64,000 nt of DNA, from NCBI GenBank assembly GCA_030581615.1, contig JAKTTT010000010.1, forward strand, positions 248,001 through 312,000, given 5' to 3'. Below are positions 1-64,000 of the stretch, piece after piece. This stretch comes from Alloascoidea africana (Eukaryota > Ascomycota > Alloascoideomycetes > Alloascoideales > Alloascoideaceae). Both the position numbers and the translations under genes were made by a program. Within the stretch, counting starts at the first letter, position 1, and each line of letters starts with the position of its first letter. The notes beneath the pieces are model-generated. The model did not search any database. It was not told where the DNA came from and was given only the letters and a program-made list of their open reading frames with translations.

Positions 1-2077
<2,077 letters not shown>

Positions 2078-3106
2078 TTATAGTTCGCCGGCCTCTCGTT
2101 GTAATTCTTCATCTTCAACTGTTTCGATCGTAATCCTCCGCTTCACCGGCTGCTTCTCTTCCGGCTTGGGCAAGATCTTTGGAATTTGAATTTCCAAAAT
2201 GCCATCAAGATACTTGGCTTTGATCTTCTCATCGTCAATCTTGGGCAACGTAGGGAATCTCACTCTTCTTTCGAATTGCCCATACTGGTTCTCTCCAATG
2301 GTCAGATATTTCAAAAGCTCTTTCCTGTTGTTCTTTATCGAACCCTTGATTGAGACCTCATGCGAAGCAGGGTGGTAATTAATCTGGAACTCCTTGGCAT
2401 TCGCACCTGGAAGTGTCAATACGACAATGTAAGATTCCTTCGTGTCGTAGATATCAGCCAGGGGTGAGAAAGGCTTGTCAGGGTTCATCTCGCAATTCGA
2501 GATTTGGAGCTGTGGCTGTGGCGATGGCGGCGACAGAGGAATGTCGGCTTCAGCCACTTGCTCTGGCTCGGTTTCTGCCTCTTTCTTTGGTGGCGCTTCG
2601 GGCTCAACATTGGGATCAACACTTTTAGCATCATCTTCCTCATTTTCTGTAGACCTGTTTTCAGAAGATGCTGGTTTATCTTTTTCCTCTTCTTCAGCGG
2701 TAGTAGCTCCCTCTGTGTTTGGTTCAGCAATTGGCCATCCAAACAAAAGCTGTTCAAGAGGATTAAACGCCCGTCGTTGATTGGATCTGAATACTGGCTC
2801 CTCTTGTCTAGTTCTAACTGGCCTGTTCGTGGCCTGTTGCTGTTGTTGTGGTCTTATCCCTCGTCGTTCTTGTTCTTGACGAAGCAACTGAAACAAGTCA
2901 GATGTAGGATCATAGTCCACTGGCTCTCTAGGTATGTATATCCGGGTCGATGAGGGGCAGTCAGAGGGATGTCTTCTTGGCGGTCCTCTCACACGCATTG
3001 GTATATCATTTGGCAGTGGTATGTACTGGACAGGAGGAGACGGAGCGTAGTACCGATTCCATATGTCGTCAATTGGATCGTGGGTAGTATTGTAGTAGTA
3101 GCTCAT
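2078..3106 (-). CDS. HSP42: Small heat-shock protein, Hsp42 type
   Basis: ATP-independent chaperone that sequesters misfolded proteins in cytosolic aggregates. The protein is 342 residues, close to S. cerevisiae Hsp42 (375) and much longer than Hsp26. A long N-terminal region rich in Tyr, Pro, Gln and Glu precedes the alpha-crystallin domain at about residues 205-315, where FSPLADIYDTKESYIVVLTL and the beta strands to KYLDGILEIQIPK are clear. The I-x-I anchor (IQIPKI) follows, then a short charged tail. The N-terminal half has an acidic linker of Glu/Asp/Ser. An upstream heat-shock element and TATA box support heat induction. In S. cerevisiae HSP42 and ARG82 also lie close together, supporting orthology. 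Confidence 0.95.
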   Translation of the reverse strand: MSYYYNTTHDPIDDIWNRYYAPSPPVQYIPLPNDIPMRVRGPPRRHPSDCPSSTRIYIPREPVDYDPTSDLFQLLRQEQERRGIRPQQQQQATNRPVRTRQEEPVFRSNQRRAFNPLEQLLFGWPIAEPNTEGATTAEEEEKDKPASSENRSTENEEDDAKSVDPNVEPEAPPKKEAETEPEQVAEADIPLSPPSPQPQLQISNCEMNPDKPFSPLADIYDTKESYIVVLTLPGANAKEFQINYHPASHEVSIKGSIKNNRKELLKYLTIGENQYGQFERRVRFPTLPKIDDEKIKAKYLDGILEIQIPKILPKPEEKQPVKRRITIETVEDEELQREAGEL

Positions 3107-3184
3107 TTTTGTTTATGAAATAGTAATAGAGATTTAAACTGGTATGAATTGATAGTAGTCCAAAAATCTGGCAGAGCAGGACGG

Positions 3185-3192
3185 TTTTTATA
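3185..3192 (-). promoter_or_regulatory. TATA box of HSP42
   Basis: TATAAAAA on the minus strand, about 80 bp before the HSP42 ATG and just downstream of the heat-shock element. Confidence 0.6.
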
Positions 3193-3212
3193 CACTCTGA
3201 TTAAGATTTGGT

Positions 3213-3225
3213 GAAGCTTCTGGAA
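3213..3225 (-). promoter_or_regulatory. Heat-shock element of HSP42
   Basis: GAAGCTTCTGGAA is a perfect three-unit HSE (nGAAnnTTCnnGAAn). A further GAA unit lies at 3233-3235. About 107 bp upstream of the HSP42 start, a usual place for an Hsf1 site. Confidence 0.8.
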
Positions 3226-3237
3226 GGATGCAGAAGT

Positions 3238-3263
3238 GGCTGGAAGCGGCTGGAAGCGGCTGG
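3238..3263. repeat. Short tandem repeat of GCTGGAAGCG in the HSP42 promoter
   Basis: About two and a half head-to-tail copies of a 10-bp unit directly upstream of the heat-shock element. Each copy carries a GAA triplet with 10-bp spacing, in phase with the HSE units, so it could add weak Hsf1 contacts. Confidence 0.6.
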
Positions 3264-3404
3264 AGAAGCGGCGGTGACAAGCAAAAGCACACCACCTAGT
3301 CCAAACATTTCGGAATAGGCCAGAGATGACACGTTGGGAATGACCGAATGACTACTTGATTTATATGTCTAATACGTGCCTCTCTCTAATACTGGTCAGC
3401 ATGA

Positions 3405-4478
3405 CTAATGTTTGGCAAGAATGGCTTCAAACGTAGATACCACGTTGGACACCCCAATCGCCACATTCTCATCGGGACCTTGCCCCGGAGTAAACTCAGA
3501 GTGCGCAAAGTCGATTAGAGACAATGTGGATAGAGGTGTGGGTGCTGCCGTCTTGGAGCTCTCGTTCTCTTTCTCTCCGCCATTTTGTTCCTGGTCCTCG
3601 TCTTCCGAATCTACATCGTCATCATCCTCAAACAAATCGCTAAAGTGGTTGTTCACCACGGGATGGAAACCATCTTCGTCCCATCTAGATGTGTCTCCTT
3701 CATATGTGAACAATAGACTGGACGAAAACATTCGGACTTCCTCATTTTCCAAACACTCTTTGAAAAGTTTCAATCTTTCGATGAAAATATCCAAAAGCTC
3801 TTTGATCCGCTCATTGCCCAAATGGGTAGCGAAAAATTGATCAATTCCATCCGCAACAGAATCTTTAGTCAAGTTCCTCCCGAAAAACTTATCATAAACA
3901 ACGTAATCTTTCTTTTCCTCATCGTACACTTTCATCCCGCAGACTCGGTAGTTGAGCGAACCCGAAGTTGTCGATTCCGAAACTTTGGACAGGCGTTCAA
4001 TTTTCTCCTGGGTGGTTTTTGAATCCCAGAGTACTTTACCGAGTTTGATATCAAGAACACAGGGTTTGCTGAATCCATGAGTCAAGTTCTTCAACACAAG
4101 TAACGGCTTTTCCGGCTTGGTCTCTGAAGTTGGCTCATGATCTGCATTCTCAGGGTTGTGATCTTTCTCCAATGTACCGTAAAAAGGGGGTGTCCAATGC
4201 CATAGCTTCTTGCCGTTAATGTCCACTTCGATAGAAGCAGTATCGTCTTCTTCGTCCTCCTGATCGTCCGCCTCTGGCCCATTTGCACTCCCAAGCATAT
4301 CACTCTGCTGTCTCTGTGCCAATGCAAGATAAAACTGCACTTCCTGATCCGTCGAAGGCTTTGCGATTAGCTCTCCGGTGTCATCTCTAAGAACACCATC
4401 GTGGCCCGCAGCCTGCATGTCAAACGGACGAAACGAGCCCAATGAAGCAGCTAGTTGGTCCTCTTTGCTTGTCGACAT
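3405..4478 (-). CDS. ARG82: Inositol polyphosphate multikinase (Arg82/Ipk2)
   Basis: Phosphorylates Ins(1,4,5)P3 to IP4 and IP5 in the nucleus; in S. cerevisiae the protein also stabilises the ArgR-Mcm1 regulator complex. The IPK signature PCVLDIKLG is at residues 139-147, followed by SESTTSGSLNYRVCGMKVY, and the C-terminal SLIDFAHSEF block carries the second catalytic motif. A long Asp/Glu stretch (FEDDDDVDSEDED) before the last motif matches the acidic insert known from yeast Arg82. I chose the ATG at 4478 (MSTSKEDQ, 357 residues; yeast 355) rather than the upstream in-frame ATG at 4571, which would add 31 residues without family support. No intron. Confidence 0.95.
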   Translation of the reverse strand: MSTSKEDQLAASLGSFRPFDMQAAGHDGVLRDDTGELIAKPSTDQEVQFYLALAQRQQSDMLGSANGPEADDQEDEEDDTASIEVDINGKKLWHWTPPFYGTLEKDHNPENADHEPTSETKPEKPLLVLKNLTHGFSKPCVLDIKLGKVLWDSKTTQEKIERLSKVSESTTSGSLNYRVCGMKVYDEEKKDYVVYDKFFGRNLTKDSVADGIDQFFATHLGNERIKELLDIFIERLKLFKECLENEEVRMFSSSLLFTYEGDTSRWDEDGFHPVVNNHFSDLFEDDDDVDSEDEDQEQNGGEKENESSKTAAPTPLSTLSLIDFAHSEFTPGQGPDENVAIGVSNVVSTFEAILAKH

Positions 4479-4953
4479 TGTAGAATTAGGCCAGCAAAAG
4501 GGAATGGGAATACGAAATGAAGGTGAGGTGGTTAAATACACACCTAAGAGTCGGCGAAGACAGATCAACAACGGGCAACCAACTTAAAAGTGAAAAAAGT
4601 CAAAAAACAAAAACGCCTGTTCCTGTCTAATACGCGAGAGCCATCTCTATCTACACCGCCAGGAAAGAACTCCTACAAATGCCCAAACCCGCCTGTCTAA
4701 CCATCCGCAGTACGGACATAAATGGCGTTTTCTAGGCTTTACCCCCACGGACCCGGCTGGTTCCCAGATATCCGCGCGTGCCCACATATACGCGCAAGGA
4801 CGCACGTTGCCGGGGGCCCAACAAGCGCAGGTCGTGCGGCTCACGCCCAACCGATACGAGAGGGACTAAAGAACAGCGATAAATTCTGGCTGCTTCTTTT
4901 CTCCCCTTCATTCCAACCAACTGTTTTCTATTCAGCTTGGACAGAACCCCCCC
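4479..4953. other. Divergent promoter region ARG82 / FAS2
   Basis: 475 bp between two divergent starts. GC-rich around 4740-4860, with CG-rich words and no clear TATA. I could not identify an Ino2/Ino4 or other named site with confidence. Confidence 0.5.
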
Positions 4954-7900
4954 ATGCGTGCTGAAGTCGAACAAGAACTAGCCCACGTCCTGCTCACTGA
5001 GCTGCTGGCGTACCAGTTTGCGTCTCCCGTGAGATGGTAAGTGAAAGCATGCGCGAGAGAGAGAAGGAAGAAAAAAAAAATGTTGTGATCTGGCGTTTCG
5101 CTAACACTCGCATAAACGAAACAGGATTGAAACTCAAGATGTCTTTCTCAAGGAGTTTAATACGGAGAGAGTCGTGGAAATAGGACCCTCGCCGACCCTT
5201 GCCGGAATGGCAACCAAGACAATCGCGGCAAAATACGAGTCCTACGATGCGGCAAAATCTCTTCAACGTCAAGTTCTGTCATACGCCAAAGATGCCAAAG
5301 AAATCTACTATATTGCTGATCCACCCGCGGCCCCTGAGGCTTCTCAGTCCGAGTCTGCTACCGTTGCAGAAACAGCACCAGCTTCTGTTACAGCACCAGC
5401 TGCCGCACCTGCTCCGGTTCCAGTCGCAGCGGCACCAGCTGCGGCCACCCAGTCCATTCCGGACGAACCTGTCAAGGCCGTTTTGGTCCTTCATGCCCTA
5501 GTAGCCCAAAAGTTGAAAAAACCACTCGAGGGTGTATCTCTCCAAAAGGCAATCAAGGATCTCGTCGGCGGAAAATCCACAGTTCAGAATGAAATTTTGG
5601 GTGATTTAGGAAAAGAATTTGGCTCCACTCCTGAAAAGCCAGAGGATACTCCTTTGGAAGAACTGGCAGACACTTTCCAAAGCACATACAATGGCCAGTT
5701 GGGGAAACAATCCTCGTCCCTAATCTCCAGACTAATCTCATCCAAGATGCCTGGTGGGTTCTCTCTTACTAGCGCAAGAAAGTACCTCGAGTCGAGATGG
5801 GGTTTGGGATCTGGCAGACAAGATAGCGTTTTCCTCATTGCTCTGACCATGGAACCTCCATCCCGTTTGGGATCCGAGGCTGATGCGAAGGCCTTTTTCG
5901 ACACCGTTTCACAAAAGTATGCTGGTATGGCCGGTATTTCTCTTTCCAGTGCAGCCGCTGTTTCTTCTGGTGCCGCTGGTGGTGGCAGTGGTGGCGTTAC
6001 TATTGACTCTGCAGCATTTGAAGAACTCACTAAAGACCAACGCGACTTGGCCCGTAAGCAGATCCAGCTTTATGCCGAATACCTGAAACTCGATCTCAAG
6101 AGTGGTGATAAAAAATTTATCCAAGAAAAACAGGCTACAAACCTTCTTCAACAGGAGCTTGATCTCTGGAACGTTGAACATGGCGATTTCTATGCTTCTG
6201 GAATCAAGCCCGCTTTTTCCACACTCAAGGCTAGAGTATACGATTCTTATTGGAACTGGGCAAGACAAGATGTTTTGTCCATGTACTTTGACATAATTTT
6301 CGGCCGTCTTTCAAACGTCGACAGAGAAACCGTTTCACAGTGCATTCAAATCATGAACCGTGCAAACCCAACTCTGATCAAGTTTATGCAGTACCATATT
6401 GATCATTGTCCAGCTTCTAAAGGTGAGACCTACCAGCTTGCGAAAACCTTGGGCCAACAGCTCATTGACAACTGTATTCAGGTCCTTGAAGCGGATCCTG
6501 TCTACAAAGACGTCACCTACCCCACTGCACCGAAAACAACTGTTGACTCCAAGGGAAGCATTACTTATGAAGAAGTTCCAAGAGCCTCTCTTCGTAAGCT
6601 CGAACAATACGTTACTGAAATGGTTCTAGGTAGTGAAATCAGCAGGTCCAAAAAGTACCCCACTATTAAAGAAGATTTAGCCAGAGTTTACAAAGCCATT
6701 GCAAAACAACAAACTCTTACCAAAAATACAAAGGACCAGGTTAAAAATTTGTACAGCCAATTGCTCGAATTCTTGGAAGAATCTAAGGAAATTGAAACAA
6801 AGGAAAAAGTCATTACTGGTGGAGACAGCTTGGAATCAGACTCGGATGAAAGCGATGAGATTGGAAGTCTTGCCAATACATCTTCCATCAAGACTTCAGT
6901 CTCGGCCAAGATCTCCCAAGAGATTGTACCCTTTTTGCACTTGAAAAAGAAGACTTTGGAGGGATGGGAATATGATAAAGCTTTATCTGGCATTTACCTG
7001 GATGGATTGGAGAATGGTGCTATAAACGGAATGACTTTCAAAGAAAAGTTTGTCTTGTTGACCGGTGCAGGTGCTGGATCAATCGGTGCTGATCTTCTCC
7101 AAGGTTTAATCTCTGGAGGTGCTAAAGTCGTTGTTACCACTTCGAGATACTCAAGAAAAGTAACCGAGTTCTACCAATCAATGTATAGTAGGCATGGATC
7201 CTCCGGCAGTTCTTTGGTTGTTGTTCCCTTTAACCAAGGCTCGAAGCAAGATGTTGAGGCCCTGGTCAACTACATCTACGAAGATCCAAAGAATGGCGGT
7301 CTTGGATGGGATCTTGACTTTGTCATTCCGTTCGCTGCTATTCCTGAAAATGGCATTGAACTTGATAACATTGATTCAAAATCTGAACTTGCTCATCGTA
7401 TCATGTTGACCAACTTGCTCCGTCTCCTTGGAAATATTAAAAAGCAGAAACAGTCTCGTGGTTTCAATACAAGACCCGCACAGGTTATCCTGCCCTTGTC
7501 TCCTAACCATGGCACATTTGGATCAGATGGTCTCTATTCTGAATCCAAGTTGGCTCTCGAAACATTGATGAATAGATGGTATTCAGAATCATGGGGCTCT
7601 TACCTCACCATTTGTGGTGCTATAATCGGTTGGACCCGTGGTACAGGCTTAATGAGCGCAAATAACATTGTTGCCGAAGGCATTGAGAGACTCGGTGTGA
7701 GAACGTTTTCACAAAAAGAAATGGCCTTTAACATTTTGGGTCTACTTTGTCCCAAGATTGTTGATCTGTGCCAGGAGGAGCCTGTCGTTGCTGACTTGAA
7801 CGGTGGATTCCAATACATCCCCAACTTGAGAGAGGTTACCGCCAAACTCAGATCTGAACTTAACGAAACCTCAGATGTTCGTAGAGCTGTGTCAGTGGAG

Positions 7901-10690
7901 ACTGCACTTGAACACAAGGTTGTCAATGGCACCGAGGCCGATGCTCCCTTCAGAAAGGCTGTGGTTCAGCCAAGAGCAAACCACAAGTTTGCTTTTCCGA
8001 CCTTGAAACCTTACGATGAAATCAAGAGAATTGCTCCTGATCTGGAAGGAATGCTCGATTTGGAGAAAGTTGTTGTTGTGACAGGCTTTGCAGAGGTTGG
8101 ACCTTGGGGAAATTCGAGAACAAGATGGGAAATGGAAGCTCATGGTGAATTTTCTTTGGAAGGATCTATTGAGATGGCATGGATTATGGGTCTGATTAAA
8201 CATTTCAACGGTATGATCAAGGGTAAGCCATACACTGGTTGGGTTGATACCAAGACAAAAGAGCCTGTTGCAGATAAAGAAGTCAAGGCAAAGTACGAGC
8301 CATATATCCTAGAGCATGCTGGAATCAGACTGATCGAACCCGAGCTCTTTAATGGGTACAATCCCGAGAGAAAGCAATTGGTACAAGAAGTTGTCATTGA
8401 GCATGATCTTGATCCATTTGAGGCATCTAAGGAAACAGCAGAGCACTTTAAGCATGAGCATGGCGAGAAAGTTGAAATCTTTGAGGACTCGGAATCGGGA
8501 GAGTACACGGTTCGTCTATTGAAGGGAGCTACTCTTTTCATTCCCAAGGCATTGAGATTTGATAGGCTCGTTGCCGGTCAAATTCCAACAGGATGGGATG
8601 CTCGTCGTTATGGTATCAGCGAAGATACCATTTCCCAGGTTGATCCAATCACACTCTACGTTTTGGTTGCAACTGCAGAGGCCCTTCTTGCTTCTGGTGT
8701 CACAGATCCCTACGAGTTTTACAAATATGTTCATGTCTCCGAGGTGGGCAACTGCTCTGGATCAGGAATGGGTGGTGTAAGCGCACTCCGTGGCATGTTC
8801 AGAGAACGATACACAGATAAACCAGTGCAGAACGATATCCTCCAAGAATCTTTTATCAACACCATGAGTGCATGGGTCAACATGTTGCTCCTGTCTGCCT
8901 CAGGTCCAATCAAGACTCCTGTTGGTGCTTGTGCCACAGCCGTGGAATCTTTGGATATCGGTTATGAAACTCTGATGAGCGGTAAGGCCAAAATTGTCCT
9001 TGTTGGTGGATATGACGACTTCCAAGAAGAAGGATCTTACGAGTTTGCAAATATGAAAGCCACGAGCAATGCAGTTGAAGAGTTTGAGCATGGAAGAACA
9101 CCTTCGGAAATGTCTCGTCCTACCACTACAACGAGAAATGGATTCATGGAAGCACAAGGTTCTGGTATTCAAGTCATCATGAACGCTCAGCTTGCACTAG
9201 ATATGGGTGTTCCAATTTATGGTATTGTGGCTTTAACCGCCACTGCCACAGATAAGATTGGCCGTTCAGTTCCTGCTCCAGGTAAAGGTATCTTGACAAC
9301 TGCTAGGGAGCATCATGGCTCTCTCAAGTACCCAACCCCCTTGTTGGATATCAAGTATAGAAAGCGTCAACTTCAAAGAAGAATTGCCGGGATTAAGCAA
9401 TGGGCCGAGTCTGAATATCTCTATGTCCAGGAGGAAGCCGAAACTATTCGGGAGCAGTATGGCGAAGAATTTTCGGAGAAAGATTTCTTCAAGGAGAGGG
9501 CTGAGTTTATCCAAAGGGAAATTAAGAAGCAGACCAAGAATGCCCAACATATTTGGGGTAACAACTTTTGGACTCAGGATCCTTTGATTGCTCCACTTCG
9601 AGGAGCCTTAGCCACTTTCAACCTGTCTATTGATGATCTAGGAGTCGCATCTTTCCATGGCACATCCACAAAGGCAAATGATAAGAATGAGTCTATTACA
9701 ATCAACAAAATGTTGTCACATTTGGGACGTTCAAAGGGAAATCCAGTTTATGGTGTTTTCCAGAAATATCTCACCGGTCATCCAAAGGGAGCTGCCGGTG
9801 CCTGGATGTTCAACGGTGTTTTGCAGATCTTGAATAGTGGCATTGTTCCTGGTAATAGGAATGCTGACAATGTGGATAAAGTACTGGAGGATTATGAATA
9901 TATTTTATATCCTTCAAGAACCATCCAAACGGATGGTATCAAGGCTGCATCAGTGACCTCTTTTGGATTTGGTCAGAAAGGCGCACAGGCAATTGCAGTT
10001 CATGCCGACTATTTGTTTGCTGCAATTGATAGGGGTTCCTATGAAAGCTATGTTGAAAAAGTCAAAGGCAGGTACAAGAAAGCCTATAGATATCTTCATC
10101 ATGGAATTGCCAAGGAGTCATTGTTTTCGGCTAAGGAGAAACCACCTTATTCCGATGAGCTTGAACAGCCTGTTTACCTTGATCCTCTAGCTCGTGTTGT
10201 AAAAGACAAGACTGACACAATTGGCTTTACTGAATCCAGCGTTCAGAAAGCCGATGCATACGCCTCTAACAAAACTAAGCAGACATCGTTGATGCTTCAA
10301 TCATTGGCGTCATCATCTGTTGGCTCCTCTAACGTTGGTGTTGATGTCGAGATGATCAGTTCAATCAACATTGAAAACGAGACTTTCTTGGAAAAGAATT
10401 TCACTGATGCTGAAATCGCATATTGTTTCAAGGCTCCATCTCCTCAGTCCAGCTTTACTGGAAACTGGAGTGCTAAAGAGGCCGTTTTCAAATCTCTCAA
10501 TACCGCGGGGAAAGGAGCCGGAGCTGAGCTCAAATCCATAGAGATTTTGAGAGATGAAAATGGCGCCCCACTTGTGAAACTCCATGGTGATGCTGCTAAA
10601 GCTGCTACTGTCTCTGGTATAAAGAATGTCAAGGTCAGTATTAGCCACGATGATTCCCAGGCTGTTGCAATTGCGCTAGCTGAGAAATAA
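4954..10690 (+). CDS. FAS2: Fatty acid synthase subunit alpha
   Basis: Alpha subunit of the cytosolic alpha6-beta6 type I fatty acid synthase, carrying ACP, ketoreductase, ketosynthase and phosphopantetheinyl transferase activities. Two exons: 4954-5036 and 5125-10690, with an 88-bp intron (GTAAGT donor, GCTAAC branch at 5100-5105, ACAG acceptor) splitting the Trp-28 codon. Exon 1 ([20 protein letters not shown]...) is nearly identical to other yeast Fas2 N-termini. The protein is 1882 residues (S. cerevisiae 1887). GGKSTVQNE places the ACP phosphopantetheine Ser at 179; the ketoreductase begins near [13 protein letters not shown]; the ketosynthase Cys in [11 protein letters not shown] is residue 1297; the C-terminal PPTase starts at GVDVEMIS. 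All key residues are intact. An Ala/Pro-rich linker precedes the ACP. Confidence 0.99.
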
Positions 10691-10970
10691 TTTACATTAG
10701 TCCTGTTTTAGGACCGTTTTATACTATTAATTTTTCGTGGGAGACAAGTCCATATCTAATAATAATAATGCTGCAATAATAACAAATGTTCTTGTCGACT
10801 ATTACTAAAACAGTCTTGCTATCTATAACCTAATTCTCGCTATAATCTTTCTTATTTACATTACAGCTTTTGATTATAGCATTCCGAATCGTCACAAAAT
10901 AGATTCTAATCGTTCTATCAAAACTTTTTTTTGGTTTGTTTCTATCAACCCCATTTCTTTTATGTGATCT

Positions 10971-11978
10971 TCAAGTTAGCAGATCCATAACGAGCTCGTA
11001 ACTCCAGAAGCTCGCAGCCATTGCGGGCACAATCTTGAATAGGTTAACTGTAAGTCCCTTATAAGCACCAAAGAAGCCCTCTTTCACAAAGAGGGACTTG
11101 AGGGCATCCCAAGTAGAAGCGTAGTTGTAACCCAGATCTTCAATTCCCGCTCCTGTTGCCTTTCGCATGTTCAGCACCTGGAACCTCCGTCTCAAAACGT
11201 CAAACGGATATATAGAGATTTGTCCTATTGCTCCGCTGACTCCTCCGCTTACGGCCTTCCACCAACTCGAAGGCGGCTCCCCGTTCTCCTTCACGCCAAG
11301 GTTTCTCATTCTTTCATAAACTGCAAAGTTTATAGCAACATATGGTGCGATCCCCCACGTTGTTGGAATCAATCCTCGGTATAATGCCTGAATTCCTCCT
11401 TCTGTTTTGTATATCTTCTTCATAACCTCCCACATCCCCGGTGGCTTTATCTTATTCACATCCCGGTTCTGTGATTTCGCCAGCATTTGTAAAGAAGAGG
11501 TTTGGATCGACAGTCTCGTCCGCACAAGATCCATAGGGTATGTTGCAATAACACTGGCCGCTCCTCCAAAGGCACCTGCGATCAGTTGTCGAATAGAGGT
11601 GAACTTGCCATCATACGCAAGCATTTCTCTTTTACAAAAGTTGTAGCCTGCAAATTGAACCGCACTGTATGGAACGACTCGCACACAGTTTAGACCATTT
11701 CCTCTCATCATCCCTCGCCATCCTTCCTCCTTCCATATCCTTTGCAAGCCTGGTAATATCCGGTTATATGCGTCTTGTCCGGGGCCCTGTACCTGGAATA
11801 AAATCTTCATTCTCTCAAAGGGGGAGACGACAGTTCTGGAAACCCCTCCAGCAACTCCTCCCGCTATAAAATTAGCCACTGCTGGAGTGGCCAGCATGCT
11901 CTGAAACGTCTGGAGGAAATCTATTTCGTCATCCTTCAGTATCAGAGAGGTAGGCTCATGTGAAGTTTGGCTGGTCAT
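10971..11978 (-). CDS. Mitochondrial carrier, Ypr011c type (APS/PAPS transporter)
   Basis: Inner-membrane carrier of 335 residues with three mitochondrial-carrier repeats. Each has the P-x-D/E-x-x-K/R signature: SPFERMKILFQ, TYPMDLVRTRLS and IYPFDVLRRRFQ. The sequence SRTVVSPFERMKIL, RGNGLNCVRVVPYSAVQF and RGLIPTTWGIAPYVAINFAVYE follows S. cerevisiae Ypr011c along its length; that protein is known to transport adenosine phosphosulfate and PAPS. The N-terminal ~40 residues are hydrophilic and lack a cleavable presequence, as usual for carriers. Single exon. It lies 10 kb from MET3, whose product is APS. Substrate is inferred from the family. Confidence 0.9.
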   Translation of the reverse strand: MTSQTSHEPTSLILKDDEIDFLQTFQSMLATPAVANFIAGGVAGGVSRTVVSPFERMKILFQVQGPGQDAYNRILPGLQRIWKEEGWRGMMRGNGLNCVRVVPYSAVQFAGYNFCKREMLAYDGKFTSIRQLIAGAFGGAASVIATYPMDLVRTRLSIQTSSLQMLAKSQNRDVNKIKPPGMWEVMKKIYKTEGGIQALYRGLIPTTWGIAPYVAINFAVYERMRNLGVKENGEPPSSWWKAVSGGVSGAIGQISIYPFDVLRRRFQVLNMRKATGAGIEDLGYNYASTWDALKSLFVKEGFFGAYKGLTVNLFKIVPAMAASFWSYELVMDLLT

Positions 11979-12534
11979 AACTTTGGGGTAGTGTGATGTG
12001 ATTTTTTCCTGGCTAGATCGTCGCGCTCTGATAGTCTATAGCGATCCTTCCGATGTCAAGTAAACGGCAAAGCAAAGAACAGTTTGGGAGTCAGTATCGA
12101 CGGGCTGAACAGATTTGTTTTGTTGTTAGTCCGGGGTAGGGAAACTTAAAAAAGAAAGTATTGGCTGTTTTTTTTTTTTTTTGATGATGATAACTTGGGA
12201 TCCACAGCAGGACTGGGAGTTGGATTTTTTGTCCGCTCGGGAAAAACCACCATTCTTTCCCAGTGGAAAAAAGCTCCGCGCTTACAGTGCGAAAATCGCA
12301 AATTGCCTTTCCACCGAGACAGGCACGCGCCAAGGGTGGAAAAAACTGCTGTAGTTCTCTACGGCAAATGCCCATCGTCGCTACATTCTGCTAGGATGCA
12401 ATAGAATTCAATTATACGAGAGAAATTAACAGTAAAAGTAAACAGCCCTATGCAGTCCATCAATATTTTAGAACCCCCAGCTCCACCTTTTTTCTTCCCA
12501 AAAGCTTGCACAGCTGATAATACACAACAAGCGC
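11979..12534. other. Intergenic: carrier promoter and CHS5 3' side
   Basis: 556 bp with no gene seen. It contains a T-tract of about 14 at 12168-12181 and moderately GC-rich DNA at 12200-12360. No CACGTG box is present, unlike at MET3. Confidence 0.5.
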
Positions 12535-13764
12535 TTAACTTGACGGGCCACGATCAGCGGTGGGAGTATTCAAAGGAATGTCCTCTAGCACATCGGCCTG
12601 GGGCTGCAACTGCTGCTGGTGCTGGCCAGGTTCGGGTTGCGTCACATTTCGAGTGTCTTTTGCTTTATCGTGTTCCTCCAACATAATGGGCTTTCCTGTG
12701 AGCGGCAAAGGCTCTGGCTTTTCAGGGTTGCTCGTTTTCGAACGTGCTATAGGGGACGAAGTAGTGGCAGTAATAGTTGGATTGCCTTGCTGGTTAGGGA
12801 GTTGCGAGGGCGTAGCGGAAACGACGTGCTGGCTCGTTAAGTCATGTTCAAGGTACCTGCCCGGGCTCTCTTGAACTTCCATGATCGTCTCGGATTGTGA
12901 GGCTTGAGGTGGAGATCTGGGAGTTGGCTCCTTTCTCGCCTGCTCCCTAGACTGTCTAACTAACTTTGCATAGTTTTGAAACTGCTCGCTGTTAGAGCCA
13001 AGATAGAACGCTCTTACACCGACTATCCTTCTCTCTGCTTCGCATGCCTTTAGCCATTCGGGCCTCACAATTGGAATGTTCATGTCCATTGCCTTTTTGT
13101 ACTGCGCCCCTTGGCCAGTTGTGCAGACGAAATGGGTGGTGTCAACCTTCACAGCATTTTGGATTGGCTTTGCCCCCATGCTTTGCAACACCTGCTCAAT
13201 TTCATCCTTTGTAAATTCATCATTCTCTATGGGTCCTACACAGACCGTGATCCCGCTGAGATCCGTCATCTTATGCGTTCGTACCGTAATCTTCTCAGAG
13301 TTGAAAACCCCTGCAGAAGTGTCTAGTCTTAGATGAAATACAAACTGTGTGTCGATTGGTAGACCAGAGAGCTTTGTAGTCGTGTTCACCAAAGGATTGG
13401 GTATTTTCCCCAACCGAGCGCCGTTCTTGTATAGTGTCAAAGAGCGTATGTTGGCGGTTCTTAAAACCAAAAGGTCCCATTCAAGAACTATGCTCGTCTG
13501 TGTGATATTCTTTACTCTCAAATTGGGGGGATCTGGAGAGTGCTTGCCAAATTCTTCAAGGATTTCAGATTGCATTTCTTCAAATTTCTCGCTTTCAGAC
13601 TTTTCCAGTTCCTTGTTTTGTTCACATTTGATTGTGACACTTGAACCTGTCTCTATCCCATTCGGCAGAAGAATGGTGGGAAATTCTATCAGATGGTGAT
13701 CATTTGTAAGAAGAAGAGCTAGAGACGCATCAAGCTTCCCAACTGTAAGAGAAACTTCCACCAT
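12535..13764 (-). CDS. CHS5: Chs5, exomer core subunit
   Basis: Scaffold of exomer, the trans-Golgi coat adaptor that carries chitin synthase Chs3 and a few other cargoes to the bud neck. The 409-residue protein has the diagnostic order: N-terminal ChAP-binding region ([20 protein letters not shown]), a fibronectin-III domain at about residues 78-165 ([20 protein letters not shown]), then a BRCT domain at about 168-255 ([19 protein letters not shown], ending near [17 protein letters not shown]). The C-terminal third is low-complexity, rich in Pro, Gln and Ser, and shorter than the Lys-rich tail of S. cerevisiae Chs5 (671 residues). Single exon, in tandem with the carrier downstream. Confidence 0.95.
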
Positions 13765-13975
13765 TTTATGGTCTCTAATCAGAATGTTTAGATATTCTTT
13801 AAAACCTCTCTACTTTATCAACCACTTTCTATCTGGCCAAGTAACAAAAAACATAGGGGAATGGCGGGGTAACACACATATGTATTTTATTATCAAAGCT
13901 AAGATTATGAATCCCTCAACTTCTTCGTCTTATATATCATCATCATGTACAAAATATCAAACTAAGCCTAATCTC

Positions 13976-15406
13976 TTATAGTTTTTGCTGAGCAAGAACT
14001 CTGCTCAAAATGCTTACGAAAACGTCTGCATGATTCTCGTTGAATGTAAGTGATGGTCGAAGTCTAATGGCCCGATCACCACATGCACCAACATTAGCGC
14101 CATTCTTTCTCAGATCTGAAAGAATAGTGGCCCTCACTGTAGCAGAAGGTGTATCCCAAGCGATAAATGTGCCCCTATTCTTGCCTCTTAGGTTTTCGAT
14201 AAAGGCTGGATACGTCTGTGCTAGTTCTTCCAACTTGCTGTAAAGGTAATCGCCAACCTCGGCGGTCCTCTCAACAAGGTTGTTTTTCTTGATTTCTTGG
14301 TAGATAGCTCTAGAGATGATGGCCTTTGAAACATCGCCGCACCATGTATTGAACTGTCTGTAAGGCAAGTTTGGAGTGATTTTGGGGTCGCGGTAGTAAT
14401 AACCAGCAGATTGAAACTTTTTGGAAAAAGTGACAAGGTCTGGTGCTGGAGAAAGATTCCAGTGTTCATGAGCCCAGAGTTTTCCTGTTGCACCTATGCC
14501 AGTTTGTACCTCGTCTATTATGAGAAGCACATCGTACTGAATGGTCAAATCACGGAGACCCTGATAAAAGCTTGCAGAGGCATGGTTATCACCGCCCTCT
14601 GACTGTATTGGCTCAATAATCAGAGCAGCGATGGGTTGGTGCCACTCTTGGAGGATTTTCTCCACCTGAGCAAGAGATTTTTGTTCTTCAATGGCATTCT
14701 CAGCCTCATACTTATCAAGAGGGTATCTGAGGAATGGATAAGTAGCCTTGGGCCATTTGAAAGAAGGCAAGTCCAGCTTGTGGATCGGTTTGGACCTTGT
14801 GACTGAGCCAGATCCAAATAAACGGCCATGGAATGATCTTTCAAACGAAAGAATGGCTAATTCTGGAGACCCTGGTGCAGAATTTTCCATGGAAGATTTT
14901 TGTTCTTCATCTGAGAAAGGAACGTTAAATCCTCTCTTCTTGGATTGTTTATAGATGAATGCGGCCTTGAACGCCAATTCATTTGCGTCAGAGCCTGACA
15001 AACCACACCAAACGTGATCAAAATCTTTGGGGGCAGCTGCCAGTATTCCTTCAGAAAGGATATCTGCGTAATCATTAGATGGGAAGTTTCCCAGAGCAGG
15101 ACGCTCAACAAGAGCGTTGACCATCTCGGGCGATTTTGCTGCCTCGATTAGGGCTGGATTGTTATAACCCAGAGCGATTGAAGCAATTTGGGCATACATA
15201 TCGAGGTACAGATTTCCATCAACATCTGCGATGTAGTTACCGATTGATCTATAGTAGTCGGCGACAAAGTATGCTGCTCTAGCATCAAACACCTTTCCCA
15301 ACTTTTCAAGCTGTGCCTTGTTCTTGGGGCCATCGATATTTGAAACGATGGGGGCACTGGGCTCGGTAGGATAGTAAGATTCAGAGATGTTCTTTGAGAT
15401 GGTCAT
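13976..15406 (-). CDS. UGA1: 4-aminobutyrate (GABA) aminotransferase
   Basis: PLP enzyme transferring the amino group of GABA to 2-oxoglutarate, giving succinate semialdehyde and glutamate, for use of GABA as nitrogen source. The 476-residue protein carries the class-III aminotransferase landmarks: GLSGSDANELAFKAAF, SFHGRLFGSGS, LLIIDEVQTGIGATGKLWAHEH, and the PLP-lysine motif VTFSKKFQSAGYYY. I start at the ATG at 15406 (MTISKNISESYYPTEP), which aligns with other Uga1 proteins; an upstream in-frame ATG would add 13 residues. The upstream region has CCG...CGG words (15624-15636) that a Zn2Cys6 regulator such as Uga3 might bind, but the 7-bp spacing does not match its known site. Confidence 0.95.
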   Translation of the reverse strand: MTISKNISESYYPTEPSAPIVSNIDGPKNKAQLEKLGKVFDARAAYFVADYYRSIGNYIADVDGNLYLDMYAQIASIALGYNNPALIEAAKSPEMVNALVERPALGNFPSNDYADILSEGILAAAPKDFDHVWCGLSGSDANELAFKAAFIYKQSKKRGFNVPFSDEEQKSSMENSAPGSPELAILSFERSFHGRLFGSGSVTRSKPIHKLDLPSFKWPKATYPFLRYPLDKYEAENAIEEQKSLAQVEKILQEWHQPIAALIIEPIQSEGGDNHASASFYQGLRDLTIQYDVLLIIDEVQTGIGATGKLWAHEHWNLSPAPDLVTFSKKFQSAGYYYRDPKITPNLPYRQFNTWCGDVSKAIISRAIYQEIKKNNLVERTAEVGDYLYSKLEELAQTYPAFIENLRGKNRGTFIAWDTPSATVRATILSDLRKNGANVGACGDRAIRLRPSLTFNENHADVFVSILSRVLAQQKL

Positions 15407-16973
15407 GTTGATCTGATTGGTAAAGAGTTCACAAAAAAAGCCCAAGAAAGAGCAAATCTGCTCTTTTTATACATTCCTCTTTTTTTATTTCAAACTTAAC
15501 CGTTAGGCATGAGAAAGCGAGAGAAGAGCTAAAAATCAAATTGTAGAATAGCCGCAGAGAGTCTGGCATGTCGCACTGCGGTAGAGTGTGAGCAAGGCCG
15601 ATGCCTTTCCCATCTCGCTTCCTCCGCTGACAACGGTAGAGCTTCCCGGCAAAATCCGATTCTCGATACCCGACTATACATGTGGTTGGAAACGGAACAG
15701 CAGGGTACGCCATTCGTATGTCATTAATATTTGAAAAACAGCATGATCGTAAATTCCTTCATAAGTGATGCATCCCATTTAGGGCAATTTATTTCTTTTA
15801 TAGGCCACAATTTGCAAGATAAGAGATAAGACAGGGCTGGATTATAAGTAGAAGATTTGTAGAAAGTGTACAGAAGTCCATTATTACAGGACTCTGGTTT
15901 GTTGGTTGGAATAGATAGAGATCAGAGTTTCTTGTTTTCCTTGCTTGTTGCCTTTGACTCACATAATCGATTGTTTTGGATTTAGAGATGATCTATATTC
16001 TAGAACGCTCATTGAACATTGGGGGATTTATTTCAATGCAACCATGTTTTGTGTGATCCTGAGATCGTTCTCTCAGTTGGGAAAAATCCGAGTAATGAAA
16101 AAAGCCTACACGGTTCTCTCTAATTATCGAGAATCACTACTAAAGAATAGCAAACTTTGGTTTTCAGTACATATGTGTGACGCTTATTACAAAAATTGGA
16201 AATAGCCGCTGCCCCTTCACCTGTATTTGCAATGGATAATCAAGTTGAGCGTTAATTAGACGTTGAATTTTTCACATGTCCTCTGTACATGAACTGTCAT
16301 TTTCAAAGCAATCAAAAACCTTTGGGCGGTTAAACAGATTTGGACATTGAGCGAATCTTTGATTTTCTACCCAACTGCTTTCAACGCTTGAATCCAAAAA
16401 AAAACACGTCTTCCCCCCAAATCACGAGAAAGTTTATAAGAGTTACGAATTGTATCTCAAAAATAAAGTAAAGATTCATTCAATAAGGCACTAATGTTCT
16501 CTATGGAAAGCATGCCAATACATAGTGTATAATGACACGCCTATATAGATGTATAAGAACTAAAAAACAAGCAAAATTCATTATTTAAGCAAGTGTTGAG
16601 AGTTAAGAAGGCAATAGAAATTGTTTATAGTGATGTATGTGAGGATAATAAGAGTGTGCTTTTTCACAAAACCAAATTCATAAATAGCAAATAAGCAAAG
16701 GGAGAGGTTAAAAGACAAGGGAAAAGTGCAAATAGTAAACAAAAAATATATATATAACAGAACACCATTGCCCATACGCCAGAAGATTAAGATATAAGCC
16801 ATGCAAGTGGTCCAAAGATTCGTAAAAAGATTAAAAGAGCTCGAAAGAGCTACTTGACAAAGTGATCATAAAACCAAAAAAAAAAAAAAAGAACAATCAT
16901 AAAATGAATATAAATAAGTGTATCAATAAAAAAAGTGAAGATAAAAGGCCCAAACTTTTTGTTCAACATGTCA
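15407..16973. other. Long intergenic region: UGA1 promoter and unassigned AT-rich DNA
   Basis: 1567 bp. The first 320 bp are the UGA1 promoter. The rest is AT-rich with short A and T runs; an open frame at 15945-16205 lacks an ATG start. I found no tRNA box, no convincing splice pair and no homologous protein. A TATA-like ATAAG at 16434 has only a 12-codon reading frame behind it. A non-coding transcript is possible but unsupported. Confidence 0.5.
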
Positions 16974-17870
16974 TCAAGGACAAACTTCGTACTCAATCCA
17001 TTCATCATTTTCAACTCTGATATACTTGATTCTCTGACCAGCGTTATTCTGAGCTTCAAAATCAACAAAATCAACCTGATCCACAAGTAAGAGCATAAGT
17101 GCAAAGTTATCCATACCAACATTTTCATGTAAACCATCAACACCTCTGAAAATTTGATCGAGTTTTGTAGACATTTCGGGTGTTAAAATACAACCAGGAG
17201 CAGGGCCTTTAAAACGGGATTTGGTGGCTGTATCCAGTAGTCCCCATTGACGATTCAGCTCTTGGGTCCATTCGGCTTTTGAAGGAGGAGGGATTGATCC
17301 CTTATCAAGGTTATAGTCTAATGTATCATACATCTCAGACATGTGCGGTGAGTAAAGTCTAAACCCATCGCTACTGGTTTCAGTGGTTGCAGCACTACTG
17401 ACAAGAGTGGGCAAGGATGAAATAGTATCTTCGGACCCATACGTGCCAGTGCTAAGTCTTCTGTTGTCGACATCATTATTTAGAGTGGTTGGGTCGAGCT
17501 CTATCGAGGTTCTGGTTTGAATCATGCCACTTACATCATGGCGAGGCTTTGAGTTCAAAAACTCGAAATCGATGATTTTTGTGAATCCAGAGAGTCTAAA
17601 CTGACGCCCAGTTTTGGGGAAATGGAAACATGCTTCAAATTTATTGTTTGCTTTGAGTTGGGGGAGTAACTCGTCTCGTTTGTCGACACTCAAACATAAA
17701 ATGCTAGTGGAGGGGTCGTTGAATAGGAAACCCCTGTATTTGCAGGTTTTAGTTTTCGGTATTCCGTCAAGTGCCACGGTAGCCAAGGTGAGGTGAATGT
17801 CACGAGCGCCGTTTTCTTCACGATCGATAGAATGCTGTAGAGTGGGCACCCAATTCGCCATAAAAGACAT
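16974..17870 (-). CDS. PNPOx-like FMN-binding protein (Alr4036 / Pyridox_oxase_2 family)
   Basis: 298 residues. The first ~105 (ANWVPTLQHSIDREENGARDIHLTLATVALDGIPKTKTCKYRGF) have the split beta-barrel pattern of pyridoxamine-phosphate-oxidase-like flavoproteins, where the KTKTCKYRGF strand contacts FMN; the C-terminus RIKYIRVENDEWIEYEVCP has the typical final strand. A Ser/Thr-rich insert of about 70 residues sits in the middle, then KAEWTQELNRQWGLLD. In S. cerevisiae, YLR456W and YPR172W are distant relatives of unproven activity. The substrate is unknown. The start could also be the ATG three codons downstream (MANWVP). A GAT-rich microsatellite lies directly upstream. Confidence 0.75.
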   Translation of the reverse strand: MSFMANWVPTLQHSIDREENGARDIHLTLATVALDGIPKTKTCKYRGFLFNDPSTSILCLSVDKRDELLPQLKANNKFEACFHFPKTGRQFRLSGFTKIIDFEFLNSKPRHDVSGMIQTRTSIELDPTTLNNDVDNRRLSTGTYGSEDTISSLPTLVSSAATTETSSDGFRLYSPHMSEMYDTLDYNLDKGSIPPPSKAEWTQELNRQWGLLDTATKSRFKGPAPGCILTPEMSTKLDQIFRGVDGLHENVGMDNFALMLLLVDQVDFVDFEAQNNAGQRIKYIRVENDEWIEYEVCP

Positions 17871-19641
17871 GTTGATGATGATGATGATTAAGTGACAAGT
17901 AGAGGGATAAGTGAGAAACAGTCAAAAGTAAAAAAAAAAGCGAGTTTATATAGAAATTGGTAACAGTCTTTTAGGACTGCTAAAATCAGCTCAGCTCAAT
18001 TCAGCAAAGTTTTGTCTGTCTGTCAAATCGAATACAAAAATGACCAAAATAGAAAGTACAAGGAGGAGACAAAGAATTTTGTAACAAAACAAGGTTTTCT
18101 GGCTTGTTCTTGTTGTTTCCTATTTTGCGTTTGTTGTAAAGTGTAATCGGGTACTCGGCGGACTGGCACAGAAAAACGCTAATGATAAGAATACTGTTCT
18201 CCAGTCTGTCTTTCTTTGGCAATCAGTTTGCCCCTTCAACGTGACACAAAGAAACAAAGATATATATGTATGATGAAAAAAAGAGTATATTTGTAGTCGC
18301 GCCGTATTAGCTCTTGATATTTCAAAAAAAACAAAGCTTGAAAGGAAGATGACACTAGAAGAAGGTAAGCTGAAGGAGGTACGAGTAGAGGGAAGAAAGT
18401 AAGAAAGAAAGAGACTAGGAGAAAAGAGGAGGGACAAAAAAAGAAGAGGCAAAATGATGCAGCAGCAGGAGACCGATTATTAATACCCGGAAGATGGGAG
18501 CACCAGACAGTCGGAGACACACGACCCTGGTCAAGCGACTAAATAAGTTCAGCTCAGAGCGCTTTGTCTGCGTGATTCTCTTTGCCCTGTTGGTCTCTTC
18601 ATCCTGGGGCTTTTTGATCCTTTCTTCCCAGGCACTTGCTGCCTTCGCAAGCACAGGACCTAAAGGTGGGGGTTACCCGGACGTTCTTTGTCTGTGGGAC
18701 ACTTTTCCGGCTTCCACACCGCTTGGTTCCTGGAGAAGCAGCACAGAGAGCAGAGCCGGGGCCGGGTTCAGGGATGAAACAGAAACAGGAACGCTGGCGA
18801 GGTGAGACACGGCGGGAGGAGGAGGCAGATCACACGCTACTAACCTGTCAGGATTTTGTCCCAGCTTCTTGCTCTTTCCACTTTTTCTTCTCTGCTTAAG
18901 GTGTGTATGTAGCTGACGTCAATATCCGAAACTCTATGTACAAGCTGTTTCCTATTTGCTTACATAGTTTGAAACCTATCGCGCACTTTAGCACCATTGG
19001 ATTTATTGGCAATTGAAATTGTCCCTAGTGCCATCCAACACCGATATGCCCATTCTTTTTTTTTTTTGGGTGAGTGATTGCCATCAGTTGCACATGGAGC
19101 GATGGAGAATTTCAATTGGCGTATTGTGCTTAAAGCAGCGCTCGCTGGCTTTAAACTTGTCTTGTGTTCCGCTGATTAGAGAAGACGGCGCACGGTCACG
19201 GTCATTTTCTTCTTGTCTTGTGTGTGAATAAATATAGCAAACTTTCTGTTGAAGTTTAAAACTTCGAAAACCTGATGTAAGGACCTAAATGCTGCACTAC
19301 AACTTGTCACAGAAGGGGAAGATGACCTTGAACAGAGCTCACACGCCACTAGGAAATACTTATATACGCCATCCATCTATTAATGTCTCCCCGACAGGAC
19401 ATGGATGACTGCACACCTGTCTTTTCTGCCAGCTCACCAAGATGATGAAGCCTTCGAGGCAGTTTTGCCCAAAACACAAAACACAAAACACCCGTACACC
19501 CCACCCATTCAGCGTTAATCCAGCGTTTTTTGGAAAATCGCCGAGGCTCACGAGAGAAAGATTTGCCTTGGCTTGTCTCGACCAGCCCTGTTTTATTGCA
19601 AGCGCAGTTGGAAACTCGGAGACTCCAGGAGCTGAGCAAAC
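17871..19641. other. Long divergent intergenic region with a GC-rich core
   Basis: 1771 bp between divergent starts. 17880-18480 is AT-rich with AGAAAG runs. 18490-18900 is more GC-rich, open in several frames, and carries an intron-like signature (donor 18802, TACTAAC 18838-18844, CAG ending at 18851). 18900-19600 looks like the promoter/leader of the zinc-finger gene. Confidence 0.5.
18494..18912 (+). CDS. Doubtful two-exon small ORF with one hydrophobic segment
   Basis: Candidate only. ATG at 18494, exon 1 to 18801, a 50-bp intron-like segment 18802-18851 (GTGAGA donor, TACTAAC branch, CAG acceptor), then exon 2 to a TAG at 18912, giving 122 residues. Residues about 24-52 (FVCVILFALLVSSSWGFLIL and on) would form a transmembrane segment or signal anchor. 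I recognise no family. The splice signature is as good as those of the real genes here, but it might equally be a 5'-UTR intron of the zinc-finger gene or chance. Confidence 0.2.
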
Positions 19642-21963
19642 ATGTCTCCGACCAGCACCCCAGCCCTGCCCGAAGAGCCAGGAGCCAAGTTGCAACATTT
19701 TTTTCTCGACCATCTGAATCAAGCGCGCAGCAGCAGCCGCACAGTGAGAGGCGACGACACCTTCCAGCACCAGCACCAGCACCAGCACCAGAGCCTTGGG
19801 CTGGAAAGCAGTACGGCAAGATCTTCGACGAGAAACCCGGGCTCTTCCTTTTCTCCATCCTCGTCCTCGGTTGCAGCAGCGGTTGGCGCTAGAGCGAGAA
19901 GTGGCACAGTTTCTGGGACCGAACATCCTCCAATAGGGGCAATTGCACCTACTATCTCTTCTCAAGGATCCGATTTCATGCCATCATATCCTATGTCCAT
20001 GGCGGGGCTAATTATGGAGAAGTATGATCAGAATACGGGTGTCACCGGCGATAATACCCATGGCAGCGCGAATAGAAGACCCTCGATTGCCAACCTATTA
20101 GCCGCCTCGTCCATAATTTCAAATAATGAGACACACCAAGGAAACCATTCGTACCTTGAGACAACAAGCGGTAACAACAGCAGTGAGTTGGAAAGCCGAG
20201 GAAATGGACAAACCACCGGTGCAACCGCTTCTTCATCAACGGGCTATTTGCCCAACGATTTCCACCAGATTTTGGGTCTCCCTAGCCATCATCATCAACA
20301 ACCGCAGCAACATTTACATCAGGATCACCAGACTTTGAAAGATGGACATGCACTATTTACAAATGTTTTTGGGTCACATCAACAACAGCAGCAGCAGCAG
20401 CATACAAAGTATTTGGATAAATCTCCTGCATCAAATCAGACACTTGGTAGAAATGCTCATTATAGTCCACACCATCAACATCCGTATAATCTCCAGCCCG
20501 TTTCATTTTCCAATAGAAGAATGCCGGATTCAAAGACTCTAGACAATCATAATCAGAATACGACATCCGCTTCTTTACCCACAGGCATCATCAATAACAT
20601 GTTTCTCAAGCCACAGAAAAGTGGTTCTGGAGGTTATGACTTGGGAACGCATGGTGAGGACATAACCAGTAGCTTTCTTGCACCGAAAAAACCCGGATTA
20701 CAAGATCCTTTATTATATCCTATAACTATGCCACAAAGATCAGGGGGTATCAATAATGCCAATTCCAATTCCACGTTATCGTCATTAAATGAAAAACTTC
20801 CAAAAAGGAAACGGCGTGCAAAAGGAGATGAGCAAGAAGCGGATGATGAAGAGGTTAGAGGAGAGAAAAAACATATACCAGATGAAGACGCAGAAGAAGA
20901 AATGGAATTTGCAAAGGCTTCTCCCGATAGACCATTTGCCTGTAATTTAAAAGGTTGTAAATGGGCATTTGCAAGACAATCTGATTTACGGCGTCATTTA
21001 CGATCTCATAAAGAGCCCAATTTCCACTGTCCTTTTTACAAAAATGATCCAACATGTCATCGTAATGGTGGATCTTTTAACCGATCGGACGTTTTGAAAA
21101 GACATTTACGACTTGTTCATTTTATACCTGCACACGGCAAGTCGAAAAATGCAAAGGGGAAACAACAACAACAACAAGAGAAGAAGAAAGACGATAAAGA
21201 TAAAAATGAAAAAGAAAATGAAAATGAGAGTGAGATTGTAAACTTGGTTTTCAAGGATAAAAATGAAGGTGGATGGTGTCGTCTTTGCCAATCCGGTTTT
21301 TCCAACGTTAAGCTCTTTCTGCTTCACTGTCAACAATGTGCGGATAGCCATGTTCCTGCCAAATGGAACAAGCTGGATTACAACAGTATGGGCATGGGTA
21401 CAGCACCAGTAGCACCAGCAATTCAAGAGTCCAATGCTGCTACTAAAATGTTAACAATGCCTACATCAATTAGTGGGTTCCCCTTAACGTTAGCGTCCAC
21501 CTCAGTAGTACCACCGGGGATACCACCACCACCACCACACAATGGTGCAAATGTGAGAACTGGCGAGGAAAACCCAATTGGGAGTCGATCGAATTATCCG
21601 TTTGTTAATGGTTCCGGTTCATCTACAGGGAGGTCGGGAAATGGGTTTATTAACGTGTCTGGGAATACGGCAGCCTCAACGGCATCACAAGTTCCTGCAA
21701 TTCCAGGTGTGTTGGATTATGCTAGGCCAACACAGCGAGAAACAGCAGACAAGGATGGCCTGGATGTGTCTGTGCCAGGGCCAGGCCGCAATGGCACCGG
21801 CATTGGCACTTGCACTGGCAAAACAGTCATGGGCGTCAACAATGCCTCCAACGGTTCTGGCAAAAACGATGACGCAGCGCCTACTGGTGAAACTGCCAAG
21901 GAGGTGGAAGAATGGAGAAGCGCCAAGAGAAGGCGAGCTGAGGAACATCGGCGAAATGTGTGA
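19642..21963 (+). CDS. C2H2 zinc-finger transcription factor, Stp-like architecture
   Basis: 773 residues if translation begins at 19642; an in-frame ATG at 19978 (MPSYPMSMAGL) is an alternative, and the GC-rich HQHQHQ-coding 5' part makes the start uncertain. The DNA-binding region is at about residues 428-485: finger 1 (CNLKGCKWAFARQSDLRRHLRSH), then CPFYKNDPTCHRNGGSFNRSDVLKRHLRLVHF, followed after an acidic/Lys insert by a C-x2-C...H...C finger (CRLCQSGFSNVKLFLLHCQQC). This three-finger order, with the CH..GG.F.R.D segment and HF after the second finger, resembles the Stp1/Stp2 family, but the N-terminal processing/retention motifs of Stp1/2 are not evident, so targets cannot be inferred. 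His/Gln and Asn/Ser tracts fill the N-terminus. A basic cluster (LPKRKRRAKGD) before finger 1 is a probable NLS. Confidence 0.75.
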   Translation: MSPTSTPALPEEPGAKLQHFFLDHLNQARSSSRTVRGDDTFQHQHQHQHQSLGLESSTARSSTRNPGSSFSPSSSSVAAAVGARARSGTVSGTEHPPIGAIAPTISSQGSDFMPSYPMSMAGLIMEKYDQNTGVTGDNTHGSANRRPSIANLLAASSIISNNETHQGNHSYLETTSGNNSSELESRGNGQTTGATASSSTGYLPNDFHQILGLPSHHHQQPQQHLHQDHQTLKDGHALFTNVFGSHQQQQQQQHTKYLDKSPASNQTLGRNAHYSPHHQHPYNLQPVSFSNRRMPDSKTLDNHNQNTTSASLPTGIINNMFLKPQKSGSGGYDLGTHGEDITSSFLAPKKPGLQDPLLYPITMPQRSGGINNANSNSTLSSLNEKLPKRKRRAKGDEQEADDEEVRGEKKHIPDEDAEEEMEFAKASPDRPFACNLKGCKWAFARQSDLRRHLRSHKEPNFHCPFYKNDPTCHRNGGSFNRSDVLKRHLRLVHFIPAHGKSKNAKGKQQQQQEKKKDDKDKNEKENENESEIVNLVFKDKNEGGWCRLCQSGFSNVKLFLLHCQQCADSHVPAKWNKLDYNSMGMGTAPVAPAIQESNAATKMLTMPTSISGFPLTLASTSVVPPGIPPPPPHNGANVRTGEENPIGSRSNYPFVNGSGSSTGRSGNGFINVSGNTAASTASQVPAIPGVLDYARPTQRETADKDGLDVSVPGPGRNGTGIGTCTGKTVMGVNNASNGSGKNDDAAPTGETAKEVEEWRSAKRRRAEEHRRNV

Positions 21964-22628
21964 GCTTTAGCCGGTGACGACTGACTCTACTTTGTACTTC
22001 AAAAACACATGGGCAGAGCAGAACTTCCAAGAGATTCTTTTCGCCCTCCACATTCTAACTATTTTTGTTGATTTGTTTCGGGGGTCGGATCTCCGAATGG
22101 GATGAGGCTACATTTCTGTGATTGACTCATGCCTCACTTTTACTTTTTGCTATTACCCCGGATTTCTTCCTGCGCGCTATCAGTTCCCTCTGTGGCCGTG
22201 CCAGGACATCAATTTGTCCACGGCACCCCTTTCTCGATATCAGGAGTGCAAGTGAACCGGATTGTTGAGTACAAAAGGAAAACACTACTGAACCCAAATT
22301 GGTCTGGGAGTCTCTATAATTGTTTGCTGATAAGACAAGCAAGCCCACGGTGGGCAGAGTACGCTTGAAGAAAGTTCCGCTAAGTAAGAGTCTGGGGAGC
22401 GAGAGTGAAACTCTAATCTGATGTGTCCACCAGCAACCGTTTACTAATCTCATTTTTTATATTGTTGCGTCAAACACATAAGCAAACCAGATCCGAGCGG
22501 TATATAAAGAGGTCCAAATCTTCTCTCCTGTTGTCCTTTTTATCTCACGTCCTCCCCCCTTTAACTGCCACTTTTACCGTTACTATTTGCTCAAACTTTT
22601 AAATTTAGAAAGAAAAAGAAAAAGAAAA
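21964..22628. other. Intergenic: promoter of the small mitochondrial gene
   Basis: 665 bp without a gene. The last 130 bp hold a consensus TATA box and a pyrimidine-rich leader, typical of a highly expressed yeast promoter. Nothing recognised in 21964-22440. Confidence 0.5.
22501..22508 (+). promoter_or_regulatory. Consensus TATA box of the small mitochondrial gene
   Basis: TATATAAA, 128 bp before the ATG at 22629, followed by a CT-rich leader and an A-rich sequence next to the start codon. Confidence 0.7.
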
Positions 22629-22952
22629 ATGTCATTTGTCAGAACCGCAATCTTGAAGAGGAACTTTTCCAGTGCGGTTGGCGGCGCTCTTAAAAAAGCC
22701 CAATCTGCCGCCACTGTTGTTGCTCCAATTTCATCAACCTCTATTCGTCGTGCTACAGCAGGTGGTGGAGCCGAGGTTTACTCCTATTCTGAAGAAGTGT
22801 ATACTGCTGCTGCCACGATTGACCACGTCAATGGCAAAGATCCATCTGTGAAGACATCACATCATCAATCTGGAGGTGATGGGTTTGAGCCTGTTATTTA
22901 CTCTGTTGAGGATGTGTACACTGCATTTCCCGCCAAGATAAACAAGATTTAA
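22629..22952 (+). CDS. Small protein with mitochondrial presequence and internal repeat; function unknown
   Basis: 107 residues. The N-terminus MSFVRTAILKRNFSSAVGGA is basic, hydroxylated and free of acids, a typical matrix-targeting presequence; KRNFSS resembles a processing site. The rest holds two related segments: EVYSYSEEVYTA (residues 49-60) and PVIYSVEDVYTA (88-99). No family recognised. I use the ATG at 22629; an upstream in-frame ATG (22587) adds a Lys/Arg-rich 14 residues encoded by the A-rich leader and is less likely. The strong TATA box and leader suggest high or inducible expression. Confidence 0.7.
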   Translation: MSFVRTAILKRNFSSAVGGALKKAQSAATVVAPISSTSIRRATAGGGAEVYSYSEEVYTAAATIDHVNGKDPSVKTSHHQSGGDGFEPVIYSVEDVYTAFPAKINKI

Positions 22953-23946
22953 AAAACAAGACTCACACACACACAGAATGATGAAAATAACAAAGAACCC
23001 CAGAAATCTTAAAGAGAAAAAGATCAGATAAAAAACAATGAAATTCAAAGATAACCTGCTAGCCATCTATCTAGCCGAGGAACAATCAGACTACGGTGGC
23101 GCTCTTATGAAAGAAAAAAAAAAAAAAAAAATACAAAATTGCAAAATTGTATTCAATTTGCAACAACTATTTTACGTTTACGTTTTTTGATGATGCCCGT
23201 ATTATTCTGAATCATTTTTACCAACCATGTCTTTCTTGTTTGTTCTCTATCTATACCACTATTTTTTTTATACAACTGTATTGTTTTGTTTTGTTTTAAT
23301 TTGGCTGTGCGTATTGTTTTCTTTACTCCTGGAGAGGCTAGGTTTTATATATGGGACTTCTGAATATATATAGGTGAATAAAGCATTCCTTTTTTTGATT
23401 GAAATGTTGAGTAGAACAACATGATGAATGAATTTCCAGTTTTGATTCCAAAGCGCGTTCACAAATCTGGTAAAGACCCGTAAACTCAAAGCTACTAAAT
23501 GCGCCCCCCTAGATGTGTTCTAGATCTGTTTTTTGACCTCCCCTTCACTTCGCTTAGCGTATATAGATAGTTTCACAGTGTTTCAAAAACTCTTGTTGTA
23601 AGATTTTAGCAACATATACACATAAATCTATTAGGTACAATGCAATGAGTCTAGCCAGACCAGCATCATAATCATGATCATGATCTCTTATCATGAATCA
23701 ATTCATGGGAAAATGGAGCTATTGATAAGTTTACTCTTTTAAGCATTACTACTACTCTCTAGCGTTTTTGGTCCGATTTTGAGATGTGAGTATCAAATCA
23801 ATTTTCGGGTGAGTTTTTCTATCCATATGCTAATTATCTCTAGTCCAGAAACTAGAGATGAGACATGTATTATGTTCTTACCACTATGTGTTCCAGATCT
23901 TTTTTTTTATTCTTTTCTTTTTTTATTTTTAATCATGATGATGAGT
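22953..23946. other. Intergenic between convergent genes, low-complexity
   Basis: 994 bp of 3' flanks with A- and T-tracts (an A run near 23116). An intron-like pattern on the + strand (GTGAGT at 23786, GCTAAT, TCTAG ending at 23843) has no coding frame around it. Short inverted repeats of ATCATGAT occur at about 23668-23700. No gene seen. Confidence 0.45.
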
Positions 23947-24649
23947 TTATAGCACACGGTCGAACCGCTCATAACCCACATATCCTCCCCTCATGGAAAT
24001 GTCAACATGGTTTACAAAAGTGTACTTGTCCTTGAGCAAGTCATTTGCAGCTTCTTTGTTCAACGGGTCTGTTGGATTTGGTTCCAAGAACAGAAATTGT
24101 AATCCGATCAGAATGGCATTGATGTCGAGAACGGGACTCCAATCCTCTCTTAAAATGTTGAGACAGACGTTGCCTTCCAAGTCAATGTTCGGATGGTATA
24201 TCTTCTGAGTACATCTCACTTTTGGAGGCTCATGGGGGAAACTGTCATGAATCGAGACTTTGAAATGGAACTTGCCCCTCTTGTACATTCCCTCATTGGG
24301 GGCTATCGAGAGATCAAAGTTCATAATGTCGGATGGATCCGGGAAGGTGATCTTCATGTTGGGGGGTAAAGATAACTCAGAAAGGTCTTTTTGCACTCTG
24401 ACCTCAGCGACAGTCGACTTTCTGGTGAAGGTTGTGGAAGGAGAGATTCCCGAACTTGGGCCTGAGCCTGAGCCTGAGTTGGCCGTAGACTTTGCTGCAG
24501 CACCAGAGGAGGAAGACTCGTTGGCCAGTGCTGCTTTCCTTGCCTCTTCCTGTTGTTTCTTCTGCTTTAAGATTTTTAACTGAGAGGCGAACGAACGCAA
24601 ACAGTCAGATTTGGCAAGATCGGGACAGAACGAGAAGGAAACTTACCAT
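23947..24649 (-). CDS. UBC12: NEDD8/Rub1-conjugating enzyme E2
   Basis: Accepts Rub1/NEDD8 from the Ula1-Uba3 E1 and passes it to cullins. Two exons: exon 1 is only the ATG at 24649-24647, then a 67-bp intron (24646-24580; GTAAGT donor, CTGAC branch, TCAG acceptor), then 24579-23947. The spliced protein, 211 residues, begins MLKILKQKKQQ, matching the Ubc12-specific N-terminal helix that binds the E1 (yeast MLKLRQLQKKK). The E2 core follows a Gly/Ser-rich linker: FPHEPPKVRCTQKIYHPNID, the active-site Cys in GNVCLNILREDWSPVL, and FLFLEPNPTDPLNKEAA. Read without splicing, the ORF would begin MRSFASQ, which has no family support. Confidence 0.96.
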
Positions 24650-24903
24650 TATGCTGGCGAGACGGGTGTTCTAGAGGATGCGATCTGGGGACTTAGCAAC
24701 GTGGCTTGCTGTTCGCGGTTTGCGATTTGGTTTGTGGTTTGTGGTCTTGGGGTCTGGAGCCGTGGGCCGTGAAGCTGGAGCGAGCTCTGGCGGAAGAGAA
24801 GAGAGAAGAGAGACCCTAACCTCCCAACTACAACATGGGAGTGAGTGGAATATACTATACTAGACTAGACTAGACTAGACTGGACTGGACTGGACTACAC
24901 AGA
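24650..24903. promoter_or_regulatory. UBC12 promoter / PNC1 3' flank
   Basis: 254 bp, GC-rich and purine/pyrimidine-biased at 24700-24810, ending in a pentanucleotide array next to the PNC1 stop. No named element identified. Confidence 0.4.
24851..24895. repeat. Pentanucleotide microsatellite at the PNC1 3' end
   Basis: Two TATAC units, four TAGAC units and three TGGAC units in a row; the array shifts from one variant to the next, as expected of point mutation plus slippage. Ends 8 bp before the PNC1 stop codon. Confidence 0.9.
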
Positions 24904-25682
24904 CTAGGCCCGCCTGAGAGCCCTCAGCTCGTCCGAGTCCACGCTGAGCAGCTGGACGCCGTGGCCGGCGAGCTCTGCGGTCTTGGAGGCCCAGCAGCCG
25001 GGGTCCACGGGCCTCGTGGCCTCTCTGATCACGGAGGTCTTGAAGCCCCAGCGCGCCGAGTCCACGGCGGAGTGGAACACGCAGTAGTCGAAGGCCAGGC
25101 CGACGACGTAGACATGGCTGACCTGCCTCTGCCGTAGATAGGCCCCCAGCTCCGTGCGGTCGGCGTGCCACACGTCCTCGAAGGCCGAGAAGTACTCGCG
25201 GTCCGCGACGGCCCCCTTCAACACCGTCCGGTCGATCCTGGCCTGCTGGGGCCGCAGCTCGGCGGCGAGGTCTGCGCCAACCGTGCCCTGGACACAGTGC
25301 TCGGGCCACACGGGCAGCTGCCTGGTCTCGCCGGGCTGCTCTGGGTTCGCGAACGAGACGAGGTCGAACGGCCGCGAGCCGGGGTGGTTTGCCGCGAACG
25401 AGACATGGGCCCGCGGGTGCCAGTCCTTGGAGGCCACGATCGTGGTCCACGGCCAGTCTTCCATCAGCCGGGCGATCACGGGAATCACGTCTCTGCCGTG
25501 CTCGACCGCGAGGGCCCCGTTCTACAAAAGCGCACTGGTGAGTGTTCTGCAGCAACACAAGAACGAGAAGAACATGAACAGGAACAGGAACAGGAACGTA
25601 CCGGCGGCAGAAAGTCCTCCTGGAGGTCCACGATGAGCAGTGCCGGGCGGACCGCGGCGTGTGTGCGTGCTGAGCTGGGCAT
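24904..25682 (-). CDS. PNC1: Nicotinamidase
   Basis: Hydrolyses nicotinamide to nicotinate in the NAD+ salvage pathway and, in S. cerevisiae, relieves nicotinamide inhibition of Sir2. Two exons: 25682-25602 and 25521-24904, with an 80-bp intron (25601-25522; GTACGT donor, TTTTGTAG acceptor). Splicing joins ALLIVDLQEDFLPP to NGALAVEHGRDVIP, restoring the family N-terminus. The triad is Asp in VDLQEDF, Lys in TVLKGAVADREYFSAF and Cys in GLAFDYCVFHSAVD; the metal site is in SKDWHPRAHVSFAANH. Length 232 (yeast 216). Further in-frame ATGs at 25694 and 25700 would add 4 or 6 residues. Codon use is very GC-rich compared with neighbours. Divergent from the next gene, about 190 bp apart. Confidence 0.95.
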
Positions 25683-25875
25683 GGACGTGGGCATGGACAT
25701 GGACTTGGACTTGGTGATGCTGTGCTGGTGGAGGTGATGTTGGTGCTGATTCGGGCAGTTTGCGAGTTTCCGGCTGCTCGTCCACGTCGCGGCGTTGTTG
25801 TGGTTGTCGCCACCTCGCTTCTCCCTCCTTCTTCTCTTCTCTTCTCGTCTCTCCTCTGCTTCCTGCTCAACCGCC

Positions 25876-28800
25876 ATGGCAAACTCTTCCTCCGCCAGCT
25901 CCGCCAGCTCCGTGGCCCCAGACCCGCCGGCGGACCAGCTCCCCTCTAACCACAAACAGCCCTCCAAGGACGCCCAGGCCAAGACCCTGCTGCTGCAATT
26001 GGCCCTTTTTGTAAGCGAGACAGAGGTCTGTCATGGACGAAAGTACTCAGCTATGGTCCAGCAGCTCGCAGACCTGCTCGCGGACAAACAGGCTCTCGTG
26101 GGCCTGACCGGCCAGGAGTGCACTTTCCTGCTCCACGGCCTTGCTCAAAAATGGTTCCATATGAGAAAGCCCGCGTCGAACTCGTTCACTACAGAAAGGC
26201 AAATCCTCTCCACCGTCAGTCTCATGAAAACAAACGAGATAATCAACAGCTTGGTGAGCTCCATCGCCATTGACATTGACATTGACATTGACACCGCTGC
26301 TGATAATGCTAATGCTGCAAAGGTGCAAAATCTCGACATGGAGCGGCTGGTAACCTTATTTGACTGTGCCATAAACCTTCTTCTTTCCAAAGATGACATT
26401 TTCCCAACTGCTTTCCAACACATGTCGTTGTTATCGCCTCTTGCCACTCTATGCTACCTTAGCTCCAAACAGTACCAGTACCGTGAACATGCCTCAAAGT
26501 TAATGGATATGCTATACACCCTTTGCTCAATCTACATGGTCATTCCCGGCTTGGCCCCGTATTTTTTAACAGAGTTTGATGGTTTGGAAACCACAACCAT
26601 TCGGAAAAGCGTCATGAAGAAACTCCTTTCTTCGTTGGATGGGCGAAAGAGCTCATTTAAGGATAACTACAACAGACTCGATGGCAGCGGCGAGGATGGT
26701 GATGATGATGATGATGATGACGAAGAAAATGATGATGATAATGATAATGATGAAGCGGATGACGAGGATTTTGATGGAGACCTGTCTGGTGGACCCCTTA
26801 CCACCGTTGAGAGGTTGAGCAAAATCAATTCTTCTTCCATAGAGAGATACTCTTTGGCCGCTCCTTCAAAGTTTATAACAAGAAACCTCTTGTTGACCTC
26901 TTGTTGCTTTATCAATTCAATGCAAGGATTGACAAAGATCAATTCTCAACTGGATGAAAACAAAACTTTTGAAATACTAACTCAACTCTTGCCTTATTGT
27001 AAGAAAGAGGCTGGGAAACAGGTAAGCCACCCATTTTCCTTTTCCCCTCTATTTCCACACATCTAATCCTTACTTCTTCTAGGCCCTCTGTGCTGCTATC
27101 CAGCACACAAACTTTTTCCCAGTTCTACTTCGCCTATCTTCATCCAGCAATTCCCCAGTACTGGCATCATTGTCCATGCACATGTCCACTCTAGTTAGTG
27201 AAACCTCCCTCATGTTTCCAAACCTCCTAACGATTGACTCTGATATCCAACAAGCAATGTGTAACGTGGTTGGTTTCCCCAACTCTTTGATCAATGACAA
27301 AAACGAACTTTTCCAGCTTCTATTCGAATGTATTGATCAAAAGTCTACCGCTCTAACTTTTGAAAATCCTCTTTTTGTAAAAAGTTTGAAAATTGGATTA
27401 AAACATCTCGATACAAAGACCACCACAAAGGAGACAATTCTGGAATTGGTTTTCAGAAACTCTCTTTTGGGTTCAAATCTTTCAATATTGGCCCTTTTGG
27501 CAACTCTACAGTACAGAGTATGTTGTGAATTGATGAAACACCTTAATCCAAATTGGGCGCCTCCAGAATCAATTCACAAAATGATGATTAAAGAAATTCC
27601 TCCAATCTCTCCTACAAATATTGTTTCATTGGAAAGATCTTTTGGAAAGCAATTCGGTTCCAAGGCTACTGATGTAGAAAAGAATAAGCTTTTGCAAGTA
27701 GCATCAATTAAAAACGATCTTGCTTCCTGTGTTCATAGTATAGCTTCTCTATTTGGCAAGCTTCTCTTGGTTGTTTTACCCAATACCGATGATGGGATTG
27801 AGGATACCTTCAATTTACAGTCAATTAAAAAAGGAGTTGAAATGGCTGCAATTTCGGGTAGTAATAATAACCCGAGCCATTCCATAGTCAACTTTATCAT
27901 TTCATCATGTCTTTGCTCTATCGAATGTCTCAACTATCTGAATCTTTCAACCTCTGCCACACGCGCTTTGACCAATGACAACTGCATCTCTCTTTTACTC
28001 AGTCTTCAGAACATTAGACTAATGGTTTCTATTGATCAAAGTTTTATATTTAATTTTTCTCTTGTATTATCTGAATTTATGAAGATGAATTTGAACTGGC
28101 ATAGACTTTCAAAGCAAGTTTTGGAATACCTTTTCGATGCAGATGGTTCAAATGATGAACAGAACGTTGTTACAAGACAAGAGATGGTTGATGTTAACGA
28201 TTCAGAAAGATTAAGGAGACTTTTTTTACAATCTTTTAATGAGAACCGAGAGTTGTTTCTTATCAACATGCCTGAGTTGAGTTCGATATACGAGGGTTAT
28301 CTTGGCAAAAGCAATTTCACAACGACTATGACAAGTACATTTGAGAAAAGAGAAGAGGAGGCTTCACATAAAGTTGTTTTGAGCCTCAACTACGCTGTGC
28401 AATTGCTGGAAGAATCTAACAGGGATAGAGGTAGAAACAATAAAGTCTCGAAACCTGAGGCAACAACAACAACAACAACAACAACAAGCTCTGGTAAACC
28501 GCAAACACAGACGCAGACACAGACACAGACACAGACACAAACTCAAATGCAAATGCAAACGCAAACGCAAGCTCAATCTCAATCTCAATCTCAGTCTCAA
28601 TCTCAGTCTCAATCGCAATCCCAACAAATTCGTCAGCAACAAATGTTCCCATTAAAATCTCAATCTCAGAACGTAAACATGAATATGCAGACTCGATCCA
28701 CCAACTCTATGCAATCATCATCATCATCATATTCGGGATCGATGAATCAGTTGGGGATCTATGGTTTGGGAAATAACAACAACAACAACGGTCTTCAAAT

Positions 28801-28900
28801 GCCACCACCACAACAATTTGTGAATAAAAACACAATGCTTAATTCTGGCTCAAGTAGAGCACAGAGCGTTCATGTTGACAGATTCATTCCACAACAGTAA
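25876..28900 (+). CDS. Large unrecognised protein with Q/T- and Q/S-rich tail
   Basis: 987 residues from two exons, 25876-27021 and 27083-28900; the 61-bp intron has a GTAAGC donor, CTAAT branch and CTAG acceptor, and joins GKQ to ALCAAIQ. I do not recognise the family. The first ~830 residues are mostly helical and hydrophobic-patterned, suggestive of a HEAT-like solenoid, interrupted by an IDIDIDID stretch and a run of Asp/Glu/Asn (about residues 273-300). The tail has a poly-Thr run, alternating QT and QS repeats, Asn and Ser runs and ends SVHVDRFIPQQ. I considered Efr3, but the N-terminal HQKLILQCYP motif is absent. The first ~70 codons share the GC-rich island of PNC1. Confidence 0.85.
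28461..28632. repeat. Coding microsatellites: ACA, CAGACA and CARTCT arrays
   Basis: Within the preceding gene: an ACA array coding Thr, then alternating CAR-ACN (QT) and CAR-TCN (QS) codon arrays. Third-position changes are scattered, so the dipeptide repeat is kept while the DNA repeat decays, suggesting selection for composition or recent expansion. Confidence 0.9.
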
Positions 28901-30010
28901 TAGTGGACTTGATCATATCATCACAGGCATGGAATCTCTCGATTACCATTTTTTTTGTCTTTCGGCTTGCACATTTATATTTATATTTACATTTTACATT
29001 TTACATTTTACATTTTACATTCCACATTCGTTTTCTTTTTTTTTTGATTATTTTGGATTACAATAATTTCATTTTTTTCCCCCTATATTTTGGTTTTAAG
29101 CATTTGGGCCATCATGTGTTTCAAAAGTGCCATTTCCGTTTCCATTTCCCATTTCCCATTTCCCATTTTCCAATTTTTTTTTTTTCAGACTTGTCATACG
29201 CTACACAAAAAGAAAGAGAACAGAGCACTTTTTTTAAAAAGAAGCACGATGGTGATGATGATGATGGATCCTTTTTATTACTTTTTGTCCATTTTTCACA
29301 TAGCGTACGTTATTGTTTTCCCAGTAATGACTAGCGAAATTATTGCTATAAAATGACAATAAAATCTGGTTATTTACATATATAAATGAATATATATATA
29401 TATATATATGTAGATAGTCAATGCTATTGAATTGAAAGAATATGGGCAAAAAGTGGATACAATTGGAGGAGAGCACACACTATTTATTATTGTAGAAAAT
29501 GGTAATTGAACCAAGACCCGAAATCAGAATTCAAGTGGATGGATGGATGGATGGAAAACACTTTTAAAATCTATATTCTCGACTTTTTTTCTTAAAAATT
29601 TTTCTATCGGGTATTCCTATTATGATTGTAAAAAGATGGGGGAAAAAAAATGTATGTATAGTAGTAGTAAAGAAAAGAAAAATGAAACAAAATATGGAAG
29701 AATTTAGAAACAAAAGGGATCATCAAAAACTAACAAAACCAAATCACCCACTTTTTGGTATTTTGTAAAAAAAAAAAAAAAAAAAAAATGGTTGTTGGTA
29801 TTGTTCAACCAAGATAGCATTGCATTACTACTTGATTGATAAACTTTTTTGTTGTTTTTTACTCTATCTATTATGACCAATTTGTTTAGATATATAAAGT
29901 ATGATATAAAAAAAGAAGATAACGAGAGACAAAATTTCAAAATTTCAAAAGTCGAAACAAAAAAAAGGGTAAAACAGGTTTATATGGGAGGGGGGGGGGG
30001 AAATAGCCTT
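28901..30010. other. Convergent intergenic region rich in simple repeats
   Basis: 1110 bp with no gene. It holds a TTTTACA heptamer array (28989-29024), a CCCATTT array (about 29134-29169), an AT run (29390-29408), a GGAT array (29539-29555), A-runs near 29767-29788 and a G-run just before 30000. These are 3' flanks of the convergent neighbours. Confidence 0.7.
28989..29024. repeat. Heptanucleotide array (TTTTACA)n
   Basis: About five copies in tandem, just 3' of the 987-residue gene; the last copy decays to TTCCACA. Confidence 0.85.
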
Positions 30011-31331
30011 CTACAATAGAGAAACGAGAAGGGCAACAAAGGCACCGATCATGGTTGATGTTTCCAAACCCATGGCACCAGCAGCAGCATCAGCAGATGA
30101 GCTGGATTCACTATCACCACTGGCCTTGCTGGATCCCTTGATGGAGGTTTTACCAGATGCAGCGCTAAAACTTGAAGAAGCACCTTTACAGACGTAACTT
30201 CCCTCGATTCCTTTATCCTTGGCCAGATCGTTCAGGTCGGAACAGTCAACGTCACCGTCGGATTTCAAAGATAGAGAGCCTCTAACTGATTTCAAAGAGT
30301 CGAGTGTAACGTTGGAAATGTTACCCAAGATTCTCACAGATCCAGAGACAGATTTGAGATTTTTAAAAGAGATGGATTCAACGTCGGTATTGTTCTGGAC
30401 AATAAGATCACCGCTAAGGGTTTTCACGTTATCGATTTTAACTTTTTCCAACTCATCGTTCCCGACAAAACTGATTGTTTCTCCTACAGTGGTCAAGTTG
30501 TCCAAGTTAAGGGATTTGATGGTGTTGTTGTTAAGATGAAGGGTTCCGTTAACAGCCTCAAGGCTTCCCAGGGACACATTTGAAGCCTTTGAAATGGTGA
30601 TGTTATTGGCCCAGATCAAAGAGTCAAAAATAGCTTCGAGACCATCCCCGTTGGCTGTGATGGACAAGGAGTTTGAGACGGTTTTCAACTCGGATTCTAA
30701 GGATTCGAGTCTGTTGTTGTTGTTAAGGTTGTAGGTTTCAACGTCCGAAACGCTGATGCCCTTGAGACTGGATAAGGCGGTATCGGAAAGCAGAATCGAG
30801 CCCGCCTCGGTAATTCCACTGGTGAAACCGAGCTCTTGTACAGCGGGCAAGGTTACAAAGCTGACGGATCCGACCTTCGTGAGCACAGGGAAGGAGAGTT
30901 TTTCGAGAACGGTCAAGTCCTGTAAAGTGAATTCATCATCGATCAAAACAAGGCTATCGGCAGAGAGACTGGTCAATTTGGTTGCATTTGAAACAATCAA
31001 AGATCCCAAAATTTGTTGAACACCAGAGAGACTGGCAGTGTCGATATCACCCTTGATGAGAATGTCACCTGAGACCGCTTTACATCCAGACAAATCATCA
31101 AGATTTGACTGGGCAGTTACGGTTTTGGTCTTGTAGGAACAACCGGAACTGACTTGAAGAGTTTTGATTTCGGATTTGGTAGAGGAGGTTGAGTTTGCTA
31201 AAAAAACGACGACGACGACGAGGAGATTAGCAAATATAAATGAACATACAAAAGTAAATGGATTATGGATACTGACCAGCCAAGGCGCTGCCAATAGCAA
31301 TGGAGACAATAGCAGATGTTTTAAATAGCAT
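30011..31331 (-). CDS. ECM33: GPI-anchored cell-wall protein, Ecm33/Sps2 family
   Basis: Plasma-membrane/cell-wall GPI protein needed for normal wall architecture. Exon 1 31331-31277 encodes the signal peptide MLFKTSAIVSIAIGSALA; the 79-bp intron (31276-31198) has a GTCAGT donor, GCTAAT branch and TTTTAG acceptor; exon 2 is 31197-30011. Total 413 residues (yeast 429, whose gene also has an intron near the signal peptide). The ectodomain has Cys-x(n) leucine-rich receptor-L-like repeats (GCKAVSGDILIKGDID, LNLDNLTTVGETISFVGN), many N-glycosylation sites, and the C-terminal CSDLNDLAKDKGIEGSYVCKG. A Ser-rich stretch and hydrophobic tail (MIGAFVALLVSLL) form the GPI signal. The donor is weak but is the only one that gives a continuous family protein. 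Confidence 0.95.
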
Positions 31332-31411
31332 TATTAGAGAGGGGAATAAAATGAGGATTACAAGAGTGTTGGAAAGCGAGTGTCAGAGATTTGGAGAAAA
31401 CAAAAGCTGCT

Positions 31412-31420
31412 TGTATATAA
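31412..31420 (-). promoter_or_regulatory. TATA box of ECM33
   Basis: TTATATACA on the minus strand, about 81 bp before the ECM33 ATG. Confidence 0.5.
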
Positions 31421-31483
31421 AGATTGACTAGGGAAAAAAGAACTATGAAGAGGGGAGAAGAAGAGAGAAGAGAGAGAAAAAAG

Positions 31484-31517
31484 AAATGGAAATGGAAATG
31501 GAAATGGAAATGGAAAC
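31484..31517. repeat. Hexanucleotide array (ATGGAA)n
   Basis: Between five and six perfect tandem copies in the ECM33 upstream region. Confidence 0.9.
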
Positions 31518-32168
31518 ATTCAGGCGACTCCTTCGGTTTGGATATTATGCGTTTTGATATTCATCATCATACCAGTCAGTCTCACCTCAGAAAAACAACC
31601 AAAAAAAAAAACGAAAATGAAGCAAGCGAAAATCACCAAACCTCCTACAAAAAATTACAAGCGCCTGTAAATTTGCACTCGCACTTTTTACAATCTTTTA
31701 GTTTTTAGTGTTTATTTTATTTTTGGGTCTGGAGAACTACTTGTGCCTGGCTGAGCCACGAACCAATGTCTCACAAACATACGTGGTGTGTATTTGGAAT
31801 GAGCCTTGTCGATTGCTATTAGACGCCGAATACTTGTTGCGATTAAATGATTGATTGATTGATTGACGGGTTTTTCTACTTCTTATGCCCTGTTAATGAT
31901 GTAATAGATGGAAGATTTCGTGCCTGTCGGTTGGGAAAAATGTTTAGTACTGCCCCTGCCAGCTGCTGCTGCTAAATGAAACTGCATTTAAGCGTGTTTG
32001 AGAATTTCTTACACTCAAAAAAAAAAGTAAAGTAAAAAGGGAAACCTAATTCACCGTTATCCATCCTCATCTAAGTTAATCGAGATTTATATAAAAGAAA
32101 CCGGAGGAGCCCCCTCTACTTGGGTAAAACAAAACATGCTGAAGACAAACATGTTTTGTTTAAATTAG

Positions 32169-33405
32169 CTATTCCAGCTTCTCGTTAGCACCAGCACCAG
32201 CACCAGCACCAGCAACTGTACTTGGCGTGTTATTAATGTCCAACTGTATCGCGCCTTTCTGAACAAATTGCAATTCGGGGAAAAAACCTAACCGCCAGAT
32301 AAATTGATATAAATCGCCCTGACCCAATAAAAGAACTCGCAGATACTCCTGATAAACGACATAAAAGTATACCCTATTTGCAAACATGTTAGAAATCTCA
32401 TATACCCCCCACCATAAAAAAACGTAGTGTGTTTCGTACTCACCCAGTTCCAGTGAGCAAATGCCACCATCCGTGTCCTTCAAGTATAAATCCATATGGG
32501 ATCCCCCAGGTTCGCTTTGTAGAGGTGAGAATTTCACAAAGGTGAATATCAACTTGCCAAAGAGCATATCCAAGAAGGAAGGATGCGGTTCCCAAAACCA
32601 TGGCTCTGTTCAGATTTTTCCGAGCAGATAGATCTTGGATTTCTCTATTTGCAAGGATTGCGGATTTGGCAACGATGACAATGTTCAATATGGCGTAGGC
32701 TGCTTGATGGATTGTCGGGTCCTTGAGGACCAGGTACACAACGGTCAACAGAGCAGCAGCTAGAGTTATCTGGCACCCGACCCAAACCGATTCTGCTTTA
32801 CTCTTGTTAAAAGAGAAAAGAGACCAGTAAGGAACACAGGTGGCATAGATCATGGGCAGTTCATCCAGCAGTTGGTACTTGTATAGCAGAGTCATGTGAA
32901 ACATCCAAGACCCGACCCCGACCAAAGCAAAGCCGAACGAGATGAGGTAGAAGCGAAACTCGAGCTTTGTCTTGTAGACGCCGTACATGGAATAAAGCGC
33001 CAATAGGATGAAAACCGAGTTCGTCGTTGTATTTAGTGCTTCGGCCATATAGTATGAAACAACGTAGTTTTCCTCACACCAGTCGATTGTGGAGGTGCTG
33101 TATTGAATCCAGCAACACAAAAAGGTCAGTCAGTCAAAAAAATGCGATGAGATGGGTTCGATGCATCCTTGCCGCGGCAATAACAACACAAATATAAGAT
33201 CAAGATGATGATGAAGAAGATGATAGATGATGAGACATTTATCCCTGATCCTCCGAAACCTGGGTTGTTCAGGAGGCTCTAGGAAAATAGCACTGCCATA
33301 GCCACAATCAACCATTTCTCTCATCTTTGTTATCTGGCTTACTCACCTCTTGCCCCAGTAGCCCTCCTCTAGCGGAGACGGATACTCGATTGCGCCGGGA
33401 AGCAT
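32169..33405 (-). CDS. YPC1: Alkaline ceramidase
   Basis: ER membrane enzyme hydrolysing (phyto)ceramide to a sphingoid base and fatty acid. Three exons: 33405-33347, 33097-32444 and 32373-32169; introns of 249 bp (GTGAGT...ACAG) and 70 bp (GTGAGT, CTAAC, ATAG). Splicing gives 305 residues (S. cerevisiae Ypc1 316) and joins MLPGAIEYPSP...YWGKS to TSTIDWCEENYVVSYYMAEALNTTTNS. Family motifs WCEENY, LVGVGSWMFHMTL, LLDELPMIYA and GHGWWHLLTGTG are intact; the His residues of the last block and of FHMTL bind the catalytic zinc. About seven membrane segments. The tail has a GAGAGAGA run coded by a CAGCAC array. YPC1 versus YDC1 cannot be separated in an unduplicated yeast. Confidence 0.95.
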
Positions 33406-33749
33406 TGCGAGTGCGATTTGCAATTGGAATTGAGTAGCGGGGAGATATAAGCGAGATCTTAGCGGTGGCGGGAGACACAAGTAAAGATAATGGGAGGTCT
33501 CCAAGATGAAGCCGGTACTTATATAATGGAGGAGGTTCCGATGCCTGATCTCTGGCTTCCGTCCGTTTTAATGCCGCTCGGCACCGACCGCCCCGGGAGA
33601 AGTCCAGTGCTGGGGTTTACCACGGGGTGTAAACTCCAGCACTGCTCAGAAGCACGTTCTCCTCGCACACACACCCCCCACAGGGCCGCCGCCACCACCA
33701 CCACTGCCATCAACTGTAGCACTTTCACTCGAGCTTTCCACTGGTATAG
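33406..33749. promoter_or_regulatory. Divergent promoter YPC1 / thioesterase
   Basis: 344 bp between two ATGs. Contains GATATAAGC and ACTTATATAATGG TATA-like words; the + side is GC-richer with CACACACCCC and GCCGCC words. No named site recognised. Confidence 0.45.
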
Positions 33750-34786
33750 ATGACGCCTTCTCTGCCGTGTGTTAGACGCGAAGCACTGTCTGACAAGTGC
33801 ACGGCAGCTGTTATCTTTCTGCACGGGTTGGGGGACTCCCCCACTGGATGGGTGTTTTTGGCAGATCAGGCCAGACGGGCAAGGAGACTGGATCATGTCA
33901 AGTTTATCTTTCCCGAGGCTCCTAGCCAGCCCTTGACATTGGTGAGTGTATCTAAGCTCTATACGTCAGGCATGGTATTGGGAAAAATGTAGCGCGCTGA
34001 CCTTTTTTTTTTGAGAATTTAGAACTACGGGATGGTGTTACCATGCTGGTTCGATATCAAGGCTCTTAGCAACGTGTTTGACGATGAGGATGAAGCAGGA
34101 GTGATTCAGAGTTATCAACTTTTAAAGAATTTGATCTATGAGGAAATTGATTCGGGTATTCCTCCAGAACGGATTGTGATCGGGGGTTTTAGCCAAGGGT
34201 GCTCTCTGACGCTTTTGGTATGTCAAGACATGTTGATGATGCTTGCCGGACATGTTTGGATCAAAAGTACTAAAAAACAAAAAAACATGAAATGTGATAT
34301 GAAAATTCACTTTCATTTTTTAGACTGCTGCTACTTTTTCACTCAGACTTGCTGGATTCATTGGTCTTTCCGGGTTTTTCGCCGCTCAACCATATGCTAT
34401 AGATGTGAGTTACCAAAGTCCAATTTCAATTTCAATTTCAATTCCAATTCCAATTCTCTCGACTTGTCTTGTCTTTTGTTTATTTTATTTCATCCAATCT
34501 GAATCTGAATCCGAATCCGAATCCGAATCTTACCGTTGACGTTTTTAAAATCACATAGAATCAAACAGAAACAAACAAAACAACCCCATTTTTTCTTGCC
34601 CATGGCAGTTCCGATAACGTTGTTCGACCGGAATTGGCAGATAATTCAAACCAAGTATTGACAAAATTACTCAACCATACAAACGTTCAATATCAACTAT
34701 ACGAGAATCTTACCCATTCCGTAAGTCCTGAGGAAACCGAAGATATTTTGAAGTTTTTGGAGCATACTTTACCAAACACAAGGTGA
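33750..34786 (+). CDS. Acyl-protein thioesterase 1-like alpha/beta hydrolase, four exons
   Basis: Ortholog type of S. cerevisiae YLR118C (Apt1), which removes palmitate from cytosolic proteins. Exons 33750-33941, 34023-34217, 34324-34404 and 34559-34786, introns of 81, 106 and 154 bp (GTGAGT, GTATGT, GTGAGT donors; CTGAC branch in the first). Spliced length 231 residues (yeast 227). The sequence runs AAVIFLHGLGDSPTGW, MVLPCWFDIKAL, IVIGGFSQGCSLTLL, LAGFIGLSGFFA, HGSSDNVV and LTHSVSPEE; the catalytic triad is Ser121, Asp175 and His209. All four exons are needed to assemble it. Exon 4 could begin slightly differently, but ACATAG is the acceptor that keeps phase. Intron 3 is largely hexamer repeats. 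Confidence 0.93.
34421..34530. repeat. Two hexanucleotide arrays inside a thioesterase intron
   Basis: CAATTT/CAATTC units at 34421-34456 (six copies) and GAATCT/GAATCC units at about 34495-34530 (six copies), both inside intron 3. Each array shows a shift from one variant to the other. Confidence 0.85.
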
Positions 34787-36265
34787 TTTAGAAAAAGTTT
34801 GCTGCTGCTTTTATCTGGTATTTTTTTTTTTTTTTTGGTTTGTTTTCTCTGTATTAATGTGTCTACATTTGACATTTGGATTTCTTTTATTATCACCCCC
34901 TTTTTGGATTTATTCATATTAAAAAACTCGTTTTATTCCCTCCCTCCTCCGCTCATATTAATTTTTTTTTTGCGCCATTTTGTGCCATGCTCGGCTCTTG
35001 ATCCCCCACTCTCATATCGGTCCATCCCCATACATCCTTCATCTACTACTATTCTACTGTTTTGAACTTTTAAAAAAAAAGGACGAAGCACAATACAGAT
35101 TGCTAGATAGGTAGGTCACTTAGAAGGATGATGCAACAAACAAATCAACAACAATGTACAGTATGATTTTTCACATATATATATATATATTCTCTTTTTT
35201 CTTTCTCATCAAACAGAGTAGTAACAGCACCATCAAATCAATTGTTGATAAAGTCGATTTTGGATTCATCGGCTGGTTTTTCTGTATAGACATAATAACT
35301 GTGATTTACTCTTCTCCACTACTTTTATCCGTTAAAATTACTTTGTTACATGTATGTATGTATGCAAATATCCGTCCGGGCCGAGAATGGCCAAATTGGG
35401 GAAATAGTTAATGCCCAAAAACAAACAACAAACAACCAAAAAAGTGTCTTAACAAGGGAAGCAGAACAAAGCGGCGGCGGCGGCGGCGGGATAAAACAAA
35501 CAAACAAAAACAAACTTTTTTGCGGGCATTACCAGTTTTGTTTTTTTAGGGTTCGAGCATAACTAACTCACTTCAAAGAGTTTTTGTGTATAATAGCCTG
35601 GATGTGTCTGTAATTGCAAAAGAAACATGATTGATTGATGGGGGTGCATTACTAGTTTGTGCAGTTTGGGTAATATCTATCTAGCCCTTCAACGGTTTTT
35701 CGGAAGCAATAAGCGCTTAATTCTCGAGATGATTATGCGGACAAAGCACAACAAAACAAATACAAATAATAATAATAAATGCGAAAAATCCTGGTAGAAT
35801 CATTAGGGGGTCATCTAATAGTCGCCTTCTTCTGATTTTGCCGACATTTCGTGCTTCTTCTTATCGTTTTTCTTGTTACATCATTCTGCTTTTGGACTAG
35901 TAACGGGACGGGAACCCTTGATTGGCCCAAAACAAACTTTGAATATTTTTTTTTGCTCTCTCTACCTTTACACATTCTACGTTTACCAGCAACGTCCATG
36001 CCCATGTCAAAAAATCAACAACAGCAAAAAAAAATAAAAGATTCATGATTACTTGATTGATTAAAAAAGAAAATACACAACTGAACTACTAAACAAAGTC
36101 AGCGTATCTGAGGTATAAAATGACTGATAGGGATTAAGAATAAAACATGTCCGGATTAGAAAATTTAGTAGGATGCATATCTCCAAAAACTAGCACAGGG
36201 AAAAAAATCCTTTCATCGCTCTACATAACTTTCTCTGCAATGTATTACTGGATGGATGAGTGAGT
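34787..36265. other. Long convergent intergenic region, low complexity
   Basis: 1479 bp with T-runs near 34818, an AT run at about 35177, a GTAT repeat at 35354 and a GGC array (35471-35490). Only short shadow ORFs; no splice pair, tRNA box or conserved protein found. Larger than needed for two 3' ends. Confidence 0.5.
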
Positions 36266-36691
36266 CTAGTCGGTACCGCAGTGGAACCACAAACGGTTGT
36301 AGCTGCTTCTTTGGCAGTTGAGGTTATCTTGGTGCAATTGGACAATGGCCTTGTCACCACCCTTCTGCCATGATCTAGCAAAGCACGTTCCATTCTTCTC
36401 AATAGGCCTCCAAGAGTGATGTGTAGAGTCAAACTTGAGAGAAACACTGTGCTCATGGGTAACCTTGACGGTCTGGACCTCGTCCTTGCAGTCCTTGTCG
36501 GAGTAAATGGCAACGGTCATCTCTGGCTCAAGAACATCCTCATCCTTGACCTTTCTCTTTTCGAGGAAAGAGCGGAATTCGGTAATCTCAATGTCGTCGT
36601 TATCGTAGGTGATTTCAACCTCAGTGGTGGGTCTAGCAACGGCAAAAGTGGCCATCAAGAAGCTGGCGGCAACAAACTTTCCAAAAAGCAT
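36266..36691 (-). CDS. Small secreted Cys-containing protein with Kex2 site; function unknown
   Basis: 141 residues from the ATG at 36691; the reading frame extends upstream by 16 residues but MLFGKFVAASFLMATFAVA is a clean signal peptide, so this start is preferred. LEKR at residues 43-46 is a strong Kex2-type processing site after an acidic propeptide (ITYDNDDIEIT). The predicted mature part of 95 residues has four Cys (in DKDCKDE, NGTCFAR, LNCQRS and WFHCGTD), enough for two disulfides, and one N-glycosylation site (NGT). No family recognised. A consensus TATA box upstream suggests strong expression. Confidence 0.8.
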   Translation of the reverse strand: MLFGKFVAASFLMATFAVARPTTEVEITYDNDDIEITEFRSFLEKRKVKDEDVLEPEMTVAIYSDKDCKDEVQTVKVTHEHSVSLKFDSTHHSWRPIEKNGTCFARSWQKGGDKAIVQLHQDNLNCQRSSYNRLWFHCGTD

Positions 36692-36823
36692 AGCGGAGGT
36701 CGGGTCGAGAGGATTAGTTGAGAGTGCAAAAACCGGCAAGTGCTCGGGGATGGGGAGTACAAAGAGAGGTAGAGAGTGAAAGGGTGAAAGAGGGAGAAAA
36801 TGGCTCTTCAGGGAGGAGCGGCC

Positions 36824-36831
36824 TTTATATA
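36824..36831 (-). promoter_or_regulatory. Consensus TATA box of the secreted-protein gene
   Basis: TATATAAA on the minus strand, about 133 bp before the ATG, at the edge of a sharp GC-rich island. Confidence 0.65.
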
Positions 36832-36960
36832 GGCGAGCCCAGCACCTGCGGCCGAGCGTCCCTCCGCGGCCGCTGATTGGCCCGTTCCGCTCCCTCTATC
36901 GTCCACCCACGCACCCGCCCGTTCCGCTCGGACCCGGGCCTGGGACCCGTGGTCCAACCG

Positions 36961-37060
36961 CTGCTGGAGATGCTGGAGACGCTGGAGACGCTGGAGATGC
37001 TCTGGGACCGTGGGCACGGCCTGGGGCTCTGGAGTGGACTCTGGAGTGGACTCTGGAGCT
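36961..37060. repeat. Degenerate GC-rich tandem repeats (CTGGAGAYG and GGAGTGGACTCT)
   Basis: Four to five 9-bp units from about 36961 to 37002, then two 12-bp units at about 37031-37054, within the GC island. Confidence 0.7.
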
Positions 37061-37646
37061 CGGCCTGGGGCTCTGGGCCCGGGAGCCAGCGCCAGAAGCT
37101 CGAAAGCCCGCGTGCAGCAGCGCAAAACACAAAATGGCGGCGGCTGTTTTCTGTGCGAGCTGCCATTGTCAGTTCCACGGCTCCAGCGCCAGCGCCAGCT
37201 CCAGCTCCAGCCGGGAACCGCTACAGACCACAATGGCACAGACACCACGGTCTCGCGGTCTCGCGCGACTTGTATGGACCGCCCGCATAGACATGGAGTG
37301 CAAGCACAAATGTGAATGCAAAAAACGTGGACATCTACTCTTGCTCCCGTCTAGGAGAATCTGTCCCGTCTGATTGGTTCCGCAGCACCCATATCTGATA
37401 TAATAACTGTGCTCTTATCATCTTTTTCCCTCATGTCCCCCCTTTCCAACCCATTCTATTCCGTGTTTTACGTGATATCTGAGAGAAACTGGTAGTCCTT
37501 TGTTCCCAATGATAGAGACCAGAATCCATCGAAAAAAAAGAAAAATGTGGTAAAAGCTAGAGAAAATTCAACAGCTATATAATAACATAAACACAAAAAC
37601 TAATAAAGATGATCACACTACGTAATTTCTCCGCAAGAAAAACACA

Positions 37647-37698
37647 CTATCGTTGCGAGCCTCCTCCATACTGATCATACTGATATGGCCTGCCATAC

Positions 37699-37731
<33 letters not shown>

Positions 37732-40642
37732 GATTGTGGCTGCTGCTGCTGGTAGAATGTAGGAATAGGAGGTGGTGGTCGCGATGCAGACTGCGCTGCT
37801 CCCCCATACATCGATTCATCAAACGCAGAGGGATGATTGTAAGACGGAATAGCACTGTTTCTCGCCGGCTGGGCTTGAGTAGGCCCCATGGGCACTTTGG
37901 GCGGCAAACTGGGCAAGTTGGGCACGTTGGGCACACTGGGAGGCTGCTGGAACCCCGGGTGTGATGCATACGAGCCCGTGAAACCCTGACTGGGACCATA
38001 GGGCTGCTGCTGTGCCGTCATGTGTTCGCTGGGTCGCGGAATGCTGTAGTTCACTGGCGATTGTGACGGCGGCGGCTGGTAGAATGGCGCTTGCGATTGT
38101 GACCCGACTGAATACTGTCGGTCTCCAGGACGAGGTATCGTCCCGTACATGCCTCGCTGCTCCGAACCATATCCCCCAGAAGTCTGTGGCTGCTGCTGCT
38201 GCGACTGCTGCTGTGGAGAAGGCAGAGATGGTGGTGGACGAGGCCCCGAAGAAAACGTCAAGTTGGCAAACCGATCTCGTAAATCCGCCTGCTCCCTTTC
38301 CCTTTCCTTACTCGCACCTTCCTCCTCAATTGAACGACTCAGCCGTGAGGCCTCGTCCCGTCGGTTAGAAACAAACTGCACCACATTCTTCTTCAAAGAT
38401 TCTGCAAAACTGTACAAGTTTTGATAAAATTCAAGCCCCTTTCTGTATCCATCCGCACCGGATTTCCAATTCTCATAAGCAGCGCCAAACTTCTCCATCA
38501 ACTGTCTATGCTTGGATGACGATTCTCTTTGACTTGCCCTAGACCTGCGAATCTGCGGGTCCTGTACCACCAAATCCCACGTTTCTTTCAATTCGCCAAT
38601 CAAAGACTGCTGTTGCCCAATACTTGTCGCCAGTCTCTTTTGATACGGAATAAACTTTTCCAATTCAGACGCAAATAGCGTCTCCTGAATGTTTGGTATT
38701 TTCTTGTTCAAAATCAATAATGAGGAAATGTCATCTTGATGCACCTCAACCTTGAATTCTTCATATACCGTCGCCCTCTCCTTTTTAACCTCATACAGCT
38801 TTTTAATCAATTCCTCTGTCCTCCGTAAATTGTTCTTTGTCGTTGCAGTTTCAGATAAATCTATATCCAAAAGACTCGTGGAACCTCCCCCCACCACAAC
38901 TGCTCCTACATCTGGAGATTGCTTCGTAAACAGTGATTGCAACTCCACATTGTTTGGCCCCTTTGACAATAACGAAATCTCTTCACCATAAGGGCTCAAC
39001 AATTTGCTCAACTCAACGTCTGAATCTATAGCATCAACCAAGGATTGCTTTGCCCTTTGAAGCTCACTTCGAAGTCCATCATTCTGGAAAGATGATTGCG
39101 ATTGTGTCCATCGATCTCGATACTGCGTTTTATAATTTTGATACTCGTCTTCCTCTGAGGAAAGCAAAGATTCCGCAAAATGTATCAACTCTTTGATCTT
39201 GTTCTTCTCATCCTCGAGTTTGGAAAGTTGTACAGGAGCAGACGAACTGATCTCAATAGCCCAACTGGTAACTTGCGGATCAATAACAGCAACACTCTCG
39301 AATCCATCTCCATCTTTTGAAGATCCATTCAAATACTGCCGAAACTCCGAAATTGACGCTGGGAGTTTCAAGTACTCCAAAGTGGAGCTCAATTCCTCAT
39401 CTGCTACCTCAATCTTCTCACCTTCCGCCCTCACCAACTTGGCCTTCTCTTCAGAATACAAACTGCTTTGTTCATGAACAGCAAGTGGAATCAACTTGTC
39501 AAAAATATCTTTCCCCACAATCTTGCTAATATCTTGATCGCTGATCCCCGTAGGCTTTGCAAAATCCAATGGTGCAATCTCCGTTAAAGAACTGGTTGCT
39601 GGGATATGTGCATGGTAAATGTAGTCATTGTCCTTTTCCAAAGTTTCCGCCAACTCTTTTAAAACCTCATCCAGATCTTTGAGCTTGGCGCTAAAGTCAT
39701 GATAACTGGAAGGAACAGAAGATTGAAGAGCATCTTTAATTGCAACCTGCGCCATTTTACAATATGCAATTGCTTCTCCTGGTTTCCGATCACTGAGAGC
39801 AAGAGCATTAAGACGATTCGCAATTGCAAGATAATAAAAACTTTTAATTTTCGCAAATACACACCATGACTTATCCCCCCATCCACGATCATGAATTGTA
39901 ATCAACGAAGTTTCCGCTCCTTTATACATATTACTAGCAGATTTCGCAAGTCTTGAAGCAATCAAATACTGTTTTGGATCGTTCTTCGCCAATGCATTTA
40001 TAGCAAATACTTCTTGAGCTTGAGCCAACATGAGCTTGGACAAGGCATTCACTGTATCCTGTTTGAGATCCTCACTTGGTGCATGCAAAAAGTTTTCTGA
40101 AATAAACTTGAATATACCGGCTGCTGATTGGAAACTTGTGTAGGCGACTTTGACTTCATCTGTATCCGTACCAATGTGCGAATAAACAGCACCCAAATTG
40201 AATAGCGTAGAGGCCTTTTCAAAGGCAAGCGAATGTTGAGATGACGGCGTATGGGTTAGAGCATCATACCTAGAATCTTTGTTAGAAAGTCTCCCTTTTC
40301 CCCAGTGCCGCCGCTCGCCGCTCGCCGCTCGCCGCTCACCTCTCGCAGCCAGTCTCATGTTATTACTTACCACGTTAGAGTGATATTGACACCCTTCTGT
40401 TCAACGGGAACACGAAGATCCAACAATTCCAATTGTCCGTAGTACCGGTAGAGAATGTCTCGACCAACAACATCTTTGCCAGCACCACGCATGTCCTGGC
40501 GGAGCTTGTCGAACAATGCGGTTTCCTCGGTAAAGCTGTCCCAAGTGCCGTATATCCTCGCAATGTAGGTTCGAAGCGGCGCCTTCCAATCGACATTGTC
40601 GGTGGACTTTGTGGGAAGAGCGATCATGGGCGACGACTTCAT
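37647..40642 (-). CDS. BRO1: Bro1, ESCRT-III-associated protein
   Basis: Recruits the deubiquitinase Doa4 and regulates ESCRT-III during multivesicular-body sorting at endosomes. Exons 40642-40371 and 40269-37647; the 101-bp intron (GTAAGT donor, CTAAC, CTAG acceptor) splits a Trp codon, joining NITLTW to YDALTHTPSSQHSLAFEKAS. The 964-residue protein has an N-terminal BRO1 domain (to about 400, with LAFEKASTLFNLGAVYS, ENFLHAPSEDLKQDT and DNDYIYHAHIPA), a coiled-coil V domain (to about 730) and a long Pro/Gln-rich tail ending in Tyr/Gly-rich sequence. I prefer BRO1 over RIM20 because of the long Pro-rich tail. MKSSPMIALP or the second Met (40627) may be the start. Divergent from RMD5, 179 bp apart. 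Confidence 0.93.
40310..40338. repeat. Heptamer array (CCGCTCG)n in the BRO1 intron
   Basis: About four copies fill the middle of the 101-bp BRO1 intron, making it the most GC-rich intron in the window. Confidence 0.85.
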
Positions 40643-40821
40643 CCTGGGCGGTGGCAAGAGACTCTGGCTCCTCGATCTGATCTGGCTCCTGATGAAGCTC
40701 GCCAGCCCACGCAGATGGAAGCAGCAGCCCCCAACCCCAGACCCACACACCCACACACCCCCGGGGCAAAGACCTCCAAAAAGTGCTCCATCAAGCAAGA
40801 CAGAACTGGAGCTTTATTACC

Positions 40822-42127
40822 ATGTCTGACCCCTTCACGCTGCTAGAGACCGAATTCGACAAGTTCAAATCCAAAGAGGGCCTTTCAAAGTGTGTCCGGG
40901 ATGTAGACACACTTCTGGCCGTGTTGGAAGGAACGGAGAGAAAGGTTAGACAAGGTGAGTGCTCGCCTCTATCACTAACCTACTCCTTTCTTGCCACTTG
41001 CGAGAATCCACCCGTTGTTAACAGTTTCTCTATTGTAGACCCAGAGCGCTCTTCAGAATACATAAGCCTGTTAAAGTCTCGCTATTCCAGATGGTCTGAT
41101 TCTATCACTGCTAGCCAAAAATCCGCCCATAGTGCTCAGACCAAGTTTAGCCGAGCTCTAGATAAAGTATGATGATCCTATCCCTCTTTTGGTGATCCAG
41201 AGTGTCATTAACATACTTTTCCAGGTGTTTACTGTGGATACGAGCACAGCATTCGATCCTTCGGCCTTGACGCCGGACTTAAACTACTATATAAACCGTG
41301 CAATTGTAATGCATCTAATACGGAGTGGGAATTTTGAAGCTGCTGGGAAACTGATGAAGGAAAAAGATATCTCGATACCCCCTGAATTACTGGGGAAATT
41401 TGAACAAATGAACCAGATTATAGAATCTTTATTGGAAAAGAAAGATTTGGAACCTGCTATAGAATGGGCATCCAAAAATAGGCAAGAGTTACTGGATCGA
41501 GGTAGTAATCTGGAGTTTACTCTAAGGAAACTACAATTTGTAAACCTTTACAAGACAAAGGGTAGACTGGATGCCTTGGCTTACGCAAGAGACAATTTTT
41601 TCAAGATACCTAATGCAAATGTGGAACCCATTTCAAAGTTAGCAACTGCTTTACTCTATGATTCGGATACGGATTACCATCCATATCATGAACTAATAGC
41701 TTTTGAACCAAGCTCTTTTAACGAAGTCGCCATAATGTTTTCCCGCGAGTTTTGTGGGTTATTGGGTCTTAGTCCCGAATCACCGCTATATATAGCAGTG
41801 ACTGCTGGAATTCTATCTCTTCCAACTTTAGGAAAATATGCCTCAATCATGATTAAAAAAAGAAAAGCAGAATGGACAACTCAAAAAGAATTGGCTGTGG
41901 AAATTGATCTTCCAGAATCTCTTATATTCCATCCCATATATGTTTGTCCTGTCATGAAAGAGGAAACAACAAAGGATAACCCTCCAATGATGCTCCCTTG
42001 TGGTCATATCGTTTCAGATTCTGCCTTGAAATCACTATGTCGTGGAGTTTCAAATACCAGCTTTAAATGCCCTTATTGTCCCGAATATTGTACTTCTACA
42101 CAGGCAAAAAGGGTCAGATTTGGTTGA
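40822..42127 (+). CDS. RMD5: GID/CTLH ubiquitin-ligase RING subunit
   Basis: Catalytic RING subunit (Gid2) of the GID E3 ligase that degrades gluconeogenic enzymes after glucose return. Exons 40822-40954, 41039-41166 and 41225-42127; introns of 84 and 58 bp (GTGAGT...GTAG; GTATGA, TTAAC, CCAG). Spliced length 387 (yeast 421). Helical N-terminus, then LisH/CTLH-CRA region (NYYINRAIVMHLIRSGNFEAAGKLM, LEPAIEWASKNR), and a C-terminal degenerate RING: CPVMKEET, LPCGHIVSDSAL, CPYCPEYC, lacking some zinc ligands, as is normal for this family. The short second intron could be missed by annotation, which would break the protein. In S. cerevisiae RMD5 adjoins CHL4. Confidence 0.95.
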
Positions 42128-42354
42128 AATCTGGAGAGATATGAAAGATCATTTAATTGCATAATGAAATTATGTACTTTACGAAGGAAATCATTCTTAA
42201 TAGTTTTTTTTTTTTTTTTTTGTCTTGATTGATTTTATCGGGAATATTGATAAGCGTAGACTTACCCGGCCAGGACACTCACCCTTGTGCATCTCTAGAA
42301 AGAACGCCATTGTGATAATCATCAGGCAAAGATAGTCTGCTTTCTGCTGCTGCC

Positions 42355-45115
42355 ATGCCGTCTAACCCAACTCTTGGTAAGCATTGGCTTTTTTTAAAAC
42401 TTTTGAATAGAAGCATTTACTAATGGACTTGCTAAGGCTGGGAGCGAGTTCGGGATAGGTTTTACAGAGTTAGAGAATGTTATACACTTGCATGGGAGAA
42501 TATCGACCTTGATGATTATCAAGTTGCATTGGCTCCCTTTGGAAGTGCGATTGGTAAGTTACAAATCTTTTTCTTTTCTCTTGTATTCAAACAAGTCTCG
42601 ATTTTTTAACGCTTTTTTTCTTTCTTTCTTTCTATTAGCTTTATATAAACTGGAACACAAGGTTAGAGAATATCGGTCTACAGATTTCAAAACTTCTGGA
42701 ATTTGTATTTATACATCCTATGGTAATTTGCTTCAACAAATACCTTGGAGTAGTCTGACGAATGGGAAAATTAGAGGACTTGGATGGTCTTCGGAAGAAC
42801 ATTTGATAGTGGTAAAGGAAGATGGCACTGTTCGAGAATATTTTGATTTTGGAGGCAACTTTAATGAGTTTACTCTAGGTATAAGTCTTGAAAATGGGGA
42901 AAACGTTGTACAGTGCAAGTTTTGGAGTCATGGATTTGTTGCTCTTCTCAATGATAATAGCTTTATTTCTGTATCGAGTTATACAGACCCACATCCAAAA
43001 CGACTTTCACCATTACCAATTGGTGTGACAAACGGTAAGGCGAAGGAAGGTCAAACGACTAACAACAACAACAACAACAACAAAGAAATAGTTCATGGCT
43101 GGACAGTATTATCACCCATGCATAGCCTAAGCCAAAGTGCGGAAGTGATTGTGAGTTATGGCAAGACTGTTGTTGTTCTCGATTCTGCAAATTCTTTGGA
43201 TCAACTGTTTAAAGAAGGACCTTTCAGTTTTGTATCGGTTTCCCCCAATGGCATGTTTGTGGCACTTTATTCTAAATCTGGAATGCTCTGGGTTATCTCA
43301 TCCGATTTCCAACGTAAGCTTTCCGAATACAATTCCCAAACGAAAAACCAACCGAGAAACATTGCATGGTGTGGGAACGATGCCGTCGTTATAGCATGGG
43401 AAGATGAAGTTAGGCTTATCGGACCTGGAAATGGAACTGCGATTTTTTACTACGACGATCCTATACATATTTCCGCAGAAATTGACGGCGTACGGATCTT
43501 ATCATCGGTTAAACTAGAATTCCTTTCTAGAGTATCTGATATAACGGCAAATGTTTTCAGAATCGGCTCCACTTCTCCATCTGCCGTTCTGCTTGATTGT
43601 ATTGATCAATTGGACCGACATTCTCCAAAAGCCGATGAAAATCTCCAACTTATCAAACATCAACTTACAACAGCAGTTCAAAACTGTATTAGAGCAGCAG
43701 GAGATGAATTTGATACCTATCTTCAGAAAAGATTACTACGTGCAGCTCTATTTGGGAAATCTGCTTTAGAATTGTACAACGGTGATGAATTTGTCGAAAT
43801 GTGTAACGCCCTCAGGGTTATGAACGCAATTAGACAATATGAAGTTGGCATCTTTATAACATATGATGAATATGTCAAACTTACCTCTGATGGTCTGATT
43901 AAACGACTCCTGGCAAGAAATTCCCATCTAACTGCTTTCAGAATAGCCGAATTCCTTCGACTTCCAACCGATGCAATATACATCCATTGGGCATGTAGCA
44001 AGATTCGACAGTCTAGTGAGAACGATGAAACTCTTTGTCAAACAATTTCGGAGAAGTTGAAAAAATGTCCTGGCATCTCATTCGAAGCCATCGCGAAAAC
44101 CGCATACCAGGAAGGAAGAGCCCGTCTTGCTACGTTATTAATTAACTTTGAACCAAGACCAAATAGACAAGTTCCACTGTTACTGGATATGGAAGAGGAT
44201 GAGATTGCTTTGATTAAAGCGTGTGACAGTAGCGATACAGACTTGATCCTCTACGTTCTTATTTTCCTTCAGAGAAAGTTAACCCTTGGCCAATTCTTCC
44301 AGATATTGACTGGGAAAGTCAGTGCAATCGCTCTATTTGAATCATATCTACTTTCAAGAATCAAATACTCGGACTTTATCGCTGTTGACCCCGATACATC
44401 AAGCTCAAACTTCAAACTCTTGATCGATTTTTATTACCAGGACGATCGGAAACTGGAAACCACAAATGTGTATTTGAAAGAGTCCTTTAAAACAAAGGAC
44501 GTGGATGATAAGATATTGGGCATAAAACAGGCACATAAGGTTTACGGAAGCGAACTAAAGAAATTATCCCCCGATATTCAGCTGGATGCCAAGGCTTTGG
44601 ATGAACAATTGCGATTGTTAAACCTTCAAAAAAAATTGGAATCCGATTATGAACAGGATTTCTTACACAAATCGTTAACAGACACTATCTACGCTTTGAT
44701 CTACATTGGTCAAGGAGCAAGGGCAAACAAGGTCAAATCCGAATTCAAACTTACCGAAAAGAGGTTTTATTGGATCAAGTTAAGAGCTCTTGTGGCAAGA
44801 CGACAATGGGATGATTTGTTAGAATGGGCAAAATCTAAAAAGTCTCCTATAGGATACGAAGCTTTCTACTATGAATGCCTGACGGCTGGCAGTAAGAGAC
44901 AGGCCACAGGATTTGTACCTCTCTGCACTAATCTTTCCCATAAAGAACGCATTGATCTATATCTCCAGGCCGACGATGTAAGGCATGCCGCAGAGGAAGC
45001 GGTGAAACATAAGGACTTTGAGCTTTTGAGTTCAATTGAAGAGAGAGCAGAGGCATTGGGCATACAGGGTGCGTCTACTATTATAGCCGAATATAGACAG
45101 CAGCCCAGAAGATAG
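42355..45115 (+). CDS. VPS16: Vps16, HOPS/CORVET core subunit
   Basis: Core component of the class C tethering complexes for endosome and vacuole fusion; it binds the SM protein Vps33. Exons 42355-42376, 42437-42553 and 42639-45115; introns of 60 and 85 bp (GTAAGC and GTAAGT donors; ATTAG acceptor in the second). Spliced start MPSNPTLGWERVRDRFYR matches the family (yeast MKNPSFDWERLKDVFYR), so the 22-bp first exon is well supported. 871 residues: N-terminal beta-propeller with NIAWCGNDAVVIAWEDEVRL, then FLSRVSDITANVFRIGSTSPS, and an alpha-solenoid ending with KSPIGYEAFYYECL. An Asn run coded by an AAC array interrupts the propeller. The stop is 38 bp from the convergent CHL4 stop. Confidence 0.96.
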
Positions 45116-45153
45116 CAATAGCGATAGTTTATCAAATATATCCCTCCTCTAAC

Positions 45154-46893
45154 TCAAGGTGTTGCATCGAAGGGAACCAGCTTTCCCTTACTAATGTTTC
45201 CACATGTTGATCCTTCTTCGCCGGTTAGCCAACCAGGAATCCGCTTTGGATCCACAACACCTTTGGTTGCCAATTCATGGAGGCCGCCAAATACATCATT
45301 GCCCAAGAGTCGGATCGATACTTTAGGAGATGGCACATCCAGAAGTTGTGTAGGTTTAGAATGCCGGTGTATCCGTTCCCGAATCGTGAAATGGGCATGC
45401 TGAATGGGAACATGAGATGAGAATTCGTTCTCGAAATGAGAAATAGTGGTTGCTTTCTTCAAAGGGAACTCCAAAAAATCATGTCCATCTTCAGTTTGTT
45501 CATCATCATCATTTCCTTCCTCCTGTTCGTCATTGTCATCATCATCTCGGTAACCCATACGCATCTTTGTTAACGATTTCCTAGGCGACCGAACAGCTTC
45601 AAATAGTTGATATGTTTTTTTGCTCTTCTTAGGTGTAGTCATTCCAGTAAACCGTAAGTTTGCTAGTTTTCTTCTCTTTAAGTCCTGCCTGTCCGTTTCT
45701 ACAGTTTCAAGCGGTGGCTCTTGCTTTTTCTCTAGTAGCTTTGATAAACTTGATCGATCATCCGTATTTTTAGACCTACTACTTTCCTTTTTGTTTTCGT
45801 CATTTGTGACAATAGAAGAGATGCTCTCAATGCCATCTGTTGTAGGAGCAGTTAATGGTGATAGATCGATAGAATCTTGAGCATATGGTGCCCAGGCTCC
45901 AAGAGAGCAAGAAAATCTTGAGGCTCCTTTTAATATATGTAGAGACTCTATTGACTTTATAGGTATTGTTGTGTCTACCTTAAGCTTTATGTTTGAGGAT
46001 GGTTGTGAAAGTGACCTTTCCACCGATTGGAGTATTATCTGTGATACAGTATCTGTACCTGGACTGTGAATAATATGGGAGGAGTTCATGGGAAGCGCGA
46101 CAAAAAAAGGTTTTCGTGATGCGAGTAAGGATCTCAAGGAAATCGTGTTTGATTTAGAGACTGCTTGGGCAAATGCCTGTGTATCAAATACCTGAATCCG
46201 TATAATTAATAGGGGAAGATGAGGATGTCTACAAATATAGATATGCTGTAAAATAAAAATTAGTTTTCCAACAAATATTATCGATTTGTCACTGGTAACA
46301 CACTTACATTTCTGAAAAGGGGGTTTAAATCAATAGTCAGTCTTTCTAAGAACCGTTGGGGATCTAAGCTCACTGCGTGCTCTAATTGTTTCGGTTAGAC
46401 GGCCTAGATTTTTGACAGTAATAAGAGGTTTACCACACACCATTATTGTTTGCATTGTAAGCGGTTGATGAGATCCAGGGGTAAAGATTAGGCCTATCCA
46501 CAATGCCTTTACCTATAGTTAGACCATGGCCCGTTCAGAAACAAGATACAATTTCTTACATTGACAGTCTATCTGCGCAAACTGCAGCAGGTTGAACCCG
46601 GAACTCCAAACGTTGTTGACAATTAAATCAGCACTGCTCTTTTTCGACCTCTGAGAATTCTGAATCTTTTTCAAAGACTCTTTAATCGATTGAAGGTACG
46701 CATCAAGAGACAGATCAACTATATCTTCTGGTAATTTAGGACGCGTAGGAGCTAAATGAAGCCATGACTGGGCCAGATCAAGAATCGACTTTGTAGGCAA
46801 CCGAAGTAGGTATTGTCTGGTATATCTCCGCGACTGAGGTGGAATAAATGTATTGGGAAGAGGCGCATTCTTTTTTATTCCAGTTGACGACAT
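45154..46893 (-). CDS. CHL4: Kinetochore protein Chl4 (CENP-N), four exons
   Basis: Inner-kinetochore CCAN subunit pairing with Iml3. Exons 46893-46560, 46512-46441, 46381-46308 and 46245-45154; introns of 47, 59 and 62 bp. Spliced length 523 (yeast 458). Matches to S. cerevisiae Chl4 run through every exon: LPTKSILDLAQSWL and NLLQFAQIDCQ (exon 1), LYPWISSTAYN (exon 2), AVSLDPQRFLERLTIDL (exon 3), HIYICRHPHLPLLIIRIQVF, SRKPFFVALPMNSS, SRFSCSLGAWAPYA and GNDVFGGLHEL...PGWLTGEEGS (exon 4). Intron 1 has CTAAC only five bases from its TATAG end; intron 2 has a GTGTGT donor. Exon 3 may instead start nine bases later (CAG acceptor), both in phase. An acidic insert lies in exon 4. Confidence 0.93.
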
Positions 46894-47087
46894 GGAGACG
46901 GGTGAATCATGGAGAAAGCCTGCACTTCTGTGTATATAAAGTTGGATTTCCTCGATAAACAATTAGACAAGATCCAACGAGTGTTACCCGCACTTTAGTC
47001 AGATGCCATATTTTTTTTTCTTATTTGAAATTTTCAGAATGAAGAAGCTCTTTCTTTGCAAAACAAAATAGATTATTTTTGCAATCC
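46894..47087. promoter_or_regulatory. Divergent promoter CHL4 / NOP4 with RRPE-like palindrome
   Basis: 194 bp. TGAAATTTTCA at 47026-47036, 52 bp before the NOP4 ATG, resembles the RRPE element of ribosome-biogenesis genes; a T-tract lies just upstream. No clear PAC motif. Confidence 0.35.
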
Positions 47088-49226
47088 ATGTCTGAAAAAG
47101 AAGGTGGTAACGATGGAGGGATAGATTCCAGTACTCTGTTTGTGAGGTCTATTCCGTTCAGCGTTACATCTGAAGAACTGTCTGATTTTTTCTCTCAGTT
47201 TGTTCCTGTGAAACATGCAGTTGTGGTTAAGGATAACGAGAACAAATCTAGAGGCTTTGGGTTTGTCAGTTTTGGAATGAAAGAAGATGCATCTAAAGCG
47301 CTACAAGAATCTCGAACAAATAAATTACAAGGCCGAGCTCTAAAAGTGGAAATTGCCAAAAAGAGAGAAAGAAGAGGAGACGAAGAAAGTAATGGCAGCG
47401 GTATCGATAACCGGCATAAACATACGGATGAACCCATTGAGAAACGGAGACCGAGACTTATTATCAGAAACATGCCATGGTCTGTTCGAAACCCAAAAAA
47501 ATTGGAGCAGATATTTTCCAAGTATGGAACAGTGACCGATGCGTATATTCCCAGAGGAAAGAACGGGAGAATGACTGGATTCGCCTTTGTGACAATGAGA
47601 AAGCAGGCTGATGCTGAAAAGGCAATTCAAGAATCAAAAGGGTTAGAAATAGAAGGAAGAGAAGTGGCAGTGGACTTTGCCGTTCAGAAAACTGATTGGT
47701 TGAAGATGAAGGAAGACGTGGGCGAAGAGAATGAAAAAGACGATGAAGAGGAGGAAGATGATGAGGGTGAGGAAGATGAAGATGACAATGAAGAGGAGAG
47801 CGCAAGCGAAGATGAAGATGAAGATGATATCAGCGTTGACGACAATGACATTAACATGGATACTGATTCTGATAGCGAGGACGAAGAAAAGAAGAAACCT
47901 GAAAAAGAGAAAAAAGTCCGACCTCCGAGTGAAGAATTTACACTTTTCGTTCGAAATCTCCCATACGACGCTACAGCAGAGTCTCTCAAGGACCATTTTG
48001 AGCAATTTGGATCTATCAAGTATGCCCTCCCTGTGGTTGATAAAGAGACAGGAGTGGCAAAGGGAACAGCCTTTGTCTCGTTTAGGAAGAAAGCTGAGTT
48101 TGAAGCTTGTCTTGCAAATGCACCCACTTCGGGCACCACATCTCTATTGATTGCGGATGATGTCCCAGTTGGATACGTATTCGAAGGCAGAATTTTATCG
48201 GTTGCAAAAGCGGTAACTAGAGACAGAGCGGAAAAGTTATCAGAACTAAGCTCTGCAAAGAGAAAAGAGCTATTGGGAAAAACCCCCGAGGAAAAAGACA
48301 AGAGAAACCTCTTCCTGCTAAACGAGGGAAGGGTCACTGGTGGATCCAAACTAGCAGAACTACTCACAAAGGAAGAAATGGAAATAAGGGATCAAAGTTT
48401 CAAATTGAGATCACAACAGTTGAAAAAGAACCCAAGTCTACATATAAGTTTTACCAGATTGGCCATTAGAAATTTGCCTCGAGCCCTTTCTTCGAAGGCA
48501 CTCAAGACGCTGGCGCGTAAAGCTGTTGTTGAGTTTGCTAAAGAGGTGAAAGAATCAAAAAGGCAACCCTTGAGTAAAGAAGAAGTTATTCGGTCAGTGA
48601 AGCATAAAGAAGGATGGAATAGTAGCAGCAAGGTGGAACCCGAGAAATCTGCTGAAGACAATAGCTCAAAGAAAAAGACCAAGAATAAAGGAGTTGTCAA
48701 GCAAGCGAAAATAATCATGGAAGTTAAAGATTCAGGGGAGTTTGGAAGGAGCAGAGGTTACGGTTTTGTTGAGTTTAGAGATCATAAAGCTGCACTTATG
48801 GGACTCCGATGGCTTAACTGCCACGAAGTTTCAGCTGAGGAGATAAAAGAAGGACTAACTGAAGAAGAGATAAAAGCATTACCACCCTTGGAAGCTGCAA
48901 AAAGACGGAGACTTATTGTGGAGTTTGCAATTGAAAACGCTCAGGTGGTCAAGAGGCGCCGAGATCGGCAATACATGGCCCAGAAGCCAAGAGACCTTAA
49001 GCGGAAACGAGAAGAGGAAGACGACAAAGAGGACCACAAAAGCAAATCAAAACAAAATAATGGCAAACACGCAAAAAAGGGCATCAAGAAGAGCAGAAGC
49101 AAGGGCGACGAGATAAGTAGTGCTCCAAAGAAAGAAACGCGAAAAGAGTCCTCTACAGATGACAAGACAAAGCAGATAATCATAAATAAGCGGAAACAAA
49201 AGCAAAAGAAGAGAAAAGGTAAATAA
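47088..49226 (+). CDS. NOP4: Nop4, nucleolar RRM protein of 60S ribosome biogenesis
   Basis: Needed for processing of 27S pre-rRNA. The 712-residue protein (yeast 685) has four RRMs: residues about 15-90 (TLFVRSIPFSVTSEELSDFF...GFGFVSF), 118-200 (RLIIRNMPWSVRNPKKLEQIF...GFAFVTM), 285-385 (TLFVRNLPYDATAESLKDHF...GTAFVSF) and a longer split fourth RRM from about 460 (LAIRNLPRALSS...GYGFVEF). An acidic run of Asp/Glu separates RRM2 and RRM3, and the C-terminus is Lys-rich with nuclear/nucleolar localisation signals ending KQKQKKRKGK. I start at the ATG at 47088; the codon three positions upstream is TTG. Single exon. Confidence 0.96.
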   Translation: MSEKEGGNDGGIDSSTLFVRSIPFSVTSEELSDFFSQFVPVKHAVVVKDNENKSRGFGFVSFGMKEDASKALQESRTNKLQGRALKVEIAKKRERRGDEESNGSGIDNRHKHTDEPIEKRRPRLIIRNMPWSVRNPKKLEQIFSKYGTVTDAYIPRGKNGRMTGFAFVTMRKQADAEKAIQESKGLEIEGREVAVDFAVQKTDWLKMKEDVGEENEKDDEEEEDDEGEEDEDDNEEESASEDEDEDDISVDDNDINMDTDSDSEDEEKKKPEKEKKVRPPSEEFTLFVRNLPYDATAESLKDHFEQFGSIKYALPVVDKETGVAKGTAFVSFRKKAEFEACLANAPTSGTTSLLIADDVPVGYVFEGRILSVAKAVTRDRAEKLSELSSAKRKELLGKTPEEKDKRNLFLLNEGRVTGGSKLAELLTKEEMEIRDQSFKLRSQQLKKNPSLHISFTRLAIRNLPRALSSKALKTLARKAVVEFAKEVKESKRQPLSKEEVIRSVKHKEGWNSSSKVEPEKSAEDNSSKKKTKNKGVVKQAKIIMEVKDSGEFGRSRGYGFVEFRDHKAALMGLRWLNCHEVSAEEIKEGLTEEEIKALPPLEAAKRRRLIVEFAIENAQVVKRRRDRQYMAQKPRDLKRKREEEDDKEDHKSKSKQNNGKHAKKGIKKSRSKGDEISSAPKKETRKESSTDDKTKQIIINKRKQKQKKRKGK

Positions 49227-49392
49227 GCGAGTATTTAGAGATAGTAAATAGACATTAAGCTCTTTCTCTGGCATAATAAGTAATAAGCTCACAAGCGTTT
49301 ATCGTACTCGTTCTCAGCATTACACATCCCCAAGTGTTGGACCTCTCCTCCTTTGATACGGTCCTCTCTCAACCACCAACAGGTACTATATT

Positions 49393-50515
49393 ATGTCAAT
49401 CCCTACCTCACAGTAAGTGTTTTATATATTTCAAATACTGGAGAGCCTTACTCTATTTTGGGGGCATTACTAACATCTTTTCTAGATTCCAGCAGTAAGT
49501 ATACCTTCCCTATGGCGCGTATGGCGTCTGTGTTGGGGAAAAGCACATGGACCATTGTATCGATAATACATGCTGACATTTTCGATCTAGATTGGAAAAA
49601 CTCGGAGAAGGCACCTATGCTACTGTCTACAAAGGGAGGAATAGGGCCACGGGGGCTCTTGTGGCGCTAAAGGAAATCAGTCTTGATTCGGAAGAAGGAA
49701 CGCCATCAACAGCAATCAGAGAGATTTCGCTGATGAAAGAGCTCAATGATGAAAGCATAGTGACATTGTATGATGTGATTCACACCGAGAACAAGTTGAC
49801 GCTGGTGTTTGAGTACATGGATAAAGATCTGAAAAAGTATATGGATGCCCATGGTCAACAGGGAGCTTTGAGTCCTGAGATTGTAAAATCATTCATGTTT
49901 CAGCTTCTACGGGGAATTATGTTTTGCCACGACAATAGAGTTCTTCATCGCGATTTAAAACCGCAAAATCTGCTAATAAACTCGAGAGGGCAACTGAAGC
50001 TTGGTGATTTTGGTTTGGCTAGGGCCTTTGGCATTCCTGTAAACACCTTCTCGAACGAAGTTGTGACGTTATGGTATAGGGCTCCTGATGTTTTGATGGG
50101 ATCTAAGAATTACTCAACCTCGATCGACATTTGGTCCGCTGGTTGTATTCTTGCAGAAATGTTTACTGGTCGACCTTTGTTTCCTGGCTCTTCGAATGAT
50201 GACCAGTTGATCAAAATATTTCGAATCATGGGCACCCCTAATGAACTTACCTGGCCCAATGTCTCGGCTTTACCAAACTATAAGCCTAATTTTCAAGTCT
50301 ATATCCCACAGGACCTTAGAGTCATTCTTCCTCAGATGGATCCAATGTCTTTGGACCTGCTTTCCGGTTTGCTGCAGATGAGGCCAGAAAGCAGGATATC
50401 AGCTCGCCAGGCCCTGGCGCATCCCTGGTTCCAAGAATATAACACGCCATTGCCACAGCAGGTTCAGATGGGATATGGTGAAAAACAACGACAGCAGCAG
50501 ATGTTTTCAATTTGA
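49393..50515 (+). CDS. PHO85: Cyclin-dependent kinase Pho85, with 9-nt microexon
   Basis: CDK acting with several cyclins in phosphate sensing, glycogen control and cell polarity. Exons 49393-49412, 49486-49494 and 49591-50515; introns of 73 bp (GTAAGT, TACTAAC, TCTAG) and 96 bp (GTAAGT, GCTGAC, TCTAG). Splicing yields [25 protein letters not shown], matching yeast MSSSSQFKQLEKLGNGTYA, so the tiny middle exon supplies FQ plus parts of both flanking Gln codons. 317 residues (yeast 305). PSTAIRE helix ([18 protein letters not shown]), [43 protein letters not shown] are intact. CTG codons encode invariant Leu in QNLL and QLKL. Confidence 0.97.
49486..49494 (+). other. PHO85: PHO85 9-nt microexon
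   Basis: ATTCCAGCA, flanked by TCTAG and GTAAGT, preceded by TACTAAC. Adds three codons' worth of sequence in phase, so inclusion or skipping would both keep the frame. Confidence 0.85.
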
Positions 50516-50807
50516 TGGGTCAAAAGGGATATTCTCTGTTATGGATCGATTGAATTGAGTCAACTATTAGTCTCGTAATTATTTCTAACTTTACTCTATT
50601 TCGTCTGGTGGATAGTAGTTATAATTGAGAAAAAAAGTGTACAAAAAACAAGCTCTTATAAGCTTAGTTGTTCTAATCGCTTTAAAACAGTAACTACCAT
50701 TCCTCTGGATCAGTGCTATGAAAACGCCCAAAATCAGTATGCTTTTTGAACAAAAATCAAAAAAGAATAAGCCAAAAATTAAAGGAGCGAAAAAACACAA
50801 GTTATCT

Positions 50808-52112
50808 TTATTGTCCCATCCTCTTTTTTCTAAACCATTTATCGGAAGGAAAAGTCAATCCGTGCTCTTGAAGCCAATATAACACGTTCTTGTCATTGAT
50901 TTTTGCAACAAGGTCCCAAAGCGCATCATTATCTTCAAACAATTTCGTGTGTTCTAAGAGGAAGTTGGCTACTTTGTATCTGCCTAAGCGTAAGGCTGCA
51001 ATCATGGGCTCTGGAGATGACAGTATAACCGTAGTGGAGCCCATGTTGTATGGGCTACCTGAAGGGCAGAGAGAAGTCACCTTCATATCTCTGTAAACAT
51101 TAAGGCGGAGCATTAGCCTAATGATATCGATTTGATTGGATTCTTCATTTTCACTGTTCAAAGCTGCTAAGATCGGGGGAACAAGATCAGCATAAGAACA
51201 ATTGTAGTCCAAGAGGAAGCGCATAACGCCTAGTTTACGGTCTGTGAAAGGAAAAGTCTCGAACCGCCGTGGTAAAGGCATATACTTGATTTTCACATTT
51301 ACAGAAACCTGTTCTTCGTAGAACGATACTGGCAGTTGCTCGTCTTGGATTCTTGTCAATAAATTCCTTTCTTCAGGCCATAAAGGTGGGACATAATGGT
51401 TGAATCTTTCTTCTAGAGCTGGAGATATGGGAATTGCTGGCGGTGTTCCATGCCACTCATAAATTGGCAAAGGTTTTTTTGCTTTGGTTAGGAAAAGTAA
51501 ATACTTCGATCGCAATTTGGGAAAAATCTCTTCTTCCTTTGAGTTCTCAAGCCAAGCCCTTTCAGGAAATTCATCTTCAGTTTCCAGTGCCTTTGGGGAT
51601 CCAACTTCTTCATTAGGGTGCAATGAGTTGCGGTTTTTCTGTTGCAATACTTGTTCTAATAGAGCATTCCGTTGTTCAAATTCAAACTCGATAAAGATGA
51701 ATTCATCCACCCTGTCAAAAGACATTTCCTCCAGTATCGGGGTTGATACAAATTTGTAATCCAACGCTTTGATATCCAAGATATTGAAATATTTAAGCTC
51801 ACTGTTGCTTGATCTGATCTCTTTTTGGGTAGGTATCAAAGGCAGAGAATACAAGAACGACCGCAGCATTCTTCGGCCTAGAGAAGGTGAATATTGTAAA
51901 GAGTCGTAAAGGTCTTTCGAAGCCAAAGGCAACGACATATTTTGAGAATAAATGAATATCTTCTCTAGAATCTCCGTTGGCAGCGCTTCAAGCTTGCTTG
52001 GTTGATCAACGGACACCAAGTTGCGATTCTCTGCTGGAAGTCGTTTGTCAACATTAGTGTTTTTCGTTACTTTCCGTCTCTTCGGTGCGCGGCCAGGAAA
52101 TGTAAATCCCAT
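50808..52112 (-). CDS. F-box-like protein, function unknown
   Basis: 434 residues. LEALPTEILEKIFIYSQNMSLPLASKDLYDSLQ at about residues 41-73 has the pattern of an F-box (LPxEIL..IF......L...SK.L), which would bind Skp1 in an SCF ubiquitin ligase. The N-terminus GRAPKRRKVTKN is a likely nuclear signal. The C-terminal third has ankyrin-like helices (VMRFLLDYNCSYADLVPPILAAL; MIAALRLGRYKVANFLLEH; LYWLQEHGLTFPSDKW), perhaps the substrate-binding part. I do not recognise a named ortholog. Single exon; convergent with PHO85, divergent from GAS3. Confidence 0.8.
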   Translation of the reverse strand: MGFTFPGRAPKRRKVTKNTNVDKRLPAENRNLVSVDQPSKLEALPTEILEKIFIYSQNMSLPLASKDLYDSLQYSPSLGRRMLRSFLYSLPLIPTQKEIRSSNSELKYFNILDIKALDYKFVSTPILEEMSFDRVDEFIFIEFEFEQRNALLEQVLQQKNRNSLHPNEEVGSPKALETEDEFPERAWLENSKEEEIFPKLRSKYLLFLTKAKKPLPIYEWHGTPPAIPISPALEERFNHYVPPLWPEERNLLTRIQDEQLPVSFYEEQVSVNVKIKYMPLPRRFETFPFTDRKLGVMRFLLDYNCSYADLVPPILAALNSENEESNQIDIIRLMLRLNVYRDMKVTSLCPSGSPYNMGSTTVILSSPEPMIAALRLGRYKVANFLLEHTKLFEDNDALWDLVAKINDKNVLYWLQEHGLTFPSDKWFRKKRMGQ

Positions 52113-52418
52113 GGCAATATGGTATATTTATAAGGTCCACAGAAGGATGTCTGCTCTTCAACGTTTGTATTCCGGAAGAAACCACATGAAACGTCCGGGA
52201 CGCTCAGAATAGCCTTTGTGGATGCATGTCGCCCAGTTAGGCAACTCAATGCTCTTGCAGCTCTGCAGCTGGGCGCCAAGTGGATTTCGTCTTCAAAATT
52301 AGGTCTGCCCTCTTTCCAAAACCTTTTTTCTTTCCTCCTCCTTCTTCTTCACCGTCGACTGTTTACTTTTATCACTCGCTGTATTTTGCCGTCTCTTGGC
52401 CTTTTGTTTCTTTCCACG
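52113..52418. promoter_or_regulatory. Divergent promoter F-box gene / GAS3
   Basis: 306 bp. The frame of GAS3 stays open upstream to 52218 without a homologous sequence, and a pyrimidine-rich leader (CTTTCTTTCCTCC) lies at 52319-52350. A TATATTTATAAGG word at 52122-52134 may serve the F-box gene. Confidence 0.4.
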
Positions 52419-53894
52419 ATGAAGCTCTTATCAGTGGTCACCACTTTCACTAGCTTTGCTTTGTTCTCTTCTCTCGCTTCGGCACTGTTACCGATAGAAA
52501 TTAAGGGCAACAGGTTCATTAAGCCATCCGCCAAATCAAATGAAGACGGAGAAGTGTTTTTTGCTGTTGGAATCGACTACCAGATCGGTGGTGCCTCTGC
52601 CTATGATGAGGGATCTGACTCTGATGTCCTTTCCGATGTGAACGCCTGTCTTCGAGACGCTTACCTACTCAACAAGTTGGGTGTCAATGTGATTCGAGTC
52701 TACACCGTGAACCCCGAGGTTGACCACGATAAGTGCATGACTGTTTTTAATAATGCTGGAATATACTTGATCTTGGACGTCAACGCTGGCACCTACGGGA
52801 ACTCCCTGAATAGAGATGACCCATCGAGCACATATAACTCCCTCTACATGTCCCGAGTCTTCAAAGTCATCGAGAGCTTCAAAAACTACCCAAATGTGTT
52901 GGGATTCTTTGCTGGAAACGAGATCTTTAATGATGAAGAATCTGCTAAAGTGTCTCCTCCTTACGTACGTGCCGTCCAGCGTGATATGAAAAATTACATT
53001 GCGAAGCACGCCGACAGAGCCATTCCCGTTGGATACTCTGCCGCCAGCGATGCCGTTCTGCGAGTTGTCGGATGGCAATATCTCCAGTGTGGAGACGACA
53101 TTTCTCGTTCTGACTTTTATGGCATTAACAGTTATGAATGGTGTGATGGCTCCAACGACTGGGAAACAAGCGGTTATGCTGAATTTGAGTCCACTTTCAA
53201 AGACACTACAATTCCTCTTATCTTCTCCGAGTATGGCTGTAATAAGAAGAGACCAAGAACTTTTGAAGAGGTTACTGAAGGTCTCTACGCAGGACTGAAT
53301 GATACTTTTTCTGGTGGTCTTGTCTATGAGTATAGCGAGGAAGCTAATAACTATGGTGTTGTCAACATTGACAGCTCAGACCATTCTGCTACCATCACTG
53401 ATGAATTTACAAACCTTGCGAAACAGTACGCAGCTATCAGTCTCAAAACAACTTCTGAGAGCGATGTTAAAAACACAACTGGCTCTGCCAAATGTGATCA
53501 AGATGCTATTGAAGAAAAGGACTCAAACTTTGATGCCTCTTTTGACTTGCCCTCTACTCCCGATGATGTGGCCAAGCTCATCGAAGATGGCGTTGGATCT
53601 GATAGCGGCTATCATGCTGGTAAGCTCGTCTCTCTAGATTCTTCGCAGACCACTTATAAGATCAGCAATGAGGACGGATCGGTAATCGAAGACACAAGCG
53701 TTGATTTCAAGGACGAAAACCTGATCAACAGCATTGATGGAACTAAATCATCTGCTCCTTCCGGTTCATCTTCCGGTTCCTCATCGGGTAGCGCCTCCTC
53801 TAGCTCCGATGCCGCTGCACTTCTTTACGATGGAGTTGCCCTCGGTAACGGTGGACTTGTTGGGTTGGTGGCACTACTGATCTCTTTCCTTTGA
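52419..53894 (+). CDS. GAS3: GPI-anchored beta-1,3-glucanosyltransferase family protein, Gas3 type
   Basis: Family GH72 cell-wall enzyme group that elongates beta-1,3-glucan. 491 residues from the ATG at 52419 (MKLLSVVTTFTSFALFSSLA signal peptide). The sequence LPIEIKGNRFIKPSAKS, SDVLSDVNACLRDAYLLNKL, NPEVDHDKCMTVFNNAGIYL and ISRSDFYGINSYEWCDGSNDWE is clearly closest to Gas3, which lacks the C-terminal Cys-box of Gas1/Gas2. The two catalytic Glu are present in AGNEIFND and FSEYGCNKK. A Ser/Gly-rich linker and hydrophobic tail (GLVGLVALLISFL) make the GPI signal. In S. cerevisiae no activity has been detected for Gas3, so catalysis here is uncertain despite the conserved residues. Confidence 0.95.
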   Translation: MKLLSVVTTFTSFALFSSLASALLPIEIKGNRFIKPSAKSNEDGEVFFAVGIDYQIGGASAYDEGSDSDVLSDVNACLRDAYLLNKLGVNVIRVYTVNPEVDHDKCMTVFNNAGIYLILDVNAGTYGNSLNRDDPSSTYNSLYMSRVFKVIESFKNYPNVLGFFAGNEIFNDEESAKVSPPYVRAVQRDMKNYIAKHADRAIPVGYSAASDAVLRVVGWQYLQCGDDISRSDFYGINSYEWCDGSNDWETSGYAEFESTFKDTTIPLIFSEYGCNKKRPRTFEEVTEGLYAGLNDTFSGGLVYEYSEEANNYGVVNIDSSDHSATITDEFTNLAKQYAAISLKTTSESDVKNTTGSAKCDQDAIEEKDSNFDASFDLPSTPDDVAKLIEDGVGSDSGYHAGKLVSLDSSQTTYKISNEDGSVIEDTSVDFKDENLINSIDGTKSSAPSGSSSGSSSGSASSSSDAAALLYDGVALGNGGLVGLVALLISFL

Positions 53895-54352
53895 AACACC
53901 TTGTTTTGTATCTTAAACACGGTCTCAACATGAAATCTTCAGCTCACGCCTTTTTTTTTTTTGAAAAAATCATGCCGTTTTTGTTTACGTACCACGATAT
54001 AAATAGTTGATAAATGCTAAATTTATGACTCTCTGTTTGTGTTGACTTTCATGTTTACTAGTTCTAGTTGTATACCAGTAGCACATTCCTTTATACAACA
54101 GAGGATAATATTTTTACGACTCCTATTCCTTCAAACTTAGAAAATAGAATTAACACATTGACCTGTAATGCAATGATCTCCAAAATGTCATAGTTCTTTT
54201 CTCGATCCAGCACCTTACATAGCAATACTATATCGTTCAACCTATTTAGAATATGCCTTTAAAAAACAAATAAATGAAGAAAAAAAGTCAAGAAAAACAA
54301 GAAACAGCTACATTCTTTTAACCCTTTTAACCAGATATAAAAATTCATCCTT
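53895..54352. other. Convergent intergenic region
   Basis: 458 bp of AT-rich 3' flanks with T-tract at 53950; no gene or structured element seen. Confidence 0.5.
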
Positions 54353-57274
54353 TTATGAAGTCTCCCCATTATCATTACAAGCACTAGGGTCAACACTGAT
54401 GCCATTAGTGCTATTGGTAATCTTTTTTATTTCCTTTTCCCGCATAGCTCGAATATCATCAAGCTTTACTAATCCATCTAGCTCACCAATACTCTTAAGT
54501 AGCTTTTCCAATCCCAAATGCGCAGGAGCAGACAATATGCTTCCGTTGTTGTTACCATTCATGGATGTTCTGCTGTTGACTGAGCTTGAATGATGGCTCT
54601 GGTTGAAGTCGAGAAAGAGTGTGTAAAAATCAGACTCATCGCGTATTCGACTCATAACACTCTCAAAACTCTTAAAAATCGCAAGACTCACTTTGAACAG
54701 GAAAACTTCCGAATTGTCAAGACAGAAAAATATGTCCCATACTCGAAATAGAGTGTTGATGGGGAGGAAATCAACAAAACAGGTCAAGAACCAGTTAAAC
54801 GTTACAACCTCCAGATTTACACCGAGTTGCTCAATCTTGGCAAAAGTATTGGGCAGTAACTCAGATATGTAATGCCTCAATACTTTTTGGTCTGCTCGAA
54901 GTGTTAGTAATGGCGGGTTGAAATAGCCATTGGGAAGGATGTTTTCAACAAGAGACTTTAAAGCCCAGAATGCGCTTTCCTCCGTTTGATAAGTCAAAAG
55001 CAGTGCAGCGCAAATCATGTTCATGCCCTGACAATACCCTACTTCTGGATTTGATCTTGCAAAGGCCACAAGCACCCTTCGTAACTTTTTAATCCCAGGA
55101 CCTTTGCCGGCAAAGAAAATATTGTATGGCATCGTTCGGTATAGATCAAGGTCGATCTGGGCTTCGGCCTCGCAGTTCGGGTTTCCTTTCAGAATCAAAT
55201 CGTAAAGGCCAGGGACTTTGAGTAATGTTGAGCCGCTGCATTCTGCCCAAATTTTGGTTCTGTAGGCCATTGGGATTCCTCCAATGACCAATCGATTGAA
55301 ATCCTTCCAGAATATCTTCTTCTTCTTTTTGCTTTCAATATTTCTTATTCGACTTGCAGAGATACCCAAGAGCTCAGAGTTTTCAAGAAGCACCTCCGTA
55401 TCATTTGTGTAATAGTGATGTGAGGATGTGTAAAGAGAATCCCTAAGACTCTTGAAAAAAAGATCCCATTTATACTGTTGATCTCTTTGATATGTATCGT
55501 GCTGGTCCGCAATTTCGTTGAGCAATTTTGTAGCAGATTTGCCCTTAATCGAGGGCTTTCTTACAATGCCAGTATTGGCCTCCTGTGTCGAAGTTGGCGG
55601 GTTACCAGTTGATGTTGGTTTTGGCCCTGTCGCTGTCACTGTTGCTGGTGTTCCTGTTCCAGATGATGACGAAGATGAAGAAGAAGCGGAAAACGTGCTT
55701 TGTAAAAGAGTATTGCCTAGAGTTGAAGTTCCTGTAACAACTGGCTCGGCCTTTGGACTCAATAGTGACTGTGAAGCATTGTTGCTAGAACCGTAAATGC
55801 TCTTTGTAGCAGTTTCTACACCAGTTAAAAAGGACCTGACCGAGGATGTCCTCCGCGGCTTGAGAGGGAGATTGGTAGAGCTCGGATGCAAAAGGGATTG
55901 CGGGCGTGGTCGTGTGCGCGAAACTTTGATTGAAGTGAATTTTTCATCCATCTGTGTGCTGGCCACACCGGTGACAGTATCCTCTGATAGATCAACAGCA
56001 GAACCTGAACTCTGAGTCTTATCATTGAATGCGGGTTTTCGAATCGTTTCGCCTGCATTAGCGTTTCCATTTTTTGTTCCATGGCCTTTTCTCCTATCGT
56101 CGTAAATAAAGCCATACCTATCGGTTAAGATCGGATTTTGATCTGATATCTTATCATCATTATGGTACAGATTCCACTTGTTAGTGGTGCTATTCTGGGG
56201 AATCAATGTTGGAGGTTGCGAGTCTAGAGGAAAGATAAGGTCCATTTCTACAGGCATTCGATCAGGTAGTCGTGCCTGTTGAGCCTGTGAATTTGACTGG
56301 GTTTGACTGCTAGCATTGATAGACTCGAGAAATCGAGGTGCCCATTCAGAATAAAATCCTGGCAATTGTTGTGAAGTATGTCGGGGGCCTGTCCCTAGCT
56401 GAGAGTGACGACGGGTTGATATGGGACTTCCATCAGGATAACCAGAGTCAGAGGGACTCTGTCCTGAATTCGATTTAGATTGAATCATAGGTTCTGGAGT
56501 AGATAGAGCATGAGGCCGTTTTCCCGAGGGTGTTTTTTTATGGTCAGAAGTAGTGTTAGTTGGTGTCTCGTTTCCTACTGGTTCGATTGAGGTATCCGTT
56601 TCTGTGTCTTTTGTACTGCTGTTCCCACTCCAAAAGCTCCCAAACCAGGATGTCTTCGAGGTATCGTTATGCTCTTTTTCCGAAATTGGGCTTTGCAAAG
56701 ATGACGATCCATTGGCTTCCTCTGTCTCGATATCAGGTTCTTGAAGGCCCTTAACGAGCGTATTATCGTTGATAGCATCACTTATCATGTCGTTGATCAT
56801 ATTGCGCGGTGGCTTTAGAGATGTTTTCGCTTTCAGCAGCCTCTTTTCAACATCCAAGGTGGAGACATTACACTCCACTAGCATCTTTTTCAACGTCCTC
56901 TCTCTCTCTTCATACGTCTTTCTGAGAATGCTGAGCTCTGCTTCGCCGTTAGCCAGGTCCAAAGCTAGTTGCCGGACAAGGTGAACTGCACCATACCGGG
57001 AGATGAGATGCTGTATAGATTGATCTGAAGCACTGTGAAGACTTCCAGGAAGAGAGTCCGAGGGTATATCATCGAAAAGAGAGTCTCTAGGACTGCTAGA
57101 ACCCGAGTTTTGAGGCTCTATAAGAAATGAGGCCGGATGATCTCGAATCAGAAAAGGCACACTGGTTTTTGAAGGCAGTGGTGATGGCGATAGGGCAGGT
57201 GGCATTGACTGAGGATGAGGATGAGCCGATAAAGAAGCAGATGAGGAATTAAAAGAATAAGAGCTAAATATCAT
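54353..57274 (-). CDS. TBC-domain Rab GTPase-activating protein
   Basis: 973 residues from the ATG at 57274; the frame remains open three codons further up without an ATG. The TBC domain covers about residues 670-930: GGIPMAYRTKIWAECSG, the arginine finger in IDLDLYRTMPYN (I-x-x-D-x-x-R), the glutamine finger in VGYCQGMNMICAALLL, then FNWFLTCFVDFLPINTLFRVWDIFFC. Both catalytic fingers are present, so an active GAP is likely. The N-terminal 650 residues are low-complexity (Ser, Thr, Pro), with a coiled-coil at about 115-160 (ALDLANGEAELSILRKTYEE). It does not look like Msb3/4, Gyp1 or Gyp5; the target Rab cannot be told. Confidence 0.88.
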   Translation of the reverse strand: MIFSSYSFNSSSASLSAHPHPQSMPPALSPSPLPSKTSVPFLIRDHPASFLIEPQNSGSSSPRDSLFDDIPSDSLPGSLHSASDQSIQHLISRYGAVHLVRQLALDLANGEAELSILRKTYEERERTLKKMLVECNVSTLDVEKRLLKAKTSLKPPRNMINDMISDAINDNTLVKGLQEPDIETEEANGSSSLQSPISEKEHNDTSKTSWFGSFWSGNSSTKDTETDTSIEPVGNETPTNTTSDHKKTPSGKRPHALSTPEPMIQSKSNSGQSPSDSGYPDGSPISTRRHSQLGTGPRHTSQQLPGFYSEWAPRFLESINASSQTQSNSQAQQARLPDRMPVEMDLIFPLDSQPPTLIPQNSTTNKWNLYHNDDKISDQNPILTDRYGFIYDDRRKGHGTKNGNANAGETIRKPAFNDKTQSSGSAVDLSEDTVTGVASTQMDEKFTSIKVSRTRPRPQSLLHPSSTNLPLKPRRTSSVRSFLTGVETATKSIYGSSNNASQSLLSPKAEPVVTGTSTLGNTLLQSTFSASSSSSSSSGTGTPATVTATGPKPTSTGNPPTSTQEANTGIVRKPSIKGKSATKLLNEIADQHDTYQRDQQYKWDLFFKSLRDSLYTSSHHYYTNDTEVLLENSELLGISASRIRNIESKKKKKIFWKDFNRLVIGGIPMAYRTKIWAECSGSTLLKVPGLYDLILKGNPNCEAEAQIDLDLYRTMPYNIFFAGKGPGIKKLRRVLVAFARSNPEVGYCQGMNMICAALLLTYQTEESAFWALKSLVENILPNGYFNPPLLTLRADQKVLRHYISELLPNTFAKIEQLGVNLEVVTFNWFLTCFVDFLPINTLFRVWDIFFCLDNSEVFLFKVSLAIFKSFESVMSRIRDESDFYTLFLDFNQSHHSSSVNSRTSMNGNNNGSILSAPAHLGLEKLLKSIGELDGLVKLDDIRAMREKEIKKITNSTNGISVDPSACNDNGETS

Positions 57275-57584
57275 TCGAGTGAATAGCAATAATCACATTC
57301 CTCTTGCCCTATGCGTCAAGAGGGCTTTTATCGAAATAGTGTCCAGGTAGCAGTGGCAATAGCAAGTAGCACTAGCAGAGCAACAGTTCGTAGAAGTAGA
57401 GGTAACAAATCGCGATGGTGTTTGTTGTTCCTGTTGCACTAGCTAAATTCTGTGGGTGTGTGGGTGTATTGAGCATGGTCGTTGAGAAAGGGTGCACGGG
57501 TGTATTTTCCCCGGACTGGATTTTTTTGGTCTGGCTTTGTGTTTTTGACCTTCTCCGACCCGCAAATCAGCATCAGACTATATA
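57275..57584. promoter_or_regulatory. Divergent promoter TBC gene / oxidoreductase-like gene
   Basis: 310 bp with GTAGCA and GTGTGGGTGT repeats. TATATAA at 57580-57586 overlaps the + strand ATG and so is unlikely to be that gene's TATA box. Confidence 0.4.
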
Positions 57585-58436
57585 ATGTCCGGCAGTCTCG
57601 TCCTGAGAAGAGCATTTTCGCACTTCTCGTCGCTCGGGAAGAATCCGTATCTTCTATACGATTGTGAGTGTTGAGTCAGGAAGAGGCTACAGAAAAATCT
57701 ATCTGGATCTAGATTGGCTGGATTACTAACCGCAAGAGCTCCTATGCCAAAAGTGTACCGGTTGCAGCCCATATCATCAGATCAGCAGCAGCGGTCACCA
57801 CAAACTACAAAGCTCTCTTTTACAGGGAATACTTCTCTTGATGGAACGGCAGAGGATAGAGCGAGGAAGGTGTTTGGTGATACGATAGATGGTAGGCGGA
57901 GAGCGATGCAGGCGAAAAACGAACAAGAATCGGTAAAGATTGCAGGTATAACTGTGCCTCCAAAACCTTACGAACCAGAGAACTGCTGTATGAGCGGATG
58001 TATCAACTGCGTTTGGGATACTTTCCGAGAGGATCTGGAAGAATGGCAGGGAAAACGGAAGGAGGCAGCACAGAAACTGCTGGAATTGGGGAGAGATTGG
58101 CCAAAAAATGTTTCTGTAGAACCACCGAGTTTCTTCCTCAAAGCACTAACGGAGCGCAGAGCGGAATCAAAAGAAAAGGCTCCGGAATCAGACTCGAATA
58201 GCAAGATGGTTGCGTCGAAGGCAAAATCGTCACAGCCAACTCTGCCACAAGTAAGTACTTCGGAGCACGACGATTGGGAAGGAATTGATCCTGGAACCCG
58301 TGCATTTGTAGAAACAGAGCGACGGTTAAGAGAGAAAAAACGATTGCAAAAGCTTCAGATGGCTTCTAACTCAACTTCGACTTCAAACCCCGCCATCACT
58401 AAACTCACAGATAGCAGTCAGCGGGTTTCAGCTTGA
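57585..58436 (+). CDS. Mitochondrial oxidoreductase-like-domain protein
   Basis: Exons 57585-57663 and 57739-58436; the 75-bp intron has a GTGAGT donor, TACTAAC branch (57724-57730) and AAGAG end. The spliced protein has 258 residues and starts MSGSLVLRRAFSHFSSLGKN, an Arg/Ser-rich mitochondrial presequence that is lost if exon 1 is missed. The conserved domain is VPPKPYEPENCCMSGCINCVWDTFREDLEEW (residues about 98-128), the Cys-rich oxidoreductase-like signature (Pfam Oxidored-like; human OXLD1). The CC..GC..C cluster may bind metal. The rest is charged and probably helical. Molecular function is not established for this family. Confidence 0.85.
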
Positions 58437-58706
58437 GCCAACATTACGATTTTTTTATCCAAAAGTTCTTAAAACATCATAATGCATTTGGGGATAGCGT
58501 TCATTTTCATTGGCATTTTTTTTAACCTGATTATTAAACTTTCATAATATGGATTGGTGTATTTTATAGATCTAGAGATTAATCTGTTAATTTATATTTT
58601 GTTATACTGCACTGTAACAAAAAGAAAAAGAGAAAGATAGAGGAAAATAAAATATACTCCAAGGGGCTCCATTAAATAGCATACTCTATATCCTCATCTA
58701 ACCAAA

Positions 58707-59177
58707 TTAGTCCAAGTCTACACCTTGTGATCGTAAATCTATCTTTGCTTCCTCAATTTCCTAAAATACAGGTTTAGAATTGGTTAGTCCAACAACGTTC
58801 AGTCAGGTAGAGCTGGAAGAGTCAGCGGGAGCGGTTTACCTTTATCAATTCATGGTACTTGTCTTCCTTATCCTTAAAGGTGATAATTCCCCAACCTAAC
58901 GTAGATAAAGAATAGGCACCAAAAGAAACTAAAAACCAGAATGGAAGCTAAAGCAAAAACATGAATTAGAGTCTTTCTTAAACTGGCAAACACTAGATAA
59001 AGTCGTGATGATCTCAACAAAATGTGTAACAAGATCTAGAGCATGTCAGAAGCCACTTACTATTGGAACAATTTCGGCTTGGACCTTCTCCGGGGTTGGA
59101 ATTACACCTGATAAAAGCCCAAAGTAAATTGAAGAAAGAGTAAATAGCGCAAGAGCAGCCTGCGTTGCCTTTGTCAT
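58707..59177 (-). CDS. DPM3: Dolichol-phosphate mannosyltransferase subunit 3
   Basis: Small ER membrane protein that tethers and stabilises the catalytic Dpm1 in the three-subunit enzyme making dolichol-phosphate-mannose, the donor for N-glycans, GPI anchors and O-mannosylation. Three exons: 59177-59061, 58947-58840 and 58760-58707; introns of 113 bp (GTAAGT...TTTAG) and 79 bp (GTAAAC, CTAAC, TTTTAG), all in phase 0. The product is 92 residues, the length of human DPM3. Two membrane helices (AALALFTLSSIYFGLLSGVI; LPFWFLVSFGAYSLSTLGWG) and the conserved tail ELIKEIEEAKIDLRSQGVDLD identify it. S. cerevisiae has no DPM3, because its Dpm1 carries its own membrane anchor. No exon exceeds 39 codons, so ORF-based annotation misses it. 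Confidence 0.92.
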
Positions 59178-59690
59178 TTTGAGATTGATGGAGATGTTTA
59201 GCTTTCTTTTCCTTTACGTGTTAACAAATGAATATTGGGTGCACGGGTGTTTAGCCCATCATTTGAATAAGGAATGTGCTACATCTACTTTTTCGTTTCT
59301 GGAAAAATCTCATGGAAAGCCTTTTATTGATATTCCGATCAAATTCATGTTTGACAGATAGCTGTGCAAAGCTCTTTTACTTGACTAGAGGCACTGTTCA
59401 TTTTTTTCATTAATATCTATCAGCACCTGAAACCATGTATTGGGTAATTCCCGATCTGAGTTTCAAAGGACCCTATAGACACAAAAATATTTCTTGAATT
59501 CATTTACTTGAATGTTTCAGTAAAAGCTAGAACTTTTTAAAAGCAGTGAAAGAAGATATTTGGATCTTCTACAATTCGTACTCTCAATCGCAGAACTCCA
59601 CTACGACTGGCGAACTCTTGATTTTATTACTATACATCAACCCTCATCCAAAGTAAATCATAAACATCAAAAAAATAAAAATACCAAAGT
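59178..59690. other. Intergenic: DPM3 promoter and EamA gene 3' side
   Basis: 513 bp. A 60-codon open frame at 59179-59361 on the + strand is not supported. No other feature seen. Confidence 0.45.
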
Positions 59691-61130
59691 TCAAGAATCT
59701 CTCACTGTTGACGCCGAGTCCAAGCTTGAAAGGGAAAATGAATCAAGCTCGGAATCATAATATATTTCATCTCCTTCTTCCAATAATTGACTCGGAGCTG
59801 CTTCAACATCTTGACTACTACTTTCTTCCCCATTGCTTGAACTAGGTTTGAAATAAGTTACCATTGCAGAACTACCCATAATTATAATGGTCCCAATACA
59901 ACTCATCAAACCTGGCAGTCTACCCCATAAAACAAGGTCAAAAAGAAGTGCAAATATAATCTGCGTATAGTATACCGGTGTTACTCGGCTTGGCCTTTCA
60001 CGTTGCAGTCCAGCAGTAAGACAAAATTGCATCAAAAATCCAGATGTCCCTATAAAACCTAGAAGAACCCATTGTGTTGTGGTTTTCATTGCGACAAATC
60101 CAATGCTTGGGATCGATAATAAACCAGCCCCAGATACAATTACACACCATAGAGAAAAATAGGAAACTGAAAGTAGAGGATGTGCTCGTTTCCCAATTTT
60201 CCGGATCGTACAGAAAGCGAGGCCACCACCCACAGCGCCTACCAGACCCACCCCTACTGCAGTGAGTCTCTCAGTTTCGGAAAATCCTTCTCCTTCTTCG
60301 CCGTTATCAGTAGTGCCAAATATGAATGAGGGTCTTGCAATTAGTAAAACTCCCGTCATGGATGTTAGTGCTCCGATCGCCTCAACAAGAGTGAACCGCT
60401 CTTTCAAGACCAAAAACCCAATGATAGTGGCCCATAATGGCATCAAAAATCCAATTACAACGGCATCACTAACCGAGAGATATTTCACAGAGTAATAGAG
60501 ACAAAAAACTCCAAAAAATCCAAAGACCCCACGTAAAACGAGTAAAACTCTCACACCTCGAGGACCAAGGATGAAATCAGGAACCCCAGTCGCATACATA
60601 TATGCAAAGCATATTACAGAAGTTATAGCCTGCCGAATAAAAAGAATTTGTAGAGGGTGAATTGGCTCGTCAAAGTTTGGGTCTTCCTGAAGGACTTTAC
60701 AGGTCGTGACCATCACAGCATTGAAAAACTGGCTTATCAGTACGAGAAAAATGCCAAGATTTGGTTGTATATGTTTCATGATAAATTTTGAAGACTTTAC
60801 ACAAAACCCTCTGGATGTTGGGGGAGCAGGACACTCTCTTGGTTTGCTAATCCTATCGCCCAGTGTCTCCACAATGATATCATTGTTCTTCGAGTGTTCA
60901 TCGGGGACCAATTCATGTCGATCAGTATTTCTTAAAAGCCCTTGATTCTCTGCACTTTCAAACTCGTCAGAACTGTTGGATGCTGTTGGGCTTATGGGGG
61001 GACCATTTGCTTCAATTTCCTTTGATTCAGTGTCTTCTTTATGTCTGTAATCTCTTGCTCTTTTGGAATTAGTACTCGAATGGGGGTTAGAGTCAGCTTC
61101 GAAACTGATCTCCATATCAAAAGATATCAT
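59691..61130 (-). CDS. EamA/DMT-family membrane transporter (Ymr253c/Ypl264c type)
   Basis: 479 residues. A hydrophilic N-terminal tail of about 120 residues precedes ten predicted membrane segments arranged as two EamA repeats (NLGIFLVLISQFFNAVMVTT, LFIRQAITSVICFAYMYATG, ...SVSDAVVIGFLMPLWATIIG; second half ending LPGLMSCIGTIIIMGSSAMVT). This matches the drug/metabolite-transporter group that includes S. cerevisiae YMR253C and YPL264C, whose substrates are unknown. A Ser/Glu/Asp-rich C-terminal tail faces the cytosol. Single exon, same strand as DPM3 and RAD52. Confidence 0.88.
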   Translation of the reverse strand: MISFDMEISFEADSNPHSSTNSKRARDYRHKEDTESKEIEANGPPISPTASNSSDEFESAENQGLLRNTDRHELVPDEHSKNNDIIVETLGDRISKPRECPAPPTSRGFCVKSSKFIMKHIQPNLGIFLVLISQFFNAVMVTTCKVLQEDPNFDEPIHPLQILFIRQAITSVICFAYMYATGVPDFILGPRGVRVLLVLRGVFGFFGVFCLYYSVKYLSVSDAVVIGFLMPLWATIIGFLVLKERFTLVEAIGALTSMTGVLLIARPSFIFGTTDNGEEGEGFSETERLTAVGVGLVGAVGGGLAFCTIRKIGKRAHPLLSVSYFSLWCVIVSGAGLLSIPSIGFVAMKTTTQWVLLGFIGTSGFLMQFCLTAGLQRERPSRVTPVYYTQIIFALLFDLVLWGRLPGLMSCIGTIIIMGSSAMVTYFKPSSSNGEESSSQDVEAAPSQLLEEGDEIYYDSELDSFSLSSLDSASTVRDS

Positions 61131-61487
61131 AAGTGTATAGAGTCTAAGTCTGTTGGGGGATTTTGCTGTCTCTATCTCCAGGATTAAGGATTACAATCCT
61201 ATCTTTGTAAAAATGCTCAGCTGGTTAATATCTCATCGTCCAAAATCCACAAAATGGCTAGTTCAATTGAAAGAGTTACTTGGCTGCGTTTCGTATACCA
61301 GAAAATGCAATGCCAACAGGACCAACCTTTTGCAAACTCTTGTTTTAGCTATCTGGCTACACCACTGGAGAAGAAACTAGAGCTGGAAGAAAAGGGAATA
61401 TCTTTTTGTTCTATTTTTTCTAATAGCCGACGGACAATAGCTGTTCGCACCGATTCTGCAGCCTACTTTAGTTGCGTTCATGTGATA

Positions 61488-61514
61488 GGAATTTCCTCTT
61501 TGGGAATTTCCTCT
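61488..61514. repeat. Direct repeat of GGAATTTCCTCT
   Basis: Two perfect copies with 15-bp period; each contains the near-palindrome GGAATTTCC. Lies about 360 bp upstream of the EamA transporter start and could be a paired protein-binding site. Confidence 0.7.
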
Positions 61515-61604
61515 AGGGCAAGAAACAAGCGCTGGGGTCAAACGAAACAGAAAGGATACGATGTAAATCAAGTTCACGCTAATACAGTATACATTATCTG
61601 TGGA

Positions 61605-61627
61605 GATCGTCAGTGCTATTGACGATC
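61605..61627. other. Perfect hairpin in RAD52/EamA intergenic region
   Basis: GATCGTCA, a 7-nt loop (GTGCTAT), then TGACGATC. Could be a transcript-end structure, part of a non-coding RNA, or a palindromic binding site. Confidence 0.6.
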
Positions 61628-61776
61628 AGGGATGGCGCCGGGCCAGTATTCAAGACTTGCATGCTAGCGGTGAAAACCTCAGAATCATAAATAACATAGC
61701 TAGAATAGTGTACATTTATCGGAAGGCTGTTTCTCCCCCTTCTATATCTATTTATCTTTCTTTCCTTTTTGGAGAG

Positions 61777-63347
61777 TTAGATCTTTTGTTTTTTTGAGTT
61801 TGGTTCAGAGGCAGTATTAGTATTTAGAACCGAGGCCCTGACCTCGGATAATGGACCTCTATAAAATTGTTAGTAGGAAAGCAGGAACAAGACGCAATGC
61901 AATTCACTTACTCTGGCTTTTGGTATCTCCTGGGTCTTATACGGCTGGTAGGCGGCATCCCAACCATCCGATTTGGTGTCATCTGGGGGTTATCAAACGA
62001 TGGCATTGCTCGCTTCTCGGGGACTGGAGTCTTCTGGATTCTTCTGACATGATCTGGATTAGTATTATGGTTATCGTGTCCTACAGCGGCGGTGTCATTG
62101 CTTGATGTGTTTGAGCTACCTCCTGTTTTCATTGTTTGTGATGACGAAAGAATATTTTCTACGTGCGCTCTTTTAACTGGTACAGATTTACTCTGGTCGA
62201 GAGTCCATCTCATAGATGGACTTTGAAGCGCTGGATTGAACAGATTTTTCTTTGGAATGGGCGAATTGTTTTGTATTGCTTCAGCTGCCCTTGCACTAAA
62301 AAATCTGACTGGCGTCTCAGCCTGAGGTATCAGATTTACATTTGTTGTAACTCCTTCTCCTGAAGATTCGTTGGAGGTTGTAGTTTCAGTATCGTTCGCA
62401 CCGATTTTGTCCGTTGCCTTACTCTGCTCACTAAGCATAATGTCCTCATCGTTAGCATCGATTCCTGCAAAGTCGAACTCTGGATCAAGAATGTCTTCGC
62501 TTCCAAATCCATAGTCTAAGGCATCATCAGACTGAAGTTCTTGGGGAGGTGTGAGCGTTGTACCGTTTAGAGGCCGTGGCTGTGGATGTTCCTGTTGTCG
62601 ACTTTTCTCTGTCGGAATTGATATCGATCTTCGTTCCTGCTTTGACGATGATTCAACACTTTTACTCTGAGGGCGCTCTTCCTTCTTTGGCACATTACTT
62701 TCTGTTGAACGCTGTTGTTGCCTCTGTTCAGGAGGAACGTAATACGGGTGGCGATGCAGTTCATCCACCTGGAGTTTTGGCTAGAATAACTGACATTAGT
62801 ATTTTGGCATAGCTCTACTTTCGCCAGTAAAACAAAACGGTTATCAACATACTGGTGTGACTCGCATTTTTAGAATTTCCTTCGTATACTCGCGATTATA
62901 GAGACAATTACCTAGGACATTACCAAAGCACCTAAGCGCGCGTTTCATGCCATCAGTTACAGCCTCCTTTTTGCATTTTTCAAAAGCCATAAACCTAGCT
63001 TTCACGTTTTCGGCATGGCCGTATCCAATGTCTTCATGGTAGGTGCCGTCTTTAAGCGTGACGCGAACTGTCGCTGAAAGACCGAGATCAAACCGCCCAG
63101 CCCCATTGTGATCATCAAAATAATCCACCTGCAAATTCTTAACCTCAGACCTCCAGCCATTAAATCCAAATAGCTCATTTGCTATTTCGATCGCTTTTCG
63201 ACCTTCGATATAAGGAACGCGACCCCCCGGAGCAGGCCGCTGGGAAATGTATTCCGGACCAAGAGATTTGTTTAGCTTGGCAGCTATATCCGCGACCTCT
63301 TCACGAGACCATTTACTGGCAGCTGCCAATTGTTTATGCTCATTCAT
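61777..63347 (-). CDS. RAD52: Rad52, homologous-recombination mediator and annealing protein
   Basis: Anneals single strands and loads Rad51 on RPA-coated DNA. Exons 63347-62853, 62780-61912 and 61858-61777; introns of 72 bp (GTATGT, CTAAT, TCTAG) and 53 bp (GTAAGT, CTAAC, TATAG). Spliced length 481 (yeast 471). Exon 1 holds the annealing core: [78 protein letters not shown] and [10 protein letters not shown]. Exon 2 has P/Q/S-rich RPA/Rad51-binding sequence with [20 protein letters not shown]. Without the second splice the protein would stop at RRYQKPE; with it a 27-residue tail ending KKQKI is added, likely a nuclear signal. Exon 3 rests on splice signals and phase. Confidence 0.95.
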
Positions 63348-64000
63348 GTTGGATGGTCGTTGTTATGGTCGCGTACTGGACATGAGAGACAGTGATGGAC
63401 TGAGCACCAATCTCTCCAATGTTGTGGGAGCATCACGTGATATTTATTCCATCCCAGTTTAGTACTGGTTGACGTTTCTGTTCGCAGTGCACAATCAACT
63501 GAAGCCGAATTTCAAGGTGTTATCACAAAGGAAGTTCACAGGATGGATTTGTTTTGGTGCTCTTGGAAGCTTTCAACGGGTTCTCTGTGATTTTATGTGT
63601 ACTGGCTTTCTAGTCCCAGTCGTGCATTTCCAGCCTGCTTGGGACACAATTCGAATGGAAGCCTTTATAAGGATGGCCCGCCCTGTCCGTAGCCATAGGA
63701 GATGAAAGTGTTTGAGTTTCGTTTCCTCGTATCTTTCTCGCACCACCTACACATCGCTGTGCCCTTTTGGTGGTGATAGGTTGATTAGCGCATGACCTGT
63801 GCTTCAACACCTTGAGAAACATACCAGTTCCAGAAGCTTTTGTTGAATTGGGCAAATAAGATCGATTCATGAGCAGATGCTGTTCAATTCTCATTTGTTT
63901 GCTTATAATATGTTTGCGACCAATAGAAATGGAAAAGGATTCCTGCTTACTTTTCCCAGTTGTTGCTCTTATTTATTCTTTACACTCCTATAACTTCAGT
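63348..64000. other. RAD52 promoter and right window edge
   Basis: 653 bp. The first 200 bp are RAD52 upstream DNA, with TCACGTGAT at 63433-63441 (an E-box of the CACGTG type). The remainder has only short open frames, including one doubtful spliced candidate on the minus strand. Confidence 0.5.
63665..63894 (-). CDS. Doubtful two-exon small ORF at the right edge
   Basis: Candidate only. ATG at 63894, exon 1 to 63825, intron-like 63824-63757 (GTATGT donor, GCTAAT branch, CACAG acceptor), exon 2 to a TAA at 63665; 53 residues including MCRWCEKDTRKR. Read unspliced, the frame gives 94 residues to 63610. No family recognised; either could be spurious or part of a gene extending past the edge. 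Confidence 0.2.

Follow-up and report, generated by a model that had tools for sequence, protein, structure and literature searches.

A most likely constitutive, in-frame 9-nt microexon in the PHO85 gene of the yeast Alloascoidea africana

Known microexons and the structure of PHO85

In the budding yeast Y. lipolytica, 109 genes have more than one intron, and their internal exons are described as “mostly short”; the shortest, with a length of 4 nt (YALI0E34170g), was confirmed by two cDNAs (excerpts of PMC2911113). In C. elegans and mouse, microexons of up to 27 nt depend on PRP-40; they are neuronal and often alternative, and the dependence grows with intron length. PRP40 was required for microexons in the worm and for most of the ten that were tested in mouse cells. 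In yeast, PRP40 connects U1 with the branch-binding protein over the length of an intron, and the authors put forward a model, speculative by their own description, in which intron definition allows microexons to be recognised and PRP40 forms the link from U1 to the branch site (all from excerpts of PMC8378409). Fungi pair splice sites across introns, i.e. they use intron definition (excerpt of PMC6616335). S. cerevisiae PHO85 is listed among the genes with differential intron retention and hence has an intron (excerpt of PMC10897858). Literature searches yielded no work joining PHO85 with a microexon and none on a PHO85 intron by phrase, and the combination of microexon and Saccharomycotina gave nothing on the subject, judged by title. 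PHO85 is not named in the main text of PMC2911113, and word searches did not find it in PMC4202332 (“Intron Evolution in Saccharomycetaceae”) or in PMC13309789.

The PHO85 gene of A. africana is located at positions 49393-50515 on the plus strand of the window, i.e. the whole stretch of 64,000 nt that was analysed, which belongs to contig C10 of an assembly of 23.2 Mb in 138 contigs. It encodes a kinase of 317 residues after removal of two introns. Coding exon 1 (49393..49412, 20 nt) encodes MSIPTS and contributes the first two bases, CA, of the next codon. Intron 1 (49413..49485, 73 nt) has the donor GTAAGT at 49413-49418, a branch-like TACTAAC at 49468-49474 with the branch A 12 nt before the last base of the intron, and an acceptor TCTAG that ends at 49485 (TAG at 49483-49485). 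It is followed by the 9-nt exon ATTCCAGCA (49486..49494), which completes a Q, gives F and Q, and begins the next Q. Intron 2 (49495..49590, 96 nt) also starts with GTAAGT (49495-49500) and ends with TCTAG at 49590 (TAG at 49588-49590); its branch-like TGCTGAC is at 49571-49577, the branch A being 14 nt before the last base. The long exon 3 (49591..50515) ends with the residues FSI and the stop codon TGA at 50513-50515. Both introns split a codon after CA (phase 2), and the 9-nt exon has splice sites of its own that are at most 30 nt apart and in frame (TCTAG/ATTCCAGCA/GTAAGT, phase 2-2); a microexon was taken to be an internal exon no longer than 27-30 nt. The exon and intron coordinates of the initial annotation were exact when compared with the sequence letters, and the branch site that it had claimed for each intron corresponds to the two branch-like motifs. 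From its sequence, the 9-nt exon is real; most likely it is constitutive, and as an in-frame microexon it belongs to a known kind.

The exon is similar to the tiny exons of Y. lipolytica: in both budding yeasts, a gene with several introns contains an internal exon of very small size (excerpts of PMC2911113). However, the Y. lipolytica exon is cDNA-validated and its 4 nt are not a multiple of three, whereas the PHO85 exon has 9 nt and is known from sequence. Its length is also within the range of the microexons of C. elegans and mouse, but the introns of PHO85 are only 73 and 96 nt long, so that intron definition is the expected route. With Trichoderma virens Xlr2 it shares the presence of a microexon in a fungal gene, but that of Xlr2 is reported to be an alternative, glucose-dependent switch (excerpt of PMC11121469). 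Microexons of this size had been called rare in yeasts and hard to explain by exon definition. The latter part is weakened: because fungi use intron definition, a 9-nt exon poses no exon-definition problem. The former part has to be tempered in view of the precedent in Y. lipolytica and of two other tiny exons in this genome (see below).

Protein fit and chance occurrence of the 9-nt exon

The PHO85 translation contains a PSTAIRE helix, HRDLKPQN and DFG (within GDFGLARAF), the motifs of a PHO85-type cyclin-dependent kinase. The best solved relative of the spliced protein is S. cerevisiae Pho85 (2pk9, 458.9 bits, E 6.2e-137, residues 5-294), and the next-best is CDK2 with 404.8 bits. This order bears out the previous assignment: judged from its predicted protein, the gene is the PHO85 orthologue and encodes a PHO85-type cyclin-dependent kinase. 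Searches for relatives of the protein gave two pattern matches on viral contigs and 12 on genome contigs, none of which proved to be a relative by tblastn.

With the 9-nt exon, the alignment to S. cerevisiae Pho85 starts at TSQFQQLEK/SSQFKQLEK, while without it the protein reads TSQLEKLGEG. Skipping would remove the aromatic residue with which the kinase domain begins, directly ahead of the glycine-rich loop. An aromatic is found at the same place in three other kinases of the genome, which were named by reading, i.e. a CDC28-like kinase (NYQRLEKVGEG), a MAP-kinase-like kinase (DHYQIIEIVGEG, DHYQIIE), and a kinase on contig C1, termed C1 kinase here (HFKQVEIIGTG). The Pfam Pkinase match starts at position 1 for the included form (252.5 bits) and at position 3 for the skipped form (251.5 bits); this difference of only 1 bit is a consistency check, not a proof.

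Between the donor of exon 1 and the acceptor of exon 3, ten in-frame, stop-free AG...GT internal exons were enumerated (at most 120 nt long and no closer than 25 nt to either end). Only two of these restore FQQ before LEK: the 9-nt exon itself and one of 51 nt that has the same donor and adds 14 non-family residues. Alternatively, position 49412 could be spliced straight to 49591, in which case there would be no microexon and the intronic letters for FQQ would be a coincidence. The resulting protein would be in frame and would keep nearly the whole kinase domain, as its Pfam score indicates. However, the intervening sequence yields such an exon only rarely after dinucleotide shuffling. A 9-nt F-x-Q exon of the form AG/RTTYNNNCA/GT, which was picked after the site had been seen, arose in 8 of 20,000 shuffles. 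Its combination with a following GTAAGT, in the right phase, was found in none of 20,000, and neither was its combination with GTRAG and an upstream branch-like site (0 of 20,000). A scan of both strands over 264 kb of the genome found the form twice, and one of the two occurrences, the PHO85 site, is followed by GTAAGT. Direct splicing of 49412 to 49591 is thus extremely unlikely. The alignment to Pho85 and the shuffle test both support the claim of the initial annotation that a 9-nt microexon restores the N-terminus typical of the family.

Automatic intron finding with coding scores failed. In 264 kb it returned 21 candidates, whereas three decoy forms of the donor gave 19, 4, and 19; its only PHO85 row was intron 2, which had a score of -5.5, i.e. 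below the threshold and outside the 21. An earlier version of the coding-score script ranked wrong exon-3 acceptors (49610 and others) above 49590. At the PHO85 site, the coding-score script that was run on 60 pattern sites (see below) recovered the 9-nt exon, but let intron 2 extend to 49719 rather than to 49590. The failure of the scripts to recover the PHO85 structure counts, as far as coding scores can tell, against a constitutive 9-nt exon.

Splice signals and other tiny exons in the genome

Introns were instead read by hand from protein continuity, which gave 14 introns in six genes (two in PHO85, one in CDC28, two in the C1 kinase gene, three in CDC34, one in another UBC gene, and five in MAGO). 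The acceptor of the second C1 kinase intron and the MAGO junctions were chosen so as to continue the protein, and the script found no branch-like match in MAGO intron 2. The lengths in this set, the two PHO85 introns included, range from 55 to 179 nt, and the donors are GTAAGT, GTATGT, GTAAGA, GTAAGC, GTATGC, GTAGGC, and GTAAAA. The donors and branch-like sites of PHO85 resemble those of the 12 other introns. Over eleven positions, the two PHO85 donors match the U1 complement at 7 and 8, the range of the set being 6 to 9, so that they rank as ordinary to good without standing out. Both donors are preceded by an exonic A, not G, and the branch match TGCTGAC of intron 2 is weaker than TACTAAC. 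Protein fit, chance, and splice signals agree in pointing to a real exon, the chance argument resting partly on the protein argument.

The intron of the CDC28-like gene (L002, C46:123114-126638) has 56 nt, the donor GTAGGC, and the acceptor AAG, and it is situated within the glycine-rich loop (GEG/TYG). The sole U1 snRNA match is a candidate at L004:1501-1648 (C72:80972-81119) with 64.9 bits, which is under the Rfam cut-off of 69.5; its 5′ end ATACTTACCTGG is complementary to GTAAGT. A PRP40-like frame is also present in the genome; it contains one WW domain and three FF stretches. The five introns read in the MAGO orthologue (L085, C42:172617-175757) are 55-72 nt long, and its last coding exon consists of IKPI and the stop codon only. 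MAGO is an exon-junction component, and judged from this gene the yeast retains such a component.

Both PHO85 introns interrupt CA/ATT, start with GTAAGT, and end with TCTAG. It is conceivable that intron 2 arose as a copy of intron 1 that was inserted at a similar site 9 nt further downstream, which would be compatible with a constitutive microexon. However, the alignment of the two introns has a score of 14 compared to a shuffle mean of 13.7, and 234 of 500 shuffles were as good; for the intron interiors alone this was true for 416 of 500. Inclusion of 10-nt flanks raised the score to 22 (6 of 500 as good), but the best match was then the microexon stretch that is contained in both inputs. 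Such an origin is very improbable, although an old copying event could since have been erased.

The pattern CTAAC-YAG-(3 to 30 nt)-GTAAGT was found at 60 sites genome-wide (32 + 28). For comparison, the same pattern backwards was found at 230 sites (126 + 104), and therefore the count of 60 says nothing about the frequency of tiny exons. The coding-score script, run on all 60 sites, listed 68 site/length combinations; a site that it missed may still hold a tiny exon, because CDC34 got no model. Five of the sites were fully read (L025, L040, L041, L049, and PHO85), and L026 was set aside on its script line alone. Besides PHO85, two of the 60 sites have tiny exons with protein support. The first is a 26-nt internal exon of the CDC34 orthologue (L049:498-523; C11, 423067-423092), which encodes LEDDNIFHW, the W being common with the next exon. 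The spliced CDC34 fragment has 180.8 bits against the yeast E2-34 kDa protein, with a gap of one residue within the 26-nt exon, and 83.3 bits for UQ_con. The second is a likely 16-nt internal exon, CAATGGGAACTGTGTT, on the minus strand of L025 (C1:239900-240900), which encodes part of the glycine-rich loop of the C1 kinase (spliced reading IIGTG-SMGTVF-KVKSQNLQNVYAVKQI). The Pkinase match of this protein has an E value of 1.4e-6, but its 28.4 bits are below the cut-off of 31.7, and no solved relative was found at E 0.001. The 16-nt exon is thus predicted less firmly than the 26-nt exon of CDC34. Both are similar to the PHO85 exon in that they lie between introns and are needed for a conserved protein; in contrast to the PHO85 exon, their skipping shifts the frame. 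Provisionally, two neighbouring paralogues on contig C6 with no function assigned, L040 (C6:279830-280830) and L041 (C6:282220-283220), likely have a common 28-nt exon before GTAAGTCC. The few other tiny exons suggest that exons of this size can be coped with in this yeast.

Predicted splicing of the PHO85 microexon

The phase of the introns places a TAA inside the donor GTAAGT, and therefore retention leads to an immediate stop, i.e. after MSIPTSQ for intron 1 and after MSIPTSQFQQ for intron 2. In contrast, the frame is preserved by inclusion as well as by skipping of the 9-nt exon, in accordance with the frame neutrality that had been proposed for it. Skipping would generate a combined intron of 178 nt and is mechanically possible on length, because an intron of 179 nt was read in CDC34.

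These features would also fit a cassette exon, i.e. an isoform without the 9 nt (MSIPTSQLEKLGEG) that is made in some state and has an altered first kinase strand beside the glycine-rich loop. The phase is the same on both sides, the combined intron fits the size range of introns in this genome, and skipping of small exons is known from rtnA, where the exon has 15 nt in Aspergillus niger and 33 nt in Neurospora (excerpt of PMC6616335). However, the skipping in rtnA needs a stwintron, in which one intron obtains its donor, branch site, or acceptor only once the other has been removed. By eye, neither of the PHO85 junctions, CTCACA/ATTCCAGCA and CAGCA/ATTGGAA, creates a new splice site, and no stwintron was read. 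In addition, the inner splice sites both give the impression of strength (GTAAGT on one side; TACTAAC, at 12 nt from the end of the intron, on the other), and the skipped form would lose the aromatic that is found in the three other kinases. A cassette exon is therefore improbable. It is highly unlikely that the nutrient state controls inclusion and thereby generates two Pho85 forms that differ in the first kinase strand and in cyclin or nucleotide affinity; regulated skipping is no more than a possibility.

A constitutive 9-nt exon with flanking introns that are each recognised across the intron is highly probable. Each intron would be recognised on its own, with U1 binding at GTAAGT, and with U2 and the branch-binding protein at the branch site close by; the spliceosome would thus never need to span the small exon. 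The two introns are probably removed in turn, because the splice-site sets are only 9 nt apart and the factors would hardly fit at once. The PRP40-like protein may act at the microexon, and inclusion would supply the start of the kinase domain with the aromatic just before the glycine-rich loop. The actual splicing, the order of intron removal, and the constitutive status are inferred from the DNA sequence.

Existing knowledge is not overturned, because a smaller exon is already on record in a yeast. PHO85 offers a clean natural test of intron definition: the gene is conserved, only 9 nt separate its two full splice-site sets, and the outcomes are distinguishable, i.e. an immediate stop upon retention and an in-frame product upon skipping. 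In this genome, annotation errors may be expected for PHO85, CDC34, and another kinase gene if the gene finder imposes a lower limit on exon length.
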